Assembly (NCBI RefSeq): GCF_900116425.1
Contig: NZ_FPAS01000002.1
Coordinates: 514,537-578,536, forward strand
Direction of reading: 5' to 3'
DNA: 64,000 nt
DNA from: Lishizhenia tianjinensis
GTDB taxonomy: Bacteria > Bacteroidota > Bacteroidia > Flavobacteriales_D > Crocinitomicaceae
The position numbers were made by a program, and so were the translations under genes. Position 1 is the stretch's first letter. Each line of letters starts with the position of its first letter. The notes under the pieces are model-generated. The model made no database searches. It saw nothing but the letters and a program-made list of their open reading frames with translations, and was not told the DNA's origin. Of this stretch, positions 1 to 64,000 are shown piece by piece.

Positions 1-621
1 GAGTCTGTATTAACAAACATCCGTGGTATTAAAATCGCTTACCCTTCTACAGGAGCCGATTTAAAAGGATTGATGAAAGCTGCTTTCTACGATCCAAATC
101 CAGTGGTATTGTTAGAGCACAAAGGATTGTACTGGTCTAAGATTCCTGGAACAGAAGGTGCAATGTCTATAGAGCCAGATGAAGATTACGTAATTCCTTT
201 CGGAAAAGCGCGTATCGTTACGGAAGCTACAGAAGAAGCTATTGCCAATGGAGAATCTTGTGCGGTAGTTACTTACGGTAGAGGTGTTTACTGGACTTTA
301 GAAGCTGCGAAGCAATACGAAGGTAGAGTAGAGATTATCGACTTGAGAACCTTGAGTCCGTTAGATATGGATACAATTTACGCTGCAGCAAAACGTCACA
401 ACAAGATGATGTTGGTTACAGAAGAATCTGTAGAAGCGAGTTTCACCTTAGGTTTAGCAGGAAGAATCCAAAGAGAGTGTTTCGAACACTTGGATGCACC
501 GGTTGGACTTTGTGGATCTATCGATACACCAGCGATTCCATTGAACTCAACTTTAGAAGCGACTTTATTACCAAACGCTGAAAAAGTAGGGGTAGAATTA
601 ACAAAATTGTTGAAGTACTAA
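1..621 (+). CDS. 2-oxoacid dehydrogenase E1 component, C-terminal part (5' truncated by window edge)
   Basis: The frame is open from base 1, so the gene begins upstream of the window; about 206 residues are visible. They match the end of the beta half of thiamine-diphosphate-dependent E1 enzymes: the end of the pyrimidine-binding domain (VVLLEHKGLYW) and then the transketolase C-terminal domain (AVVTYGRGVYWTLEAA, IIDLRTLSPLD, LVTEESVEASF). In the family this domain takes part in dimerisation and in E2 contact during oxidative decarboxylation of pyruvate or branched-chain 2-oxoacids. Many Bacteroidota carry a single alpha-beta fused E1, which this could be, but the alpha part is outside the window. 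Substrate cannot be decided from this end. A terminator hairpin follows 25 nt after the stop. Confidence 0.85.
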   Translation, partial: ESVLTNIRGIKIAYPSTGADLKGLMKAAFYDPNPVVLLEHKGLYWSKIPGTEGAMSIEPDEDYVIPFGKARIVTEATEEAIANGESCAVVTYGRGVYWTLEAAKQYEGRVEIIDLRTLSPLDMDTIYAAAKRHNKMMLVTEESVEASFTLGLAGRIQRECFEHLDAPVGLCGSIDTPAIPLNSTLEATLLPNAEKVGVELTKLLKY

Positions 622-644
622 ACTTTAGCTAGAACATAAATTTG

Positions 645-676
645 AAAAGGCTGTCTCGCAAGGGATGGCCTTTTTT
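645..676 (+). terminator. Rho-independent terminator after the E1 gene
   Basis: A stem of about ten pairs (AAGGCTGTCT at 647-656 with the segment at 63-72 of the next line block, 663-672, including three G-U pairs), loop of six, then TTTTTT at 671-676. It lies just after the E1 stop and fits plus-strand termination. Confidence 0.75.
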
Positions 677-677
677 G

Positions 678-733
678 ATTCAAAGATTTAAGAATTCAAA
701 GATTCAAAGATTTGAAAAATTTGAGGACTGAGG
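678..733. repeat. Degenerate short direct repeats (ATTCAAAGAT)
   Basis: ATTCAAAGAT occurs three times, at 678-687, 694-703 and 702-711, interspersed with GATTT(A/G)A variants. The rest of the 233-nt gap (to 854) is low-complexity AT-rich DNA with runs of CACTTTT/ACTTTTGACTT-like words and one GC-richer segment at 727-765; no coding frame is convincing. Confidence 0.6.
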
Positions 734-853
734 TTCGACGCAGGGGAAGTCTCGAAGGCCGACAGATTGATTCTGAGTTTGATTTTTATTTCTCGGCACT
801 TTTACTTTTGACTTGTCACTTTTCTCTTATCACTTATTTTTTTAACCATCAAA

Positions 854-1966
854 CTACTTAACTCCCAGACTCTCCTCAGTAAACCAATGAAAATCATCCT
901 GCAAATAAGGAGACGAACTAAAATCAATTTTTTCAAGTTTTAGTGTATCATCCTCTTTTATCCAAAAACTATTTTGATCTCTTTTAAGAATCTTGTGATA
1001 TGTTTCTTCTGTTCTAAAATTTATATACGAGGCATCTATGCTTAATATATGAAAAGACCTGCTGGTGAAATCACCATCTTTTTCTTCAATTAAAAATGCA
1101 TCTGAATGGAGGTGAATGAAGTGATTTTTATCTCCTTTTATAACATAGCTTTTCGCCCATGATTTTGGGGTGTTATCATTTACAAAGTGTTGAACCGCAC
1201 CTTCTGATATCACAAAAATCATAAAAAAGGAAACCAACCATTTGTTGAGTTGATGGGGTGCTTCTTCTTTGTAGATGAAGACAATTTCTGCGGTGGGGAG
1301 CAATACTTTTTTAAGGTGATTGAAATAAGGACTCAGAGCATAAATACTTTGAGCGAGCAAATAGAGTGAGAGTAATTTTACATTAATGTCGAAACTGAAG
1401 TTGAGTAAGACCACAAAACTCATGGAAAGTAGAGATAGTAGGATGCCCAGTTTGCGTAGATCTTTATTCAATAAAAATAATCCACCGAGTAGTTCAATTG
1501 CACCTGTAACGTGATTGAATAAAGCAGAACTTTGAAGGGTAGACCACAATAATAGATCTTTGGAAAAGTCTTTCAATTCTTTGTGCAGCAAGTTGCCTTC
1601 TACAATGTCAAATTGTCCTCCTATGATTTTGTCTAAGCCATATTTAATCATGAAAAAGGAGAGCACAAGTAGGTTTGCTTTGTAGAGAAAGCCAATGATT
1701 TTCTCTTTGTGTAGCTTTGATTTTAGGAGAAGTAAACCTATGATAATGCTGAATACAAAAACTAAACTTAGAGATAGGTATTGCAACTTTCCATCCGATA
1801 GAAATTGTGGGTTGTATGCTATGTTGAAGCTGTTTGCTAGGAATTGAAGCAAGGGAGCAATTACGGGATAAAACAACCCTTCCCGTAAATTGAAAGTCCA
1901 ATAAGGGAAGGGAAGAACTATAAAATTGAGGAATAAAAAAAGTCCTACGAATAGTTTAAGCTTCAT
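854..1966 (-). CDS. DoxX-like polytopic membrane protein
   Basis: The preferred start is ATG at 1966 (MKLKLFVGLF), 370 aa; an in-frame ATG at 2032 would add 22 residues inside the preceding gene. At least six to seven hydrophobic helices occupy residues 1-230. The segment GAIELLGGLFLL, then a conserved N and DINVKLLSLYLL, resembles DoxX/DoxD-type proteins. The last 110 residues are soluble and hydrophilic. It overlaps the upstream gene by 11 nt (start inside its 3' end), so the pair is probably co-transcribed and translationally coupled. Function is unknown; DoxX relatives have been tied to redox or sulfur chemistry, which is not shown here. Confidence 0.65.
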   Translation of the reverse strand: MKLKLFVGLFLFLNFIVLPFPYWTFNLREGLFYPVIAPLLQFLANSFNIAYNPQFLSDGKLQYLSLSLVFVFSIIIGLLLLKSKLHKEKIIGFLYKANLLVLSFFMIKYGLDKIIGGQFDIVEGNLLHKELKDFSKDLLLWSTLQSSALFNHVTGAIELLGGLFLLNKDLRKLGILLSLLSMSFVVLLNFSFDINVKLLSLYLLAQSIYALSPYFNHLKKVLLPTAEIVFIYKEEAPHQLNKWLVSFFMIFVISEGAVQHFVNDNTPKSWAKSYVIKGDKNHFIHLHSDAFLIEEKDGDFTSRSFHILSIDASYINFRTEETYHKILKRDQNSFWIKEDDTLKLEKIDFSSSPYLQDDFHWFTEESLGVK

Positions 1967-2414
1967 GCTTTTTAATTTGGATAAAAGGAAGGAAGGCGAG
2001 CAAGAATAGGCTGTAGTACCATGGAATTCCACTTTTCTTTGTTTTCATGGATTTCGATTTTCTTTCTTTCTCGTAGGTGTCGAAGTTAATCATGACATGT
2101 CCGCCAAACATACGCTGATTAATTTCATCTGTTGTTGCTTCATAATTTTTTACAAACTCCAAGTTGCACAGGGTGTCTACATCTGCTTGGTTTATGTTAA
2201 ACCTTTTGTGCGCAAGAATGCAACCTTCGCCCCAATACTCTAGTGTGTCGTAACTACTAATGGGCTTGTAATCCACGGGTATGCCAAAGTTGTGGTCTTG
2301 AGAGGAGCGAATGTCGCGTTGGGTTAAATGATGTTTTTCTAGGTTAATTCGTGCGGTTTGTCCCACCGAAAAGAAGGAGAGCAAACTGCTAATGATAATA
2401 ATTTTTGTTTTCAT
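1956..2414 (-). CDS. Small exported protein with C-terminal membrane helix, unknown function
   Basis: The start is placed at ATG 2414 (MKTKIIIISSLLSFFSVGQ), which begins a normal signal peptide; the longer frame to 2450 adds 12 unlikely residues. The protein is 152 aa: signal peptide, a soluble domain with two cysteines (EGCIL, DTLCNL), then a basic segment (KERKSKSMKTKKSG) and one helix (WYYSLFLLAFLPFIQ) near the end. The topology suggests a periplasmic domain anchored at its C-terminus. The DoxX-like gene starts within its last codons. I do not recognise a family. Confidence 0.6.
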   Translation of the reverse strand: MKTKIIIISSLLSFFSVGQTARINLEKHHLTQRDIRSSQDHNFGIPVDYKPISSYDTLEYWGEGCILAHKRFNINQADVDTLCNLEFVKNYEATTDEINQRMFGGHVMINFDTYEKERKSKSMKTKKSGIPWYYSLFLLAFLPFIQIKKHEA

Positions 2415-2570
2415 GTTTTTGAGTTTGCAAACTGTACAACAGGCTTTCAAAAAGGTTCAATTGTAGATATTAACAAATAGCAGCGTAAAACCTTTTTGTA
2501 TTGTTGATAAATGGCCTTTAATAGGACTTAACTTTATACTTGAAATTCCATTTTGGAGCAAACTCGGGTT

Positions 2571-3497
2571 ATGAAATTAGAACGCCAATACAGCCTACAA
2601 GAAATCGCAGCAATACTAGATTGTAAATTCATAGGAGATCCTAATCACGTGGTGGAGGGACTGAACGAAATTCACAGGGTTGTGGAGGGAGATATCGTTT
2701 TTGTGGATCACCCGAAGTATTATAAAAAAGCTCTAAACAGTGCGGCAACCACTATTTTGATAGATCAGGAAGTTGATTTCCCAGAAGGAAAAGCATTGTT
2801 AGTGTCTGATGCTCCTTTTGATGATTTTAACCGTTTGACCAAACATTTTAGACCCTTTCAAGCTCAAACAGGAGAAATTTCTTCAGGAAGTGATATCCAT
2901 GAGAGTGTGGTTCTTTATCCCAATGTTTTTGTGGGTAAAAATGTGCAAATAGGCGAAGGTTCTATTATTTATCCTGGGGCGGTAATTATGGACAATACGC
3001 GCATAGATAAGCATGTAATTGTAGGTCCGAATTCTGTGGTTGGACATTCTGCTTTTTATTACAAGAAGAAAGGTGTAGAATACGATAGAATGCACACGTG
3101 TGGTGGGGTTTGGTTACAAGATAATGTGGAGTTGGGAGCTATGTGTACTATAGATGCCGGAGTAACTTCTTTAACCATCATTGGAGAAGGTTCTAAGCTT
3201 GATAATCAAGTGCACATTGGTCATGACACAGAAATAGGTAAACACTGTTTATTCGCTGCTAATGTTGGAATTGCAGGATGTGTGAACATAGAAGATAGGG
3301 TTACCATTTGGGGACAAGTGGGTTGTACCAGTGATGTTACGGTAGGTGAAGGAGCGATTATCATGGCCCAATCTGGTATTTCTAAAAGTTTAGAAGGTGG
3401 TAAGTCTTACTTTGGTTCTCCTTGTCAAGAATTGAGGGTGGCCTACAGAGAAATGGCTGCGGTTAGACGTTTGCCTGAAATCATAGAAAATTTATGA
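2571..3497 (+). CDS. lpxD: UDP-3-O-(3-hydroxyacyl)glucosamine N-acyltransferase, short LpxD type
   Basis: 308 aa from ATG 2571; an upstream in-frame TTG at 2553 is less likely. The N-terminal domain (about 1-100) has the LpxD nucleotide-binding fold pattern (YSLQEIAAIL, GDIVFVDHPKYYKKAL). It is followed by a left-handed beta helix of hexapeptide repeats (about 105-290) with the family His in IGHDTEIG (His218) and AANVGIAG. LpxD adds the second 3-hydroxyacyl chain in lipid A synthesis, in the cytoplasm with acyl-ACP. At 308 aa it is shorter than the usual roughly 340, as in a second LpxD-like paralogue seen in some Bacteroidota, so it may be an LpxD paralogue with a different acceptor. The stop overlaps the next start (ATGA). 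Confidence 0.78.
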   Translation: MKLERQYSLQEIAAILDCKFIGDPNHVVEGLNEIHRVVEGDIVFVDHPKYYKKALNSAATTILIDQEVDFPEGKALLVSDAPFDDFNRLTKHFRPFQAQTGEISSGSDIHESVVLYPNVFVGKNVQIGEGSIIYPGAVIMDNTRIDKHVIVGPNSVVGHSAFYYKKKGVEYDRMHTCGGVWLQDNVELGAMCTIDAGVTSLTIIGEGSKLDNQVHIGHDTEIGKHCLFAANVGIAGCVNIEDRVTIWGQVGCTSDVTVGEGAIIMAQSGISKSLEGGKSYFGSPCQELRVAYREMAAVRRLPEIIENL

Positions 3498-4729
3498 TAG
3501 AAGATGCCATATTCCATCGTTTAGAGGATGAGCTTTTATTGAAAGATATTAAGCTCAACTCCCTGTTGGAAATAACCAAGAGTATCAACGATAATATGTC
3601 GGTTGAAAACTTGGTGAGCATCTACACCTTTATCCTCAAAGAACAACTCGGCTTTCAACGCTTTGTGATGTTTCATAAGGATGAACATTGGAAGTGTTTA
3701 ATAAAGGAAGGATACAAAGGAAGAGTAAAGGATGTGAACGTAGAAGAAGATCTTTTGCGCTTCAAAGAAATCACGGTTATAGAATCCAGCCACATAAGGG
3801 TATTGAATGATTTTGATTTCATTGTGCCCATTATACAGGGAGAGCATGCTTTGGCTTTTCTGCTCATAGCCGGTTTCGAAGACCATACCTTAAAACCGAG
3901 TTCTACACTTGCGAACTTGTCTTTTATTCAAACCTTGACCAATATCATTGCCGTAGCCATAGAAAACAAGCGTTTGGCCAAGGAAGAGTTAAAGCAAGAA
4001 CGCATACGTAAAGATTTGGAAGTAGCCAGAGAGATGCAGCGTTTGTTGTTTCCTTCTCACTTGCCTTCTGATAAGCGCATAGACTTGGCAGCGACCTATA
4101 AATCACGCCATGAAGTAGGAGGAGATTACTACGATTTTATACGTATTTCCGATGATGAATTCATAGTATGTATAGGCGATGTATCTGGAAAAGGAATAGG
4201 TGCAGCCATGCTTATGGCAAGTTTCCAAGCTACCTTAAGAACACTTATTTCACTGGGTAAATTAGATTTGAAATACCTCATACATGCCTTAAATGAAAAG
4301 GTGATGCAGGGAGCTAAGGGAGAGAAGTTTATTACTTTCTTCATTGGTCGTTATAACTCCAAGACACGCAAGTTTACCTATATCAACGCTGGGCATAATC
4401 ATCCTTTTATCACTAATGGGAAGGTGTCGCGATCTTTAGATAAGGGTTGTATAGGACTGGGAATGCTTGAGGAAATTCCTTTCTTAGAACAAGATGAGGT
4501 GGAAATTACAAGCAATTCAACACTGGTGTTATATACAGATGGGGTAGTAGAACTTGAGAATGAAGAGGGAGAGTTTTTTGAAATGGAAAGGTTGAAAAAA
4601 CTCATTCGTAATTACTATCCTTTGAACATGGAAGATTTGAATAATCTTTTGTTTTCTAAATTGGATGAGTGGAGAGGCAAGAAGGATTATGTAGATGATA
4701 CAGCCATCTTTAGCTGTAGAATTTTTTAA
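3494..4729 (+). CDS. GAF-like / SpoIIE-family PP2C serine phosphatase
   Basis: 411 aa. Residues about 15-165 look like a GAF-type sensory domain; a coiled-coil linker (KEELKQERIRKDLEVAREMQ) leads into a PPM/SpoIIE phosphatase domain with metal-binding motifs EVGGDYYDF (about 205), GDVSGKG (about 227), INAGHN, YTDGVVE (about 346) and DDTAIF (about 401). Such proteins dephosphorylate anti-anti-sigma-like or other phosphoserine partners; no STAS or anti-sigma kinase gene is adjacent, so the substrate is unknown. It is translationally coupled to lpxD by an ATGA overlap, linking it in expression to lipid A synthesis. Its 3' end overlaps the convergent lipoprotein gene by 4 nt. Confidence 0.85.
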   Translation: MIEDAIFHRLEDELLLKDIKLNSLLEITKSINDNMSVENLVSIYTFILKEQLGFQRFVMFHKDEHWKCLIKEGYKGRVKDVNVEEDLLRFKEITVIESSHIRVLNDFDFIVPIIQGEHALAFLLIAGFEDHTLKPSSTLANLSFIQTLTNIIAVAIENKRLAKEELKQERIRKDLEVAREMQRLLFPSHLPSDKRIDLAATYKSRHEVGGDYYDFIRISDDEFIVCIGDVSGKGIGAAMLMASFQATLRTLISLGKLDLKYLIHALNEKVMQGAKGEKFITFFIGRYNSKTRKFTYINAGHNHPFITNGKVSRSLDKGCIGLGMLEEIPFLEQDEVEITSNSTLVLYTDGVVELENEEGEFFEMERLKKLIRNYYPLNMEDLNNLLFSKLDEWRGKKDYVDDTAIFSCRIF

Positions 4730-5187
4730 AAGAGAAATACCTCTATTTCGTACGAGTTATCTACAGCGGGTATCAAAGCCCAGTTCATTGTATTAACGTA
4801 GAAATCACAGCCTTCTTCACATTCATTAATGGTGATGGAATAGTTCACAAATTTTCCTACATCATCGCGCTGTACATCTCTTAAAAAAGTGGTAGAACAC
4901 AAGGTACTGGTGCGTGTCCCAATCAAAGAATACTGATCAAAATTGATGGCTTCAAAGGTATCACCTCCGTCAAAACTAACTGTACAAGTACCGTATTCCT
5001 CATTCATGTCTTGGGTTCTGATAATTATTCCTTCTCCATCGTCTAAATGCGATTTTAGATAGGTAGAATTGATGAGCACATCCTGTACAATGAGTCCAGT
5101 ATTTTCGTTTGCCGGTAAATCGCAAGTTTTAGAACATGCCGTTAGAAGCAAGAGCAGTAGTGGTATGAAGCGAAGTAGTGATTTCAT
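4726..5187 (-). CDS. Small lipoprotein, unknown function
   Basis: 153 aa. A signal sequence (MKSLLRFIPLLLLLL) ends in a lipobox LTAC, giving an N-terminal lipid-modified cysteine. The mature part has a further five or more cysteines (CDLP, GTCTVSFDGG, STLCSTTF, NECEEGCDFYV) and an all-beta look. It starts 1 nt after the lptB stop and so is probably on the lptB transcript. Function is not known; location downstream of an LPS-export ATPase is suggestive only. Confidence 0.65.
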   Translation of the reverse strand: MKSLLRFIPLLLLLLTACSKTCDLPANENTGLIVQDVLINSTYLKSHLDDGEGIIIRTQDMNEEYGTCTVSFDGGDTFEAINFDQYSLIGTRTSTLCSTTFLRDVQRDDVGKFVNYSITINECEEGCDFYVNTMNWALIPAVDNSYEIEVFLF

Positions 5188-5188
5188 T

Positions 5189-5920
5189 TTAAACCTTTTT
5201 TCTTAATTCAAAGTTTTGACCAAGATACACTTTTCTAACCTTTTCATCTTCAGCTAATTCTTCAGCTGTTCCAGATTTTAATATTTGTCCTTCGAAAAGT
5301 AAGTAGGCTCTATCTGTAATGGAAAGCGTTTCCTGTACGTTGTGATCGGTAATCAAAATACCAATATTTCTATTTTTTAAGTCGGCAACTATGCTTTGTA
5401 TATCTTCTACAGCTATGGGGTCAACACCTGCAAAAGGTTCATCCAATAAAACGAACTTAGGGTCTGTAGCCAAAGCTCTAGCAATTTCAGTTCTTCGTTT
5501 TTCACCTCCTGATAAGCGAGAGCCTAGGTTTTTTCTAACGTGACCTAAACTGAATTCAGAAATTAATTGTTCTAGTTTTTCATGGCGCTCAGCTTTGTTC
5601 AAATCCGTCATTTCTAAAATAGCCATGATGTTGTCTTCCACACTCAATTTTCTAAAAACAGAAACTTCTTGTGGCAAGTATCCTATACCTAGTTGAGATC
5701 TCTTGTACATGGGCATTTTGGTGATTTCTTCAGTGTCTAAGTATACCTTACCTTCATCGGGTTTCACCAATCCTACAATCATGTAAAATGAAGTTGTTTT
5801 TCCCGCACCGTTAGGGCCCAATAAACCAACAATTTCTCCTTGGTTTACTTCTATACTTACCCCTTTCACTACCTTTCTTCCTTTGTAGCTTTTTTTGATC
5901 TCCTCAGTTCTTAACTTCAT
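5189..5920 (-). CDS. lptB: LPS export ABC transporter ATP-binding protein LptB
   Basis: 243 aa, a normal length. Walker [10 protein letters not shown] (35-43), Q-loop YLPQ (Gln84), signature LSGGE (136-140), Walker B FVLLDE (Asp160-Glu161) and switch His193 in ITDHN are all present. LptB powers LptFG in moving LPS from the inner membrane to the LptC/A bridge. No lptF/G/A/C gene is adjacent, as is common in Bacteroidota. A TAnnTTTG box on the minus strand (5951-5958) precedes it. Confidence 0.93.
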
Positions 5921-5950
5921 CAGCTATTTGTTGCGTATTGCTCTTCCTCA

Positions 5951-5958
5951 CAAATTTA
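5951..5958 (-). promoter_or_regulatory. Putative -7 box for lptB
   Basis: Reads TAAATTTG on the minus strand, a full TAnnTTTG match, 30 nt before the lptB ATG. The nearest TTTG upstream (5983-5986) is 24 nt away, slightly long for the -33 element. Confidence 0.5.
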
Positions 5959-5968
5959 ATTTTCTCGT

Positions 5969-8425
5969 TTAAAAACTGAAAACAAATTTTGCTCTTATCG
6001 TAAAGGGCGACCTTCCATCTGTAAGGTGGGTTAATCTCCATATGGCATCAATTCTACCAAACTTAAGTATGTTTTCTATACCTATTCCCGTTTCTACGTA
6101 AGGAATGTTGCCAAACATCTTTGTATTTGGAGGTAGGATCATTTCTTTAATGTGCCTATCACTAATGCTTCCGTAAACACCTCTGGCACTGGTAACCAAT
6201 CGCCATTTAAAGGTGTTGATTAATGGAACTCTATCCAAGATAAATCCATCCCAATGGTGCTCTAAATGCATGCCCACATACTTATCGGAGATAAACTCGA
6301 AGAAATCCATTTTATTGTAAGCTTCTGTCTGCAACCATAAAGATTGACTCCCTTCGTGTACTTTTAAGAAAGGATAAGCCGCATTTCCTTCAATAATACC
6401 TGCGTAAATGTTGTAATTCAATTTACCAAGCAATCCTATTTTAGGGGTATGAAGTATTTGTCCTTCGAATTTTTGATAGTTGTAATCAGCGCCTAAAATT
6501 CCTTTTACCCCAACCACAGTTTGAAAAGAGAATATGGGCCATTTAGATCCCATAGAAGTTCTGTCAAAAGAACCCGAAAGGAACTCTTCGTTTTTACCAT
6601 ACCTTACTTTTACGGTAAATTCAGTGGTTTGAAGTCTATTAATGGTTTCTATTCCAGAAGGTGTATTTCTTTGGTAAATGGCATTCCCAAGTGGAGTAAA
6701 TTCCTTCCATTCTGTACCAAAGGTTAAAATAAGATCTTTCTTAACGTCTTTCTCTAACTTAAGTCCAGCGCGTTCCACAAAGGTAAGCTTGTCCAAAGGT
6801 GCTGTACGCAACAAGGCACCGAAGGTAGCACCAACATCTGCGGCACTGGGTGCTAAACCAATTTGTTCTATGTCGTAATTGTAATACAGCGAGAGTATCC
6901 CACGTTTTTTAGGGGTGATGTTATACCTTACTTTTCCACCGTATTTGAAGCGCTCGTCTCTAAATCCATAGGCTAAATTTCCACTAAACTCTATACGTTT
7001 ACTAAAGTCGTTTGATGTTCTTAATTGTAGTTGGTTTCTGATGCCTTCTACAGGGTTGTAACCGATTAAACTTTGGTAATTCCCTAGCTCAATTTTCCCC
7101 CAAGGATAATAACCTGTGGTTAACATGTAGGTGGTGTTTTTTACGGCATTAAAGAAACGGGTGTTGTTGAGAGAATCTACCATTTCTTGAATACCTTCTT
7201 CAGTTGCACTTAACGGCTCATGCCTGTTCTCTTGCCAGAATTCTTCTGATTTCTGGGTAGCGTCTTCGGCTACTTCAACATTATCGTTGGATTTGTAAAA
7301 ATCAAGTTCGTGTGGTTGATTGATGACAAACTTCTTACGCGTAGTTAGTTTCCTTCCATAAAATCCTACCACTTGAGATTTTTTCGCGACGTTAAAATCT
7401 ATCACCAATTTATCTCGGGTAAGCATCCAAACTTCTTTTTCTACTTGGTCAAATTCCTGCTCTATGTAGAAGTCTTTTATGAAGTTAATGTTGGCCTTTT
7501 CAGCAACAGTCGCTTTCCATGATTTTACAGCGTAAGTAGTATCATGCACCCACATTTCTCCCACAAAGCTTAAATCTCCTCTGGTTTTAGGCCTGAAACT
7601 CATCTTGTAGCACCAGTTACCCTCTATGGTAGCACTGTCTTCTAAAACGAAATAGTAAAAGCTGCGGGCAAAACCGGCTATGGGACTAATGAAAGATTTA
7701 TCAAAAATGGTGATGTAATTGTCATACACATTTATGTCTTGGTACATTTCACCGGTAAACTGACTCAATTCTAAATTGTCAACCCCCGTAACTCTCGAGG
7801 CGATCATGACCTCCTTTTTACGGTTGGGATTGGTGCGGTAATAAAAGTTAGAGAAGGATTCTGACATGATCATGGGCAGTATCATTCCCGTGGTATCACT
7901 GTCTAGGTAATCTGCTAAAACATCGAGTTTTTGGACTACTTTTCTTTGCTCAAACTCTTCGCTTAAGTTGTTTAAATCGAGTTGAATTTTATTGTAAGAT
8001 TCAAACTCATAAGCCTCTAATTTCTCTTTGTTGTTGATCTTTTTGTTGCGAACAATTTTTTTGTGAAGTAAAGTAGAGGGTGATTCATCTGGAGGCAGAA
8101 TGTTGACTTCCTCCATCTCTAAAATTAGAGGAGATAAAGCGATTTCGAAAACCTGCTCGTCCTTGATGTCTGTATCTATATAGAGTGAATAGGTTTGATA
8201 ACCCGATGCTCGTATGATTAAAGAATCGGATACATAGTAACTCTCGATGGAAAAGTTTCCATCAAAATCAGTAGTTGTACCTGTTTTGGTATCCTGGAAA
8301 AATACTTTTGCCAGTGGAATAGCCTCTTTCGTGTCACCATCGAAAACCCTTCCTTTAACTTTGGTGGTTTGCGAAAAAGTGAAGAGGGCTATACAACAAT
8401 TAATGAGGATAATTAGCGCTTTCAT
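5969..8425 (-). CDS. DUF5686/CarboxypepD_reg-like outer-membrane protein
   Basis: 818 aa. Signal peptide (ending IALFTFSQ), a CarboxypepD_reg-like beta-sandwich at about 20-110 (GRVFDGDTKEAIPLAKVFF, TTTDFDGNFSI), then a long DUF5686 region and a C-terminal section rich in alternating aromatic/polar strands ending in VFSF, as in an outer-membrane barrel. Large Bacteroidota family of unknown biochemical role; no TonB box or plug domain is evident, so it is not a standard TonB receptor. It lies between tatC and lptB, separated by 88 and 48 nt. Confidence 0.8.
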   Translation of the reverse strand: MKALIILINCCIALFTFSQTTKVKGRVFDGDTKEAIPLAKVFFQDTKTGTTTDFDGNFSIESYYVSDSLIIRASGYQTYSLYIDTDIKDEQVFEIALSPLILEMEEVNILPPDESPSTLLHKKIVRNKKINNKEKLEAYEFESYNKIQLDLNNLSEEFEQRKVVQKLDVLADYLDSDTTGMILPMIMSESFSNFYYRTNPNRKKEVMIASRVTGVDNLELSQFTGEMYQDINVYDNYITIFDKSFISPIAGFARSFYYFVLEDSATIEGNWCYKMSFRPKTRGDLSFVGEMWVHDTTYAVKSWKATVAEKANINFIKDFYIEQEFDQVEKEVWMLTRDKLVIDFNVAKKSQVVGFYGRKLTTRKKFVINQPHELDFYKSNDNVEVAEDATQKSEEFWQENRHEPLSATEEGIQEMVDSLNNTRFFNAVKNTTYMLTTGYYPWGKIELGNYQSLIGYNPVEGIRNQLQLRTSNDFSKRIEFSGNLAYGFRDERFKYGGKVRYNITPKKRGILSLYYNYDIEQIGLAPSAADVGATFGALLRTAPLDKLTFVERAGLKLEKDVKKDLILTFGTEWKEFTPLGNAIYQRNTPSGIETINRLQTTEFTVKVRYGKNEEFLSGSFDRTSMGSKWPIFSFQTVVGVKGILGADYNYQKFEGQILHTPKIGLLGKLNYNIYAGIIEGNAAYPFLKVHEGSQSLWLQTEAYNKMDFFEFISDKYVGMHLEHHWDGFILDRVPLINTFKWRLVTSARGVYGSISDRHIKEMILPPNTKMFGNIPYVETGIGIENILKFGRIDAIWRLTHLTDGRSPFTIRAKFVFSF

Positions 8426-8513
8426 TTATAGGTCTAAAGTTAATGCTTTCAACCAAAAATTGAATAAGGCGCCTGTTAATAATTCACCAAAAGTTGTACT
8501 GCTTTATTATTCT

Positions 8514-9302
8514 TTAGGATTGCTTGATTAATTGTTCTTTCTCTACTCTTTTAGAGAGGATAATACCTATCTCATAAAGAATTAGGATGGGAATAGAAAC
8601 AATAATTTGAGATATGAAATCTGGAGGAGTGATGATGGCACTCAAAACCAAAACTCCAACAATAGCATGCTTTCTGTATTTTTTCAAGAAGGCAGGAGTA
8701 ACAATTCCTATCTTCGAAAGTAAGAAGATAACTACGGGTAATAAGAATAAAAGTCCTGTATAGAATACCGTAGAAGTAATTAAACTCACATAAGAATCTA
8801 TTCCTGGGTTGGTTTCTATGTCTGGACTTATTCTGAATTCTCCAAAGAATTGCACACACATAGGAGCTACTACGAAGTAACCAAATAACACTCCGAAGAA
8901 GAACAAAAGGCTCACGTAAAAAACAATTCCAGAGAATGTTTTTCTTTCATTTTGACGTAAACCGGGTTTAACAAAGCTCCACAGTTGGTAGAATACATAA
9001 GGGAAAGCAATGATGAATCCTCCTAAAAAGGAAATCAATAAAGCATAGCTAAATTGTGAGGTCATTTTCAAACCTTGTGCTTTAACGGGAGTTACCTCTA
9101 CACAAAGATTTACGTATTCACACATCACTCTATAACTAATGAAGTTTTCAGAGTTCATAGATAAAAAGATGTTATCCATGATCCATTCTAGGCAAACAAA
9201 TAAGCCAATGGCCAACACCACAATAGCAATTACTGAACGTACCAAGCGCCAACGTAATTCCTCGAGGTGTTCTAAAAACGACATTTCATTTCCTTCTTCC
9301 AT
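8514..9302 (-). CDS. tatC: Twin-arginine translocase subunit TatC
   Basis: 262 aa with six predicted membrane helices. The family N-terminal motif FLEHLEELRWR and the periplasmic/cytoplasmic pattern (FYQLWSFVKPGL, ERK, FGYFVVAP, ITPPDF) are clear. TatC is the receptor for folded twin-arginine substrates in the inner membrane. No tatA/B is adjacent, which is usual in this phylum. Two starts are possible: ATG 9302 (MEEGNEMSF) or ATG 9284 (MSFLEH). A perfect -7 box ends 4 nt before 9302, so the first start would be on a leaderless mRNA and the second would have a leader of about 18 nt. Confidence 0.93.
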   Translation of the reverse strand: MEEGNEMSFLEHLEELRWRLVRSVIAIVVLAIGLFVCLEWIMDNIFLSMNSENFISYRVMCEYVNLCVEVTPVKAQGLKMTSQFSYALLISFLGGFIIAFPYVFYQLWSFVKPGLRQNERKTFSGIVFYVSLLFFFGVLFGYFVVAPMCVQFFGEFRISPDIETNPGIDSYVSLITSTVFYTGLLFLLPVVIFLLSKIGIVTPAFLKKYRKHAIVGVLVLSAIITPPDFISQIIVSIPILILYEIGIILSKRVEKEQLIKQS

Positions 9303-9306
9303 AGTG

Positions 9307-9314
9307 CAAAAGTA
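9307..9314 (-). promoter_or_regulatory. -7 box abutting tatC start
   Basis: TACTTTTG on the minus strand, a full TAnnTTTG match, only 4 nt upstream of ATG 9302. No clear -33 TTTG at 17-23 nt. Confidence 0.5.
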
Positions 9315-9319
9315 AGAAC

Positions 9320-9961
9320 TTAATAATTTAAAATAGGGTTGTTTTGTTTTTCAATTTCTATCTTGGTTTCACCTCCATGACCCGTACAAACTATGGTGTC
9401 TCCCGGTAAATTGAACATCACCTCTGTAATACTCTTTTTTAAGGTTGCCATATCTCCACCCGGTAAGTCTGTTCTTCCAAAACTTCCTTGGAATAAAACA
9501 TCACCGTTGAATACAATTTTGTTGGCTGCATTGTAGAAAACTACATGGCCAGGTGCGTGTCCGGGCGTGAACAATACTTCAAAGTCTAATTCACCAAAAC
9601 TAAGGGTAGTATTTTCTTCAATTTCCATATCAGGAAGGGGAGAAGGTGTAAAAGCATCTAAGCCGTATACAGCGGCACTTCTTTCCGACATTTGTAAAGT
9701 AGGAAGATCTTTTGGGTGCAAATAAAGTGGAATGTTGTAGGTGTTTTTCACAAAGCTATTTCCCGCAACATGATCTAAATGCGCATGCGTATTTAAAATA
9801 GCAAGCAGTTCTATACCTTCTTCAGCGATGAAGTTTTTAAAGAGTTCTTCCTCTTCTTTGAAGTACATTCCCGGGTCTATCACAACTCCTTTATTGTTGT
9901 TGTCATACACCACAAAGGTGTTTTCTTGAAAAGGGTTAAAGGTGAACTTTTGAACTTTCAT
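9320..9961 (-). CDS. Metallo-beta-lactamase-fold hydrolase (glyoxalase II-like, YcbL type)
   Basis: 213 aa. The metal ligands are visible in order: THAHLDH (about 58-64), GHAPGH (His), FNGDVLF (Asp) and the C-terminal GHGGET (His). This short form lacks the C-terminal substrate domain of classic glyoxalase II, as in YcbL-like enzymes and related thioester hydrolases; substrate is not determined. It probably has its own promoter (box at 10041-10048) and a leader of about 75 nt containing a strong hairpin (9986-10022). Confidence 0.85.
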   Translation of the reverse strand: MKVQKFTFNPFQENTFVVYDNNNKGVVIDPGMYFKEEEELFKNFIAEEGIELLAILNTHAHLDHVAGNSFVKNTYNIPLYLHPKDLPTLQMSERSAAVYGLDAFTPSPLPDMEIEENTTLSFGELDFEVLFTPGHAPGHVVFYNAANKIVFNGDVLFQGSFGRTDLPGGDMATLKKSITEVMFNLPGDTIVCTGHGGETKIEIEKQNNPILNY

Positions 9962-9985
9962 AAACGCTGTTTTAAAAATAACTCT

Positions 9986-10022
9986 GACCGATCATAGCTG
10001 TTGAAATTTATCAAACTCGGTC
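9986..10022 (-). promoter_or_regulatory. Leader hairpin upstream of the MBL-fold gene
   Basis: GACCGA (9986-9991) pairs with TCGGTC (10017-10022); within the loop TTGA pairs with TCAA, giving a two-tier stem. It lies inside the predicted 5' leader of the minus-strand hydrolase gene. Confidence 0.4.
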
Positions 10023-10040
10023 TCCTTTTTTTAATTCGGG

Positions 10041-10048
10041 CAAAGTTA
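10041..10048 (-). promoter_or_regulatory. Putative -7 box for the MBL-fold gene
   Basis: TAACTTTG on the minus strand, a full TAnnTTTG match in the 244-nt divergent gap between the hydrolase and the M20 gene. No matching -33 element was found. Confidence 0.45.
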
Positions 10049-10205
10049 ATACACTTCAACAAATAGATATTCTTAAATTCGTATTGCTTCGTATGAATTG
10101 ACGGGAAATAACAAAATATATCCTGTACTACAATTTTAAATGGAGTCGCTAAGGAAGTTTTCAAGTTCATGAGAATTGAATTTTCCGCATTTAACATGTA
10201 TAGCA

Positions 10206-11393
10206 ATGAGTCTTAAGGATAAAATACAAGCCCGAGCAAGTGAGTTTTTTGCAGAAGTAAAAGCAATAAGAGAACACTTGCACCAACATCCAGAATTGTC
10301 TTACCAAGAGCATGAAACCATGGCTTTTGTTTCAGAACAATTGACCAAGTTTGGCATAGCACATACAAAAGGTGTAGCAGATACGGGGGTTGTTGGGTTA
10401 ATCAAAGCGGATCATCATACAGGTGAGGAAGCGTGTATCGCTTTAAGGGCAGACTTAGATGCTTTGCCGATTTTTGAAAAGAATGAGGTGAGCTATTGTT
10501 CGAAGAACGAAGGGGTGATGCATGCATGTGGTCATGATGTACATACTTCAATTTTATTGGGAGCTGCTAAGATTATTCAATCCCTAAGAAATGAATTGAA
10601 ACAACCCATAAAGTTGGTTTTTCAACCCGGTGAAGAACAAAACCCTGGAGGAGCAAGCTTGATGATCAAGGCGGGAGTATTAGATAATCCTAAGGTGGAA
10701 CGCATGTACGGACTCCATGTTTTTCCAGAAATGGAAGTGGGCAAACTAGGTTTTAGAGGTGGTTTGTACATGGCTTCGAGTGATGAGATACATGTAACTA
10801 TAAGTGGGCAAGGTGGGCATGGAGCGCAACCCCATAAGACTGTAGATAGTATTTTAGTAGGTGCAGAAATCGTTACTTCCTTGCAAAAAATTGTTTCGCG
10901 TAGTTGTGATCCTACTATGCCTTGTGTGTTGACTTTTGGTCATTTCGAAGCAATGGGTGCTACCAACATCATTCCTGCTGAAGTAAAAATCAAAGGAACC
11001 TTTAGAACCATGGATGAAACATGGAGAGCAAAGGCTTTGGAGATGATTAAATTTCAGATAGAAAATATAGCACAAACCCATGGTGCAACAGCTGACGTGT
11101 TTATTTCTCACGGTTATCCTTTCTTAAAGAATGATGAAGGCCTTACGGAAGAATTAAAAGTGAAAGCTAGAAAATTATTGGGCGATGCAAATGTGGAAGA
11201 TTTGCCCTTGCGCATGACCTCAGAGGATTTTGCGTTTTACTCGCAAGAGGTACCTACATCTTTTTACCGTTTAGGAGTGCGCAATGAGGAAAAAGGAATA
11301 ATACATGGGGTGCATACCTCAAAATTCGATATAGATCCCCATGCATTAGAAGTTGGAATGCAAATGATGGCGGCTATTTGCTTTGATATTTAG
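10206..11393 (+). CDS. M20-family amidohydrolase / N-acyl-amino-acid deacylase
   Basis: 395 aa from ATG 10206 (MSLKDKIQ); a TTG start ten codons earlier is unlikely. M20D subfamily features: HLHQHPELSYQE near the N-terminus, metal-site motifs ACGHDVHTS, FQPGEEQ and GLHVFPEMEVG, the dimerisation-domain HGAQPH and the C-terminal HGVHTSKFDID. Relatives hydrolyse N-acyl amino acids, hippurate or indole-acetyl amino acids in the cytoplasm; substrate here is unknown. No signal peptide. The 3' end overlaps the convergent rdgB gene by 20 nt. Confidence 0.88.
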   Translation: MSLKDKIQARASEFFAEVKAIREHLHQHPELSYQEHETMAFVSEQLTKFGIAHTKGVADTGVVGLIKADHHTGEEACIALRADLDALPIFEKNEVSYCSKNEGVMHACGHDVHTSILLGAAKIIQSLRNELKQPIKLVFQPGEEQNPGGASLMIKAGVLDNPKVERMYGLHVFPEMEVGKLGFRGGLYMASSDEIHVTISGQGGHGAQPHKTVDSILVGAEIVTSLQKIVSRSCDPTMPCVLTFGHFEAMGATNIIPAEVKIKGTFRTMDETWRAKALEMIKFQIENIAQTHGATADVFISHGYPFLKNDEGLTEELKVKARKLLGDANVEDLPLRMTSEDFAFYSQEVPTSFYRLGVRNEEKGIIHGVHTSKFDIDPHALEVGMQMMAAICFDI

Positions 11394-11958
11394 CCAAGAA
11401 ATCTGTCATTTTAGCAAAGGCGCGGGCTCTGTGACTCATGCTGTTTTTCTCTTCGGTAGACATTTCAGCAAAGGTCTTTCCTGCGTTTTCAGGTTCAAAG
11501 ATAGGGTCGTAGCCAAAACCTTGGTCTCCTGATTTTGCTGTACGAATTTCTCCGTTAACGATGCCTTCAAAAAGGTGTTCTTCACCATTGATGATCAATG
11601 CAACAGCGGTTCTAAAACGTGCGTTTCTATTGCTTTTATCGGCTAACAAGTCCAATACTTTTTGCATGTTGTTGTCATCCGATCTTTCTGGACCAGCATA
11701 GCGAGCGGAGTAAACTCCAGGCTCCATGTTCAAGGCTTCAATTTCCAAACCTGTATCGTCTGCAAAACAGTTAACACCAAATTTTTCGTGCACATAGCGT
11801 GCTTTTTGCAAAGCATTACCTTGTAAGGTGTCTTGCGTTTCAGGAATATCATCTGCGCAATTGATGTCCTTTAAAGTTTTAATTGTAATTCCTTCCGGTA
11901 CCAATTTTTGAATTTCATTGGCTTTATTCTGATTCTGCGTTGAGAAGATCAATTCCAT
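11374..11958 (-). CDS. rdgB: Non-canonical purine NTP pyrophosphatase RdgB/HAM1
   Basis: 194 aa from ATG 11958 (MELIFSTQNQNK), which aligns with the family start; a longer frame exists upstream but lies in the neighbouring gene. Signature residues: STQNQNKANEI, FADDTGLEI, GVYSARYAG, GFGYDPIF and SHRARA. The enzyme removes dITP/XTP from the nucleotide pool. Its start overlaps the end of the membrane-protein gene by 35 nt, and its end overlaps the M20 gene. Confidence 0.93.
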   Translation of the reverse strand: MELIFSTQNQNKANEIQKLVPEGITIKTLKDINCADDIPETQDTLQGNALQKARYVHEKFGVNCFADDTGLEIEALNMEPGVYSARYAGPERSDDNNMQKVLDLLADKSNRNARFRTAVALIINGEEHLFEGIVNGEIRTAKSGDQGFGYDPIFEPENAGKTFAEMSTEEKNSMSHRARAFAKMTDFLAKYQSK

Positions 11959-13294
11959 TTTTATCGTTTTTGTAGTATCCATAAATTCCTGCCAGCAAAA
12001 GTAAAAAAGCAAAGGGTAAAAGTGGTGCTCTCAACCTTACTAATACTCCATAAAGACTCGAACTAAAGCCCGTCATAAAAGCCATGATGAGGACAAAGAA
12101 AAAGGAGAAGACCAAAATTTCATTGCTGCGAATAAATTGAATTCTAGCTTTTAACTCCCTTTTGAAAAAGAACTGTAGAGTGAGTATAAGAAGGAGTATT
12201 CCTTCGAGTATGTTAATAACGAGTGCAACGTTTCTGCTGTCCCACACAAAGGGTCTGTAAATTCCAGCAACGATGGCCTCAGGTGCTACTTTAAGCATTC
12301 CAAATAGACTGTAATCATTGATGTTTAATTGGTACCTGTCTGAACCGTAAGTGGAGTTTTGTGCAAAATCACGTTGTATGGTTGCGGCCTCCTGTAAAAT
12401 TTTCTCTGGGGCTAAATCACCAAAATTAGAACTGTTGAATATGTAGACGCTTACCCCTCCTAATCCTATCAACAAGATGAATAGACGCAAACTCATTTTT
12501 AACACTGGTTTTTCTCCCAATTGATTGATCCAATGCGTAGAAACGGCAAAGAACAAGGGGATGAGCATGGCCAAGAGTAGGAAAGATCTTATTTCGAGTA
12601 ATAAGTAAAAGGAGAGGAGGAGGAAAAGACCTTCAAATCCGAAAATGCTCGCTTTTTTATGGACCAGTTTAAACGCGGCTACTATTCCCATCAATATGGC
12701 AATTAATACCACAGTATCTTTTGAAATCCCTGTGCACCAAAAGGAGACGGAGGGTATAAAAAGAAGAGCAAAGGCTGCCAGTTTACCGGGCATAAATTTA
12801 AGTTCGGCCACGTAAACGTATAGTTTGTAATTCACATTGGCCATGATGAAGGCCAAAATAAAACTCATGGCCCAATAGCTACGGAAGCTAATAAACATCA
12901 AAATAGAGATGATTTTAGAAACGAAATAACTTTCATTTTCCCTATAAATCCATCCTGGAGGATAGCCCGTTTGTGCATTGAAATTACCGTAGTAAATTTC
13001 TTTTCCTTTGCTTATTTCATCTAAATAATTCAAAGGATTGTCAAAAAATAGATTGTTGAGTACTTCAGAACCTTGGTAGTAGGCAAAAGTATCACCGCCA
13101 TTGTACATGATGGCATAGACCCCACTAAAAGCAATCACGAAAAAGATTTTGAAGTAGAAGTTGAGCAGGTAGTATTGATGTTCGTGTTCTTTCTTTGCTC
13201 TGTAGAATTTAATGTAGTGACTAATAATCGCTAGGATTATTAACCAAAAAATACCCGGAAGTATATCACCCACACTAAAGATTTGATTTCTCAT
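11924..13294 (-). CDS. Polytopic membrane protein, possibly EpsG/O-antigen-polymerase-like
   Basis: 456 aa with about ten to twelve hydrophobic segments. The motif SVSFWCTGISKDTVVL resembles a conserved stretch I associate with EpsG/Wzy-like polysaccharide polymerase relatives in Bacteroidota; that assignment is from memory. A large periplasmic-type loop spans roughly 290-345. No glycan-synthesis genes are nearby, so a polymerase role is only a guess. An imperfect -7 box (TAAATTCG, 13302-13309 minus) lies 7 nt before the ATG. Confidence 0.6.
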   Translation of the reverse strand: MRNQIFSVGDILPGIFWLIILAIISHYIKFYRAKKEHEHQYYLLNFYFKIFFVIAFSGVYAIMYNGGDTFAYYQGSEVLNNLFFDNPLNYLDEISKGKEIYYGNFNAQTGYPPGWIYRENESYFVSKIISILMFISFRSYWAMSFILAFIMANVNYKLYVYVAELKFMPGKLAAFALLFIPSVSFWCTGISKDTVVLIAILMGIVAAFKLVHKKASIFGFEGLFLLLSFYLLLEIRSFLLLAMLIPLFFAVSTHWINQLGEKPVLKMSLRLFILLIGLGGVSVYIFNSSNFGDLAPEKILQEAATIQRDFAQNSTYGSDRYQLNINDYSLFGMLKVAPEAIVAGIYRPFVWDSRNVALVINILEGILLLILTLQFFFKRELKARIQFIRSNEILVFSFFFVLIMAFMTGFSSSLYGVLVRLRAPLLPFAFLLLLAGIYGYYKNDKNGIDLLNAESE

Positions 13295-13316
13295 GCTAGA
13301 GCGAATTTAAGAAAAC

Positions 13317-13348
13317 AAAAAAAGGTAGCTGATGGTCAGCTACCTTTT
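13317..13348 (-). terminator. Terminator of the HMA/TonB operon
   Basis: Thirteen-pair perfect stem (AAAAGGTAGCTGA, 13320-13332) around a 3-nt loop. On the minus strand it is followed by a run of U (from A's at 13317-13323), just after the HMA gene stop at 13366. On the plus strand only four T's follow. Confidence 0.8.
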
Positions 13349-13365
13349 GTAATCATTTTTATTGA

Positions 13366-13707
13366 TTAATGTCCACCCGGTTGGCAACATTTAGGAAGTG
13401 CTTCTTGTGCTGTTTTCACAGGTTCCACATCATCTGCACTGTATCCTATTTCAGAAATCACTTTTTTAATTTCATCCAAAGTAATTTTCTTTTCGTTGTA
13501 GCTAACTGTAACAATTTTTGTTGTTAAGTCCATCTCAGCGAATTTGATTCCTTTGGTATAATTCAATTTGTTTTCTATTCTTTCTTTACATTCTCCACAC
13601 TGAGCATTGGTTTGGATGCGGGCTTCTTTTTTACCTCCATCTTCTGTGTTAGCGTTTGTGTTAAATGTTAAAGCTACTATAGCCATTAATGCGATTAAAA
13701 ATTTCAT
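13366..13707 (-). CDS. Exported heavy-metal-associated (HMA) domain protein
   Basis: 113 aa. A signal peptide (MKFLIALMAIVALTFNTNA) precedes an HMA ferredoxin-like domain whose metal loop is QCGEC (Cys37, Cys40), with the usual IGYSADD near the end. The C-terminal tail carries another CC pair (about 107-108) and a final His. HMA domains bind Cu(I) or related soft metals; here it would be periplasmic or surface-exposed. It follows the TonB receptor gene by 6 nt and is the last gene before a strong terminator. Confidence 0.82.
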   Translation of the reverse strand: MKFLIALMAIVALTFNTNANTEDGGKKEARIQTNAQCGECKERIENKLNYTKGIKFAEMDLTTKIVTVSYNEKKITLDEIKKVISEIGYSADDVEPVKTAQEALPKCCQPGGH

Positions 13708-13713
13708 AGTTTA

Positions 13714-15954
13714 TTATTTTTTATGTTCTATACTAAATCTAACTCCGGCATAAACATTTATACCGATAACTGGTGCCCAAATTCTTGTGGCATCAAAAGT
13801 TGAGCTAAATGGGTTTTGTGCATCAATAATAGGATTTTTTTGTGTGTAGTTCAATAAATTCTCTCCACCTAAGTAAAAATCCCATCTTTTGTATACATGT
13901 GTAATTTGTGCATTTACCATGCCATAAGCTTTACTTCTTTCGTCTGCTGTAAAAACAGTTCCTGCATCATTCAAAGCTAATCTTGGAAGACGTTTCGTTC
14001 CAAAAACTGAAGCGGTTAAATCATATTCCCAACGTTTGTTTCTAGTGATGTAGCCAAAGTTGATAAATCCTCTGTGGGTTGGAACCATGATTTTTTCTTG
14101 TAGACTTCCTCCAAAGGTAGCTTTCACATCTAAGTATTTGTAAGCCATTTTAACTTCCAAATTCTTAAGAGGTTTGAAGCTGAAATCGGTTTGGATAGCA
14201 TTCGAGTAAGATTGCCCCTCCAAGTTTCTGAAGTAAATGGTTTGTGCATCTTGGTCTCTATCTACGATTACTTGGTTGGTGAAAAGGGTGTGGTAGGCAT
14301 CTACCGACCATCTTGCTGCACGCTTAAAGAGTCTTAATTCGTACACTAAACTTCCTCCAAAGTTCCAAGAAACTTCTGGTTTTAAACTCTCATTCAAAAT
14401 CCAAGGTTTGTTGTTTGCCATTAATGAAAGGTTGTCTACAACGTAGTTAGGAACTCTAAATCCTCTACCTGCTGTTAACCTTAAATCAACTTTCTCTGTA
14501 ACCTTAAATTTGTAGTGAGCACGTGGCGAGAATTGGAAACCGAATAAATTGTGGTAATCTCCCCTCGCTCCTAAAACTAGGTCGTGACGGATAGTTTTCT
14601 TGGTATATTCTGCAAAAGCACCCGGAACAACTTCTGTTCTGTTTAATGTGGTTTGATCATCTTGCATTCCCAAATTATAGTGGGTTTGACGTAAATCATC
14701 ATACACAAAACTTAAACCTGTTTTTAAGGTGTTTGAAGTGTTACCAAGTATGGTGTTGAAAATGGCATTTACGTAACCACGTCTCTCCTCAGCATCAACA
14801 CTTCTTGTTCCAAACTGCGCTTGTAAACCGTGATACTTTGCTTGGTAAACAATTCCCAAAGATGAATTCACACTTTTCTTGAAGTAAAACCCTGTCTTAG
14901 CAAAAGCTTCAGCGTGTTGGTTGTCGATAGAAACTCCGTATAAATTATTCGGGTTGTTGTTGCGTTTGAAACCAATTTGTCCACCAGTTTTACTCGTTAC
15001 CGAAGCTCTAACTCCAAATTTACTTTCGAAGTTTTCACCTTCGTAATTCCAGCGGTTCATAACCGTGAAGTTTTCACTCAGTGGTATGTCTTTAAAACCG
15101 TCTTTGTTTCTATCCAATTCAACACTTCCTAGAGAAGCATGACCAAATATACCTGTAGACCATTTGTCTGAAAGCTTTATGCTATTGTGGAAATTCACTT
15201 CATTTCTACCCTGAATATTTGTGTAGGCGTTGAAGTAGAATTTATCCATGTTCACACCGGGTTGGTAGAACTCAAGGTTAATTAACCCCGCCATAGACTC
15301 GTACCCATTTACAACCGTTCCAGATCCTTTTGTGATTTGAATAGAGTTAATCCATGTACCTGGAATCATATTCAATCCGTAGGCAGAACCTAAGTTCTTT
15401 AACATGGGTATATTCTCGAATTGTATTTGTGTATAGGTACCAGCCAATCCCATCATTTGAATCTTCTTGGCTCCTGAAACAGCGTCTGTAAGGTTTACAT
15501 CTACACTGGCATTGGTTTCAAAAGATTCTGATAGGTTACAACATGCCGCTTTTCTTAGTTCTCCTGAAGAAAGAGTTTCTGTAAATAAAGGATTGAGTCG
15601 CTCTATTGTAGAATTTTCTCGTTGGTAAGAAATTACAACTTCGGGTAAATAACTCGAAGAGTATAGCGTAACATTTACACTTAAGAATCTGTCTTTTTTA
15701 GTAATGACTAATGTATCCGGATAGTATCCTTGAGCTCTAAAGATGAGCGTGTCTGGAAGTGTGGGTAAATAATCTAAGGTAAAGGCACCTTTTTCATCTG
15801 TAATGGTACCTATTTCACTGTCTTTAAAAAATACCTTAACACCAAACAGGGGTTCTTTTTTGTTTTCTGTGGAACCGTACACAGTACCTTTTACTTGAGC
15901 AAATGTGCCAAAGGTAAAAAGGCTCAATAATATGCTTAAAATTAAATTTTTCAT
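13714..15954 (-). CDS. TonB-dependent receptor with CarboxypepD_reg-like N-terminal domain (putative metal receptor)
   Basis: 746 aa. Signal peptide, CarboxypepD_reg-like domain at about 20-105 (GTITDEKGAFTLDY), plug domain at about 120-235 (GLAGTYTQIQFENIP, ITKGSGTVVNGYESMAGLINLE) and a 22-strand-type barrel ending in RFSIEHKK. A CC pair (KAACCNLSESF) starts the plug. Co-transcription with an HMA protein and a cysteine-rich HYC_CC_PP-type protein suggests copper or another soft metal as cargo; this is inference from context. Confidence 0.85.
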   Translation of the reverse strand: MKNLILSILLSLFTFGTFAQVKGTVYGSTENKKEPLFGVKVFFKDSEIGTITDEKGAFTLDYLPTLPDTLIFRAQGYYPDTLVITKKDRFLSVNVTLYSSSYLPEVVISYQRENSTIERLNPLFTETLSSGELRKAACCNLSESFETNASVDVNLTDAVSGAKKIQMMGLAGTYTQIQFENIPMLKNLGSAYGLNMIPGTWINSIQITKGSGTVVNGYESMAGLINLEFYQPGVNMDKFYFNAYTNIQGRNEVNFHNSIKLSDKWSTGIFGHASLGSVELDRNKDGFKDIPLSENFTVMNRWNYEGENFESKFGVRASVTSKTGGQIGFKRNNNPNNLYGVSIDNQHAEAFAKTGFYFKKSVNSSLGIVYQAKYHGLQAQFGTRSVDAEERRGYVNAIFNTILGNTSNTLKTGLSFVYDDLRQTHYNLGMQDDQTTLNRTEVVPGAFAEYTKKTIRHDLVLGARGDYHNLFGFQFSPRAHYKFKVTEKVDLRLTAGRGFRVPNYVVDNLSLMANNKPWILNESLKPEVSWNFGGSLVYELRLFKRAARWSVDAYHTLFTNQVIVDRDQDAQTIYFRNLEGQSYSNAIQTDFSFKPLKNLEVKMAYKYLDVKATFGGSLQEKIMVPTHRGFINFGYITRNKRWEYDLTASVFGTKRLPRLALNDAGTVFTADERSKAYGMVNAQITHVYKRWDFYLGGENLLNYTQKNPIIDAQNPFSSTFDATRIWAPVIGINVYAGVRFSIEHKK

Positions 15955-16004
15955 GATTTGATTTTGTGTGATAATTCAATACTACTAGAGTTATCGCACA
16001 AAAA

Positions 16005-16412
16005 TCATAAGATGTAAACTTGCAAACGGGCTCTTTGATGACCGCGTGCTAAGGGGGGAGGATTGGGGTAATATTGAACAATTTCTCGCGCTTCTGTATT
16101 AGATGCAAGGTAATTGTCAATCGTTGGAAGGGTTACCAAATAAGGTACGGATAATTTCACCAATACATCGTGGTAGTGATTCAAGGCCGTTTGGAAAACT
16201 TTGGTTTCTTCCTTACAGCAATCTCCTTCATTGGTTTTGTTGGGAACCTCACAGCAATCATGTTTTACCATTACTGCTTGCTCGTGATCCTCATGCATGT
16301 CACAAACCTTCTCAGTAACCGTACATAAATGCTCGGAAATCGAGATTCCACAAACTCCTAAAAATAGAAAGCTTACGAAAGCGATAAGTGCTATGTTTTT
16401 AAACTTTTGCAT
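16005..16412 (-). CDS. HYC_CC_PP-type cysteine-rich small exported protein
   Basis: 135 aa. One N-terminal hydrophobic segment/signal anchor, then EHLC (His28, Cys30), Cys37, CC at 53-54, CC at 65-66, and a late PPP (NPPPLARG) followed by a basic tail. The order H-x-C, CC, PP matches the small Bacteroidota family named HYC_CC_PP, as I recall it. Function is not established; the paired cysteines and neighbours suggest soft-metal binding. It is the first gene of a three-gene unit with the TonB receptor (50-nt gap) and HMA gene, behind the best promoter in the window. Confidence 0.7.
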   Translation of the reverse strand: MQKFKNIALIAFVSFLFLGVCGISISEHLCTVTEKVCDMHEDHEQAVMVKHDCCEVPNKTNEGDCCKEETKVFQTALNHYHDVLVKLSVPYLVTLPTIDNYLASNTEAREIVQYYPNPPPLARGHQRARLQVYIL

Positions 16413-16419
16413 GTGTTAA

Positions 16420-16450
16420 CAAAGATAGCTACAAATTGGATTTCTACAAA
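16420..16450 (-). promoter_or_regulatory. Promoter of the HYC/TonB/HMA operon
   Basis: On the minus strand TTTG (16447-16450), 19 nt, then TATCTTTG (16420-16427): both consensus elements and a typical spacing. The -7 box is only 7 nt before the ATG at 16412. Confidence 0.75.
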
Positions 16451-16516
16451 TGGTAATTATTGTCATTCTTGTATTTCAAAAGTCATTTTTTACTGTGTGC
16501 TTTACAAATGGATTAC

Positions 16517-16524
16517 TACTTTTG
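16517..16524 (+). promoter_or_regulatory. Putative -7 box for nfu-type nifU
   Basis: TACTTTTG, a full TAnnTTTG match, 19 nt before ATG 16544. The -33 region has no clear TTTG. Confidence 0.5.
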
Positions 16525-16543
16525 CAGGTAAAGATAAATTAAC

Positions 16544-17149
16544 ATGACTCAAAAAGTTCCAATTACTGTTTACGCTGAAATGACACCTAACCCAAGCACA
16601 ATGAAATTTGTTGCGAATAAATATTTATTGATTACGGGCGAATCGGTTGAATTTACTAGTCAAGCAGAAGCAAAAGGATACTCTCCTTTAGCCGAGGAGC
16701 TTTTTAACTTTCCGTTTGTAACAGGTGTTTTTATGGCCAGTAACTTCATTACAATTACCAAGAACGAAGCCTTGTCTTGGGATTTTGTTGTAATGGAATT
16801 GCGTGAATTCATCAGAGAGTACTTACAAGATGGGAAAGAGGTGTTAATTATGATGCCACAACCGAAGGCGAAGCCTGTGGAAAAAGAAAACCCAACCAAA
16901 ACTTACGCACCTTCAGAATACGATGACGCTATTGTTGCTTTGTTAGATGAATACGTTCGTCCGGCAGTAGAAGGAGATGGTGGAGCGATAGAATTCAGAA
17001 ACTTTGAAGACGGTATAGTTACTGTTTTATTGAAAGGTTCTTGCGCCGGATGTCCATCTTCAACAGCTACTTTAAAAGGTGGAATTGAAAATTTATTGAA
17101 GCAACATTTACCTGAAGTGAAGGAAGTTGTTGCTGAAGATGCAGTATAA
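16544..17149 (+). CDS. Nfu-type Fe-S cluster carrier (NifU domain protein)
   Basis: 201 aa in two domains: an N-terminal Nfu_N domain (TPNPSTMKFVANKYLL, about 11-95) and a C-terminal NifU domain (about 115-195) with the cluster-binding GSCAGCPSS (CxxC). These proteins carry 4Fe-4S clusters from the SUF assembly system to apo-targets in the cytoplasm. No suf genes are adjacent. Divergent from the metal-related operon, with a 131-nt shared upstream region. Confidence 0.9.
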   Translation: MTQKVPITVYAEMTPNPSTMKFVANKYLLITGESVEFTSQAEAKGYSPLAEELFNFPFVTGVFMASNFITITKNEALSWDFVVMELREFIREYLQDGKEVLIMMPQPKAKPVEKENPTKTYAPSEYDDAIVALLDEYVRPAVEGDGGAIEFRNFEDGIVTVLLKGSCAGCPSSTATLKGGIENLLKQHLPEVKEVVAEDAV

Positions 17150-17236
17150 AATACCAGTATTAAATTAAAGAGAAAACCGCTGAAAATTTACGGCTAAGTC
17201 GTTAGTTGTTAATCTTTTAGTTGTGCGCGAAAAAAG

Positions 17237-17269
17237 TTTGTTTTTTTCGTGTCGGTTTTTGTATCTTAG
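17237..17269 (+). promoter_or_regulatory. recQ promoter
   Basis: TTTG (17237-17240), 21-nt spacer, TATCTTAG (17262-17269, one mismatch to TAnnTTTG), 19 nt before the recQ ATG. Confidence 0.55.
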
Positions 17270-17288
17270 ACTTAATTAATTTGGATAT

Positions 17289-19466
17289 ATGAATGTGAGT
17301 GATTTAACGGGTGCTCTACGCAAGTATTTTGGGTACGATAAATTCCGCGGTGACCAAGAAAAAATCATTAGAAACATCTTAGAAGGACAAAATACCTTCG
17401 TAATAATGCCAACAGGTGGTGGGAAATCTATGTGCTACCAATTGCCGGCCTTATTATCAGAGGGTGTATCTATCGTGGTTTCTCCTTTGATTGCCCTGAT
17501 GAAGAACCAAGTAGATGCGATTAGAAATGTGAGCGAGGATGATAGTGTTGCACATGTCTTAAACAGTTCTTTATCGAAAACTGAAGCCAACAAAGTGAAG
17601 CAAGACATTAGGGATGGGAAAACCAAACTTTTGTACGTTGCTCCAGAATCATTAACGAAAAAAGAAAATGTTGATTTCTTCAATCAAGTGAACATTTCCT
17701 TTTTTGCCATTGATGAGGCCCACTGTATTTCTGAATGGGGGCATGACTTTAGACCAGAGTACAGAAGACTAAGAGAGATTTTTGAGCAAATTTCTAACGT
17801 TCCTATCATCGCATTAACGGCTACGGCAACACCTAAAGTTCAACACGATATTCAAAAGAATTTGAACATGTTGGATGCAACCGTGTTCAAAGATTCATTC
17901 AATAGAGATAACCTTTACTACGAGGTTAGACCTAAGAAAGAGGTCGAAAAAGAGATTATCAAATACATCCGTTCTAAGCAAGGTAAATCTGGTATTATTT
18001 ACTGTTTAAGTCGTAAAAAAGTTGAGCAACTGGCTGAAGTTTTGCGCGTAAATGGTATCAATGCTTTGGCCTACCACGCAGGTATGGATGCTTCTACAAG
18101 AGCCAAGCATCAAGATGCTTTCTTGATGGAAGAAGTAGATGTGATTGTTGCAACCATTGCCTTTGGAATGGGAATCGATAAACCGGATGTGCGTTTTGTG
18201 ATTCACCATGATATTCCTAAATCGTTGGAAAGCTATTACCAAGAAACAGGTAGAGCCGGTAGAGATGGTGGAGAAGGAGAGTTGTTGACTTTCTATTCTT
18301 ACAAGGATATAGAGAAATTAGAGAAATTCTTACAAGGAAAACCAGTTGCGGAACAAGAAATTGGTAGACAATTATTGTTTGAGATTGTTTCTTATGCTGA
18401 GTCTTCTATTTGTAGAAGAAAATATTTGTTACACTATTTCGGAGAAGAGTTCGATGAGAAGAACTGTAACAGCATGTGTGATAACTGTAAGCACCCGAAA
18501 GAAACCATGGAGGGTAAAGAGTATGTTCAGCTCTTGTTACAAGCCGTAGTAGAATTGAAGGAAATGCAGAAGGCCAAACACATTTGTGCTTTCTTAGCTG
18601 GAAAAGATACGGCTGAAATTAGCACTTATAAACACGATAAATTGCCGCTCTACGGAAAAGGTAAGGAAAGAGATGAGGCGTTTTGGAATGCTGTAATGCG
18701 CCAATGTTTAGTAGCTAAATTAGTGGCGAAAGATATTGAATCTTACGGGGTGATAAAAATGACGGAAGAAGGTCATGATTTCATCAAAGAGCCTAAGCAT
18801 TTCATGTTGATTAAGGAGAATGACTTTAGTAGTGCTTCCGACGAGGTGAACATCAACAACAATGCAAAAGGAGCATTTGATGAGGTGTTGTACCAATCTA
18901 TGTTAGATTTACGTAAGCAAATCTCTAAAGAAAAAGGAATTCCTCCCTTTGTGATTTTCCAAGAGTCTTCACTTAAGGATATGAGTTTCCAATACCCAAT
19001 TACGGTAGAAGAACTAACCAATATTCAAGGAGTTGGACAAGGAAAGGCAAAACGTTACGGGGCACCTTTCTTAGCATTGATTAAACAATACGTTGAAGAG
19101 AACGATATCGAAAGACCGCAAGATCTGGTTGTGAAGCAATTGGTGAATAAAAGTGGAATGAAAGTACGTTTGATTCAAAACATCGATAGAAAATTACCTC
19201 TTGAAGATATAGGTTCTTCTCAAGGGAAAAGCTTAAATGAAGTATTGGATGAAATTGAAATGATCGTACAATCAGGTACGCGTGTGAACATCAACTACTA
19301 CATAGATGATATGTTGGATGATGGAGAGCAAGAAGAGATTTACGAATATTTCTCAGACGCTGAAACAGATGACCTTAAAGAAGCTTACGAAGAGTTTGAT
19401 GGGGATTACAGCGAAGAAGAATTAAGACTTATGCGTATTAAGTTTATGTCAGAAATGGCCAACTAA
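17289..19466 (+). CDS. recQ: ATP-dependent DNA helicase RecQ
   Basis: 725 aa, normal for the longer RecQ type. Walker A PTGGGKSMCYQ, motif II DEAHCISEWGHDFRP, motif VI QETGRAGRDG, then the RecQ zinc-binding cysteines (SSICRRKY, CNSMCDNC), winged helix, and an HRDC domain at about 530-605 (PPFVIFQESSLKDM, NIQGVGQGKAKRYG). An acidic C-terminal extension of about 100 residues follows. Unwinds 3'-tailed and branched DNA in recombination and fork repair. It has its own promoter and a terminator. Confidence 0.96.
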   Translation: MNVSDLTGALRKYFGYDKFRGDQEKIIRNILEGQNTFVIMPTGGGKSMCYQLPALLSEGVSIVVSPLIALMKNQVDAIRNVSEDDSVAHVLNSSLSKTEANKVKQDIRDGKTKLLYVAPESLTKKENVDFFNQVNISFFAIDEAHCISEWGHDFRPEYRRLREIFEQISNVPIIALTATATPKVQHDIQKNLNMLDATVFKDSFNRDNLYYEVRPKKEVEKEIIKYIRSKQGKSGIIYCLSRKKVEQLAEVLRVNGINALAYHAGMDASTRAKHQDAFLMEEVDVIVATIAFGMGIDKPDVRFVIHHDIPKSLESYYQETGRAGRDGGEGELLTFYSYKDIEKLEKFLQGKPVAEQEIGRQLLFEIVSYAESSICRRKYLLHYFGEEFDEKNCNSMCDNCKHPKETMEGKEYVQLLLQAVVELKEMQKAKHICAFLAGKDTAEISTYKHDKLPLYGKGKERDEAFWNAVMRQCLVAKLVAKDIESYGVIKMTEEGHDFIKEPKHFMLIKENDFSSASDEVNINNNAKGAFDEVLYQSMLDLRKQISKEKGIPPFVIFQESSLKDMSFQYPITVEELTNIQGVGQGKAKRYGAPFLALIKQYVEENDIERPQDLVVKQLVNKSGMKVRLIQNIDRKLPLEDIGSSQGKSLNEVLDEIEMIVQSGTRVNINYYIDDMLDDGEQEEIYEYFSDAETDDLKEAYEEFDGDYSEEELRLMRIKFMSEMAN

Positions 19467-19486
19467 ACGCAACAAATTATAAGAGA

Positions 19487-19518
19487 AAAGCGGACAATTA
19501 ATGTTGTTCGCTTTTTTT
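19487..19518 (+). terminator. recQ terminator
   Basis: Eleven-pair stem (AAAGCGGACAA at 19487-19497 with TTGTTCGCTTT at 19504-19514, one G-U), 6-nt loop, then a T run to 19518. Confidence 0.85.
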
Positions 19519-19553
19519 ATGTCCATTTGTTACACAATCAATCTGTAAGAAAT

Positions 19554-19607
19554 TTTAGTTTTATACGACGAAACTAAATCCATAGGAAATGTGTTAACGT
19601 ACCTATG
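19554..19607 (+). promoter_or_regulatory. Two inverted repeats upstream of arsM
   Basis: TTTAGTTT (19554-19561), 9 nt, AAACTAAA (19571-19578), and then CATAGG (19581-19586) with CCTATG (19602-19607) around a GTTAAC core. The pair fills the space between the recQ terminator and arsM and could hold operators; no ArsR-type gene is in the window. Confidence 0.4.
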
Positions 19608-19637
19608 TAAAATAGACATTAATCATAGACGACAAAT

Positions 19638-20693
19638 ATGAGTGAAATACATACTTCAGTACAAGAATATTACGGGAAGGAACTCGAGAAATCAGAAGAT
19701 TTAAAAACCAATGCGTGTTGCACTTTAACAGCTCCACCCAAACACATCATGGAGGCTTTAAGAGAGGTTCATGATGAGGTACAAGCCAAATATTATGGTT
19801 GTGGTTTAACCATTCCTTCTAAAGTGGAAGGACTTAAAATTTTGGACCTAGGTTCAGGGTCTGGTAGAGATTGTTACATCGCCGCAAAATTGGTAGGAGA
19901 ACATGGTGAAGTAGTTGGTGTGGATATGACAGACGAACAGTTAGCCGTGGCCAACAAGCACATAGAATATCATAGAGAGCAATTTGGATATGCGACTTCA
20001 AATGTTCGTTTTTTGAAAGGGAATATAGAAGCATTAGACGAATTGGATTTAGAGCCAGGTAGTTTTGATTTAATCATCTCTAACTGTGTGATAAACTTAG
20101 CAGAGAACAAAGAAAAAGTTTTACGTGATGCCTTTGCTTTGTTGAAATCAGGCGGTGAAATGTATTTTTCTGATGTTTATGCCGATAGAAGATTCCCCGT
20201 TGAATTGCAAAAAGACCCAGTACTTTGGGGAGAATGTATTTCTGGGGCTTTGTATTGGAATGATTTCTTAAACATCGCTAAAAGGGTAGGTTTTACTGAT
20301 CCTAGAGCAGTGGAAAACAAAGTGATAACTGTTGAGAATCCTGAACTAGAAGAGAAGTTGGGCGACATCAATTGCTTTAGTGTGACCTACCGTCTGTTTA
20401 AAATTGATGGTTTAGAATCTGATTGTGAAGATTATGGTCAGGCCGTTAAATACAAAGGAACGATAGCTGAAGAAAAAGCTTCTTTTGATTTAGATGATCA
20501 CCACAATTTTCCGGCAGGTAAAGTAATGCCCGTTTGTGGAAATACTTACAAGATGTTACACGATACCCGTTTTAAAGAGGATTTCGAATTCTACGGAGAT
20601 TGGAGTACGCACTACGGTATCTTTGAAGGATGCGGAGGAGCTATGCCTTTCAGTGTTGGAGGAGAGGATAGTGCAGCAGCTTCTTGTTGCTAA
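19638..20693 (+). CDS. arsM: Arsenite S-adenosylmethionine methyltransferase ArsM
   Basis: 351 aa. SAM-binding Rossmann motif ILDLGSGSGRDC (68-79). Four cysteines line up with the As(III)-site cysteines described for algal ArsM (44, 72, 174, 224): here Cys27, Cys55, Cys150 and Cys200, with the 28- and 50-residue spacings kept. The C-terminal third (GNTYKMLHDTRF, GCGGAMPF) ends in a CC pair, as in many ArsM proteins. It converts As(III) to methylated arsenicals. It stands alone: no arsR, arsC or efflux gene is near. Confidence 0.9.
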   Translation: MSEIHTSVQEYYGKELEKSEDLKTNACCTLTAPPKHIMEALREVHDEVQAKYYGCGLTIPSKVEGLKILDLGSGSGRDCYIAAKLVGEHGEVVGVDMTDEQLAVANKHIEYHREQFGYATSNVRFLKGNIEALDELDLEPGSFDLIISNCVINLAENKEKVLRDAFALLKSGGEMYFSDVYADRRFPVELQKDPVLWGECISGALYWNDFLNIAKRVGFTDPRAVENKVITVENPELEEKLGDINCFSVTYRLFKIDGLESDCEDYGQAVKYKGTIAEEKASFDLDDHHNFPAGKVMPVCGNTYKMLHDTRFKEDFEFYGDWSTHYGIFEGCGGAMPFSVGGEDSAAASCC

Positions 20694-20714
20694 GAGAACG
20701 ATAATATTTAAAAG

Positions 20715-20744
20715 AAGGACTGTCTGTTGAGACGGTCCTTTTTT
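20715..20744 (+). terminator. arsM terminator
   Basis: Eleven-pair stem (AAGGACTGTCT at 20715-20725, one T-G pair) with a GTTG loop, ending in a T run at 20739-20744. It sits between convergent arsM and the T9SS gene. Confidence 0.85.
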
Positions 20745-20745
20745 G

Positions 20746-22563
20746 TTAATACAACATATTAATATGTCCAAACTTAGTATGCACAAAAGCATCATCAGCA
20801 AAAGAATACTGTAATCTATAGCTAAAACAAGCGGTATTGGTAAGTTGGTTTTTAACCGTCCCATTCCAGAAGTCTTGGATGTCATTAGAATGGAAAACCA
20901 CCTTTCCCCACCTGTTGTAGATGATGAATTCGAATTGATCTAATGGACAACTAGTTACAGGTGATATTTCATCATTTACACCATTTTGGTTGGGTGTAAA
21001 AGTATTGGGTAGAAAAAGTACGCAATCACAATTTTCTGTTTCAATTAATAGGGTATCGCTTGTTTCAAAACAATTTTCAACACTTACCCAATAAGTTCCT
21101 GGTTCATTTACGATAAGTTCAGCTTGTGTAGATCCATCCTGCCATAGATAAGTTGAGTAGGGGTGATACGCATGTAAAGCAAGGGATGCATCATCACATA
21201 AGGTGGTGTCTGTTCCTAAATTGATTTGAGGAGCTGGAGGTGTGTAGATCAAAATGCTGTCTTCATACGTACACCCATTTTGCTCTACCGCTAAACTAAG
21301 GTTTTGGGTTTGAGTAATGGTTGTGGAATTTGAAGTAGAATTATCCGACCATAGGTAATTTGCATTGGAAAGATTAAAGGAGAAATTCAAGGTGTCACCT
21401 GGGCAAAAGATTGCAGTGTCATGATCGAATGAAAAGATTTGTTCGGGGAAGTAGTCTATCATTATATTGTCTGAGCTAGAGCAACCGTTTTTCGTGATTT
21501 CAAGAGTGTAAAAACCAGGGCTATTTACAGTAATGGTTGAGTCAGTTGATCCATTAGACCATAAATAGGAGTCGCCTTTGTATTGCGATGAAAGTGTTAA
21601 AGTTTCGTCTGGACATAAGGTGGAATCATTCCCAAGGTTAAGCGAGAAAGGTTCTTGTACATAAACCCAAACATCAAAAGTATCACATTGGGAATAGATA
21701 AGATAGTTCGTAGATTGTTGAGGACTTACCGTAAAATTGTTATTAGTCGAGAGTATTGTACTTGGATTTGTACTTTCTGCCCATCCAATAAAGCTATTAG
21801 AGTTTACGGTCAGGGTAGCAGAGGTATTCTGACAAATAGTAGTGTCAGATGAATGTGTTAAACAAGTTTCTTTAACTAAGATGTCATCAAAGAAATAATA
21901 AGAATATTCGTTGAATACAATGTCGTTATGATTTGTAGGTGTTAATGAAGTGTTTTGACCGTTACTAAAACAACCAAGGATTATATATTGAGAGGGACTT
22001 GACGCTGTGAAAGTTCCTGAAATTTTAACCCAGTTTACCGAATCCGCAATAATTTTTTGTTCAATAATTTGAGGAGTAAAATTTAATACATCAGATTGAA
22101 ACGAGTTAATAAGTGTATCAGAAAAATACATTCCAAGATTATTTGATGCAAATCTACTTTTTGCAGCTAAGGAAACATGAAACTCTGCATAATAATGCTG
22201 ACCAGGTGTTAGAGTTTGCAGCAATTGAGTTTGTATATATTCTCTCGAATTAGAATCATTGTAAATACTCGAACAATATGCGCCTACCATATTATTACCT
22301 GATTTTGGTAAATGATTCCATGGTGAGTTTAAGCAATAAATAGAACAAGTATTTGGTACATTAAGGCTAAAGAAATCTGAAGTTGCCAGAGTAGGTAAAT
22401 TCCAATCTTGAAAATAGCTATTAAATTGATTTACAGCTACACCTCCAACACAAGGTAGTGAAACCGTATTCTCAAAACTAGGGTTCGGAACTAGGTTTTG
22501 AGCTATTGTCCATAAACTAGCTGTGGAAAAGATAAAGAATAGTATTAGGTGCTTTAAATTCAT
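20746..22563 (-). CDS. Secreted adhesin-like protein with type B T9SS sorting domain
   Basis: 605 aa. Signal peptide, then NLVPNPSFE opening a jelly-roll-like domain (about 20-225), followed by at least three Ig-like repeats of about 85 residues, each starting with a CPDETL/CPGDTL-type turn and containing YLWSNGST, YLWSDNST or YLWQDGST. The C-terminus (FLPNTFTPNQNGVND, FIIYNRWGKVVF, FWNG) is the gliding-motility-associated/CHU_C sorting domain, marking export through the type IX system. Probably cell-surface; ligand unknown. Last gene of a likely minus-strand unit with the lipoprotein and aroA. Confidence 0.85.
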   Translation of the reverse strand: MNLKHLILFFIFSTASLWTIAQNLVPNPSFENTVSLPCVGGVAVNQFNSYFQDWNLPTLATSDFFSLNVPNTCSIYCLNSPWNHLPKSGNNMVGAYCSSIYNDSNSREYIQTQLLQTLTPGQHYYAEFHVSLAAKSRFASNNLGMYFSDTLINSFQSDVLNFTPQIIEQKIIADSVNWVKISGTFTASSPSQYIILGCFSNGQNTSLTPTNHNDIVFNEYSYYFFDDILVKETCLTHSSDTTICQNTSATLTVNSNSFIGWAESTNPSTILSTNNNFTVSPQQSTNYLIYSQCDTFDVWVYVQEPFSLNLGNDSTLCPDETLTLSSQYKGDSYLWSNGSTDSTITVNSPGFYTLEITKNGCSSSDNIMIDYFPEQIFSFDHDTAIFCPGDTLNFSFNLSNANYLWSDNSTSNSTTITQTQNLSLAVEQNGCTYEDSILIYTPPAPQINLGTDTTLCDDASLALHAYHPYSTYLWQDGSTQAELIVNEPGTYWVSVENCFETSDTLLIETENCDCVLFLPNTFTPNQNGVNDEISPVTSCPLDQFEFIIYNRWGKVVFHSNDIQDFWNGTVKNQLTNTACFSYRLQYSFADDAFVHTKFGHINMLY

Positions 22564-22643
22564 TTAGGAGGAGTTACTATTACCTGTTGTTGATAACAAC
22601 GGAGTGGCTAATGGTAAAGTTGGTGGTTGATTCGTGAAGAATT

Positions 22644-23009
22644 CTACTCTATAATCAAAGTAATCCTCACTCTCTCTTCTTTTGGTAAATCAAAATTATC
22701 AGCAGAAGATTGGCGTTTGATGTTGAACTCTATATAGTCTTCGCCTGTGTAATTGAATTCTGTAGAATAGAAATAAGAATAAGGGTAGAGTTCTGTTGAA
22801 TCAGAAAAGAACTCGCTGGTATCGGCGTGCAAAGGAGCAGTAATCATTTCCACTTCATCTTCGGCGCTGTTGACCATAAAATTGTAGACGTAATCTGTAT
22901 TTACTTTAACAGTGTCTGTGATATCTCGGGTAGGTGTGAGAAATACAGTTTTCTTGCAACTCATAAAAAAAGAAGCGCCAACGATAAGTAAAAATGCTAG
23001 TTTTTGCAT
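22644..23009 (-). CDS. Small lipoprotein, unknown function
   Basis: 121 aa. Signal sequence with lipobox FMSC (Cys17), followed by KKTVFLTP. The mature part is acidic, rich in Tyr/Glu and predicted mostly beta (YPYSYFYSTEF, YIEFNIKRQ, RVRITLIIE). It lies 33 nt after aroA and 80 nt before the T9SS gene. No family recognised. Confidence 0.6.
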   Translation of the reverse strand: MQKLAFLLIVGASFFMSCKKTVFLTPTRDITDTVKVNTDYVYNFMVNSAEDEVEMITAPLHADTSEFFSDSTELYPYSYFYSTEFNYTGEDYIEFNIKRQSSADNFDLPKEERVRITLIIE

Positions 23010-23042
23010 AAAGCACGGTTTGATGAGGTTAAAGTACTGAAT

Positions 23043-24254
23043 TTAAATCATTTTTTGAAGTTCCTCCCAGAAATTAGGGTAGGATTTGGCCACCACTTCC
23101 TGGTTCTGTATTTCTAATTCTCCTAAATGAACCAAGGGAGCAAAAGACATCGCCATTCTATGGTCTTCATAGGTGGCTATGCTCAAGTTTTTAGGAAGTG
23201 TTTGAAGTGTTTTTCCATGCACCTTAATGCTTTCACCCAAATCTTCCACTGCTATGTCTAAACGCGCCAATTCAGATTGTAAAGCTTTTACTCTATCCGT
23301 TTCCTTGATGCGTAAACTGTGTATGCCATCTAAATGTAATTCTACGCCTGTTACACCGCATAAAACAGCCAAAGTTTGGGCTAAGTCCGGACAGTTTTGA
23401 ACGTTTAACTTCAGTTCCGTAGGAAATTCTTTCGCTTCTTTCTTTAGGATAGCACCTTTAACATCAAAACTCGTTTCTATTCCAAAAACGGTTGCAATAG
23501 CGGCAATCACAGCATCTCCTTGTAAGGAGTTTTCTTGAAGTCCGGGTAAGTAAAGTTCTTCTAAATCAGATAAAATTAAAAAGCTGTACCAGTAGCTGGC
23601 TGCCGACCAATCGTTTTCAACCTTTAATTCTCCTCCTGAATACCTTCCTGGATTTACACGAATCTTATTTTCATAATGACGCAGAGTAATGCCGAATTGC
23701 TGCATCAATTCCAAGGTCATATTGATATAAGGTTTTGAAGCAGTTTTACCCTGGAGTTTGAAAAATAAACCATTGGGTAAAAGGGGGGCTACCATCAACA
23801 AAGCAGAGATGTACTGACTGCTTATACTGCTGTCTATCACCAATTCTTGACAAGCATTAATCGGTTGAAAAGGGTGAATTTCTAGAGGAGGATAAGCTTC
23901 CTCACCTAAGTAATTTATTTGGGCTCCTAAGCTACGTAAGGCATCAACTAAAATTCCAATAGGACGTTGATGCATGCGCTCTGTTCCTTGTAGGATGAAG
24001 CTGTCATTTTGCAAAGCGTAAAAAGCAGTGAGAAAACGCATGGTTGTACCCGCATCTTTTACATCTTTCACTTGTCCCTCATCTTGCAACAACTGCAACA
24101 TGGTTTGCGTGTCTCTGGCGTTAGAAAGATTAGAAATCACAATATCTTCCTTACTCAAAGCTTGGATAATTAATGCTCTATTGGCTATACTTTTACTTGC
24201 AGGAAGTTGTATTTCTTTCCCCTTAGGCAATGCGTTTATGCGTTTTAGCTTCAT
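23043..24254 (-). CDS. aroA: 3-phosphoshikimate 1-carboxyvinyltransferase (EPSP synthase)
   Basis: 403 aa, the shorter Bacteroidota form. Substrate and catalytic motifs: LPASKSIANRALI at the N-terminus, NARDTQTM, DAGTTMRFLTAF, SSQYISALL, and near the end RIKETDRV and YEDHRMAMSFAPL. It makes EPSP in the shikimate pathway. Phosphoshikimate and PEP-site residues (Lys19-Ser20, Arg/Asp in the cited motifs) are kept. Follows the 4-TM gene by 2 nt. Confidence 0.93.
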   Translation of the reverse strand: MKLKRINALPKGKEIQLPASKSIANRALIIQALSKEDIVISNLSNARDTQTMLQLLQDEGQVKDVKDAGTTMRFLTAFYALQNDSFILQGTERMHQRPIGILVDALRSLGAQINYLGEEAYPPLEIHPFQPINACQELVIDSSISSQYISALLMVAPLLPNGLFFKLQGKTASKPYINMTLELMQQFGITLRHYENKIRVNPGRYSGGELKVENDWSAASYWYSFLILSDLEELYLPGLQENSLQGDAVIAAIATVFGIETSFDVKGAILKKEAKEFPTELKLNVQNCPDLAQTLAVLCGVTGVELHLDGIHSLRIKETDRVKALQSELARLDIAVEDLGESIKVHGKTLQTLPKNLSIATYEDHRMAMSFAPLVHLGELEIQNQEVVAKSYPNFWEELQKMI

Positions 24255-24256
24255 GA

Positions 24257-24727
24257 CTAAAAATCAATTTTTCCGTGATGAATAGCTTTGCGCATGTAGA
24301 GTACTGCTCCAAGTCCAAAACCTAGAACTAAGGCGATGTCTGAAATGTGATAAAGCAATATGTTTCCTTCTAAAACAGCCATAGAACCTTGACTTTTCAA
24401 GAGGTCAATAATGGAATAGAAATGAATTCCCCAACCTATGATTCCAAAGACAAAAAAGGTTAACAAATGTTTGCCTGCCACCTTTACTTTTTCGATAGTT
24501 TCAAGGTTTTCATTCTTCATTAATGCAACGATCAATCCTAAGTTGACAGCAATTAATAACAATAAAATCAAAGGCATGAAAGGAGAGAGGTAGTACTCAA
24601 AGTTGTAGCCTACAATTCTAGAAATAAAGCGTTCTGAAAGTTCTTCTCTGTAATAAAACAAAAGGCCTGTAGCTGTTAGAAAAAGGAGGATTCCTGTCAA
24701 GGCTTTGTTACGAAGTAACTGTATCAT
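24257..24727 (-). CDS. Four-helix membrane protein, unknown function
   Basis: 156 aa with four hydrophobic segments (about 10-25, 47-70, 85-103, 128-146). It starts on the stop codon of the upstream gene (TAATG overlap) and ends 2 nt before aroA, so it is firmly inside this operon. No recognised family. Confidence 0.65.
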   Translation of the reverse strand: MIQLLRNKALTGILLFLTATGLLFYYREELSERFISRIVGYNFEYYLSPFMPLILLLLIAVNLGLIVALMKNENLETIEKVKVAGKHLLTFFVFGIIGWGIHFYSIIDLLKSQGSMAVLEGNILLYHISDIALVLGFGLGAVLYMRKAIHHGKIDF

Positions 24728-25983
24728 TATGTTTTTCGTTTTTTCTTTTTCGCCGCAGGGAAAAGAATATTGTTTAAGATTAATCTATAACCAGGTGAAT
24801 TAGGGTGTAGATTTAAATCCGTGGGAGGATCTCCAACTCTGTGTTGGTAATCTTCTGGGTCGTGCCCACCGTAAAATGTCCAAGTACCCATTCCGTGTTC
24901 TCCATGTATGTAACGCACGGTTCCAAGGTTTTGAGACTCTCCCATTATCGTCACATTAGACTTGATGTATTCTTTTCTGAAATCAGTAGTTTGACCATAA
25001 AAACCAGGGATAATATCTGTGTGACATTGAGTCAACATGGTAGGAACTACATCCCATTTAGCCGAGAAATCAAAAAGCGTGAAATAGTCATTTTTTTCAT
25101 TTACCGTTCTATGGTCTGTTGTACCATCAATTTCACTGTATTCATAGACCAAAGGGTTTTGCTCCAACTGGTAATTTTCAAAGGCGAAGGAGTTGCTGTA
25201 GTCGAGTTTTTCTTGACAGTTTGGATCAGCTGGATCACCGTCATACATGTCTTCACAAATATCCGTTTCATGCGCAGCTAAGGCAATATCATAACTATCT
25301 GTTCCACTGCACATGGTAAATAAAAATCCACCACCAAACACAAAGCTTTTGATGTTTTGGGCAACGGCTAATTTCATATCAGAAACTTTATCGAAGCCCA
25401 ATTTTCTGGCACTTTGTTCTAATTCTGCAACTTGCTGTCTGTACCAAGGAGCGTTTTTAAAACTAGCATAGAATTTTCCGTATTGTCCTGTAAAATCTTC
25501 ATGGTGTAAATGCAGCCAATCGTATTCGACCAATCCACCGGCTATTACTGTACTGTCGTAAACCTTGTCATAAGGAATTTCCGCGTATTCCATCACAAGT
25601 GTAACCGCATCATCCCAAGGTTGTTTTCCTCCAGGCGTGTAAACGGCAATCTTTGGCGCTTTTTCTAATTGTACAACTTCTTGGTTGACTTCAGGATTGG
25701 AAATTTCTCTTTTTATGGATTCAACTTGACCATCTGCCAAGATCTCATAACTCACGCCACGGATGATGAGCATGTCTTCTATCGTGCTTAGATGAGGCAT
25801 GAGAAAAGCACCTCCTCTGTAGTTCAATAACCATTCAATCACTACTTCATTTTCCAACACATAAAAAGCGGCACCGTAAGCTTTCAAATGATTGCTTTGT
25901 CCTGCATCCATTGGGACGATAATCTGCGTTGCTTTGGCTTGTAAACCAAGAACTAGAAAAAGAAAGAATAAGATTTTTTGCAT
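24727..25983 (-). CDS. Conserved exported protein often labelled asparagine synthetase B
   Basis: 418 aa. Signal peptide (MQKILFFLFLVLGLQAKA), then a region with a glutamine-amidotransferase-like flavour (KIAVYTPGGKQPWDDAVTLVM, GGLVEYDWLHLHHEDFTGQ, FVFGGGFLFTMCSGTDSYDIAL) and a C-terminal part with HGEHGMGTWTFYGGHDPEDYQH. I recall orthologues in Flavobacteria annotated as asparagine synthetase B, but no AsnB Ntn-hydrolase Cys2 or PP-loop is present, so that name looks wrong. Exported, possibly a surface or periplasmic enzyme of unknown reaction. The tail is very basic (AAKKKKRKT). Confidence 0.65.
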   Translation of the reverse strand: MQKILFFLFLVLGLQAKATQIIVPMDAGQSNHLKAYGAAFYVLENEVVIEWLLNYRGGAFLMPHLSTIEDMLIIRGVSYEILADGQVESIKREISNPEVNQEVVQLEKAPKIAVYTPGGKQPWDDAVTLVMEYAEIPYDKVYDSTVIAGGLVEYDWLHLHHEDFTGQYGKFYASFKNAPWYRQQVAELEQSARKLGFDKVSDMKLAVAQNIKSFVFGGGFLFTMCSGTDSYDIALAAHETDICEDMYDGDPADPNCQEKLDYSNSFAFENYQLEQNPLVYEYSEIDGTTDHRTVNEKNDYFTLFDFSAKWDVVPTMLTQCHTDIIPGFYGQTTDFRKEYIKSNVTIMGESQNLGTVRYIHGEHGMGTWTFYGGHDPEDYQHRVGDPPTDLNLHPNSPGYRLILNNILFPAAKKKKRKT

Positions 25984-26017
25984 GGCTTTGACCTTGTGAT
26001 TTCTCCTAAATTATGAA

Positions 26018-27583
26018 TTAAAACGGAGTATCGTCGAAGTCATTGCTCGAAAAGTTAAAATCGTCTTCTATTTCATCCATTTTACTACGAACCGTCATGG
26101 TATTCGGCTGGTCTTCAAAACCTGCAGAAGGATTCATAGCGCTTGGCATAACCTCTTCATGTTCATCAAATGCAGCATCTCTGTTTTCGAAACGAGCGTA
26201 TTTTCCAATAAACTTCAAACGAACAGTATCTGTAGCACCGTTACGGTGTTTTGCAATGATAATATCACCTACACCTTGTGTCGGACCGTAATCATCCTCT
26301 GTAATTCCGTAGTATTCCGGACGATAGATAAAGGAAACGATATCGGCATCCTGCTCAATCGCTCCAGATTCCCTAAGGTCAGAAAGTACAGGTCGCTTAT
26401 CACCACCCCTTTGTTCTACCGAACGCGAAAGCTGTGAAAGTGCAATTACCGGGATGTTCAATTCACGTGCAATTTCTTTAATCGAACGAGAGATTTGAGA
26501 TATCTCCTGTTCACGAGATCCAACACCTTTGTTGTTAGATCCCGCAGTCATCAACTGCAAGTAATCGATGATTACCATGTTGATGTCGTATTTATCTTTC
26601 AATCGTCTACACTTGGCTCTCAATTCGAAAATAGAGATACCTGGTGTATCATCGATGAAAATTGGGGCATTGGTCAATCGTGTTATACGTGAGTGCAACT
26701 GTTGCATCTCATGATCGGCCAAGTTACCTTTTCTTAATTTTTCTGCCGGGATACGTGTTTCAGATGAAATCAAACGTTTTACCAACTGTACGTTAGACAT
26801 CTCCAGCGAGAATACCGCTACACCTTGGTTGTAATCTACAGCAGTGTTTCTGGCCATGGAAAGTACGAAGGCCGTTTTCCCCATCGCAGGACGAGCAGCA
26901 ATTACAATCATATCCGAACGCTGCCAACCTGCAGTGATTTTATCCAAATCTTTAAATCCAGTAGGTATACCAGATACACCATCCTGAATTTTAGTAGCTC
27001 TTTCAATTTCTGCCATGGCTTCCATCATAGAAGTCTGCATGGTGTGATACCCTTTTTTCATGTTGTTTTGCGTAATGGCAAACAACTCTTCTTGGGCATT
27101 TCCTAACAATTCAAAAACGTCTTTGGTTTCGTCAAATGAGTTCTTTAACAAGTTGTTACTCATTTTAATAACCTGACGTTGAATGTATTTTTGAATAATG
27201 ATACGGGCGTGGGCCTCAATGTGCGCCACAGAACCAATACGTTGGGTCAGTGATGATAAATAAACAACACCACCGGCCAATTCCAATTCACCAAGTTGCT
27301 TTAACTTTTCGGTGATTGTTAATAAGTCGATAGGCTCAGAAGCACCAAATAATTGCTGTATACAATTAAAAATGGCTTGATGCTTAGGATCATAAAAAGC
27401 CTCTGGTGTACCCAATACGTCAATAGCGTCGTTCACCGCACTCTTCTCCAACATCATGGCACCCAATACCGCCTGCTCTAATTCTATCGCCTGTGGTGGT
27501 ACCTTTCCTATTTCGTTGCTGATTTGCTTTACACGTTGCAAACGTCCTTTACTAATTCGCTGGTTATTCTCCCCATTCTCCAT
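26018..27583 (-). CDS. dnaB: Replicative DNA helicase DnaB
   Basis: 521 aa from ATG 27583 (MENGENNQR); a start 8 codons earlier would lie across the promoter box. N-terminal DnaB domain (PPQAIELEQAVLGAMM), RecA-like domain with AARPAMGKTAFVLS (Walker A), FSLEMS, IDYLQLM (Walker B) and LSQLSRSVE, plus the arginine-finger region KHRNGATDT. An acidic tail follows. Hexameric fork helicase. No intein. Its -7 box ends 5 nt from the ATG. Confidence 0.95.
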   Translation of the reverse strand: MENGENNQRISKGRLQRVKQISNEIGKVPPQAIELEQAVLGAMMLEKSAVNDAIDVLGTPEAFYDPKHQAIFNCIQQLFGASEPIDLLTITEKLKQLGELELAGGVVYLSSLTQRIGSVAHIEAHARIIIQKYIQRQVIKMSNNLLKNSFDETKDVFELLGNAQEELFAITQNNMKKGYHTMQTSMMEAMAEIERATKIQDGVSGIPTGFKDLDKITAGWQRSDMIVIAARPAMGKTAFVLSMARNTAVDYNQGVAVFSLEMSNVQLVKRLISSETRIPAEKLRKGNLADHEMQQLHSRITRLTNAPIFIDDTPGISIFELRAKCRRLKDKYDINMVIIDYLQLMTAGSNNKGVGSREQEISQISRSIKEIARELNIPVIALSQLSRSVEQRGGDKRPVLSDLRESGAIEQDADIVSFIYRPEYYGITEDDYGPTQGVGDIIIAKHRNGATDTVRLKFIGKYARFENRDAAFDEHEEVMPSAMNPSAGFEDQPNTMTVRSKMDEIEDDFNFSSNDFDDTPF

Positions 27584-27588
27584 GACTA

Positions 27589-27596
27589 CAAATATA
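27589..27596 (-). promoter_or_regulatory. -7 box abutting dnaB start
   Basis: TATATTTG on the minus strand, a full TAnnTTTG match, 5 nt upstream of ATG 27583. No good -33 element at 17-23 nt. Confidence 0.5.
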
Positions 27597-27690
27597 GAAA
27601 ATCGCAACGGGCTTTAACAGTATATTTTTTGCGAAATGACGAGTTGTTAATAGAAAGTTGTTTATCAACCAAATGTTGAAAACTGAGGGT

Positions 27691-27733
27691 AGATTTGAAA
27701 TTTGAAATTGGAGATTTGAAATTTGAAATTTGA
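27691..27733. repeat. Tandem 21-nt repeat in a 295-nt intergenic region
   Basis: The 19-mer beginning AGATTTGAAATTTG is present exactly at 27691-27709 and 27712-27730, separated by GG. Further on, 27803-27840 has four near-copies of TCTAAAAG. The gap 27584-27878 has no convincing gene; apart from these repeats it holds the dnaB -7 box and, at 27846-27853, a TACCTTAG that may be the -7 box of the uvrA-like gene. Confidence 0.7.
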
Positions 27734-27878
27734 CCTTCCTTAAATATGGATTCATTGTGAACTCTGTGAAAAGCTCTGCGCTCTTTATAGTTCCTACCAC
27801 ACTCTAAAAGTCTAACAATCTAAAGGTCTAAAAGCCTAAGTTTCCTACCTTAGCAATTCACATAAACTTTCATCCTTT

Positions 27879-30800
27879 ATGCGCATAGAAAAGGCCAGGC
27901 AAAACAATCTTAAAAATGTATCCCTCACTTTACCGGAGAAGCAGTTAATCGTGGTAACCGGACTCTCAGGGTCTGGAAAATCATCTCTAGCTATGGGGGT
28001 GATTGGGAATGAAGGATACCGTTATTTTTTAGAAAGTTTACCCGCTTACAATCAACAAAATGCGCAACGTATTCCATCTGCTGATGTTGATGAAATCAAA
28101 GACTTACCACCCGTTATTAAAGTGGAGCAAAGCAAAAGATTTCAGTCCATCAATGCCACTTTTGGGACTTTGTCTGAATTAACACCTTTGTTCCGTATAC
28201 TCTTTGCGCGCTATGCTGGAGAAGGTTCCATGAGTAAATCTTTGTTTTCTTTCAATCATCCCAAGGGGGCTTGTGAAACCTGTAGAGGGATAGGAGAAGC
28301 TGAGTACATAGATTTAAAGAAGTTGGTGGGGGATCCAAATAAAACTTTGCGTGAAGGTGCTATCGTAACAACACTTCCCAATGGATACATCACCTATTCT
28401 CAGGTAACGGTGGATGAACTCAACAAAGTGTGTAATGCTCATGGATTTTCTGTAGACGTTCCGTGGAAAGATTTGACAGCAGAGCAACAAGATGTCATAC
28501 CTAATGGAAGCGATAAACTCAAAGTTTTTTACGGAAAACATAGCTTAGAATCTCGCTTGCGCTGGGAAGGATTGAAAGCTAAACCCAGAGAAGAAGGATA
28601 CTATAAAGGAATGTTACCCATCATGTACGATATCCTCAAGCGCGATAGGAATGCCAATATTTTGAAGTTCGTGAGTGCAAAAGAATGCCCAAGTTGTAGG
28701 GGAGCACGCATCAAAGCGGAACATTTGAAATACAGATGGCAAGGGTTGAGTTTTAGAGAATGGATGGATCTTCCCTTAAATGAACTTTATAAACAATTGA
28801 AAGGTCTTTCATTAAAAGGTGGTGAGGCAGTATTGGTGAATAAATTATGTACGCAACTCTATGACCTCATTCATTTGGGGATGGAACATTATCAATTGAG
28901 TAGTCCGAGCACGGCTATATCTTCGGGTGATGCCCAACGTATGAAGTTGGTGAAACAAGTCAACAGTAATCTACAGGGGATTTTGTATGTGTTTGATGAA
29001 CCATCTATTGGTTTACCGGTAGCCTATCAAAAGCATTTGCGATTGATTATCGATAGACTCCTCGCCAAAGGAAATACAGTAATGGTTGTTGAGCACGATT
29101 TGAAATTTATTCAGTCTGCAGATTGGATCGTAGAGCTCGGACCCAAAGCGGGAGGTGAAGGCGGTGAAATCATTTTTAACGGAAGTAAAGATGAGTTCTT
29201 AGTGGATAATAAACTGAATTCTCCCACACGTTTGGCGTTGGAAGAGAAGCTTAAACCCTCAAATCCCGTAAAGCAAGATGAGGGGTTGAAAAAATTACAA
29301 GGTTCGTTGTCTGTATACTCTAGGAAATCAAAGGAAGTACTGGGGTTCATTGATCAATTTACTGAAAGAAAAGGATATAATACACACACTGTAAGCGATC
29401 AGCCCATAGGAAAAACGCCACGTAGTAACCCTGCCACTTACACAGGTTTGGCGGATAAAATTAGAGATCTCTTGGCCAAAACGGAAAAAGCCAAACAAAT
29501 GAAACTGGCCAAAGGTGCTTTCTCCTTCAATAATAAGGCAGGAAGATGTCCTAATTGTGAAGGAGCAGGAGTGATTAGTTTATCCATGAGTGTGATGGGG
29601 AACATCAATCAAACATGTCCGCTTTGTAATGGGAAGCGATTTAACAAGGAGGTTTTTGAAGTTACTTGGGAAGGAAAAAACAGTGCGGAAATCTATAATT
29701 TAAGTGTGAAAGAAGCACTGGACTTTTTTGCTACTGAATCTAAAATCGTGTCCATCCTACAATTGATGAATAAGCTTGGGTTGGGGTATTTAAAGTTAGG
29801 TCAACCCTCGAATACTTTGTCTGGAGGTGAAGCACAACGTATTAAACTCACAAAGTATTTTGCCAAATCTTCTAAACAGACCTTGCTGATTTTAGAAGAG
29901 CCAAGCATAGGTCTACATCACCAAAATGTTAAAGAGTTAGTGCAGGCCTTGCATCAATTAAAAGCGAAAACAGCAGGAATTGTATGTTTCGAAAATCATT
30001 CTTTGTTCCAATCCGAAGCGGATGTTTTTGTAGATAATGCCCCTAAGGTTGAAGAGGAAGAAATTGAAATACCCGTTAAAGAACCACAAAATGAAATTCT
30101 TATTCAGGGAGCGCGAACGCACTTTTTAAAGGATGTGAATATTTCTTTTCCAAAGCACAAACTTTCCGCTGTTACCGGTATTTCTGGTTCGGGAAAATCT
30201 TCTCTGTTGATAGATACTTTACATGCCTATGGTATGCAGGAAATGACGCAACAATTTTCGAGTTATGAGCAGGGTAGAGTGGGTGCGCAGATGCCTTTTG
30301 ATGTAGATCATATCCAAGGCCTGACGCCAACGATATGCGTTACACGAAAAGTGAAAAATTATTCTGCTAAAACAGATTTAGCCCAACAATGTGATATAGA
30401 TAAACGACTCCGTTTTGTATTCTCCCGCAAAGCACAGTTTGAAGGGGAAGATTTATCCGCATCTCATTTTTCTAAAAATCATGAATTAGGGAAATGCGAA
30501 GTCTGCGATGGATATGGTGAAGCACTTGTTCCAGATTTGAATAAAATAGTGCTTGATGCTAACCTAAGTATAGCTGAAGGTGTTTTTGAACACAATAAAT
30601 CTTTGGCGTATTATGGTCAGGCTGCTGGACAGTATATGGCCATTCTAGAAGAAGTGGGTAAAGCCTTTGGTTTTAGTTTAACAACAGCTTTTAAAGATCT
30701 TACAACAGCTCAAAAGAAGGTCGTCTTAAATGGAGTTCCGGACCAAATTTGGGAAGCGCAATGGAGGTTTAAAACTAAGACCAGAGAAGGAGTGCAGTCG

Positions 30801-32360
30801 GTGAAAATGGAGTGGAAAGGACTTTTTACTTATCTACAAGAAGAATATTATAAGACGCGAAAGAATAAAAATATTAGTCAGCTTACGGCTTTGTTTTCTG
30901 AGGAGACATGTGCTACGTGTAAAGGTAGCGGACTTAAAGCAGAACGTTTGAAGTTTACCTTGGGTGCTTTAAATTTTCAAGAGGTAAAGCAATTAAGCTT
31001 GAAAGAATTCGAACATTGGTTAAGTGTAAAGGAAGAGGTTTCTGAAATAGATAATCAACTCAAAAAGCAGCTGGCTCATCATTTAAAAGGCCTCTTAAAA
31101 AAAGCCAAACAATTGCATATCGATTATTTACAGTTGAACCGTAAAGCGAAAACATTGAGCGGTGGAGAGCACCAACGTGTGGCATTGATTCAACAGCTAA
31201 ATTCTCCTTTAAAAGGGATTACTTATGTCTTAGATGAACCCTCTGCTGGTTTGTCGCAAAATAATATAGGGGATGTGCAAAATATCTTAAATGAGCTTGT
31301 AGCAAAAGGAAATACAGTAATTTTTATAGAACATAACAAAGACCTGTTGAAGGCTGCCGATTACCTTGTTGAAATTGGTCCGAAGGCAGGTAGTTTAGGG
31401 GGTGAATTGATGTTCTCGGGTAGTCCAGAACGATTCATACAACAAGATGGAATTCATCCTTACCTGAAAGCGGAGGGGAAAGAACTTCAACTGCGAGCTG
31501 GAAAGGAAAAACTGGTGTTGAAAAACATCGATAAATTCAATCTTAAAAAGGAAGTACTAGAAATTCCTGTAGGAGGTTTAACGGCCTTAACAGGAAACTC
31601 GGGTGTAGGAAAAACGACCTTGGTAAAAGAAGTGATTTTACCAAGTATAGCGCAAGGTGAAGCCGTTCACTGTTCAGCGTGTATTACTCCAAAGTCTTAC
31701 GAGGGGGTACAGTATTTTGAAACTAAGAAACTAAACACGCACAAAGCCACTTTACTTGTGGAGTACTTAGATGTTTTTAAGGAAATCACAAAAGTATTTG
31801 CAAAGGTGAGCGGAGAGAAAGCCAAGTTCTTTTCATGGAAAACGAAAGGTAGTTTTTGCGAAAATTGTAAAGGTGAAGGGATAATTACCACCAGTTTAGA
31901 TCTAGCTGCAAGTACCGCTGAAACTTGTGAAAAATGTAAGGGAACCCGATATGCAGATGAGGTATTGAAGCCTAAGGTAGAAGGTCAAAACATTGCTGAA
32001 GTAATGGCTTTAAATGTAGAAGGAATGATTAATTGGTTACAAGGACAATCTCCGAAAGCCAAGGTTATTTCCAGTTTACAAGAACTTCAGAACATAGGTT
32101 TGGGACATTTACAAATGAACCAAGCCGTTCAAAGTTTGTCTTCCGGAGAAAAACAACGTTTGACCTTGTTGGATTGGAGGAAAGATAAAGTACAAAACCA
32201 ACTCCTCATTTTAGATGAACCCAGCATAGGTTTACATTATTCGGATATAGACCAATTGCTCACCCTTTTAAAGGATTTGTCGCAAAATAATGATGTGCTA
32301 GTGATTGATCACAATGCTTATTTATTGGAGCAGATAGGGGTTGGAGCAGTAATTTATTGA
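27879..32360 (+). CDS. Tandem (double) UvrA-like ATPase, class II UvrA relative
   Basis: 1493 aa, against about 940 for UvrA and about 800 for UvrA2-type proteins. It is two UvrA-like copies in a row. Copy A: Walker A GLSGSGKSS (28-36), signature SSGDAQR (348-354), Walker B DEPSIGL (Asp373); its second module has DQPIGKTPRSNPATY, signature LSGGEAQR (647-654) and EEPSIGL (Glu673-Glu674), but no Walker A. Copy B: Walker A GISGSGKSS (767-775), LSGGEHQR (1093-1100), DEPSAGL (Asp1119); then Walker A GNSGVGKTT (1239-1247), LSSGEKQR (1420-1427), DEPSIGL (Asp1446), but no TPRSNPATY element. UvrA zinc motifs (CETC, CPSC, CPNC/CPLC, CEVC, CATC, CENC/CEKC) are kept. No UvrB-binding domain is obvious. 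Role could be damaged-DNA sensing, drug protection or something else. Confidence 0.88.
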   Translation: MRIEKARQNNLKNVSLTLPEKQLIVVTGLSGSGKSSLAMGVIGNEGYRYFLESLPAYNQQNAQRIPSADVDEIKDLPPVIKVEQSKRFQSINATFGTLSELTPLFRILFARYAGEGSMSKSLFSFNHPKGACETCRGIGEAEYIDLKKLVGDPNKTLREGAIVTTLPNGYITYSQVTVDELNKVCNAHGFSVDVPWKDLTAEQQDVIPNGSDKLKVFYGKHSLESRLRWEGLKAKPREEGYYKGMLPIMYDILKRDRNANILKFVSAKECPSCRGARIKAEHLKYRWQGLSFREWMDLPLNELYKQLKGLSLKGGEAVLVNKLCTQLYDLIHLGMEHYQLSSPSTAISSGDAQRMKLVKQVNSNLQGILYVFDEPSIGLPVAYQKHLRLIIDRLLAKGNTVMVVEHDLKFIQSADWIVELGPKAGGEGGEIIFNGSKDEFLVDNKLNSPTRLALEEKLKPSNPVKQDEGLKKLQGSLSVYSRKSKEVLGFIDQFTERKGYNTHTVSDQPIGKTPRSNPATYTGLADKIRDLLAKTEKAKQMKLAKGAFSFNNKAGRCPNCEGAGVISLSMSVMGNINQTCPLCNGKRFNKEVFEVTWEGKNSAEIYNLSVKEALDFFATESKIVSILQLMNKLGLGYLKLGQPSNTLSGGEAQRIKLTKYFAKSSKQTLLILEEPSIGLHHQNVKELVQALHQLKAKTAGIVCFENHSLFQSEADVFVDNAPKVEEEEIEIPVKEPQNEILIQGARTHFLKDVNISFPKHKLSAVTGISGSGKSSLLIDTLHAYGMQEMTQQFSSYEQGRVGAQMPFDVDHIQGLTPTICVTRKVKNYSAKTDLAQQCDIDKRLRFVFSRKAQFEGEDLSASHFSKNHELGKCEVCDGYGEALVPDLNKIVLDANLSIAEGVFEHNKSLAYYGQAAGQYMAILEEVGKAFGFSLTTAFKDLTTAQKKVVLNGVPDQIWEAQWRFKTKTREGVQSVKMEWKGLFTYLQEEYYKTRKNKNISQLTALFSEETCATCKGSGLKAERLKFTLGALNFQEVKQLSLKEFEHWLSVKEEVSEIDNQLKKQLAHHLKGLLKKAKQLHIDYLQLNRKAKTLSGGEHQRVALIQQLNSPLKGITYVLDEPSAGLSQNNIGDVQNILNELVAKGNTVIFIEHNKDLLKAADYLVEIGPKAGSLGGELMFSGSPERFIQQDGIHPYLKAEGKELQLRAGKEKLVLKNIDKFNLKKEVLEIPVGGLTALTGNSGVGKTTLVKEVILPSIAQGEAVHCSACITPKSYEGVQYFETKKLNTHKATLLVEYLDVFKEITKVFAKVSGEKAKFFSWKTKGSFCENCKGEGIITTSLDLAASTAETCEKCKGTRYADEVLKPKVEGQNIAEVMALNVEGMINWLQGQSPKAKVISSLQELQNIGLGHLQMNQAVQSLSSGEKQRLTLLDWRKDKVQNQLLILDEPSIGLHYSDIDQLLTLLKDLSQNNDVLVIDHNAYLLEQIGVGAVIY

Positions 32361-32386
32361 GACTCATTAAAAAGGGAGTATCTTTG
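32357..32386 (+). promoter_or_regulatory. Promoter of the DEAD-box helicase gene
   Basis: TTG (32357-32359), exactly 19 nt, TATCTTTG (32379-32386): a full consensus match. The TTG overlaps the TGA stop of the uvrA-like gene. It places transcription start near 32392 and so supports ATG 32411 as translation start. Confidence 0.75.
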
Positions 32387-32410
32387 TCAACAAAAAAACA
32401 CTCAAAGCGT

Positions 32411-33547
32411 ATGTCTTTTCAAAATCTCGGTTTAGCACCTTCTTTTACTTCCTTGTTAGAAAAGGAAAATTTCAAACAGCCTTTTCCCATTCAAGAAAAA
32501 GCTATTCCGGAAATATTAAAAGGAAAGGATGTACTGGGTATTGCCCAAACTGGTTCGGGTAAAACAGCGAGTTACGTATTGCCTGTGCTTTCTAATTTGA
32601 AAGTAGATGCTTCTAAAAAGGATAGGCAACCTACAGTACTTGTTTTGGTGCCTACCAGAGAGTTGGCCGAACAGGTGAAAGACGTGTTTCAAAGCTTTGA
32701 GAAAGCATGTGCGCATCCAGTGAAAACCATGGCGATTTATGGAGGTGTTTCAATTAACCCGCAAATGAAAGCCATCTTTGGGGTGAATGTAATTGTAGCA
32801 ACTCCGGGGCGTTTATTGGACTTGATAGACGTGAATGCCCTTCAGCTCAACAAAGTGCAAACACTTATTTTGGATGAAGCGGATAAATTATTGAACCTTG
32901 GTTTTAAAGATGAGATCAATAAGGTTTTGTCCTTGTTGCCACCAAAGCGTCAAAACTTATTGTTTTCTGCTACTTTGAGTGAGAAAATTGAAGGATTGCA
33001 CCGTTTATTGTTGAAGAATCCTGTAACGGTTCAAGTGAGTTCTGAAACGTGGGATATAGCGCAAATCAAGCAAATATCTTACAGCATAGCCGAAGAAAAG
33101 AAAGGTCCGTTCTTGAGGTATTTGATCAAAAGTGGAGAGTTAAACCAAGTGTTGGTGTTTACAGCTTCTACTTACAAGGCAGATAACGTTGCCGACAAAC
33201 TGCGTAAGAATGGAATAGACGCTAAAGCTATTCACGGAAAGAAAACCCAAGGTGTACGAAATAAAACATTGAAGGAATTTAAAACAGGTAAACTTAGGGT
33301 TTTGGTTACGACTGATTTGTTGGCAAGAGGTATAGATATTGCCTTTTTACCCTATGTGATCAATTACGAATTACCGCGTTCTCCAAAAGATTATGTACAC
33401 AGAATTGGTAGGACAGGTAGAGCCGAAGCAGATGGAGTGGCCATTAGTTTAATCAGTCCAGAAGATGAGCACCACTTCAAAGTCATTCAAAAGAAAATGA
33501 AGGTGCAAGTGGAGCGAATAGATGGGGATGCTATGGATATTGGGTAG
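32411..33547 (+). CDS. DEAD-box RNA helicase (RhlE-like)
   Basis: 378 aa from ATG 32411 (MSFQNLGLA); an open frame reaches 18 codons further up but crosses the promoter. Motifs in order: Q motif FKQPFPIQEKAIP, AQTGSGKTA (I), PTRELAEQ (Ia), TPGRLLDL (Ib), DEAD (II), SAT (III), HRIGRTGRAE (VI). No long C-terminal extension. Likely role in ribosome assembly or mRNA turnover at low temperature. Gap to the convergent gene at its end is 14 nt. Confidence 0.92.
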   Translation: MSFQNLGLAPSFTSLLEKENFKQPFPIQEKAIPEILKGKDVLGIAQTGSGKTASYVLPVLSNLKVDASKKDRQPTVLVLVPTRELAEQVKDVFQSFEKACAHPVKTMAIYGGVSINPQMKAIFGVNVIVATPGRLLDLIDVNALQLNKVQTLILDEADKLLNLGFKDEINKVLSLLPPKRQNLLFSATLSEKIEGLHRLLLKNPVTVQVSSETWDIAQIKQISYSIAEEKKGPFLRYLIKSGELNQVLVFTASTYKADNVADKLRKNGIDAKAIHGKKTQGVRNKTLKEFKTGKLRVLVTTDLLARGIDIAFLPYVINYELPRSPKDYVHRIGRTGRAEADGVAISLISPEDEHHFKVIQKKMKVQVERIDGDAMDIG

Positions 33548-33561
33548 CGTATTTGAATGTC

Positions 33562-34056
33562 CTATTTGTAGTAACGGATGCTTGTAAAGGCTTCTTTATT
33601 TTCATTTAACACACATTCAATAAGTGTATTTTTTTCGTAAAAAAATGAGAGGGAATTCCATCTGCCTTCATAAACATTTAAGCCTTTTTTATAGATGAAA
33701 TCTACGCATCTTATGTTTCCATTTGGGAAGTAATGGAATTTTGCGATTACACCTTCTGTTTTAATGTGCTTTATTTGTGAAGAATTTCTTTTGTATTTGA
33801 TGTTGTAATTAGCTTCTAAAAAGGAGGTGTCTGGGTGGAAATAAGAATTATTATCTAAAGTACAGAATACAAAATCACCATCTACGATTTCAATAGAGTC
33901 ATAATCATTTTTTACTTGAAGTAATTGAATGATTTGCGCATCAACTGCTATAGAGAATACGTCCCAAACGTGTTGATCCTCTTTAATTTCTTGAGCAAAA
34001 GAAATACTTGTAACAAATAGGAAGATGGATGTGAAGAAGTAAATTGTGGTTTTCAT
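33562..34056 (-). CDS. Exported protein, unknown function (MORN/antitoxin-like beta repeats)
   Basis: 164 aa. Signal peptide (ending SISFAQ). The second half (AKFHYFPNGNIRCVDFIYKKGLNVYEGRWNSLSFFYEKNTLIECVLNENK) has the repeating pattern of short antiparallel strands seen in MORN-like repeats, though the match is weak. Mature protein likely periplasmic. No operon partner is clear. Confidence 0.55.
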   Translation of the reverse strand: MKTTIYFFTSIFLFVTSISFAQEIKEDQHVWDVFSIAVDAQIIQLLQVKNDYDSIEIVDGDFVFCTLDNNSYFHPDTSFLEANYNIKYKRNSSQIKHIKTEGVIAKFHYFPNGNIRCVDFIYKKGLNVYEGRWNSLSFFYEKNTLIECVLNENKEAFTSIRYYK

Positions 34057-34090
34057 ACATGAAAGTTATGAAATTTATTTTTTCAAACAG

Positions 34091-34198
34091 GGATAGTATG
34101 GAAAGCCCTTGAAACAAAGGCTTGGCAAAACTAGGGCAGGAAAGTCCCCAAGAAACTTGGGGATTGGAAGGATAGCCCGACCCCAAGCTGCTTGGGGT
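34091..34198. repeat. Hairpin-rich intergenic repeat element
   Basis: Three hairpins in about 100 nt: AAGCC (34103-34107) with GGCTT (34119-34123) and TTG/CAA inside; TCCCCAAG (34145-34152) AAA CTTGGGGA (34156-34163); ACCCCAAG (34180-34187) CTG CTTGGGGT (34191-34198). Between them a motif GGAAAGCCC, GGAAAGTCCCC, GGATAGCCCG recurs at 34100-34108, 34139-34149 and 34169-34179. The composition is much more GC-rich than its surroundings. I recall similar GGATAGCCCGACCCC-hairpin-GGGGTG elements dispersed in other Bacteroidota genomes. No protein is predicted. Confidence 0.65.
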
Positions 34199-34215
34199 GT
34201 TTGCCTGAATATAAG

Positions 34216-34962
34216 CTACATTTTCACCTCATGTCTTCCCGAGGGTAAAAACTTTATACTGGGCAATTGACGGTAGGTGTTGAACAATTCATAGCCTTTT
34301 TTGAGGTCTTCCCATAAATTGAGTTTGTCTGTATCCTTAGCATATTTTTCTTTTAAAAGGTTGAAGTTTGTATCGTTGAGTCGCGTTGGAAAGATGCTAA
34401 CGGGAATATTGGTTTGACCATTGTTTTTGGCTTCCACACAATAGATGTAAACTTCTTTGATGAGGTCGTTGGTTAAAGGCAAGCAACCTATAGTTACGCA
34501 ATCTCCGTGAATGAAAATATCTCCGCCCAATTTGCTTTTATTACCCAAAACTTTATCGGAGGCATTGGGATAATTGATGCCGAGCGAAAGGTGGAAGTTA
34601 CTGTAAGGATTGAAACGGTTGATGTGGTAAAAACCTTCAGGAATTTGTAGATCACCTCTTTGTCGTTTTGGGCCCAGTTGCCCAGAAGTATCGCAAATGG
34701 CAATGGTTTTTAATAAAGTAAAGGTTAACGAACTATCGTTTTTTGCCCAAATTTCTAGCTCTTTTTCGGCTTTAAAAGCTCTTATGTAAAGTTGGAAAGC
34801 ATCGCGTTGCAGATTTTTTTCGGAAAGACATTTATTGATTAAAGTATCCTTTTCTTGATACGCTTGGCGCACGCGAGAATATTTGAGTTGTTCCTCTTTA
34901 AAACCTTGGATACTAAAAGCGAATAGAATGAAAAGGACGAAAAAGTAGCTGTATTTAAGCAT
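34216..34962 (-). CDS. L,D-transpeptidase family protein (YafK-like)
   Basis: 248 aa. Signal peptide, helical N-terminal region, then a YkuD-type catalytic domain with the active-site block IHGDCVTIGCLPLTND (His152, Cys160). The residue before GC is I preceded by T, where YafK usually has S-V/I-GC. Family members cross-link peptidoglycan or cleave lipoprotein-peptidoglycan links in the periplasm. The next gene upstream is a second, different L,D-transpeptidase-type protein, 12 nt away, so the two are probably one unit. Confidence 0.82.
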   Translation of the reverse strand: MLKYSYFFVLFILFAFSIQGFKEEQLKYSRVRQAYQEKDTLINKCLSEKNLQRDAFQLYIRAFKAEKELEIWAKNDSSLTFTLLKTIAICDTSGQLGPKRQRGDLQIPEGFYHINRFNPYSNFHLSLGINYPNASDKVLGNKSKLGGDIFIHGDCVTIGCLPLTNDLIKEVYIYCVEAKNNGQTNIPVSIFPTRLNDTNFNLLKEKYAKDTDKLNLWEDLKKGYELFNTYRQLPSIKFLPSGRHEVKM

Positions 34963-34974
34963 AGTGAAAAGGTG

Positions 34975-35661
34975 TTAGTTATAGATCCATAATAAGGTAG
35001 GGGCTTCAGAGGTTTTTAAGAGACTATCAACCTCTTTCATCAAAGAGTTTTCAATTGCCGGACAGCCCCATCCTTCGGGTGTTCCCCTAGGGTAATTTTC
35101 TTGTTTACTTACCGCATTCCAGGAGTGTAGTACGATGAACCTTTGGTAGGCGTTTGAATTGGTGCTGTCTAGTCCGTGTAATTTGTAATTGATATGTATG
35201 CCCCAATCGCTGTAACCGCGTTTACCGATTTTATATTTCCCTAAAGAGGAGCAATGACTATTTTCAACATTACTAAATCGAGGTGAAAGTTTTGTGCTAT
35301 CTGTACCCCATGGTTTATCGCAACATCCGTGTGCTACCAAACCTTGGTGAATTAAAGTGTCTTTTTCAAAATTGTATACGAAAAATCTGTTCTTCCCCGA
35401 GTGAATAGACATATCAAGAAGTAGACAGAATTTTGGGTTATAGCCTTTTGTTTTAATTGTTTCTAGCGCCTTATGGGCAAATGTTTGTGTGCGTTCAAAC
35501 AAAACATCCCTTTCAGTTTGAACCGAAAGGGAGTCTTGATTTTTTATTGTTGCTGTTATTTGTTCCTGTTTGATTTCTGCAGCTTCTACCGTACAATGGT
35601 TGTTTAAGTAGAGCAGTATTACACTGCTGACACTTAGTAAGTAAAGTTTTAAATTCTGCAT
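34975..35661 (-). CDS. Murein L,D-transpeptidase catalytic-domain protein (YkuD_2 type)
   Basis: 228 aa. Signal anchor/signal peptide at 1-28, then the YkuD_2 pattern: DMSIHSGKNRFFVY, VAHGC, FSN, HCSSLGKYKIG, FIVLHSWNAV (His179) and GWGCPAIEN (Cys200). This family is frequent in Bacteroidota and assumed to act on peptidoglycan; activity is unproven. It lies 12 nt upstream of the YafK-like gene. Confidence 0.82.
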   Translation of the reverse strand: MQNLKLYLLSVSSVILLYLNNHCTVEAAEIKQEQITATIKNQDSLSVQTERDVLFERTQTFAHKALETIKTKGYNPKFCLLLDMSIHSGKNRFFVYNFEKDTLIHQGLVAHGCCDKPWGTDSTKLSPRFSNVENSHCSSLGKYKIGKRGYSDWGIHINYKLHGLDSTNSNAYQRFIVLHSWNAVSKQENYPRGTPEGWGCPAIENSLMKEVDSLLKTSEAPTLLWIYN

Positions 35662-35723
35662 AGCTTGAGTTTATAGGTGAAATACCTGTTTGCAGAAAAG
35701 TAACAAGGAAAAATGATAAAGAC

Positions 35724-35764
35724 AAAAAAACACAGGTCCACAACATGCGAATGGACCCGTGTTT
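35724..35764 (-). terminator. Terminator of the T9SS type A gene
   Basis: Thirteen-pair stem (arms 35728-35740 and 35752-35764, with one G-U in the minus-strand RNA) and an 11-nt loop. It ends in seven U on the minus strand. It begins 12 nt after the stop at 35777. Confidence 0.85.
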
Positions 35765-35776
35765 GGAAGTAAGGTA

Positions 35777-37309
35777 TTAGTTTTTTAACACTTTTTGTAC
35801 GCTACTTCCATGGGTTGTCGTGATGGTTAAAAGGTAGATACCATTTTCGAACCCCGAGAGGTCTATATGGTTATCACGACTTACACTAACTTCTTGCCCA
35901 GTCATATTTCTTACAACAACTTGAAGAATTTCTGTTTCACTCTCTATGTGAACAATTCCGTTACTCGGATTTGGATAGACATGGATTTCGACTGCAGTCT
36001 CGTCTGAAGTTGAAGCGGTAGAGAAATCACAAAGCGGTCCGAAATCTACAACATTAGCCACGGTTTGCGCTGTAAGTGCAACATCTAAAACTGTAGGAGA
36101 GGCTATAGGGAAAAGAGAAGCGCTGTCAGGAGTTACTACCATAGGATCTACATCTGTTACTGTATTCGTACCTGGATAATCACAGGGATAAAACTTGTTG
36201 TATTGACGTTTCTCTAAAATGAAGTTAACGGATAGCATATCAGCCAAACTAAGGATGTACATTTCATCACCTTGTAGATGAGTGGCGTGACTGAGTATGT
36301 TGTTACCAACTCTACTCGAAAGAAGGTTTCCCTCCATGTCTAGAATGAGGTAATTGTGACGTTTCGCGAACATATCCCATACACCAATGGCTATATTACC
36401 ATCCGTTGTTTCTTCGATATAATCAAAGTTATAAGTGATGTAGTTGGTGGGAACAGGACCGAAAGTTGTACTGATTTGTTTGGACCAAAGTACGTTTCCT
36501 TGCGCATCAGTCATAATAAATACGGGGTCTTCACCAAAAGCTTGCATAATGGCTATGAGGTAGTTCCCATTGCTTAATCGGTTAAAGAAATCACCGCCTT
36601 GCTTAAAGTATTTTCTATTACTGTTTATGGCAGAAAGGTCAGTGTCTATATTTAGTAAATCTCCATAGGTTGTCAAAACATCAAAGGTGCCATCATCGTT
36701 TAAATGAAAACCTCGAGGCATTACACTTGGCCAAGGGAATCTATTGAAATTACTGAAGTTACCGTTTTCATCAACTAAACAATAAATGGGTCTAAAACCT
36801 TCAGCAAAATCGTGGTATACAAAGAGTATGTTGCCATTTCCTAAATCAAGGAGTCTGTTGTTTGATCCATTTCCGCAATCTACATCCAGTTTCTTGCTCC
36901 AGTTTAAGCTACCATTTTGGCCCATGTTAATAAGTACAGGTTGACTTATAGCAGGTCCGTATTTTGGACGAGTAGTAGCAGAAATTAAGAAGGAATTGTT
37001 TTCTAACTTGATGATGTGATGGGGCTCAATGTTGTACGCGGTATCGGCCATTCTGACATGTATAAATTGTTGTAGATTACCCAGGTTGTCTGATTGGATG
37101 AAATGGAAGTAGAATTGATTTAAGATGCCATCCGTAACTTGATCGTTACTCAAAATTACGCTGGTGATTTCATTGGTGTCCATCGTTATGGATAACCCAT
37201 CTTGATACAGTCTTGTTGTATCATTGATAAAAAAGTGTTTACTAAAATCTTGCGCCCAAGTGGAAAAACAAGCAATCAAAAGTAAAGTTGTGAGATAATA
37301 CGCTTTCAT
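35777..37309 (-). CDS. Secreted protein with type A T9SS sorting domain
   Basis: 510 aa from ATG 37309 (MKAYYLTTLLLIACFSTWAQ, signal peptide). The bulk (about 20-400) is beta-rich with repeated D-x-x-GN turns (DNLGNLQQF, DENGNFSNF, DAQGNVLWSK, DMEGNLLSS), which look like propeller blades. The last 75 residues (VYPNPSNGIVHIE, DLSGFENGIYLL, VQKVLKN) are a Por-secretion type A sorting domain. No enzyme motif found. A -7 box TACATTTG (37342-37349 minus) lies 32 nt upstream, and a terminator follows: monocistronic. Confidence 0.85.
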   Translation of the reverse strand: MKAYYLTTLLLIACFSTWAQDFSKHFFINDTTRLYQDGLSITMDTNEITSVILSNDQVTDGILNQFYFHFIQSDNLGNLQQFIHVRMADTAYNIEPHHIIKLENNSFLISATTRPKYGPAISQPVLINMGQNGSLNWSKKLDVDCGNGSNNRLLDLGNGNILFVYHDFAEGFRPIYCLVDENGNFSNFNRFPWPSVMPRGFHLNDDGTFDVLTTYGDLLNIDTDLSAINSNRKYFKQGGDFFNRLSNGNYLIAIMQAFGEDPVFIMTDAQGNVLWSKQISTTFGPVPTNYITYNFDYIEETTDGNIAIGVWDMFAKRHNYLILDMEGNLLSSRVGNNILSHATHLQGDEMYILSLADMLSVNFILEKRQYNKFYPCDYPGTNTVTDVDPMVVTPDSASLFPIASPTVLDVALTAQTVANVVDFGPLCDFSTASTSDETAVEIHVYPNPSNGIVHIESETEILQVVVRNMTGQEVSVSRDNHIDLSGFENGIYLLTITTTHGSSVQKVLKN

Positions 37310-37341
37310 AGTTATATACATTTTGAAATTTATTTTGGTGA

Positions 37342-37349
37342 CAAATGTA
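37342..37349 (-). promoter_or_regulatory. Putative -7 box of the T9SS type A gene
   Basis: TACATTTG on the minus strand, full TAnnTTTG match, 32 nt before ATG 37309. Confidence 0.45.
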
Positions 37350-37421
37350 TTTTCTCGACTATGAAGTCCCTAAAAAAGCAGGTGTGCAATAGGTGTCACG
37401 ACGGAAATTAGTTTGTAATGC

Positions 37422-39119
37422 TTAGATATTCAGGTTGTTTAAGAAGTCAGATAAATCCTCTCCTTTTTCCATATTCAACTTTTTTCTAATACGGTAACGG
37501 GCAGATTTTACAGAATCTACGGACAAGAATAAGGTTTGAGCGATCTCTTTTAACGAAAATCTGAGCTTGGAAAGCGTGCAAATTTTTAATTCATTATTAC
37601 TTAAATTGGGATAACGTTTTTTTAATTCGTCGTAAAAACCAGAATGTAAATCATTGAAGAAAAGTTCAAACTCTTCCCAGTCTTCATCTATGCGTAAGGA
37701 GTTTTTTAGTGCCATTTTTGCATCGTTTACAAGGGGGGAGCTTTTATCCTCTTCTTCGGAAACAGTAGATTCAAAGTCTTTTAATACTTGGTTTTTTTGG
37801 TTGATGCGTAAAGACAGACTTGTTAATTTTTGTTTTTTTAATTGAAGTTCTTTGTCTTTAAGAACAAGCTCTTTTTTCTTACGTTGAAGTAGAAGGTAAG
37901 TAATGAGGATGATGAGGGCAATAAGTACTATTAAGCCGAAGATGATAACAAGGTTTATACGGTTTTGTAATTGTTCACTTTTCGTGCGCGCTGCTAATAA
38001 TTCAATTTCATTTTCTTTTTTTATGAGCTCAAGGTTGTTTTTAGATTTTAAAACTAACTCTTGCGTTTTTTCATTTTCTTGTTTGCGCACAAGTTCATAG
38101 GTTAATTGCCAATAGTGTTGCGCACTGTCAAGATTCTCGAGTTGGGCATATAGATTCGCAAGGTCATTATAGATGAGTCGCAATTCTGAAGTTTTGGTGC
38201 TGTGGCTTTTTGCTAAATTATATTGCAGTAAGGCTTCAGCATATTTTTTTTGATGAACGTAGATTTGTCCGAGCCCCGTGTAAATACCTGCATCAATTTT
38301 ATGTCCGGAATTCTGCGCGGTGGTTAACGCCTGTTTATAGTGGTTTTCGGCAGATTTCCAATCTTCTACCTGGGAGTAATAGACAGCCAAGTTTTGATAG
38401 AAGACCGCTAGAATATTTTCATTTTTTTGTATGAATGGACTGTCTTTAACTTTAGTTAATAGTTGGTCTACTTTTTCTGTATCTCCTTCTAAATAAAGGG
38501 TGAGCATGGCGTAGTTCAAAAAGGCTGCTGAGAATTTAGCCTCGTCTTGAAGTTCAAGTGCCATCTCGTAGGCCTCCTTGAAATTATTCAAAGCTTCTTG
38601 GGTTCTTCCTGCTTCATAAAAGCAATTTCCCATGTTAATTTTAATGATGGTTAAGCCTGCTTTGGAATCTTGCTCACGATAGATTTCTAAGGCTAGATTG
38701 AGTTGCTCCAAGGCTTCATCAATTCTTCCAACGCTTTGAAGGGTAACCCCTATTAAGTTATAAGTATCTGCACTGTCTAATGAAGATTGAACGAGATTTT
38801 TGTCGAACAGGGAATGGAGTAATGTGAGCGCAGAATCGGCCTCATTTATTTCCATGTATATTTCGCTTCTCAGTTTAATACTCGTGTATAGGCCGTAATT
38901 GTTGGTCATATTACGCGCTAGCTTTTCTGCCTTATTGGTCCAGAATAGAGCCAGTTGAGCATCTTTGTGAACATAGTTTTTTCCAATTAAAATATAAGTG
39001 TCGAGGCGCTGTTTATCATCTGAAGTGTGCTCCAGACTTAAAATGAGACTATCAACATTAGCCCAAGCTGAACTGCTTGCAAAAAGGAGAAATAAAGTAA
39101 GTAGTTGAATGAATTTCAT
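37422..39119 (-). CDS. TPR sensor/regulator with membrane helix and LuxR-type HTH
   Basis: 565 aa from ATG 39119 (MKFIQLLTLFLL, signal peptide). Six or more TPR units fill about 40-360 (for example YNLIGVTLQSVGRIDEALEQL, GLGQIYVHQKKYAEALLQY). A membrane helix follows (LVIIFGLIVLIALIILITYLLL, about 385-405), then a Lys-rich coiled coil and a C-terminal LuxR-like HTH (LSNNELKICTLSKL, SLKEIAQTLFLSVDSVKSARYRIRKKL). The layout is a common one-protein signalling type in Bacteroidota: periplasmic TPR and cytoplasmic HTH. Target genes unknown; the T9SS protein gene is next downstream, with its own promoter. Confidence 0.85.
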   Translation of the reverse strand: MKFIQLLTLFLLFASSSAWANVDSLILSLEHTSDDKQRLDTYILIGKNYVHKDAQLALFWTNKAEKLARNMTNNYGLYTSIKLRSEIYMEINEADSALTLLHSLFDKNLVQSSLDSADTYNLIGVTLQSVGRIDEALEQLNLALEIYREQDSKAGLTIIKINMGNCFYEAGRTQEALNNFKEAYEMALELQDEAKFSAAFLNYAMLTLYLEGDTEKVDQLLTKVKDSPFIQKNENILAVFYQNLAVYYSQVEDWKSAENHYKQALTTAQNSGHKIDAGIYTGLGQIYVHQKKYAEALLQYNLAKSHSTKTSELRLIYNDLANLYAQLENLDSAQHYWQLTYELVRKQENEKTQELVLKSKNNLELIKKENEIELLAARTKSEQLQNRINLVIIFGLIVLIALIILITYLLLQRKKKELVLKDKELQLKKQKLTSLSLRINQKNQVLKDFESTVSEEEDKSSPLVNDAKMALKNSLRIDEDWEEFELFFNDLHSGFYDELKKRYPNLSNNELKICTLSKLRFSLKEIAQTLFLSVDSVKSARYRIRKKLNMEKGEDLSDFLNNLNI

Positions 39120-39217
39120 ACGAGACTTGTTGATTTGACACAAAGTTTTGCGTGACAAATATAACAAGTTGGTAGTATTATGACTAAGAATTTCACATTG
39201 AGCTAAAACTAATAGTC

Positions 39218-39601
39218 CTAGCCTTTTAGTGCGAGGTAAGCACAGCCAAATGCCAAAAGAAGAGTTACGGGAGAGAACACCCTTCGTTCGAATTTATTTT
39301 TCGAAGTTAAATTCCCAAGTGTATTTAAGCCAAAAAGGGCGGCCATGAGGGATAATGCTGCAGTCATTACCCATTCAGGAAATTTTATCAGAAGATAATC
39401 GGAGTGGATCAATATTACCCCCAAGAAAAGTAGGCTCATAAGTAGCGAAGGAAGCTCAAATTTGTACATTTCTCTGTCGCTTGAGAGTCTCCCTCCCCAG
39501 AGTACCTTGTAGGGAATAATTTTCAGAAGTACCATTACATGAAAAAGTACCAATAGACTCAGTAATACGAGAATGATGTGTTGAATATAATTAATTATCA
39601 T
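39218..39601 (-). CDS. Small four-helix membrane protein, unknown function
   Basis: 127 aa with four hydrophobic segments (about 6-24, 50-66, 75-95, 108-125). The motif VLWGGRLSSDREMYKFE between helices 1 and 2 recurs in a small conserved Bacteroidota family as I recall. It is 56 nt after the Crp-like gene. A perfect -7 box lies 5 nt before its ATG, so it is probably transcribed independently. Confidence 0.6.
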   Translation of the reverse strand: MIINYIQHIILVLLSLLVLFHVMVLLKIIPYKVLWGGRLSSDREMYKFELPSLLMSLLFLGVILIHSDYLLIKFPEWVMTAALSLMAALFGLNTLGNLTSKNKFERRVFSPVTLLLAFGCAYLALKG

Positions 39602-39606
39602 GCTTC

Positions 39607-39614
39607 CAAAATTA
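39607..39614 (-). promoter_or_regulatory. -7 box abutting the start of the four-helix protein gene
   Basis: TAATTTTG on the minus strand, full TAnnTTTG match, 5 nt before ATG 39601. No good -33. Confidence 0.45.
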
Positions 39615-39657
39615 CAAAGGAGGTTGGAAGAAAAAATTACCCTATGGTAAAGTTTTT

Positions 39658-40233
39658 TTAAGCATGTTTTCTTCTAAGCCTACTTAAACTTTGCGGGGTT
39701 ATGCCCAGATAAGAAGCAATGTGCTTTTGGGCTACACGTAATTCTACTTTGGGAAAACGTTGGCATAATTCACGGTAACGCTCTTCACTACTTTTGGTGA
39801 GTAGATCTATTTGTTGTTTTTGTTTGTCTACAAAAGAAGATTCTGCTGATTTACGCATGAGTATTTGTCCGATAGATTTGTCGCCCAATTTTCGGAAGTT
39901 CTCTACAGTCATTCTATGAACCTTGGTGGTTTCCAAAGCTACTAGTTCCAAATCATTGGGTTCTTCTGTGAGTACAGACATATAATCACAACAAAATTGA
40001 CCGTCAAAGGCAAAGTCTAAACAAACAAAATTGTTTTCCTTCCACAAGAAAACGCCTACACTTCCTTTTTCAATAAAGTAGAAGTACTTTTCAGAATTCC
40101 CTTGTTTTTTAAGGACTTCATCTTTGCGATGTATCATGGGTTCGCAATGCGCTGCGAACTCTTCCCAGGCTTCAATAGGTGCTTCAAAATAGGCATCAAA
40201 AGCCTTTTTCAATTGGGTTGAAAGGTTTTGCAT
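39658..40233 (-). CDS. Crp/Fnr-family transcriptional regulator
   Basis: 191 aa. Cyclic-nucleotide-binding beta-roll at about 25-120 (KKQGNSEKYFYFIEKGSVGVFL) and a C-terminal helix-turn-helix (RVAQKHIASYLGITPQSLSRLRRK). The usual cAMP-contact Arg/Ser of Crp are not evident, and no Fnr cysteines are present, so the ligand is unknown. This Bacteroidota subtype often acts on nearby genes. Confidence 0.85.
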   Translation of the reverse strand: MQNLSTQLKKAFDAYFEAPIEAWEEFAAHCEPMIHRKDEVLKKQGNSEKYFYFIEKGSVGVFLWKENNFVCLDFAFDGQFCCDYMSVLTEEPNDLELVALETTKVHRMTVENFRKLGDKSIGQILMRKSAESSFVDKQKQQIDLLTKSSEERYRELCQRFPKVELRVAQKHIASYLGITPQSLSRLRRKHA

Positions 40234-40387
40234 ACGATAAAATAGTTTTCATTGTCTTTCGCTGAACGTGCACCACGCCAATAGATGGTTTTATATTCCT
40301 AGTGAATATTAATCATAAAAAGTTAGAAATCAGAAAATAAAGGAGATGATTTTTAAGGAAAAGTTATAATAGGACTTAATACGTGTT

Positions 40388-42169
40388 TTATGGATGAGTA
40401 TCTATTAGTTTTTGAACATCAATCTCTAATTGTTCCTCGAATGTGATATTGTTTTCCTTGGCTTTTCTAAGTACATCATTCTTCCAAAAATCATTGTTGA
40501 GAATAAGAAATTTGTAATGATCTGCGCTATTGGGTTCCGGACAATTTAAAAGTTCCTCGTTGAAAGGAGTTTGAGCAATTGGTGAAATTTTATAGGTGAA
40601 AATTCCCATACCAATTTCCTGAGCTAAAGGTTGTAAGGTGAACACTAACGTATCTGTGTCTGATTTAAGATGAAGCCCAGAAGAGTTAAATTCAAAGGCC
40701 TGAAACAAAGGTGAATTACATTTTAACTGCATTACCCCATTTGGATGGGTTTTAAAAAATCGGACAAGATCTTCTTTGTTGGTAGGGCTAATTTCTGCTT
40801 CTTCAATAATACGTATTTGCTGACGAGGTAATTCTGATTTGTAGGCTAAATAGTAGGTGTTTTCAAAGGAAATGAAGTCTAATACAAAACCACTCTTTAG
40901 GTTTAGATTTGCGTTTACTTTTTCACTGTAATTCAAGTATTCTTTTTTCCAAACCTGAGGAATGGCTTTGAAGCTATTTTGAGAAGCCGCCCTCATTTCT
41001 CCGACGGAAGTTTTTAGGGTGTAGGAGAATGCAAAGAGTCTTTCAAAAGGAATTTGCATCCATACGTAGGAAAGGGGAATAAGCGTAGCAAGGAAAAGTA
41101 CGAGTGCTACTTTTGACCCTTTAGTCTTCTTTACATTTTCAATGAGCAGGGAGGCAAAGGGAGTGGAGAAGAGTAAAAGTAGAATAATGAACCTGCTTTG
41201 CATCAACAAAGTTCCCTCGTAGGCTTTATAGGCAAAAAAGATGAGGAATACCCAAAAAGGTAATGTCCAAAGGATACGAGAAGTAAGGCGTATTTTCTGT
41301 TTTATTTTTTTGAAGAAGATAAGACTCAGTCCAACTACCAAGAAAGGAGAATAAGCAAAGAACCAGATAAAAGGGAAGTAGATGATGCGTTTGAATTTTT
41401 CTGTGAAGCTTACATCTGTATTTTGCAAAGCAACAATGTCTTTGTTGTAATTACCGGGGAGTCCGTACAAAATATGTTCGTGCGCAAGGTAATTTCCCGT
41501 CATCCAAAACAAGGGGAAAATGCTTGCGGTAAGCAGGAAAAACAATCCTAACTTATGTTGTCTAAATAAAGTGAAAATGAGGAAGAGTATGGGAATTAAA
41601 AGCCACGCTTCATATCTAAAACCTGCTGCTAGTGTTAGGTAAAGTCCCGCTCTTAAGGCTGCAGATATATTTGTGTTGCGTATGGACTTAGAACTAGCGT
41701 TCAGAGCGGCAGCAATGAAAAGGGCATGAGGTAAACCAGACAAGGCCAAAAAAGAGTTTCTAAATACTACCGGAATCAGTATGAAAATTAAAGCAGTGAA
41801 CCAAGCTCCTTTTGCCGAATATTCTCGTTTGGTAAAGTAATAAAGTGGAATTGCAACAAGGCAGCTTAACAGAATGTGTAGAATTTTTGGGCCGAATAGA
41901 TGTTCTCCAGAAATTGCAAGCGTGAAGGCGTTTAAGTAGTGATGGAAAGGAAGCCAAATTCCTTCTGAAAAGAAAGTAGGATTTTTCAACCAATCTTCGG
42001 CGATGAATATTCTACTTACAGCATCTGCATCTACCACCTGGGTGAAGGGTAAAGCCAACAACCGAAGTAAGATACCTAAAAGTAGTATACCCAGTAATTG
42101 CCTATGTTCTTTGGAGCGAATATCATCTTGCGATAGGAAGCGGTTAAGCATAGTTATCTTACTTTTCAT
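40388..42169 (-). CDS. Polytopic GT-C-like membrane protein (glycosyltransferase family 39-like)
   Basis: 593 aa with about eleven helices in the first 400 residues and a soluble C-terminal domain of about 190. The first periplasmic loop carries acidic residues (VVDADAVSRIFIAEDWL) at the place where GT-C enzymes keep their catalytic Asp pair, followed by LPFHHYLNA. The family would transfer sugar from a polyprenyl-phosphate donor. No acceptor is known here. A -7 box TAACTTTG (42242-42249 minus) lies about 70 nt upstream. Confidence 0.65.
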   Translation of the reverse strand: MKSKITMLNRFLSQDDIRSKEHRQLLGILLLGILLRLLALPFTQVVDADAVSRIFIAEDWLKNPTFFSEGIWLPFHHYLNAFTLAISGEHLFGPKILHILLSCLVAIPLYYFTKREYSAKGAWFTALIFILIPVVFRNSFLALSGLPHALFIAAALNASSKSIRNTNISAALRAGLYLTLAAGFRYEAWLLIPILFLIFTLFRQHKLGLFFLLTASIFPLFWMTGNYLAHEHILYGLPGNYNKDIVALQNTDVSFTEKFKRIIYFPFIWFFAYSPFLVVGLSLIFFKKIKQKIRLTSRILWTLPFWVFLIFFAYKAYEGTLLMQSRFIILLLLFSTPFASLLIENVKKTKGSKVALVLFLATLIPLSYVWMQIPFERLFAFSYTLKTSVGEMRAASQNSFKAIPQVWKKEYLNYSEKVNANLNLKSGFVLDFISFENTYYLAYKSELPRQQIRIIEEAEISPTNKEDLVRFFKTHPNGVMQLKCNSPLFQAFEFNSSGLHLKSDTDTLVFTLQPLAQEIGMGIFTYKISPIAQTPFNEELLNCPEPNSADHYKFLILNNDFWKNDVLRKAKENNITFEEQLEIDVQKLIDTHP

Positions 42170-42306
42170 TGGAAATTAAATCCATCTCCGAGGTGTTTAA
42201 TTTGAGTTTCTTGTGCTTTGTATACCTCATATGGGGGCATGCAAAGTTAGCCTCGAAGATAGAAAATAATTTCTAGCTAAAGCTTCTAGGTCGCACTTCA
42301 TAATCT

Positions 42307-42858
42307 TTATCGGATAATGCGAAGGAGTTTAGGGTAGAGGTAATTGTTTTTTGCCTTATTGATCCTAATCGCAAAGAGTATGGGGAAGACAAGGTTGATA
42401 AGTAGCAACAAAAGAAGCAAGAGTAAAATGAAATCGAAATAAGAAGGAGAGGTAATCAAAAGGATCATGAGTGCAACATTGATGGTGGTCCAACTGATTT
42501 GAAAATTAAGTACGTTTTTACCCAAGGTTTGGAGTCCTTCTATTTTCTCTTTTTTATTCACCCAAAGTATAAGGGGGAGGATGATATTTCCTATGGGCAC
42601 GAAAAGGAAGGAAAGTACAGAAAGGTGAACTAGGGTTAAGTAACTGCTGTCTTTTTCTTTGCCATAATTGAGGAGTTCTTCAGCTTCCACATCCAAGGCT
42701 GCACAAATCAGTTGTAGGGTTTTTCCGCGGGGTTCATTATCCCCTTTTTCTATACGCTGTATGGTTCTCAAATTTACCTTGGCTGCTTCTGCGAGTTCCT
42801 CTTGAGAGAGACCTTTTTGTTTTCTTGTGTTTCTAATTTTGTTGCCGATTTGGGTCAT
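42307..42858 (-). CDS. XRE-family HTH regulator with C-terminal membrane domain
   Basis: 183 aa. HTH_3 at 4-63 (IRNTRKQKGLSQEELAEAAKVNLRTIQRIEKG). Then three to four hydrophobic segments (about 72-95, 115-135, 143-170), the shape of a DUF4870-like domain. Possibly a membrane-bound autoregulator. A -7 box TAGTTTTG (42884-42891 minus) lies 25 nt before the ATG. Confidence 0.82.
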   Translation of the reverse strand: MTQIGNKIRNTRKQKGLSQEELAEAAKVNLRTIQRIEKGDNEPRGKTLQLICAALDVEAEELLNYGKEKDSSYLTLVHLSVLSFLFVPIGNIILPLILWVNKKEKIEGLQTLGKNVLNFQISWTTINVALMILLITSPSYFDFILLLLLLLLLINLVFPILFAIRINKAKNNYLYPKLLRIIR

Positions 42859-42983
42859 AATTATTTGTAATAAAAGTTTGGTCCAAAACTAGGCGTTAGA
42901 AGCCTTTGTTTGTAACGGTTTTTTTGCGACAAGTTTACGACATTTTTGTCCAACACCTGTTTTTACAGGGTTTTTCAATCGTT

Positions 42984-44174
42984 TTATTTGGTGAGGTATA
43001 AAATTCTCGAAGCTGAAGTTTCCTCAAAATAAATGATGTAATCGTATTGTTTGGGTTCTAAATATCTGTACCTCCAATTTTTTTCTTTTCCTGTGTTGTA
43101 GAGGATGGCACCTAGCTGGGTTATTTTTAATTTATCTACCTTTTTTAAGGAAGAATAATCAACCAAAAGGAGTTTTTTTCCGAGTTTACTTAGCCTGTGT
43201 TCTACAGATTTATGATGTGCGTTTTTCAAGGTTTGAGATTGAAATAAAAGTTTGTCGTTTATAGAGTGAAACGCATTAAAACTTCCCGTGTTAAAGGTCA
43301 TGGCAATAGACAGGTATTGATCTCCTAGATGTTGATGTAGAAATTTTCCGCAAGATTTTTTGGCAGTGTAATTTGCATAGTGATAATAAGATCTAGAGAC
43401 GTGATAATTGTGGGCAATATAAATGGCCTTTGATAGTGGATGACGTTTCAAATAGTGTAATTGCATTTCTGCCATACAGCTGTCTCTATAGAAGTGAACA
43501 TCTGTTTTGTGAAGTTTATGTTGTAAGAAGTAAGAGATGTTGTTTTGAAGTAAGTTCATATTGCTATCCCTTTGTTTTGAGCAGAAGGCATTCCATTCCT
43601 CCAAGGCTTGAGCAATTTCAAGACTGTCTTCATAAGGTTTTTCCAAAGTGCTTAAAAATTTCGGGAGAGGGGTGTTGTAAAGACCATTTGTAGAGTTTCT
43701 TTGGAGTTCAATTTTATCGTCAACGAGTGACTGCATATCACACCCTACGAGTTGAATTTTATGAGGAGCTGTTTTATTGTAGTCCCTTAACCATACAATA
43801 AAATCCTTCATTCCCTCTGTCTTCCATGCCCAATATTGAAGTTCCATTAGGGCCATTAGCAAGGTGTCTTCTGCACCATTGATGTAACGATTTAAACGTT
43901 GTGTTGCGCTATAGTCTGCCTCAATAAAAATTGTATTAAAACCATGATGCTCAACTAAGTATTTGAATAGTTTGTGACGCATAGGTGTAAATTCATGCGT
44001 ACCGTGTGTACTCTCACCTAGGCCAATAATTTGTTTGTTCTTAAAGATGCTGTCCCATGCCTGAAAATCTGAAGAGCTCAGCTTAGGATCTTTATCCGTT
44101 AAAGGAAGATAATGAATAGAACTTTGTCCATAAGCGATGGTATAGAAGAAGAGAATGAAAATTATTCGATACAT
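42984..44174 (-). CDS. Erythromycin esterase-like (Ere family) exported protein
   Basis: 396 aa from ATG 44174 (MYRIIFILFFYTIAYGQ, signal peptide); a longer frame adds 12 residues. Ere-family motifs: GLGESTHGTHEF (His/Glu), FIEADYSATQRLNRYI, YWAWKTEGMKDFIVWLRDYN and IAHNYHVSRS. Ere proteins hydrolyse the macrolide lactone, but most chromosomal relatives in environmental bacteria have unknown substrates, and an exported form is less likely to be a resistance enzyme. Confidence 0.78.
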   Translation of the reverse strand: MYRIIFILFFYTIAYGQSSIHYLPLTDKDPKLSSSDFQAWDSIFKNKQIIGLGESTHGTHEFTPMRHKLFKYLVEHHGFNTIFIEADYSATQRLNRYINGAEDTLLMALMELQYWAWKTEGMKDFIVWLRDYNKTAPHKIQLVGCDMQSLVDDKIELQRNSTNGLYNTPLPKFLSTLEKPYEDSLEIAQALEEWNAFCSKQRDSNMNLLQNNISYFLQHKLHKTDVHFYRDSCMAEMQLHYLKRHPLSKAIYIAHNYHVSRSYYHYANYTAKKSCGKFLHQHLGDQYLSIAMTFNTGSFNAFHSINDKLLFQSQTLKNAHHKSVEHRLSKLGKKLLLVDYSSLKKVDKLKITQLGAILYNTGKEKNWRYRYLEPKQYDYIIYFEETSASRILYLTK

Positions 44175-44259
44175 CTGTGAGTGCTTTGTTAGAATTTGAA
44201 GGCATAACAAAAGTCAATGCTTTGGTTACGGATTCAGTTTTTTAAAGGACTCCATGCGG

Positions 44260-44289
44260 AAATGATAGTTCGTTTCCTTTCTATCATTT
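44260..44289. repeat. Inverted repeat at the end of the 59-aa gene
   Basis: AAATGATAG (44260-44268) and CTATCATTT (44281-44289) form a perfect nine-pair stem with a 12-nt loop, touching the stop codon of the small minus-strand gene. It lacks a U run on either strand. Confidence 0.5.
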
Positions 44290-44468
44290 TATGGTGCTGT
44301 AAAAAATTCTTTTCGCCACAATCTGAACATTATGCCAAATGCCAATAGTCCAAAACTAATAGCAATTTCTATAGGAGAAGTTCTGGTTTCTAAATAGTTT
44401 AAAGCAGTCAGAAATACTCCTCCTACTATGGTGATGAATTCTATGAGTATGATGTATTTTTTTTGCAT
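44289..44468 (-). CDS. Possible 59-aa two-helix membrane protein
   Basis: Reading from ATG 44468 to TAA 44289 gives 59 residues: MQKKYIILIEFITIVGG, a first helix, TSPIEIAISFGLLAFG, a second helix, and a basic end (RLWRKEFF). It has no homology that I recognise. Supports: good hydrophobic pattern with positive residues on one side, sensible codon use and an inverted repeat at its stop. It accounts for 180 nt of the 460-nt gap 44175-44634; the rest (44469-44634) is AT-rich with no gene seen. Confidence 0.42.
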   Translation of the reverse strand: MQKKYIILIEFITIVGGVFLTALNYLETRTSPIEIAISFGLLAFGIMFRLWRKEFFTAP

Positions 44469-44634
44469 TGGATTTTAGGGTATTGCTAATTTTTCTTCGA
44501 TTATTTTTAGTGTTTTTCAATTTGGTTGACGTAAAATTCATCCCTCATCTAGTATAGTGGATGTAGGTGTATCGCCATGGGGAGTTAAAATGTTGATAGT
44601 GTTTATATGTCTAAAAATACTAAAATGAATAGTG

Positions 44635-45450
44635 CTATGAAATGATTTCCATGCAAATCACCTTGGAATCTACATTGAGAACTTGTGTTTGGTTGGGGAG
44701 TTGAACCAAAGAATTTTCCCAGTGGCAATGACCGCAACAAACTTGAGTAGGAGGTAGCTGCTCTAAGTGTTTTCTTATTGTTTCATTTCCAATTTCAGTT
44801 AGGAGCGGAAAATCAGGTGTTTCATGAAGTAGTATGAAATCCAAATCTTGTTTAGATAGATGGGTTAAGCTTTTTAAGAAGTCAGTTTCATCTACCCTGT
44901 TTATTTTATCGGGCCTACCTATAATGCCGCTTATTCCTCCAAATTTTAAACCGTCTATTTTTACGTTTGTTTTATGGAGTAAATGAATGTTCTCTTGCGC
45001 TTCAAATTGTGCTTTTTCTTTTTCGTTACCAAAAGTATCGTGGTTGCCAGCCACACCTACAACCCAGTTGAAATGTGCATTAAATTCACTCCAAACTTTT
45101 CTTACATCACCACTAGATCCACGTTTAATAAGTGAGGTATACATATCTCCGCATAAGACTACACCTATTTTTTTACAGTGACTGAATTCTATTTCTAAAA
45201 GTGTTTTTAAAAAGGAAGGAAGTTTTTCTCCGAGTAAAAATTGTTTTCCGTTTACTTCTGTAATTCCTTGTAAATCTGAGGTAATGATTAATAAATCTAT
45301 GTCTGCTTTCGATTCTTTATAAGTAGCCTTGTAAATGGGAAGAGATCGATGAAAGATTTCTGGAGCATTATTTTGACCAACAGTTTTTGAGCCTACTTCT
45401 AAATAAGGATAGGTTTCAATAATATGTGTAGGGTCAAGTTTAATTTTCAT
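44635..45450 (-). CDS. Calcineurin-like metallophosphoesterase
   Basis: 271 aa, no signal peptide. Metal-site motifs in order: SDLQG (near 60), VLCGDMYT, VAGNHDTFG, LLHETPD and CCGHCHWEN. Substrate class (nucleotide, nucleic acid or protein phosphate) cannot be told. A -7 box TAGATTTG (45478-45485 minus) overlaps the stop of the upstream gene. Confidence 0.82.
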   Translation of the reverse strand: MKIKLDPTHIIETYPYLEVGSKTVGQNNAPEIFHRSLPIYKATYKESKADIDLLIITSDLQGITEVNGKQFLLGEKLPSFLKTLLEIEFSHCKKIGVVLCGDMYTSLIKRGSSGDVRKVWSEFNAHFNWVVGVAGNHDTFGNEKEKAQFEAQENIHLLHKTNVKIDGLKFGGISGIIGRPDKINRVDETDFLKSLTHLSKQDLDFILLHETPDFPLLTEIGNETIRKHLEQLPPTQVCCGHCHWENSLVQLPNQTQVLNVDSKVICMEIIS

Positions 45451-45482
45451 AGTACAAGAGTGGTTCTTTTATCCCTACAAAT

Positions 45483-45890
45483 CTAGCTGTATTCTTCTAA
45501 AGTGTCGTAAGGAATTCCATCTTTCGCACCACTTTTTAGAATGCCAAAGTCTGTGTCAAAAGAAATTTGACAGTCTGCGGGTTGGGTTTTTAAAAGGATG
45601 GCCTCAAGGGTACCTAACACGGGTAAAAGGGCTTCTCTATCTTTTTTAAAACCACCGTAGGCAGGACCGCTGCCTGCGCAGTATGCGGTGAAAATCAACC
45701 CTGTTTCTGTATCGATAAGCGTGTAATCAAAACCCTCGAAACGAACGTAGTCGGGTTTCCCAAAAATGGTCCATAACCGAGAGAGAAATCCTCCTATCAA
45801 AGCTTGAGGTTCTGCTATACTACTTTCTGCAATGAATGTGGTTCCATTGGCTAATATAGCTTCTGCTCGTTTAAAACGTGTTTGTAACAT
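45483..45890 (-). CDS. Hypothetical protein, 135 aa
   Basis: Soluble, no signal peptide. Features: FKRAEAILANGTTFIAE, a Gly-rich GAGSGPAYGG-like segment (YCAGSGPAYGGFKKD) and DTDFGILKSGAKDGIPYDTL. I do not recognise the family. It ends 32 nt before the metallophosphoesterase start, and begins 19 nt after the outer-membrane protein's stop, so it may share a transcript with either. Confidence 0.5.
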   Translation of the reverse strand: MLQTRFKRAEAILANGTTFIAESSIAEPQALIGGFLSRLWTIFGKPDYVRFEGFDYTLIDTETGLIFTAYCAGSGPAYGGFKKDREALLPVLGTLEAILLKTQPADCQISFDTDFGILKSGAKDGIPYDTLEEYS

Positions 45891-45909
45891 TTATTTTTAT
45901 TTAAGTGGT

Positions 45910-46626
45910 TTACAACCTTATTCCCATAGCTAATCCCAAAGAAATAGGGTTTCTATTGATGATTGCATTTTTTGAAACACCTAAAATAGCGCATTGGATG
46001 TTGGGTTGAACGTATAGAGTGAATTTTTCTTTTTGAAGTAAATCATAGCCAACTCCAATGTTGGTTGATAAATTAAGTCTTCTAAAATCTGTTGAGTTAT
46101 CGATTTTTGTGTTTCTTTCTGAGGGTTTTTCCGTGTAATAGTAAATACTTGTTCTCGTATTAAACAAGTTCACAATTCCACTGAGCCCAACAAGACCATA
46201 AAATCTATCATTGAAAAGGTGTCTGTAAAATACAGGGATTTCTAGGTTGTGATGATTGTATTTATACTTAGCATGACTGGGTTGAGAAGGGTCGAATATC
46301 GATTGACCTGTGGTAGGGTCTATATTAAAAACGAGGGCTTTTTTTTTGCTTTGCTCACCGTTGTTCTGATAGCCCATTCCAAAACCTAAAAAGGCGTTTT
46401 CTTTCAGTTGGTATTCTACAAATACAGAGGCGCTAATAGAAGGTTTCCAAGTTTCAAAGTTTTGGATTACTTGTTTTACACCGTCATCCCCATTCATACT
46501 GCTGCTAACAATACCTAAACAATAATTCGGGAATAGGTTAAGACCTAATTTAAATTTTTGATTTTGAGCGAAGGATGTGAATCCAATTGCGAAAGTAAAA
46601 AGGAGTAAGATGGTTGTGTTTTTCAT
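45910..46626 (-). CDS. Outer-membrane beta-barrel protein (PorT/OMP_b-brl-like)
   Basis: 238 aa from ATG 46626 (MKNTTILLLFTFAIGFTSFAQ, signal peptide); ATG 46629 is one codon earlier. Alternating beta-strands (FKLGLNLFPNY, LGFGMGYQNN, LEIPVFYRHLF, FYGLVGLSGIVN, LSTNIGVGYDLL, SLGLAMGIRL) suit an eight-strand barrel, with no enzymatic motifs. A -7 box TAATTTTG (46673-46680 minus) is 46 nt upstream. Confidence 0.78.
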   Translation of the reverse strand: MKNTTILLLFTFAIGFTSFAQNQKFKLGLNLFPNYCLGIVSSSMNGDDGVKQVIQNFETWKPSISASVFVEYQLKENAFLGFGMGYQNNGEQSKKKALVFNIDPTTGQSIFDPSQPSHAKYKYNHHNLEIPVFYRHLFNDRFYGLVGLSGIVNLFNTRTSIYYYTEKPSERNTKIDNSTDFRRLNLSTNIGVGYDLLQKEKFTLYVQPNIQCAILGVSKNAIINRNPISLGLAMGIRL

Positions 46627-46784
46627 CATGGGTGATATTAAATGCTGTTGTAGAATAAATGTCTTTCATTACCAAAATTACTAAGGATTCTTTTTATTGA
46701 CTTGCGATGTGGTTCTTAATTTAGGGTTCTCTGAACGGTTCATTATCTATGAAATTATTCTGGTTTAAAGACTTTATTCGACCC

Positions 46785-47177
46785 TTACAACGCGACCTGG
46801 AAATCGATATCGAGCGTGTCGTCTTCTATGAGTAAATCACCATTGAAATAAATATCCTTAACATTTTGATAGTTTGAATCTTGAATTTAAACGTGAACCA
46901 TACTTGGTTTTGGATAACTCAATTTGCCCTCATACCAATATACATGTAGTAAATACGTGCCATCAATTAAAGTGTCTAGACTAGCGCTTGGGCCATAAAC
47001 TCTAACATTGTATCCACTTAGGGGTAGACCTGTAGTTGAATCAGTTATGATGCCCTGGAAGTAAGCATTATGATGTGTTGTAGTTATATTATTACCTGGA
47101 TTTTCATTAATAGGATCATCTTTTTGACAGGCATATAATACAAAAAGTATAAGTAGTGTGATTAGAAGTTTGTACAT
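46785..47177 (-). pseudogene. Lipoprotein with CarboxypepD-like fold, interrupted by an in-frame TAA
   Basis: The reading frame from ATG 47177 gives a lipoprotein (lipobox LYAC, Cys17; then YFQGIITDSTTGLPLSGYNVRVYG, a carboxypeptidase-regulatory-like start) and stops with TAA at 46887-46889 after 96 codons. The same frame continues for 33 codons with protein-like composition (QNVKDIYFNGDLLIEDDT) and stops at 46785. A single base (AAA to TAA) would explain it. Either a recent nonsense mutation, a sequencing error, or a genuine short gene followed by chance open frame; I favour the first two. Confidence 0.5.
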
Positions 47178-47286
47178 GACTTTTTTTATGTAGTATACCT
47201 AAAGGTTAAAATGAAAAAGTAATTTATATTCAAACTGGAATTAGCCTGCTTTATTGTATTACTCCGAATTAATTTTTAGTTTTCAT

Positions 47287-47294
47287 TAAGTTTG
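47287..47294 (+). promoter_or_regulatory. -7 box abutting mnmD start
   Basis: TAAGTTTG, a full TAnnTTTG match, ends 5 nt before ATG 47300. No -33 at a proper distance. Confidence 0.5.
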
Positions 47295-47299
47295 CCCTC

Positions 47300-47968
47300 A
47301 TGAAACGAGAGATCATAGTTACGGGAGATGGTTCTAAAACCATACACTTACCAGAGTTGAACGAGAATTATCATTCTCACCACGGAGCTTTGCAAGAGGC
47401 CATGCATGTGTTTATTCAACATGGTTTGGAGTTTAAGAAGGAAGCAAGAAAGCTGCGTATTCTTGAAATAGGGTTTGGTACCGGACTCAATGCTTTGATA
47501 ACGCTTGATTATGCTCGTAAACATGATTTAAAGGTGGAATATCACGGTTTAGAAGCCTATCCTGTGAGTCAAGAAGAATTGGAAGCGATGGACTACGTTT
47601 CTATGCCTGCTTTAAAAGAGTTGAAAGAAGATTACACTCAAATTCATGCTACGCCCTGGAACATTTTGGAAGAAATCAATCCGAATTTTGCCTTGCAGAA
47701 AATAGAGCAGAAGTTAGAAGATTATTTACCTGAAGAAGAAAGTATAGACCTAGTTTATTTTGATGCTTTTGGTCCGCGCGTGCAGGAAGAAATGTGGAGT
47801 GTAGCTGTATTTGAAAAGTTGTTTAAAGGAATGACGAGTGGTGGCGCATTGGTTACTTATTGTGCGAAAGGTCAGGTAAAACGCAACATGAAGGCAGCTG
47901 GTTTTACAATAGAGGCTTTGCCTGGACCTCCAGGTAAGCGTGAAATGACGAGAGCTGTAAAGCCTTAA
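47300..47968 (+). CDS. mnmD: tRNA (mnm5s2U34) methyltransferase MnmD
   Basis: 222 aa, stand-alone MnmD without the MnmC oxidoreductase half. SAM motif ILEIGFGTGLNALITL (about 55-70), DLVYFDAFGPRVQEEMW (acidic post-II motif), GGALVTYCAKGQVKR and PGPPGKREMTRA at the end, all of the DUF752/Methyltransf_30 type. Methylates 5-aminomethyl-2-thiouridine at the tRNA wobble base. Its last 4 nt overlap the convergent batE. Confidence 0.88.
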   Translation: MKREIIVTGDGSKTIHLPELNENYHSHHGALQEAMHVFIQHGLEFKKEARKLRILEIGFGTGLNALITLDYARKHDLKVEYHGLEAYPVSQEELEAMDYVSMPALKELKEDYTQIHATPWNILEEINPNFALQKIEQKLEDYLPEEESIDLVYFDAFGPRVQEEMWSVAVFEKLFKGMTSGGALVTYCAKGQVKRNMKAAGFTIEALPGPPGKREMTRAVKP

Positions 47969-48687
47969 TAACTCAATACATCTTTTTGAGCCACCCAAAT
48001 TCGTTCTCCTGTTTTTAATTGAATTTGGAGAAAATCATCTTGTTGTTGATTTACCTTATAGCGTTGGTTGAGTTCTAACTTAACTTCTGTTGGATTTTTT
48101 CCGGGTGAAATAAAGGTTGCTATGTCTGTTTTGGGTAAATAAGCAAACTCTGTGGCAACAAAATGCTCGTAACTAAATTTGGCTGCCAGGGTAGAGGTGG
48201 CAAGGAAAACAAAGGTGATGACAATTCCGAATTGTCCTATTTTCTTGCGACTTCTTTGATGAGGTTGCAAAGTTATAAAAATGCTAAGTCCTAATAATAG
48301 CGCAAAAAACAAACTTAAATAACTCCAAGTATTGGAAGAGAATTTAAATACAAAACGACCTATCCAAGAGTAAGGATGTTGCCAATAACTTCCCTCATTC
48401 ATTTCAGAAAACAAGTGAGATGCATTGTAGATGGCATCTGTATTATTGGGATCGTATTTTAAAGTTTTCTCAAAGTAATACAAGGCTTTTTCAGGTTGTT
48501 TCAACATGAGATGAGATAAACCTAAGTTGTATAAATTGGCGCTGTTTTGCGTGCTGTCCCAATCTTGTTGAAAGGCAGAAATGGCTTTTTTGTATTGCTT
48601 GTCTTGATAAAATGCTACACCTTTTTCAAAGTTGGCTTGAGCAAGTGTAATCATAAGGGTAAAGCAAAGAAGTAGAAGTTGACGCAT
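47965..48687 (-). CDS. batE: BatE-like TPR / SH3 membrane protein
   Basis: 240 aa. Signal peptide, two to three TPRs (FEKGVAFYQDKQYKKAISAF, ANLYNLGLSHLMLKQPEKALYYFEKTL), two membrane helices (about 112-132, 147-165) and a C-terminal SH3-like piece (YKVNQQQDDFLQIQLKTGERIWV). Last gene of the bat operon; start shares a base with the batD stop (TAATG). Confidence 0.8.
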   Translation of the reverse strand: MRQLLLLCFTLMITLAQANFEKGVAFYQDKQYKKAISAFQQDWDSTQNSANLYNLGLSHLMLKQPEKALYYFEKTLKYDPNNTDAIYNASHLFSEMNEGSYWQHPYSWIGRFVFKFSSNTWSYLSLFFALLLGLSIFITLQPHQRSRKKIGQFGIVITFVFLATSTLAAKFSYEHFVATEFAYLPKTDIATFISPGKNPTEVKLELNQRYKVNQQQDDFLQIQLKTGERIWVAQKDVLSY

Positions 48688-50396
48688 TACAGAACTTCGT
48701 TTAATTCGTTAACAATTTGGGCTGTAGCATTCAACAACATTTCTTGATTTTCCCTATCAATGTACAAGCTGTATTTGGCTTCATCACATTGGTCAAAAAT
48801 GGACTTAATACCTTGTTTTTGCGTTGCATTGATGTTTAGCTCATCGATGTAGGCACGCGTCACTTGCGCAGTGTCTATATTGTGTTTGTTAGCAATAAAG
48901 AGCTTCAAAGCGTGGGCTATTTCTATGTAGAATTCTTCTTGTTTGTTGGCTGCTAAAGCAGCTTTTGCTTTGCCCAATTCATCAACGGCTAGTTTTTTTG
49001 CTTGTTTCTTTTTCTGATTTAAGGCAATGCTTTCTTCGTTTTCATTTCTGTATTTTACTAAGAAACCGAAGACAAAAGCAAGAGAGATAGGGGCACCTAC
49101 TCCTGTCCAAAATAAACCAGAATTGTAGAAGTCATTTTCTTTCTCATCACTTCTTACATCTACTAAAATAGTACGTAAAGGTTCTTCTGCTTTTTCTTGT
49201 TTTTTCTCTTTGGTATCAGGCAGAGCTATACTTTCACCCTTGGCTTTTAATTTTACTTGTTCTCCACTTACTTCTATATATTTTTCTACTTCAGGGTCGA
49301 AATAAGAAATGGTAACACCGTCTAGTTTAAAGCTCTTTCCTTGTAAGATTTGCACGTTGTAAACGAAGGTTTTACTTCCTTCTGCACCGCGGGTATTAAA
49401 AAAGATGGAGTCGTGAATCTCTGGGTCTCCGTAAAGAGTTAATCCTTTGGGTAATTGGAGTTGAGGCGTTTCTATATTGTGTAAGTTACCTGCTCCTGAA
49501 ATGCGTACTTTGTATTCAAATACATCACCAACTTTAAAGCTTTTTCCTTCACTCGTACAACTCACTTTGTATTGGCCTACAGCTCCAATAAAATTCTTAG
49601 GTGCACCGTTTGGAAGAGGTTTGATTAGAACTTCAGAACGGTTGGAAGTAATAATGCTTCTTTGAGGGCGGTTGGAATTATTAAGCCTGTAATTGAAAGC
49701 AATTCTAAACGGTTCTAAATCGTAGTGACCAGATTGTTCTGGAAAGAGTAATACTTTACCACCAGAAATGACTTCTACCTTCTTATTGTTTACCACTTCA
49801 TCAGCACGTTGAAAACTTCCTGGAGCTTGCAAGAAATGTTCTTCTGCCGGACCTTCAAAAACAAAACTCTGATAGTCCAATAGGGTGAATAATTCTTGTT
49901 GAGCGTATAATTTAGCGGATAAAATCAAAGGTTGACCTTCGTATAATTCTTTGGCGGATTGTTGAATAATACCAAAGAAATTTTGATCCATATTGTCCGC
50001 CGGATTTTCACTGGTTAGATTCACAGGTTCAACTACTTCTATGATAATTGTGTTAGAGCTTATTTCCCCATTTTTGGTTTGAATTTTTACAGGACCTATC
50101 TTATATTTTCCCTTTTCCTTGATAACGAAAGTGGATGTTTCCATGTAGAGCAATACAGCTTGACGCGTATTCATATCTACATAAGATTGTTGTGAAGTAG
50201 AAGTACCACCAGCATCTATAAATTCATCGGGAAAGTCGTAGTCAAAGTCTCTCGAGGCGTTACTTTCTATGGCCACGCGGAAAGGTTCATTTTCTTCTAC
50301 CTTAAGCGCTGATGTTTTGATCTTTACATAAGCAGATTGTGCCAGTGTAAAACTAGCAATGAACAAAAGACAATATGTAAGGACGTGTTTTACCAT
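48687..50396 (-). CDS. batD: BatD-family protein
   Basis: 569 aa. Signal peptide; several beta-sandwich modules (KIKTSALKVEENEPFRV, YEYKVRISGAGNLHNIETPQL); one membrane helix at about 430-452; and a cytoplasmic tail with a helical domain (AKAALAANKQEEFYIEIAHALKLFI). Matches the BatD/oxygen-tolerance family. The start overlaps the batC end by 7 nt. Confidence 0.87.
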   Translation of the reverse strand: MVKHVLTYCLLFIASFTLAQSAYVKIKTSALKVEENEPFRVAIESNASRDFDYDFPDEFIDAGGTSTSQQSYVDMNTRQAVLLYMETSTFVIKEKGKYKIGPVKIQTKNGEISSNTIIIEVVEPVNLTSENPADNMDQNFFGIIQQSAKELYEGQPLILSAKLYAQQELFTLLDYQSFVFEGPAEEHFLQAPGSFQRADEVVNNKKVEVISGGKVLLFPEQSGHYDLEPFRIAFNYRLNNSNRPQRSIITSNRSEVLIKPLPNGAPKNFIGAVGQYKVSCTSEGKSFKVGDVFEYKVRISGAGNLHNIETPQLQLPKGLTLYGDPEIHDSIFFNTRGAEGSKTFVYNVQILQGKSFKLDGVTISYFDPEVEKYIEVSGEQVKLKAKGESIALPDTKEKKQEKAEEPLRTILVDVRSDEKENDFYNSGLFWTGVGAPISLAFVFGFLVKYRNENEESIALNQKKKQAKKLAVDELGKAKAALAANKQEEFYIEIAHALKLFIANKHNIDTAQVTRAYIDELNINATQKQGIKSIFDQCDEAKYSLYIDRENQEMLLNATAQIVNELNEVL

Positions 50397-51163
50397 CGTT
50401 TACCGGATTTTACTTGTTCTTCTTTACCTCCAGAACCCAAACCGCGTAATTTACGTTTGGTGTTCATTTCTTGTTTCATCAATTCATCCAAAAGGCGCTC
50501 AGTTTTTTTACTTGAAAGTTTATCGCTCTGCTGCGGAGACGACTTGGAAGAAGAAGAGTTGTTGGAATTATTATTTTGTTGTGATTGATTCTCACTTTGT
50601 TGTTGATTTTGAGGTTGACCTTCTTGATTTTGCTTTTGTTGAGCTTGTTGATCTTGATTCTGTTGATCATCCTTCTGCTGCTCTTGTTGATCTTGATTTT
50701 GTTGTTCTTCTTGCTGCTTTTGTTGGTCTTGCTTTTCTTGTTGTTGCAACCTTCTTTTCGCTTCTGCGAGATTATAGCGTGTTTCTGAAGCTTGCGGGTT
50801 GAGACGCAAGGCATTTTTGTAATTTTCTACTGCTTCAGCATAGTTTTTATCTTGCATGTTGCAATTACCCATGTTGTGGTAAAGCGCCGCTTTGTCCTCG
50901 GGTGTTTGTGCGTCCTGTAATTGATTGTAAAAGTTTTGTTCAGCCTCTTTATATTCACCCTTTCTGTAGGCTGCTCTTGAAATTTCTTTAGATAAATCTA
51001 TATTTTCAGGAGCTTGTTGTTGTGCAGAAATGAAATGGTCGTAAGCTTCTTGATATTTTCCTGCTTCATATAATTTATTACCCTCTCTAAATTCTACACG
51101 CCATTGTTGTGCACCAGCTGTGCAGGCCAAAAATAGAAAAGTAAAGACAGCTACAAATTTCAT
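50390..51163 (-). CDS. batC: BatC-family TPR protein with long Gln-rich tail
   Basis: 257 aa from ATG 51163, 1 nt after the batB stop; a GTG three codons up would overlap that stop. Signal peptide, then three TPRs (GNKLYEAGKYQEAYDHF, YHNMGNCNMQDKNYAEAVENYKNAL), followed by a low-complexity Q/N/D/K/S tract of roughly 80 residues (about 140-225), then a basic end (KRKLRGLGSGGK). The tract in antisense gives long but meaningless frames on the plus strand. Confidence 0.85.
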   Translation of the reverse strand: MKFVAVFTFLFLACTAGAQQWRVEFREGNKLYEAGKYQEAYDHFISAQQQAPENIDLSKEISRAAYRKGEYKEAEQNFYNQLQDAQTPEDKAALYHNMGNCNMQDKNYAEAVENYKNALRLNPQASETRYNLAEAKRRLQQQEKQDQQKQQEEQQNQDQQEQQKDDQQNQDQQAQQKQNQEGQPQNQQQSENQSQQNNNSNNSSSSKSSPQQSDKLSSKKTERLLDELMKQEMNTKRKLRGLGSGGKEEQVKSGKRW

Positions 51164-51164
51164 T

Positions 51165-52313
51165 TTAATCACGCTTCAATTGTTGTTTTTCCAGTTCTTG
51201 AATTCCTAAAAACAGGAGAATCATAATCACAGCTACAAACATAAAAAACTGATAATGATTCTTTTTAATTTCTAACTCCAATTCTACGGTATTCGTTGGT
51301 TCGTTGGTGTTAAAATCTGCTAAAAGTGAATGGATATTCGGGAATTCGTCATCTGAGAGCACAAATTTCCCATCTGCTCGGTCAGAAAGGTCCTTTATCA
51401 TCCCCTTGTCTAGTTTTGAAACAACACTTTTACCGTATTGATCTTTGAAATATTGTCGGGTTCTTGCTCCGGGAATAGGGATGAGTCCTCCGTTGCTAGA
51501 TCCTAATCCTAATACTTGTAATTCTATGTTTTTTTGAGCCAGTTCTTGCAATATTTTATCTGTTCCTCCTTCATGATCTTCTCCATCGCTAATTAATACG
51601 ATAACCTTTTTGGTTTCCTTTTTGTCGGTGAAAAAATCTTTACTCAGACTTAAGGCCAGACCTATGTTTGTTCCTTGATTCGAAATCAAATCTGTATGCA
51701 ATTCCTCTGTGTACATTTTTGCGGCGCCTATGTCAGCAGTGAGTGGTAGTTGGGGATAAGCACTTCCCGCGAAAATAACCATACCGACTTTGTTGCTGCC
51801 CGACATGTTAATGTATTGATTAATGGCGTTTTTGGCAGCCGTTAATCGCGATTCTCCTCCACTCATGTCTTCTGTATTCATGGAGTTAGAAATGTCTACT
51901 GCAAAAACAATTTCAGAATCGTTTACCCTCAATTTTGCTTTTTGTGTACCAAAAGAAGGTTGCATGGCGGCAATGATTCCAAAAACCAAGGCCGTACGCA
52001 GAACAAATAGTTTAAGTAAGGTATAAGTAAGGGAAATAGGAGGGAATTGTCCGTTATTTCTAACACCTATCTGAGTTCTGATTTTGTTAGATCTTCGCAG
52101 AGTGAACCAAATAAAGGTATAAAATAAAGGGAGTGCTAAGAATAAATAACCGTAAACGGGTGTTTTGAAAACAAGGCTTTCACTACCACTAAAGGATGTG
52201 AATCCACCGAAATTTTCAACGACCCAAAATGCCAAGCCCCAAAAGAGAAGCTCAAAGCCTATCAAGGGTAAGAAGATGAGTTGAAGTCTATATGTTAATC
52301 GTTTGTTATCCAA
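51165..52313 (-). CDS. batB: BatB-family VWA-domain protein
   Basis: 382 aa. Two N-terminal helices (about 8-30, 53-70) and one at about 98-115, then a VWA domain with the MIDAS VFAVDISNSMN (DxSxS) and ISDGEDHEGG, and a C-terminal helix (FFMFVAVIMILLFLG). Anchored VWA in the inner membrane. Overlaps batA by 8 nt. Confidence 0.9.
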   Translation of the reverse strand: MDNKRLTYRLQLIFLPLIGFELLFWGLAFWVVENFGGFTSFSGSESLVFKTPVYGYLFLALPLFYTFIWFTLRRSNKIRTQIGVRNNGQFPPISLTYTLLKLFVLRTALVFGIIAAMQPSFGTQKAKLRVNDSEIVFAVDISNSMNTEDMSGGESRLTAAKNAINQYINMSGSNKVGMVIFAGSAYPQLPLTADIGAAKMYTEELHTDLISNQGTNIGLALSLSKDFFTDKKETKKVIVLISDGEDHEGGTDKILQELAQKNIELQVLGLGSSNGGLIPIPGARTRQYFKDQYGKSVVSKLDKGMIKDLSDRADGKFVLSDDEFPNIHSLLADFNTNEPTNTVELELEIKKNHYQFFMFVAVIMILLFLGIQELEKQQLKRD

Positions 52314-53313
52314 TTGCTTCGAAGAATAATTTACGTATCACCCATGCAAGAGTTATACAGATTAATCCACTTAAAATAAAAGGTAGAGGTAAGGTGGGAG
52401 GTTCTTGTTGAATGTAATTGTCAATCAACTTTCGGGTCTCCATTTGCTCTATTTTATCGTAAATTTCTATCAATGAGTTCTTATCCTTGGCTCTGAAATA
52501 TTTTCCTCCCGTGATGTCGGCAATTTTCTCTAGTGTTTTTTCATCTATGTCGCTAGAGAAAAGCTGACTGCTAAAGAAACCACCAACATTTTGGTCCCCA
52601 CCCACACCTATGGTATAAACTGTGATGTCTTTCTGTTTGGCCAATTCTGCAGCTTCAAGTGGCGATAATTCACCTCTGTTAGAGGCTCCATCGGTGAGTA
52701 GTATAATTACTTTAGATTCTAAACTATCGCTACGCAAACGGGTTACAGCTGTACCTAAACCGGTTCCTATGGCGGTTCCGTTTATTAAATATCCAGATTG
52801 AAGTTTATCTATGCACTTTTTTAAGAAGGAATGATTACGTGTTGCAGGACAAGCTGTGTAGGCTTCACCTTCGTATGCTACCAAACCTATTCTATCATTT
52901 TTTCTACCGTCTATAAAGTCTTTAGCTACAGCTTTAGCAGCTTCTAATCGGTTAGGAAGGAAGTCGGTTTGCATCATACTTCCAGAAATGTCCATGGCCA
53001 AGATAATGTCTATACCCTCGGAAAATTCGTCTTCCTGGTTTTTAGGTGCGCCCAATGGTTGGGCAAGAGCGATAATAAAAGAAGCGACGCCTAATAGAAA
53101 CAATACATGCGTACCCCAATGGAAAACTTGAGGAAGTATTCCATCTAAACGCTCGAGTTGTTGTATGTCTAAACTCGTTTTGAAATCACCTTTTTCCTTT
53201 CTACTTCTAAGAATTAAACCTAGGAAATATAAAGGAAGGAGGAGGAGTAACCACAGCCATTGCGGAGAAAGGAAATTGTAATTCCAAAAATCGATATGTA
53301 TCCAGGCCAGCAT
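52306..53313 (-). CDS. batA: BatA-family VWA-domain protein
   Basis: 335 aa. N-terminal hydrophobic helices (about 15-33 and 65-85), VWA domain with MIDAS LAMDISGSMM and LTDGASNRG, and a C-terminal helix (LPFILSGLICITLAWVI). Likely partner of BatB in a periplasm-facing complex loaded by MoxR. Starts 1 nt after the upstream gene. Confidence 0.9.
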   Translation of the reverse strand: MLAWIHIDFWNYNFLSPQWLWLLLLLPLYFLGLILRSRKEKGDFKTSLDIQQLERLDGILPQVFHWGTHVLFLLGVASFIIALAQPLGAPKNQEDEFSEGIDIILAMDISGSMMQTDFLPNRLEAAKAVAKDFIDGRKNDRIGLVAYEGEAYTACPATRNHSFLKKCIDKLQSGYLINGTAIGTGLGTAVTRLRSDSLESKVIILLTDGASNRGELSPLEAAELAKQKDITVYTIGVGGDQNVGGFFSSQLFSSDIDEKTLEKIADITGGKYFRAKDKNSLIEIYDKIEQMETRKLIDNYIQQEPPTLPLPFILSGLICITLAWVIRKLFFEAIG

Positions 53314-53314
53314 T

Positions 53315-54286
53315 TTAATTGTCGTCTAGTTTTAATTCTATTTCTGCTATTTCTGAAACAATTTGTTTGGCTTTATTTCCTGTACGTAAGATATCGTCCA
53401 ACTCAGGTTTAGATTTGGCAAATTTCACCATGTCTGCCTGAGATAGTAGAGTGACAATAATAGATATAGTTTCGTCACTCAAGTCCCTGTGAATTAAATC
53501 CAATTTAGTTTCATGAGTAGTGTTATCCATGAAATTTGAAGCGTAATGTCTACTTAAAAATGCTCTAATAATGATGGAGAGTTGGTAGTAGTATTCCTTT
53601 AAATCTGTTTCGTACAATCGAGATTCTTCGAGTGCCTTGATGGCTTTTAATGCGCTTTCTTTTGGACTCACCTTCGTGATAATACGTTTCTTTTGTGCCT
53701 CAACGGGCGCTTTCTTCAGTTGGAGTATGATGAGTATAAACAGAAGAACAAGAATAATGCTTAACCACCACCAATGTTTGATGAGAAAAACAAGCCAACT
53801 GGGTTTGGCTTCTTCTAATTCTGTTGAAAATTCTTTGATGTCATAGATGCCTTTTGTACCATCTGCTATTGGACTTTTAACTTCTATAATTACAGGGTTG
53901 AAATAAAAAAGACTGTCTTCAAAAACGATTGACTGGTCATTAATCATTACATAAGCAGAGTCCCAGGCAATCAATTCATACTTGCCTAGCCAGTGATAGG
54001 TGTTGTTTTCTTTGTAGAGGGTATCAGAAAAAGCTTTTGAGATTTCTAATTCGTAAGTTTTGTTGTTCACGCTTACACCGTTAGCCTGAGATATTTTTCC
54101 AAGTAAAACATTCTGGGCAGCCGTGTATACTATGCTATCCAGAGCTTGGTTGTAAGTAAAACTCAAGGTCAACTCAAAGGGTACACCTATTTCTACGGAT
54201 GATTTATTCAAAGACATGTGAGCGCGTTGCGCCAACAAAGGCGAAATACTAAAGAGTATAAGCGTTATATAAATTAAACTTCTCAT
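53315..54286 (-). CDS. BatD-like/DUF4381-like membrane protein of the bat operon
   Basis: 323 aa. Signal peptide, a beta-sandwich domain (about 20-150), one membrane helix (WWWLSIILVLLFILIILQL, about 172-190), then a cytoplasmic helical domain (SPKESALKAIKAL, KEYYYQLSIIIRAFLSRHY) of the sort found in the tails of BatD and DUF4381 proteins. It sits between the DUF58 gene and batA. Start overlaps the DUF58 stop (ATGA). Confidence 0.72.
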   Translation of the reverse strand: MRSLIYITLILFSISPLLAQRAHMSLNKSSVEIGVPFELTLSFTYNQALDSIVYTAAQNVLLGKISQANGVSVNNKTYELEISKAFSDTLYKENNTYHWLGKYELIAWDSAYVMINDQSIVFEDSLFYFNPVIIEVKSPIADGTKGIYDIKEFSTELEEAKPSWLVFLIKHWWWLSIILVLLFILIILQLKKAPVEAQKKRIITKVSPKESALKAIKALEESRLYETDLKEYYYQLSIIIRAFLSRHYASNFMDNTTHETKLDLIHRDLSDETISIIVTLLSQADMVKFAKSKPELDDILRTGNKAKQIVSEIAEIELKLDDN

Positions 54287-55155
54287 TTTGCGCGTCTTTG
54301 GAATAAGGTGATTAATGCCTCCAAGTATTGTGAGTCTGTTGAGATAGTTGCATAATCAATTCTAGCCTTTCGCATGGCTTCTTCGAATTGTTTACTCCTT
54401 TTTATATAGGCCTGTTTGTATTTTTCTTGTGCAGAAGAAGAGTAGGTGTTTACCCATTTGTATTTCTCAGATTCAGCATCGTATAATTTGGTAATACCAA
54501 TTTTAGGCAACTCTTTTTCTAAAGGATCTTCCGTTTTCAGAGCAACCACATCATGTTTTTTGTTCGCGATTTTAAGTCCATCTACAAATGCAGAGTAATC
54601 GATAAAATCACTAATCACAAAGGCTATGCTTCTTTTTTTAATAACATTTCTAAAGTACTTCAATCCTTCATTAATGTTGGTGCCCTTGCTTTTGGGTTTG
54701 TAATCTATCATGTGACGCAAAATCATCATGCAATGGGCTTTTCCTTTTTTGGGAGGAATGAATTTTTCAACTTCGTCGCTGATGAAAATGGCACCCACTT
54801 TATCATTGTTCGCCACTGCTGAGAAAGCGAGAACGGCCACAATTTCGAGCATGAGTTCCTTTTTGGTGCGTTCTTTCTGTCCAAAATTATTCGACTCAGA
54901 GATGTCTATCAGCAACATGATATTAAGCTCGCGTTCCTCCTCAAAAACTTTGATGAAGGGAGAATTAAAACGAGCAGTTACATTCCAATCTAAACTTCTT
55001 ACATCATCACCATAATGGTAATCTCTAACTTCAGAAAAAGCCATACCACGACCTTTAAAGGCAGAATGATATTCTCCCGAAAAGACCTGTTTGGTTAAAC
55101 CACGCGTTTTTAGCTCTATGGTTTTTACTTTTTTAAGAAGTTCTTTCGTATCCAT
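54283..55155 (-). CDS. DUF58-domain protein
   Basis: 290 aa, no membrane helices. The DUF58 hallmark (FKGRGMAFSEVRDYHYGDDVRSLDWNVTARF) at about 35-62 and a VWA-like core (IMLLIDISESN, IAFVISDFID). DUF58 proteins are co-encoded with MoxR ATPases. Its start shares a base with the moxR stop. Confidence 0.9.
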   Translation of the reverse strand: MDTKELLKKVKTIELKTRGLTKQVFSGEYHSAFKGRGMAFSEVRDYHYGDDVRSLDWNVTARFNSPFIKVFEEERELNIMLLIDISESNNFGQKERTKKELMLEIVAVLAFSAVANNDKVGAIFISDEVEKFIPPKKGKAHCMMILRHMIDYKPKSKGTNINEGLKYFRNVIKKRSIAFVISDFIDYSAFVDGLKIANKKHDVVALKTEDPLEKELPKIGITKLYDAESEKYKWVNTYSSSAQEKYKQAYIKRSKQFEEAMRKARIDYATISTDSQYLEALITLFQRRAK

Positions 55156-56177
55156 TAAGGTACGTCTATGCGGTTTAAGATTTTTTCTACGATATCTCTC
55201 GGACCAATTTCTTCGGCTTCAGCTTCGTAAGTTAACCCTATACGGTGTTGTAAAACGTCAGGAGCTATGGCGCGAATATCTTCCGGAATTACATAAGCTC
55301 TACCGTTTAAGAATGCATAAGCTTTTGCTGCACGGGCTAAATTGATGCTGGCTCTCGGCGATCCTCCAAAACTTATAAGAGGTGCCAAGTTACTCAAGTC
55401 GTAATCTTCAGGGTTACGTGTGGCAAAAACAATGTCTACGATATAGTTTTCAATTTTCTCATCCAGATACACGTCTTTCACCAATTCACGTAAACGTATA
55501 ATATCTTCAGGTTTTAAAACGCGATCAATTTTACTCAATCCTTCTTTGCGAATGTTCGAGCGTATAATGAGTTTTTCTTCTTCTTTTTTGGGGTAGTCTA
55601 GAAAGACTTTCAACATAAAACGGTCTACCTGCGCTTCGGGTAAAGGGTAAGTTCCTTCTTGTTCAACTGGGTTTTGCGTAGCCATTACCAGGAAAGGGGA
55701 TGGAAGTTGGAAAGTTTCATCTCCTATGGTAACCTGTTTTTCTTGCATGGCTTCCAATAAAGCCGATTGAACTTTGGCCGGAGCCCTGTTTATTTCATCG
55801 GCTAGAATGAAATTTGCGAAAATGGGTCCTTTATTCACCGTAAATTTTTGATCTTTTTGGTTATAGATCATAGTACCCGTTACATCGGCAGGTAATAAAT
55901 CGGGGGTAAATTGAATTCTGCTAAAATCTGCAGATATCGCATCCGATAGGGTTTTAATGGCAAGTGTTTTGGCTAATCCAGGAACCCCTTCAAGGAGTAT
56001 GTGTCCATCGGCCAATAAAGCAACCAAAAGTTTTTCTACCATGTTGCTTTGTCCAACAATAACCTTAGAGATTTCATCCTTTAGAAGGTTGGTGTAAACA
56101 ATCTCTTGTTTTATTTTCTCTGTCAATTGGCGGATACTTTCCGCGGGTGATAAAGTTGTGTTGGTACTTTCTTCCAT
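55155..56177 (-). CDS. MoxR-family AAA+ ATPase
   Basis: 340 aa. Walker A region GVPGLAKT, LLPADVTGTMIYN, Walker B FILADEINRAPAKVQSALLEAM, sensor VMATQNP, and the arginine finger region FGGSPRASINLARAAKA. Chaperone-like ATPase thought to mature VWA-protein complexes. First gene of an eight-gene unit (to batE) with overlaps or 1-nt gaps at every junction. Confidence 0.93.
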   Translation of the reverse strand: MEESTNTTLSPAESIRQLTEKIKQEIVYTNLLKDEISKVIVGQSNMVEKLLVALLADGHILLEGVPGLAKTLAIKTLSDAISADFSRIQFTPDLLPADVTGTMIYNQKDQKFTVNKGPIFANFILADEINRAPAKVQSALLEAMQEKQVTIGDETFQLPSPFLVMATQNPVEQEGTYPLPEAQVDRFMLKVFLDYPKKEEEKLIIRSNIRKEGLSKIDRVLKPEDIIRLRELVKDVYLDEKIENYIVDIVFATRNPEDYDLSNLAPLISFGGSPRASINLARAAKAYAFLNGRAYVIPEDIRAIAPDVLQHRIGLTYEAEAEEIGPRDIVEKILNRIDVP

Positions 56178-56276
56178 CTTCTTTATGTCTTTAAATACAA
56201 AAATGTAGATTGCCGTTGGAGTCTATTTGCTTTTGCTGTTAATATTTGTTAACGTTGTTAAATAAAATCAACCCTT

Positions 56277-56648
56277 ATGACAACCACTACAACACGCACT
56301 TGCAAAGAGTGCAACCAGACCTTAAATGGTCGTAAGGATCAGAAATTTTGTTCTGACTATTGTAGAAATGCCTACAATAATAAAAAGAACGGCACAGTAA
56401 ACAAGTATGTGCGTCACATCAATGCCATATTAAGAAAGAACCGAAGAATCTTGGATGAATTAAATCCGAGCGGAAAAGTAACCGTCAGTTTAATGATGAT
56501 GGCCGAGCGCGGTTTCAATTTTCACTATTACACAAATACCTACACCACAAAGAAAGGAGCGGTGTATTTCTTTTGTTATGATAGAGGTTATTTAAAGGTG
56601 GATCAGGAGAATTATATCTTGGTGCGCAAACAAGAGTATGTCAAGTAG
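56277..56648 (+). CDS. Small Zn-ribbon protein, conserved hypothetical
   Basis: 123 aa. N-terminal zinc-ribbon-type CKEC (Cys9, Cys12) and FCSDYCRNAYNNKK, a four-Cys knuckle, then a helical segment (VRHINAILRKNRRIL) and a beta-rich end (GAVYFFCYDRGYLKVD). Probably cytoplasmic. I recall it as common in Bacteroidota with no assigned role. Divergent from moxR, about 99 nt apart. Confidence 0.7.
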   Translation: MTTTTTRTCKECNQTLNGRKDQKFCSDYCRNAYNNKKNGTVNKYVRHINAILRKNRRILDELNPSGKVTVSLMMMAERGFNFHYYTNTYTTKKGAVYFFCYDRGYLKVDQENYILVRKQEYVK

Positions 56649-56724
56649 GATGTTAATAACCGAAATGGATTGAAAATTAGTTGATAAACAGCATTTTTGT
56701 GCCCAAATCAAGGTGGGGGTGTGA

Positions 56725-58320
<1,596 letters not shown>

Positions 58321-58335
58321 TTAATAAGAAATAAG

Positions 58336-58357
58336 AGGGAGAGCAATCTCCCTTTTT
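58336..58357 (+). terminator. Hairpin between atpD and atpC
   Basis: AGGGAGA (58336-58342) and TCTCCCT (58347-58353) around a GCAA (GNRA) loop, followed by TTTT. It is 15 nt after the atpD stop and 20 nt before atpC: attenuator or partial terminator. Confidence 0.65.
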
Positions 58358-58376
58358 AATATAAATTCTAGTTGCT

Positions 58377-58667
58377 ATGCACTTAGATATAATTACACCG
58401 GAAAAGAAAATCTTTACAGGAGAAGTTGACGCAGTTCAAATGCCTGGAGTTGATGGACTTTTTCAAGTATTAGGAGGTCACGCCCCTATCATTTCTGCAC
58501 TTACTGAAGGGTCTGTAAAAGTAGATCTTGCAAATAGTGATGTAGAGTTTAATGATTTAACTGGAGAGATAGAACGCGATACATCGCACGATAAAGTTAT
58601 CCGTGTTAAAATCAAAGGAGGAGTGATGGAAATGATGAACGATAAAATCATCATCCTAGCAGAGTAA
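58377..58667 (+). CDS. atpC: F0F1 ATP synthase subunit epsilon
   Basis: 96 aa, N-terminal beta-sandwich domain only: LDIITPEKKIFTGEVD, MPGVDGLFQVLGGHAPIISAL. It lacks the C-terminal helical hairpin of the 138-residue E. coli protein, the short type seen in many Bacteroidota. Confidence 0.92.
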   Translation: MHLDIITPEKKIFTGEVDAVQMPGVDGLFQVLGGHAPIISALTEGSVKVDLANSDVEFNDLTGEIERDTSHDKVIRVKIKGGVMEMMNDKIIILAE

Positions 58668-58692
58668 TTGATACACAAGAAACTCAATAGAT

Positions 58693-58724
58693 GAGGGGTC
58701 TGGTTCGCCATATCCCTCTTTTTT
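58693..58724 (+). terminator. atpC terminator with UUCG loop
   Basis: GAGGG (58693-58697) pairs with CCCTC (58714-58718); an inner TGG-TTCG-CCA closes the hairpin. TTTTTT follows at 58719-58724. Confidence 0.8.
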
Positions 58725-58819
58725 GTTAAACAAAGTTAAGCTTGATCTAATTTATTGTTCTATTCTACAAGAGATATACTAAATTAGCCCCTTCAGGCAA
58801 ATAAAATTATTTGTACCCA

Positions 58820-59566
58820 ATGGATTTAATAAACCAAATAGACAAAACAAGAATTCCAGAACACATCGCGATTATCATGGATGGTAATGGTAGATGGGCC
58901 AAACAACAAGGCGAGATGCGTTTATACGGACATAATTCTGGAGTGGGTGCAGTAAGAGAAGCTGTAAACGGTGCGGATGAATTGGGGGTGAAGTTTTTAA
59001 CGCTTTATACTTTTTCAACCGAAAACTGGAACCGTCCTAAAGAAGAGGTGGATGGCTTGATGAACTTAATGGTTCAGACCATAGCTAACGAGGTAGACGT
59101 TTTAGATGAAAAAAACGTAAGACTCGAAATTATTGGAGATGAAGAAGGTTTGCCTTCAGATTGTAAAGATAGTTTGGCTGCCGCAAGAGAAAGATTAAAA
59201 GAGAATACGGGAGTAGTTCTTGTCTTAGCTATTAATTATAGTGCAAGATGGGAAATGATAGAAGCAACAAAGAAGATTGCCAATCAAGTGAAAGTAGGAA
59301 GCCTAGATGCTGAAGCGATTAATGAGGAGGTAATTTCTAATGCTTTGTCAACTAAAAATATTCCAGACCCAGAGTTGTTGATCAGAACCTCTGGCGAATA
59401 TAGAATCAGTAATTTCCTATTGTGGCAAATTGCTTATTCAGAATTGTATTTTATAGATACATTATGGCCAGATTTTAAACAAGAAAATCTATTTGAGGCC
59501 GTTATTAATTACCAATCACGAGAAAGAAGGTTCGGAAAAGTTTCTGAACAATTAAGACCAGAATAA
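58820..59566 (+). CDS. uppS: Isoprenyl (undecaprenyl) diphosphate synthase
   Basis: 248 aa from ATG 58820 (MDLINQIDK). Cis-prenyltransferase motifs: IMDGNGRWAK, FSTENWNRP, INYSARWEMI, LIRTSGEYRISNFLLWQIAYSELYF. Makes the C55 carrier for peptidoglycan and O-antigen. A TTG-N22-TAAATTAG (58755-58787) may be its promoter. First gene of the uppS-bamA-ompH-ompH block, bamA following by 4 nt. Confidence 0.94.
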   Translation: MDLINQIDKTRIPEHIAIIMDGNGRWAKQQGEMRLYGHNSGVGAVREAVNGADELGVKFLTLYTFSTENWNRPKEEVDGLMNLMVQTIANEVDVLDEKNVRLEIIGDEEGLPSDCKDSLAAARERLKENTGVVLVLAINYSARWEMIEATKKIANQVKVGSLDAEAINEEVISNALSTKNIPDPELLIRTSGEYRISNFLLWQIAYSELYFIDTLWPDFKQENLFEAVINYQSRERRFGKVSEQLRPE

Positions 59567-59570
59567 TTTT

Positions 59571-62096
59571 ATGCATAAACTAGTCACACTCCTTTTTACC
59601 CTAGCGGTAGTATTCACATCCTTCGGGCAGGATATTGATTATAAAAATCCGAAAGAATACGAAATCGGTCCTGTTAACGTGCTGGGTGCTGATAATTTTG
59701 ATCACACAGCTATCAAGTTAATCGCTGGTTTGCGTCAGGGTGATAAAATTACCATTCCTGGAGATGATATTAGTAATGCCATAAAGAAGTTGTGGAATGA
59801 AGGACTTTTCTCTAATGTGGAAATCGTTAAAGAAAAAGTAATTGGAGATGTGATTTATTTAAGTATCATTCTTCAACCTCGTGCAAAGTTATCTCGTTTC
59901 AAATTCAATGGAGTAACCAAAAAGGAAGCGGATAAAATAAGAGAAGAAATCGACCTTTTCTCGGGTAAAAACATCACAGAGAACCTAATCTTTCAAACCG
60001 AAAATAAAGTAGAGCATTTCTTTAAAGATAAAGGGTACTACCTAGTTAAAGCGAACATTGTTCGTAAGGTAGATACTTTGATGTCTAATTCAGAGATTTT
60101 CATCATCAATGTAGATAAAGGTGAGAAGATGAAAATTGCCGAATTAAACATTGTAGGAGTTGAAACCGTAAAGGAAGCTAAGCTCAGAAGAGCCATGAAG
60201 GATACCAAGCAAAAAGCTTTTTGGAGATTCTTCAAGCGTTCGAAATTTATGGACGTAGCTTACAAAAGAGATAAACTTGCCCTTACCAATAAATTGCAAG
60301 AGGAAGGTTTGCGTGATGCCGAAATCGTAAGTGATAGCGTTTACATTATCGATGAAAAACACCTTGGGGTGGATATTAAAATTGATGAAGGTGAGAAGTA
60401 TTACTTCGGAAACATTACGTGGGTTGGAAACGCAAAGTATAGAACGGGTTATTTAGATACTGTTCTAGGAATTAAATACGGAGATGTTTACAATAAAACG
60501 CTATTAGAACAGCGCTTGTTCCAAAGCATGGAGTCGAGAGATATTACCTCGCTTTATATGGATAGAGGTCACTTGTTCTTTCAAATTATTCCTATAGAAA
60601 AAGGAGTGGTGGACAACCACATCAACTATGAGTTAAGAATCATTGAAGGGAAAGAAGCAACTATTGGAGATATTTTTATAAAAGGTAATTTCAAAACAAA
60701 CGAGCACGTAATCAGACGTGAGTTGAGAATGAAGCCGGGTGACTTGTTCAATAGAAATGACATCATTCGTACCCAAAGAGAATTGATGCAATTAGGGTAC
60801 TTCGATCAAGAAAAAATGGATTTCATTCCTATTCCTAATCCACAAGATGGTACGGTAGATATAGAGGTAGTGGTAAATGAAAAATCATCGGATCAAATCG
60901 AATTGTCTGGAGGTTATGGTGCCAATACTTTAATCTTAACGGCTGGACTCTCATTTAATAACTTCTCTGTTCAAAATTTCTTTGATAAATCTGCATGGTC
61001 GCCATTGCCAACTGGAGATGGTCAGCGTTTATCATTGAGAGCACAAACCAATGGTATGTTCTACCAAGCCTACAGTTTCTCTTTTACAGAGCCGTGGTTA
61101 GGTGGTAAAAAACCAAATGCTTTAAGTTTCTGGATGAACAACAACTCTTACTCATTGAGTGGAAATTTATCTCGAGCAGATAAAGATTACCAAGGTATCT
61201 CGATTACAGGACTTGGTGTAGGTTTACAGAGAAGAAAGAAAATTCCGGATGATTACTTTACAGCCTACTATGAATTAGGTTATAAATACTACGATGTAAG
61301 GAATTACAATTTGTTAGCTATCTCAAATGGATACTCAAATAACATTTACGCACAGTATGTTTTATCGCGTAACTCCATAGACGCACCTATCTATCCAAGA
61401 TCGGGTTCTAGGTTGACCTTTACAGCCAAAGCGTCTTTACCGTATTCTATGTTTGATGGTGTGGATGATTACTCATCGTACTCACAACAAGATTTAGTGA
61501 AATTCAATGAATTCTACAAATTGAAAATGACAGGTGAATGGTACCTTCCATTAACAACTGATAAAAAATTAGTATTGGCGCCAAGATTCGGAATTGGATT
61601 CATGGGAGCTTACAGCCAAAGTAAAGGGTTATCTCCTTTTGATAGATTCAGTTTAGGAGGAAGTGGATTAACCGGAGGTGTGAACGCACAAGTAAATGGT
61701 ACAGAAATTATTTCGTTAAGAGGTTACGGAACTACGAGTACTGTTGTAAGTTCTACAATTGCAGACCCTATGATTGCGAAGTACTCTGTTGAGTTGAGAT
61801 ACCCAATTTCTTTAAATCCATCAGCAATGTTCTGGGTATATGGTTTTGCTGAAGCAGGTAATACGTATACTGCCTTGGATAGATTTAATCCATTTAATGT
61901 GAAAAGATCTGTAGGTCTTGGATTAAATGTGAATATTCCTATGATAGGTATGTTAGGCTTTAGTTATGGTTGGGGACTGGATGCACTTGATCCTCACAGT
62001 GACGGTTACAGAAAAGGAAATGATATTTTACGAGCGAATGGTCAAATGCCAGGTGTATTCCAGTTTACGATAGGAACGAACATCGGAGATCTTTAA
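59571..62096 (+). CDS. bamA: Outer-membrane protein assembly factor BamA
   Basis: 841 aa. Signal peptide (ending TSFGQ), five POTRA-like units (about 25-430, e.g. LWNEGLFSNVEIVKEKV, LELMQLGYF-like turns) and an Omp85 barrel with the conserved FTEPWLGG and the VRGF-type region given as LRGYGTTS. Core of the BAM machine that folds outer-membrane proteins. The last residues are GDL instead of the usual aromatic, though IGTNIG is close by. Confidence 0.94.
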   Translation: MHKLVTLLFTLAVVFTSFGQDIDYKNPKEYEIGPVNVLGADNFDHTAIKLIAGLRQGDKITIPGDDISNAIKKLWNEGLFSNVEIVKEKVIGDVIYLSIILQPRAKLSRFKFNGVTKKEADKIREEIDLFSGKNITENLIFQTENKVEHFFKDKGYYLVKANIVRKVDTLMSNSEIFIINVDKGEKMKIAELNIVGVETVKEAKLRRAMKDTKQKAFWRFFKRSKFMDVAYKRDKLALTNKLQEEGLRDAEIVSDSVYIIDEKHLGVDIKIDEGEKYYFGNITWVGNAKYRTGYLDTVLGIKYGDVYNKTLLEQRLFQSMESRDITSLYMDRGHLFFQIIPIEKGVVDNHINYELRIIEGKEATIGDIFIKGNFKTNEHVIRRELRMKPGDLFNRNDIIRTQRELMQLGYFDQEKMDFIPIPNPQDGTVDIEVVVNEKSSDQIELSGGYGANTLILTAGLSFNNFSVQNFFDKSAWSPLPTGDGQRLSLRAQTNGMFYQAYSFSFTEPWLGGKKPNALSFWMNNNSYSLSGNLSRADKDYQGISITGLGVGLQRRKKIPDDYFTAYYELGYKYYDVRNYNLLAISNGYSNNIYAQYVLSRNSIDAPIYPRSGSRLTFTAKASLPYSMFDGVDDYSSYSQQDLVKFNEFYKLKMTGEWYLPLTTDKKLVLAPRFGIGFMGAYSQSKGLSPFDRFSLGGSGLTGGVNAQVNGTEIISLRGYGTTSTVVSSTIADPMIAKYSVELRYPISLNPSAMFWVYGFAEAGNTYTALDRFNPFNVKRSVGLGLNVNIPMIGMLGFSYGWGLDALDPHSDGYRKGNDILRANGQMPGVFQFTIGTNIGDL

Positions 62097-62148
62097 TCTA
62101 TCACAATAAAAATATTATTTTCGTCGTTCGACTGTCAAATTAAAAATT

Positions 62149-62667
62149 ATGAGAACTTTAGCTTTATCACTTTTATTGGTTATTGGCACGGCCTTTGCTT
62201 CGTATGGTCAGAAGTATGGATACATTGATTCTGATTTCATTTTGGAGAACATGCCAGAGTATCAAGAAGCCAAGGAGAAATTAGATAAGTTTGCTGCTCG
62301 TTGGCAAAAAGAGATCCAGGATAGATACGTTGTTATCAAAAAGAAGAAAGACGAGTTTGATAGAGTAGAGGCAGTACTTCCTGACGAAGAAAGAGAAGCA
62401 CGTAAGTTAGAGATAGAAACTTTAGAGAACGAAACTTTGGAATTGCAGCAATTGCGTTTTGGTGTTAATGGAGATTTGTTTGCGAAAAGAAAAGAATTGA
62501 TTCAGCCCATACAAGATAAAGTATTTGAGGCTCTTGAAAAAATTGCTAATGCCGGTAAATATGCGTTTGTATTTGATAAAGCAAATCAATCAAACCTTAT
62601 ATTTGCAGACCCTAAATACGATCTAAGTAAAAGAGTTTTAAGAGAATTAGGCGTTAGCATTAAATAG
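62149..62667 (+). CDS. OmpH/Skp-family periplasmic chaperone (first copy)
   Basis: 172 aa. Signal peptide (SLLLVIGTAFASYGQ), then KYGYIDSDFILENMPEY, a long coiled coil (about 35-115) and a C-terminal beta segment YAFVFDKANQSNLIFADP. Binds unfolded outer-membrane proteins on their way to BamA. Followed after 17 nt by a second copy. Confidence 0.9.
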   Translation: MRTLALSLLLVIGTAFASYGQKYGYIDSDFILENMPEYQEAKEKLDKFAARWQKEIQDRYVVIKKKKDEFDRVEAVLPDEEREARKLEIETLENETLELQQLRFGVNGDLFAKRKELIQPIQDKVFEALEKIANAGKYAFVFDKANQSNLIFADPKYDLSKRVLRELGVSIK

Positions 62668-62684
62668 ATAAATTAAGAAAGAAA

Positions 62685-63227
62685 ATGATGAAAAGATTAT
62701 TAGTAGCGTTTGTAGCATTGTTATTTACAGGATTGGTATCTGCTCAAAGTGTAGCACATTGTGATTATGCAGCTGTATTCGATACAATGCCATCTGCAAT
62801 TCAAGCACAGAAGGATATTAGTGAGTTAAGAGAGTACTACGCGAAAGAATTGGAAGAGGATCAATTGAAATTACAAGAGGCATACCAAAGATACCAAGTA
62901 GAAGGAGCAAATCTTTCTCCAGTATTACGTCAGCGTGAAGAGAAAAGAATCCAAGAAATGAGTGCGGCTTTAGATAAGAAGAGTCAGAATTATGATGCTG
63001 ACTTGCAAAGTTTTTATCAAAAGAAAATGGCACCGTTAAACGAATTGATGAACGAGGCTATTGAAAATGTAGCAAAAGCGAATAAGATTGATTACGTTCT
63101 AGACAAAAATTCTGTGTTGTTTGCAGGTGGTAAGGATGTTACCAATCTAGTGATTGCTGAAGTGTTGAAGTTGGATGTACCTAAAACTACTGGTACGGAA
63201 ACAGCTCCAGCTACTGGTGGACAATAG
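62685..63227 (+). CDS. OmpH/Skp-family periplasmic chaperone (second copy)
   Basis: 180 aa (ATG 62685 or 62688). Signal peptide, CDYAAVFDTMPSA, coiled coil of about 90 residues, then IDYVLDKNSVLFAGG and a short Thr/Ala/Pro tail. Sequence differs much from the first copy, so the duplication is old. Last gene before a terminator and murI. Confidence 0.9.
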   Translation: MMKRLLVAFVALLFTGLVSAQSVAHCDYAAVFDTMPSAIQAQKDISELREYYAKELEEDQLKLQEAYQRYQVEGANLSPVLRQREEKRIQEMSAALDKKSQNYDADLQSFYQKKMAPLNELMNEAIENVAKANKIDYVLDKNSVLFAGGKDVTNLVIAEVLKLDVPKTTGTETAPATGGQ

Positions 63228-63242
63228 AAAAGAAATTTTAAA

Positions 63243-63250
63243 TAACTTTG
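63243..63250 (+). promoter_or_regulatory. -7 box for murI, adjacent to a terminator
   Basis: TAACTTTG, full TAnnTTTG match. It directly precedes the terminator stem at 63251 and is 30 nt upstream of murI's ATG. No convincing -33. Confidence 0.45.
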
Positions 63251-63280
63251 AGTCGAGTAAATTATTGCTCGACTTTTTTT
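63251..63280 (+). terminator. Terminator between ompH and murI
   Basis: AGTCGAG (63251-63257), 10-nt loop, CTCGACT (63268-63274), then T's to 63280. The T run ends immediately before murI's ATG (63281). Confidence 0.8.
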
Positions 63281-64000
63281 ATGCAAAATAATCACAAAGG
63301 ATACATTGGTGTTTTTGACTCTGGATACGGTGGACTAACCATATTGAAAGAGTTTCAAAAACGTTTGCCACAATACGATTACATTTATTTGGGTGATAAT
63401 GCAAGGGCTCCTTATGGAACACGTTCCTTTGAAGTTGTATATCAATATACCTTAGAATGTGTAGAGTTTTTGTTTGCTCAAGGATGTGAAATCATCATTT
63501 TAGCTTGTAATACAGCAAGTGCACAAGCGTTAAGAACGATACAACAGAAAGTCTTACCTATAAAATATCCGGGTAAAAAAGTTTTAGGTGTTTTACGACC
63601 AAGCACGGAGATGGTTGGAGAATTAAGTAAAACAAAGGTGGTAGGTGTTCTGGCCACTACGGGTACAGTCAAATCAGAATCTTACAAGATAGAAATAGAA
63701 AAATTCACCCCAGGTGTAAAAGTGGTACAACAGGCATGTCCTTTATGGGTGCCTATTATTGAAGCGAATCAGCATACTACTAAGGAGGGAGAAGCTATTT
63801 TTAAAAAGGATATAGATGTTTTTCTTGAGGCACACCCGAAAGTGGATACCATAGTTTTGGGATGTACACATTACCCCTTAATCTATAACTATCTAAGGTC
63901 TATTATCCCTGCTCACATTCAGTTAGTAACCCAAGGTGAAATTGTAGCTGAACGTCTAGAGGATTATTTGAATCGACATACCGAGATTAGTACTCGATTA
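63281..64000 (+). CDS. murI: Glutamate racemase MurI (3' end beyond window)
   Basis: 240 residues are visible, open to the end of the window; whole proteins are about 265. The start ATG 63281 follows the terminator's T run directly. Motifs: GVFDSGYGGLTIL, LACNTASAQAL (first catalytic Cys) and LGCTHYPLI (second Cys). Makes D-glutamate for peptidoglycan. Its promoter and terminator are interleaved upstream. Confidence 0.93.
   Translation, partial: MQNNHKGYIGVFDSGYGGLTILKEFQKRLPQYDYIYLGDNARAPYGTRSFEVVYQYTLECVEFLFAQGCEIIILACNTASAQALRTIQQKVLPIKYPGKKVLGVLRPSTEMVGELSKTKVVGVLATTGTVKSESYKIEIEKFTPGVKVVQQACPLWVPIIEANQHTTKEGEAIFKKDIDVFLEAHPKVDTIVLGCTHYPLIYNYLRSIIPAHIQLVTQGEIVAERLEDYLNRHTEISTRL

Follow-up and report, generated by a model that had tools for sequence, protein, structure and literature searches.

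What can be the role of a protein that carries two UvrA copies in a single chain and lacks one of their Walker A motifs? This question is raised by a gene of Lishizhenia tianjinensis located in a window of 64,000 nucleotides (the whole stretch of contig NZ_FPAS01000002.1 that was analyzed; Table 1). Translation of the gene gives a tandem UvrA-like protein of 1493 aa with four ABC signatures (residues 347, 647, 1093 and 1420), four Walker B motifs (369-376 with D373, 669-676 with E673, 1115-1122 and 1442-1449) and three Walker A motifs (residues 28, 767 and 1239). The same motif counts, at the same positions, had been given in a preliminary description of this DNA and are borne out by the translation.

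Both copies possess the characteristic features of the UvrA superfamily, namely the two-NBD fold, the insertion domain, and zinc modules 2 and 3. The UvrB-binding domain with zinc module 1 (∼142 residues) is missing from each copy, and thus neither copy has the defining feature of class I UvrA. The predicted models of both halves match UvrA (Z ∼34 to 2r6f), and their rmsd to Ecm16 (2.7-2.8 Å) is the lowest among the top matches. The tandem protein scores 1039.7 against the class I UvrA profile of NCBIfam (NF001503), below the curated cutoff of 1147. The TIGR00630 score of 1062, obtained by a protein with two UvrA copies, exceeds the cutoff of 729.8, and therefore the tandem protein may be misannotated as an ordinary excinuclease UvrA. 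Assignment to the MADS defense proteins (mad3, mad8) was rejected, since the canonical UvrA1 scores higher and the match is therefore generic. The two copies are 31% identical to each other, so that the fusion is old and does not stem from an assembly duplication; no orthologs of ∼750-940 aa, which would point to a recent duplication, were found.

Table 1. Features of the tandem UvrA-like gene, with positions in the window and residues of the encoded protein
Feature	Positions	Strand	Residues	Remarks
Tandem UvrA-like gene	27879..32360	+		1493 aa
Copy A	27879..30062	+	1-728	UvrA fold without UvrB-binding domain
A1 Walker A (A-proximal site)	27960..27986	+		intact; K34 invariant
Copy A junction at absent UvrB-binding domain	28212..28226	+		2r6f chain positions 136-277 unmatched
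Copy A insertion domain	28275..28688	+	133-270	exceptionally conserved
A1 signature (A-distal site)	28917..28940	+		ISSGDAQR, degenerate
A1 Walker B	28983..29006	+		intact
A2 Walker A remnant (A-distal site)	29301..29348	+		GSLSVYSRKSKEVLGF; P-loop lost
A2 Q-loop and TPRSNPATY element	29394..29441	+	506-521	retained
A2 signature (A-proximal site)	29817..29840	+		LSGGEAQR, invariant in this protein's clade
A2 Walker B (A-distal site)	29883..29906	+		LLILEEPS, Asp to Glu
A2 switch His position (A-distal site)	29994..29996	+	706	Asn
Copy B	30084..32357	+	736-1493	UvrA fold without UvrB-binding domain
B1 Walker A (B-proximal site)	30177..30203	+		intact
B1 Q-loop	30345..30347	+	823	Gln to Arg, conserved in both clades
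Copy B junction at absent UvrB-binding domain	30426..30443	+		
Copy B insertion domain	30498..30908	+	874-1010	far less conserved than in copy A
B1 signature (B-distal site)	31155..31178	+		LSGGEHQR, intact
B1 Walker B	31221..31244	+		intact
B2 Walker A (B-distal site)	31593..31619	+		GNSGVGKTT, intact
B2 Q-loop and PRSNPATY region	31719..31766	+	1281-1296	diverged
B2 signature (B-proximal site)	32136..32159	+		LSSGEKQR, mildly altered
B2 Walker B	32202..32225	+		LLILDEPS, intact

The ATP sites of UvrA are composite: the proximal site combines the Walker motifs of NBD1 with the signature of NBD2, and the distal site combines the Walker motifs of NBD2 with the signature of NBD1 (PMC6486640). 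A motif census of 97 sequences assigns all lesions of copy A to its distal site, which has lost Walker A, the switch His and the adenine-stacking Arg, and shows an Asp to Glu change in Walker B and a degenerate first signature (SSGD where SGGE is expected). The losses are not scattered, but represent co-degeneration within a single composite site. The proximal site of copy A is invariant and fully canonical, and the second signature and the PRSNPATY element of copy A are highly conserved in the same census. The earlier proposal of partly dead ATP sites is thus supported and narrowed to one of the four composite sites; the Glu-Glu pair in the second Walker B and the retained DQ/TPRSNPATY element were described correctly. 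The reported loss of about 80 residues holding Walker A stands in part: the motif is lost, and no hidden Walker A was found in copy A, but the second module is ∼40 residues shorter (82 residues between the end of NBD1 and DQPIG vs. 122 in the long relatives) and the P-loop has left behind a remnant consisting of a strand and a helix. The degenerate first signature, Asn706 and the lack of the UvrB-binding domain in both copies had escaped the preliminary description.

The two sites of copy B retain their catalytic residues and have changed Q-loops, and these substitutions, judged from sequence, make the activity of copy B uncertain. As described before, the TPRSNPATY element of the second module has diverged and its Walker A is kept. 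The notion of complementary losses holds in that both copies are altered; however, the changes differ and are not mirror images of each other, as the second module of copy B has kept its ATP chemistry and lost the Q-loop/PRSNPATY element. No close relative carries both the Walker A and the TPRSNPATY element in both copies.

The insertion domain is the variable, damage-reading part of UvrA. Among 10 hosts, the mean identity of this domain is 74% in copy A, vs. 40% in the host-matched UvrA1 and 59% in the second UvrA. The copy A insertion domain is also under the strongest constraint (dN/dS = 0.038). Such conservation points to a specific DNA lesion or DNA-binding compound.

The tandem architecture is common to 97 distinct sequences. 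Since 66 orthologs (∼1500 aa) carry the copy A lesion, it does not result from faulty assembly; earlier stages of loss are seen in 28 relatives of greater length (∼1600 aa). In a second case (L060/L061), both distal sites are degraded, and Walker A and B are kept in both proximal sites. Among 18 close pairs, the dN/dS ratio ranges from 0.05-0.14, as expected for a gene that strong purifying selection maintains; with the same architecture in 97 sequences, this argues against a chance arrangement. The trees of the A and B halves match each other, so the two halves were inherited jointly in one chain. In the half-sequence tree, A and B form separate clades, whose placement relative to class II UvrA and UvrA1 is not settled by the tree. 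The gene spreads horizontally, and many Bacteroidota have conserved the protein as a third UvrA that stands by itself. No conserved neighbors were found across genera; the neighbors are unrelated ordinary genes that change between genera (the downstream DEAD-box gene does not adjoin the tandem gene in other genomes), and no biosynthetic or defense cluster is recognizable among them. A set of 296 genomes drawn from Bacteroidota contained single-copy UvrAs and no further tandem copies. Plasmids gave only distant UvrA proteins (34% identity for the best among the matches listed) and no match at the DNA level, phage records held only UvrA of ordinary or class II length, and the tandem gene was not found in viral contigs. 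Rfam gave no match near the gene, and a motif search upstream of 67 orthologs returned A+T-rich words only, with a weak promoter-like signal (18 vs. 13 in shuffles). No description of the fusion came up in the open-access papers searched for UvrA proteins that are tandem or fused, or that belong to class II or III, although an earlier mention is possible.

Class II UvrA is defined by the absence of the UvrB-binding domain, two zinc modules, and coexistence with UvrA1 (PMC5128194). The tandem UvrA shows all three features. DNA binding and a DNA-dependent ATPase are further marks of the class, at the biochemical level. Elsewhere, the Lishizhenia genome encodes two ordinary complete UvrAs, UvrB and UvrC, which answers the question of whether it has a normal uvrA. 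Class II UvrA and Ecm16 are the closest functional relatives. UvrA2 of Deinococcus radiodurans (PDB 2vf7) shares with each tandem copy the UvrA fold, the insertion domain, two zinc modules and the lack of the UvrB-binding domain, and is likewise extra to a normal UvrA; however, it is a single copy with both sites intact, whereas the tandem UvrA has two copies per chain, one dead site, and halves on their own tree branches. Ecm16 (PDB 7sh1) and DrrC also lack the UvrB-binding domain, but they are single-copy proteins of Streptomyces antibiotic gene clusters, and no such cluster was recognized at the tandem gene. In Ecm16, the insertion domain is needed for DNA binding and resistance is conferred without UvrB (PMC10192343). 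The tandem UvrA shares two UvrA per chain with the chlamydial four-NBD UvrA, but the latter, compared by profile score and length, is ∼300 residues longer, and the tandem protein scores 669 bits vs. a curated cutoff of 3054 for NF001885 (1809 positions), which we take to be the profile of the chlamydial protein. In heterodimeric ABC exporters and CFTR, degenerate motifs are gathered in one composite ATP site. The tandem UvrA shows the same concentration; however, it is not a transporter, and its dead site is confined to a single UvrA copy.

The reading we consider somewhat better than an even bet is a covalent asymmetric class II-type UvrA pseudo-dimer that senses a specific DNA lesion or DNA-bound ligand and works in an ATP-driven manner without UvrBC. 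A single-chain pseudo-dimer is plausible from the two complete UvrA folds per chain, which would pack in a dimer-like manner; one chain could then supply the four NBDs that ordinary UvrA assembles by homodimerization. Copy A, in which the insertion domain is conserved along with the PRSNPATY element and the proximal site, would be the fixed DNA-recognition half, and copy B the source of a fast-cycling distal ATPase. The two halves together may bind DNA of one particular class, either distorted or carrying a ligand. Through ATP turnover they may then release the ligand or keep the site occupied, with no UvrB/UvrC excision, as proposed for Ecm16. It can be speculated that the dead distal site provides directional scanning or loading, or a longer residence on the target. 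The earlier suggestion of a distinct repair or drug-protection factor finds indirect support in the absent UvrB-binding domain, the normal NER genes elsewhere and the proximity to class II UvrA and Ecm16; however, substrate, phenotype and neighbors give no tie to a drug or lesion. In addition, A-A or A-B pairing in trans between two chains might replace the intramolecular pairing.

Such pairing in trans is taken further by a model in which the chain homodimerizes (A with A and/or B with B) into an eight-NBD assembly with no internal pseudo-dimer. Homodimers are normal for UvrA and class II UvrA (PMC5128194), but the halves are co-inherited in one chain and their apparent divergence to different roles would fit in-chain pairing; we regard this model as improbable. 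An accessory damage sensor that passes lesions to UvrA1/UvrB via signature domain II or heterocomplexes, and thereby feeds normal excision repair, is unlikely, at about one chance in a handful. Signature domain II of UvrA also contacts DNA and UvrB (PMC6486640), the corresponding region of copy A is highly conserved, and the host possesses UvrB and UvrC. However, both copies lack the main interface with UvrB as well as zinc module 1, and two complete UvrAs already fill that role.

Another nucleic-acid motor, such as an anti-phage factor, would agree with the horizontal spread of the gene and with the match of the protein to the PADLOC models mad3 and mad8, but no defense genes were matched among the neighbors scanned, leaving this option a slim one. 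The missing Walker A and the broken copies in a few genomes (e.g. L152) could suggest that the gene is a duplicate in decay or a product of faulty assembly; this is very hard to reconcile with the strong purifying selection, the many orthologs from independent assemblies, and the maintenance of a dead site next to clean partner motifs, and we give it hardly any weight.

A bolder version of the pseudo-dimer reading, which we hold tentatively and at somewhat less than even chances, is a separate, new class of UvrA: a heterodimer formed obligately within a single chain, in which copy A would read one lesion or ligand via its frozen insertion domain, copy B would act as the motor, and one ATP site would have been discarded, all outside excision repair. 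The UvrA dimer has four ATP sites, and their division of labor in scanning and lesion recognition is disputed, because a mutation in a homodimer hits both copies together. Here, evolution has fixed a UvrA in which one half alone has a dismantled distal site; in a sister clade, both distal sites are degraded. These natural variants make the site-specific roles directly testable within a single chain. If the new-class reading is true, the tandem protein would represent a UvrA that is asymmetric by nature and acts apart from excision repair.

The preliminary description had placed four ABC signatures, four Walker B motifs and three Walker A motifs in the tandem UvrA-like protein, and checking on the translation confirmed all of these positions. 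The host genome (13 contigs, 99.99% complete) encodes two full-length UvrAs elsewhere, each matching the whole uvrA model, together with one UvrB and one UvrC. Thus, the tandem protein is a third, additional UvrA-like protein that coexists with normal excision repair. It passes the TIGR00630 uvrA cutoff, and therefore may be automatically annotated as an ordinary excinuclease UvrA. The neighbors of the tandem gene are ordinary genes that vary from genus to genus, and the DEAD-box helicase gene that follows it does not adjoin it in the other genomes examined.

Tandem UvrA-like gene and selected neighboring ORFs in the window
Feature	Position	Strand	Remarks
Tandem UvrA-like ORF	27879-32360	+	product of 1493 aa
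DEAD-box (RhlE-like) helicase ORF	32357-33547	+	four-base overlap with the end of the tandem gene
ORF, 418 aa	24727-25983	-	without Pfam, NCBIfam or PADLOC match
ORF, 164 aa	33562-34056	-	without Pfam, NCBIfam or PADLOC match

Copies A (residues 1-728) and B (residues 736-1493) are 31% identical. Copy A aligns with 2r6f at chain positions 26-135 and then from position 278, with just query residues 113-115 in between, and copy B shows the same gap against 9gxk; neither copy therefore has zinc module 1 or the UvrB-binding domain. Both retain the insertion domain along with zinc modules 2 and 3, and the zinc-module cysteines are invariant. This domain plan is that of class II UvrA (PMC5128194, PMC10192343). 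Residues 1-1200 and 465-1493, modeled with AlphaFold (mean pLDDT 85.5 and 85.2, respectively), have the UvrA fold, with Z of about 34 to UvrA chains, and match Ecm16 at 2.7-2.8 A.

In UvrA, signature II pairs with ATP-binding domain I to make the proximal site, and signature I pairs with ATP-binding domain II to make the distal site (PMC6486640). We sorted the motifs by composite site in 67 sequences of the short clade (orthologs of ~1500 aa, window included). The A-proximal site is retained: K34, Q84, D373, E374 and H406, the LSGGEAQR signature and the proximal-type Gln five residues upstream of it are all invariant. The A-distal site is dead. Its Walker A is missing, the Walker B Asp has become Glu in 65 and the switch His has become Asn in 63 of the 67 sequences, signature I reads SSGD in almost every one, and all 67 carry Thr or Ser in place of the adenine-stacking Arg. 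In copy B, both sites retain an intact Walker A, Walker B and His; the B-proximal site carries an LSSGE signature and Arg for the Q-loop Gln (65/67), while the B-distal site keeps its signature and Arg but has an altered Q-loop. The chance of five degenerate elements out of 20 falling within one site is about 4 in 15504, a rough value that assumes independence of elements that are not fully independent.

Judging by the motifs, the A-distal site is already failing in the long clade (28 relatives of ~1600 aa), where RASE or SASE usually stands in for signature I, Ile, Val, Thr or Met for the Walker B Asp in most cases, and Gln for the switch His in 25 of 28. Just three of these 28 sequences have lost the Walker A Lys, so the P-loop was the last element to decay, after the signature, Walker B and His. 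Two further relatives, L060 and L061, have degraded distal sites in both copies, their copy B also being devoid of Walker A, signature I and the switch His. These two form a diverged tandem clade with a very fast-evolving copy B, a natural double variant.

Among 59 sampled genomes, the only full-length orthologs beyond the window's own genome belong to two members of a single sister genus. Across 399 genomes of the order, the ~1500-aa version (61-63% identity) is found in the sister genus (Brumimicrobium and kin), and ~1600-aa versions in other genera. When the copy A insertion domain was used to scan 84,980 species genomes, it matched 145 encoding loci, of which the best 80 were retained. The named hosts among these 80 are Bacteroidota without exception, including Salegentibacter, Zunongwangia, Christiangramia, Psychroflexus, Mesonia, Robertkochia, Brumimicrobium, Echinicola, Marivirga, Roseivirga, Lewinella and others. 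Ortholog counts come from contig searches seeded with one domain, so more diverged tandem forms may be absent from them. Searches of plasmids, phage records and viral contigs found no tandem copies.

The A halves and the B halves each form one clade with matching main branches, hence a single old fusion is likely; the tree does not firmly place them with respect to class II and UvrA1, and the copy B branches are long. The window gene clusters with Echinicola, Zunongwangia, Sinomicrobium and kin (99% support, the window sequence being long-branched) and not with Brumimicrobium of the same family. A tree constrained to unite it with its own family was rejected (log-likelihood 56 lower). The host's UvrA1 has its closest counterpart in Brumimicrobium (72%, against 60-67% for the other hosts), and this discordance indicates horizontal transfer of the tandem gene. 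Tandem genes of Pustulibacterium and Zunongwangia, and those of Mesonia and Salegentibacter, are 95-96% identical (dS 0.25-0.28), the latter pair having three downstream genes in common, which points to recent transfer across genera. In a few genomes (Lacinutrix neustonica and those with loci L081, L082 and L085), the tandem gene is broken by frameshifts or a stop, which may reflect decay or sequencing error. Three single-copy UvrA-like proteins of Bacteroidota (L086, L175, L178; 834-882 aa) form a long branch apart from the ~750-aa class II proteins.

Overall dN/dS in 18 close pairs is 0.05-0.14, the least constrained region being the Walker A remnant of the second module of copy A (0.27) and the most constrained the copy A insertion domain (0.038). 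Insertion-domain identity across ten matched hosts is 74% for copy A, 50% for copy B, 40% for UvrA1 and 59% for the second UvrA. This unusual constraint on the sequence of the copy A domain suggests one specific target shared among hosts. In Ecm16, DNA binding and coupling to a specific ligand come from the insertion domain (PMC10192343). The two halves are inferred to pair as an internal pseudo-dimer, in which copy A would serve as the reader and copy B as the motor, and a DNA-bound target would be removed or held independently of UvrB.
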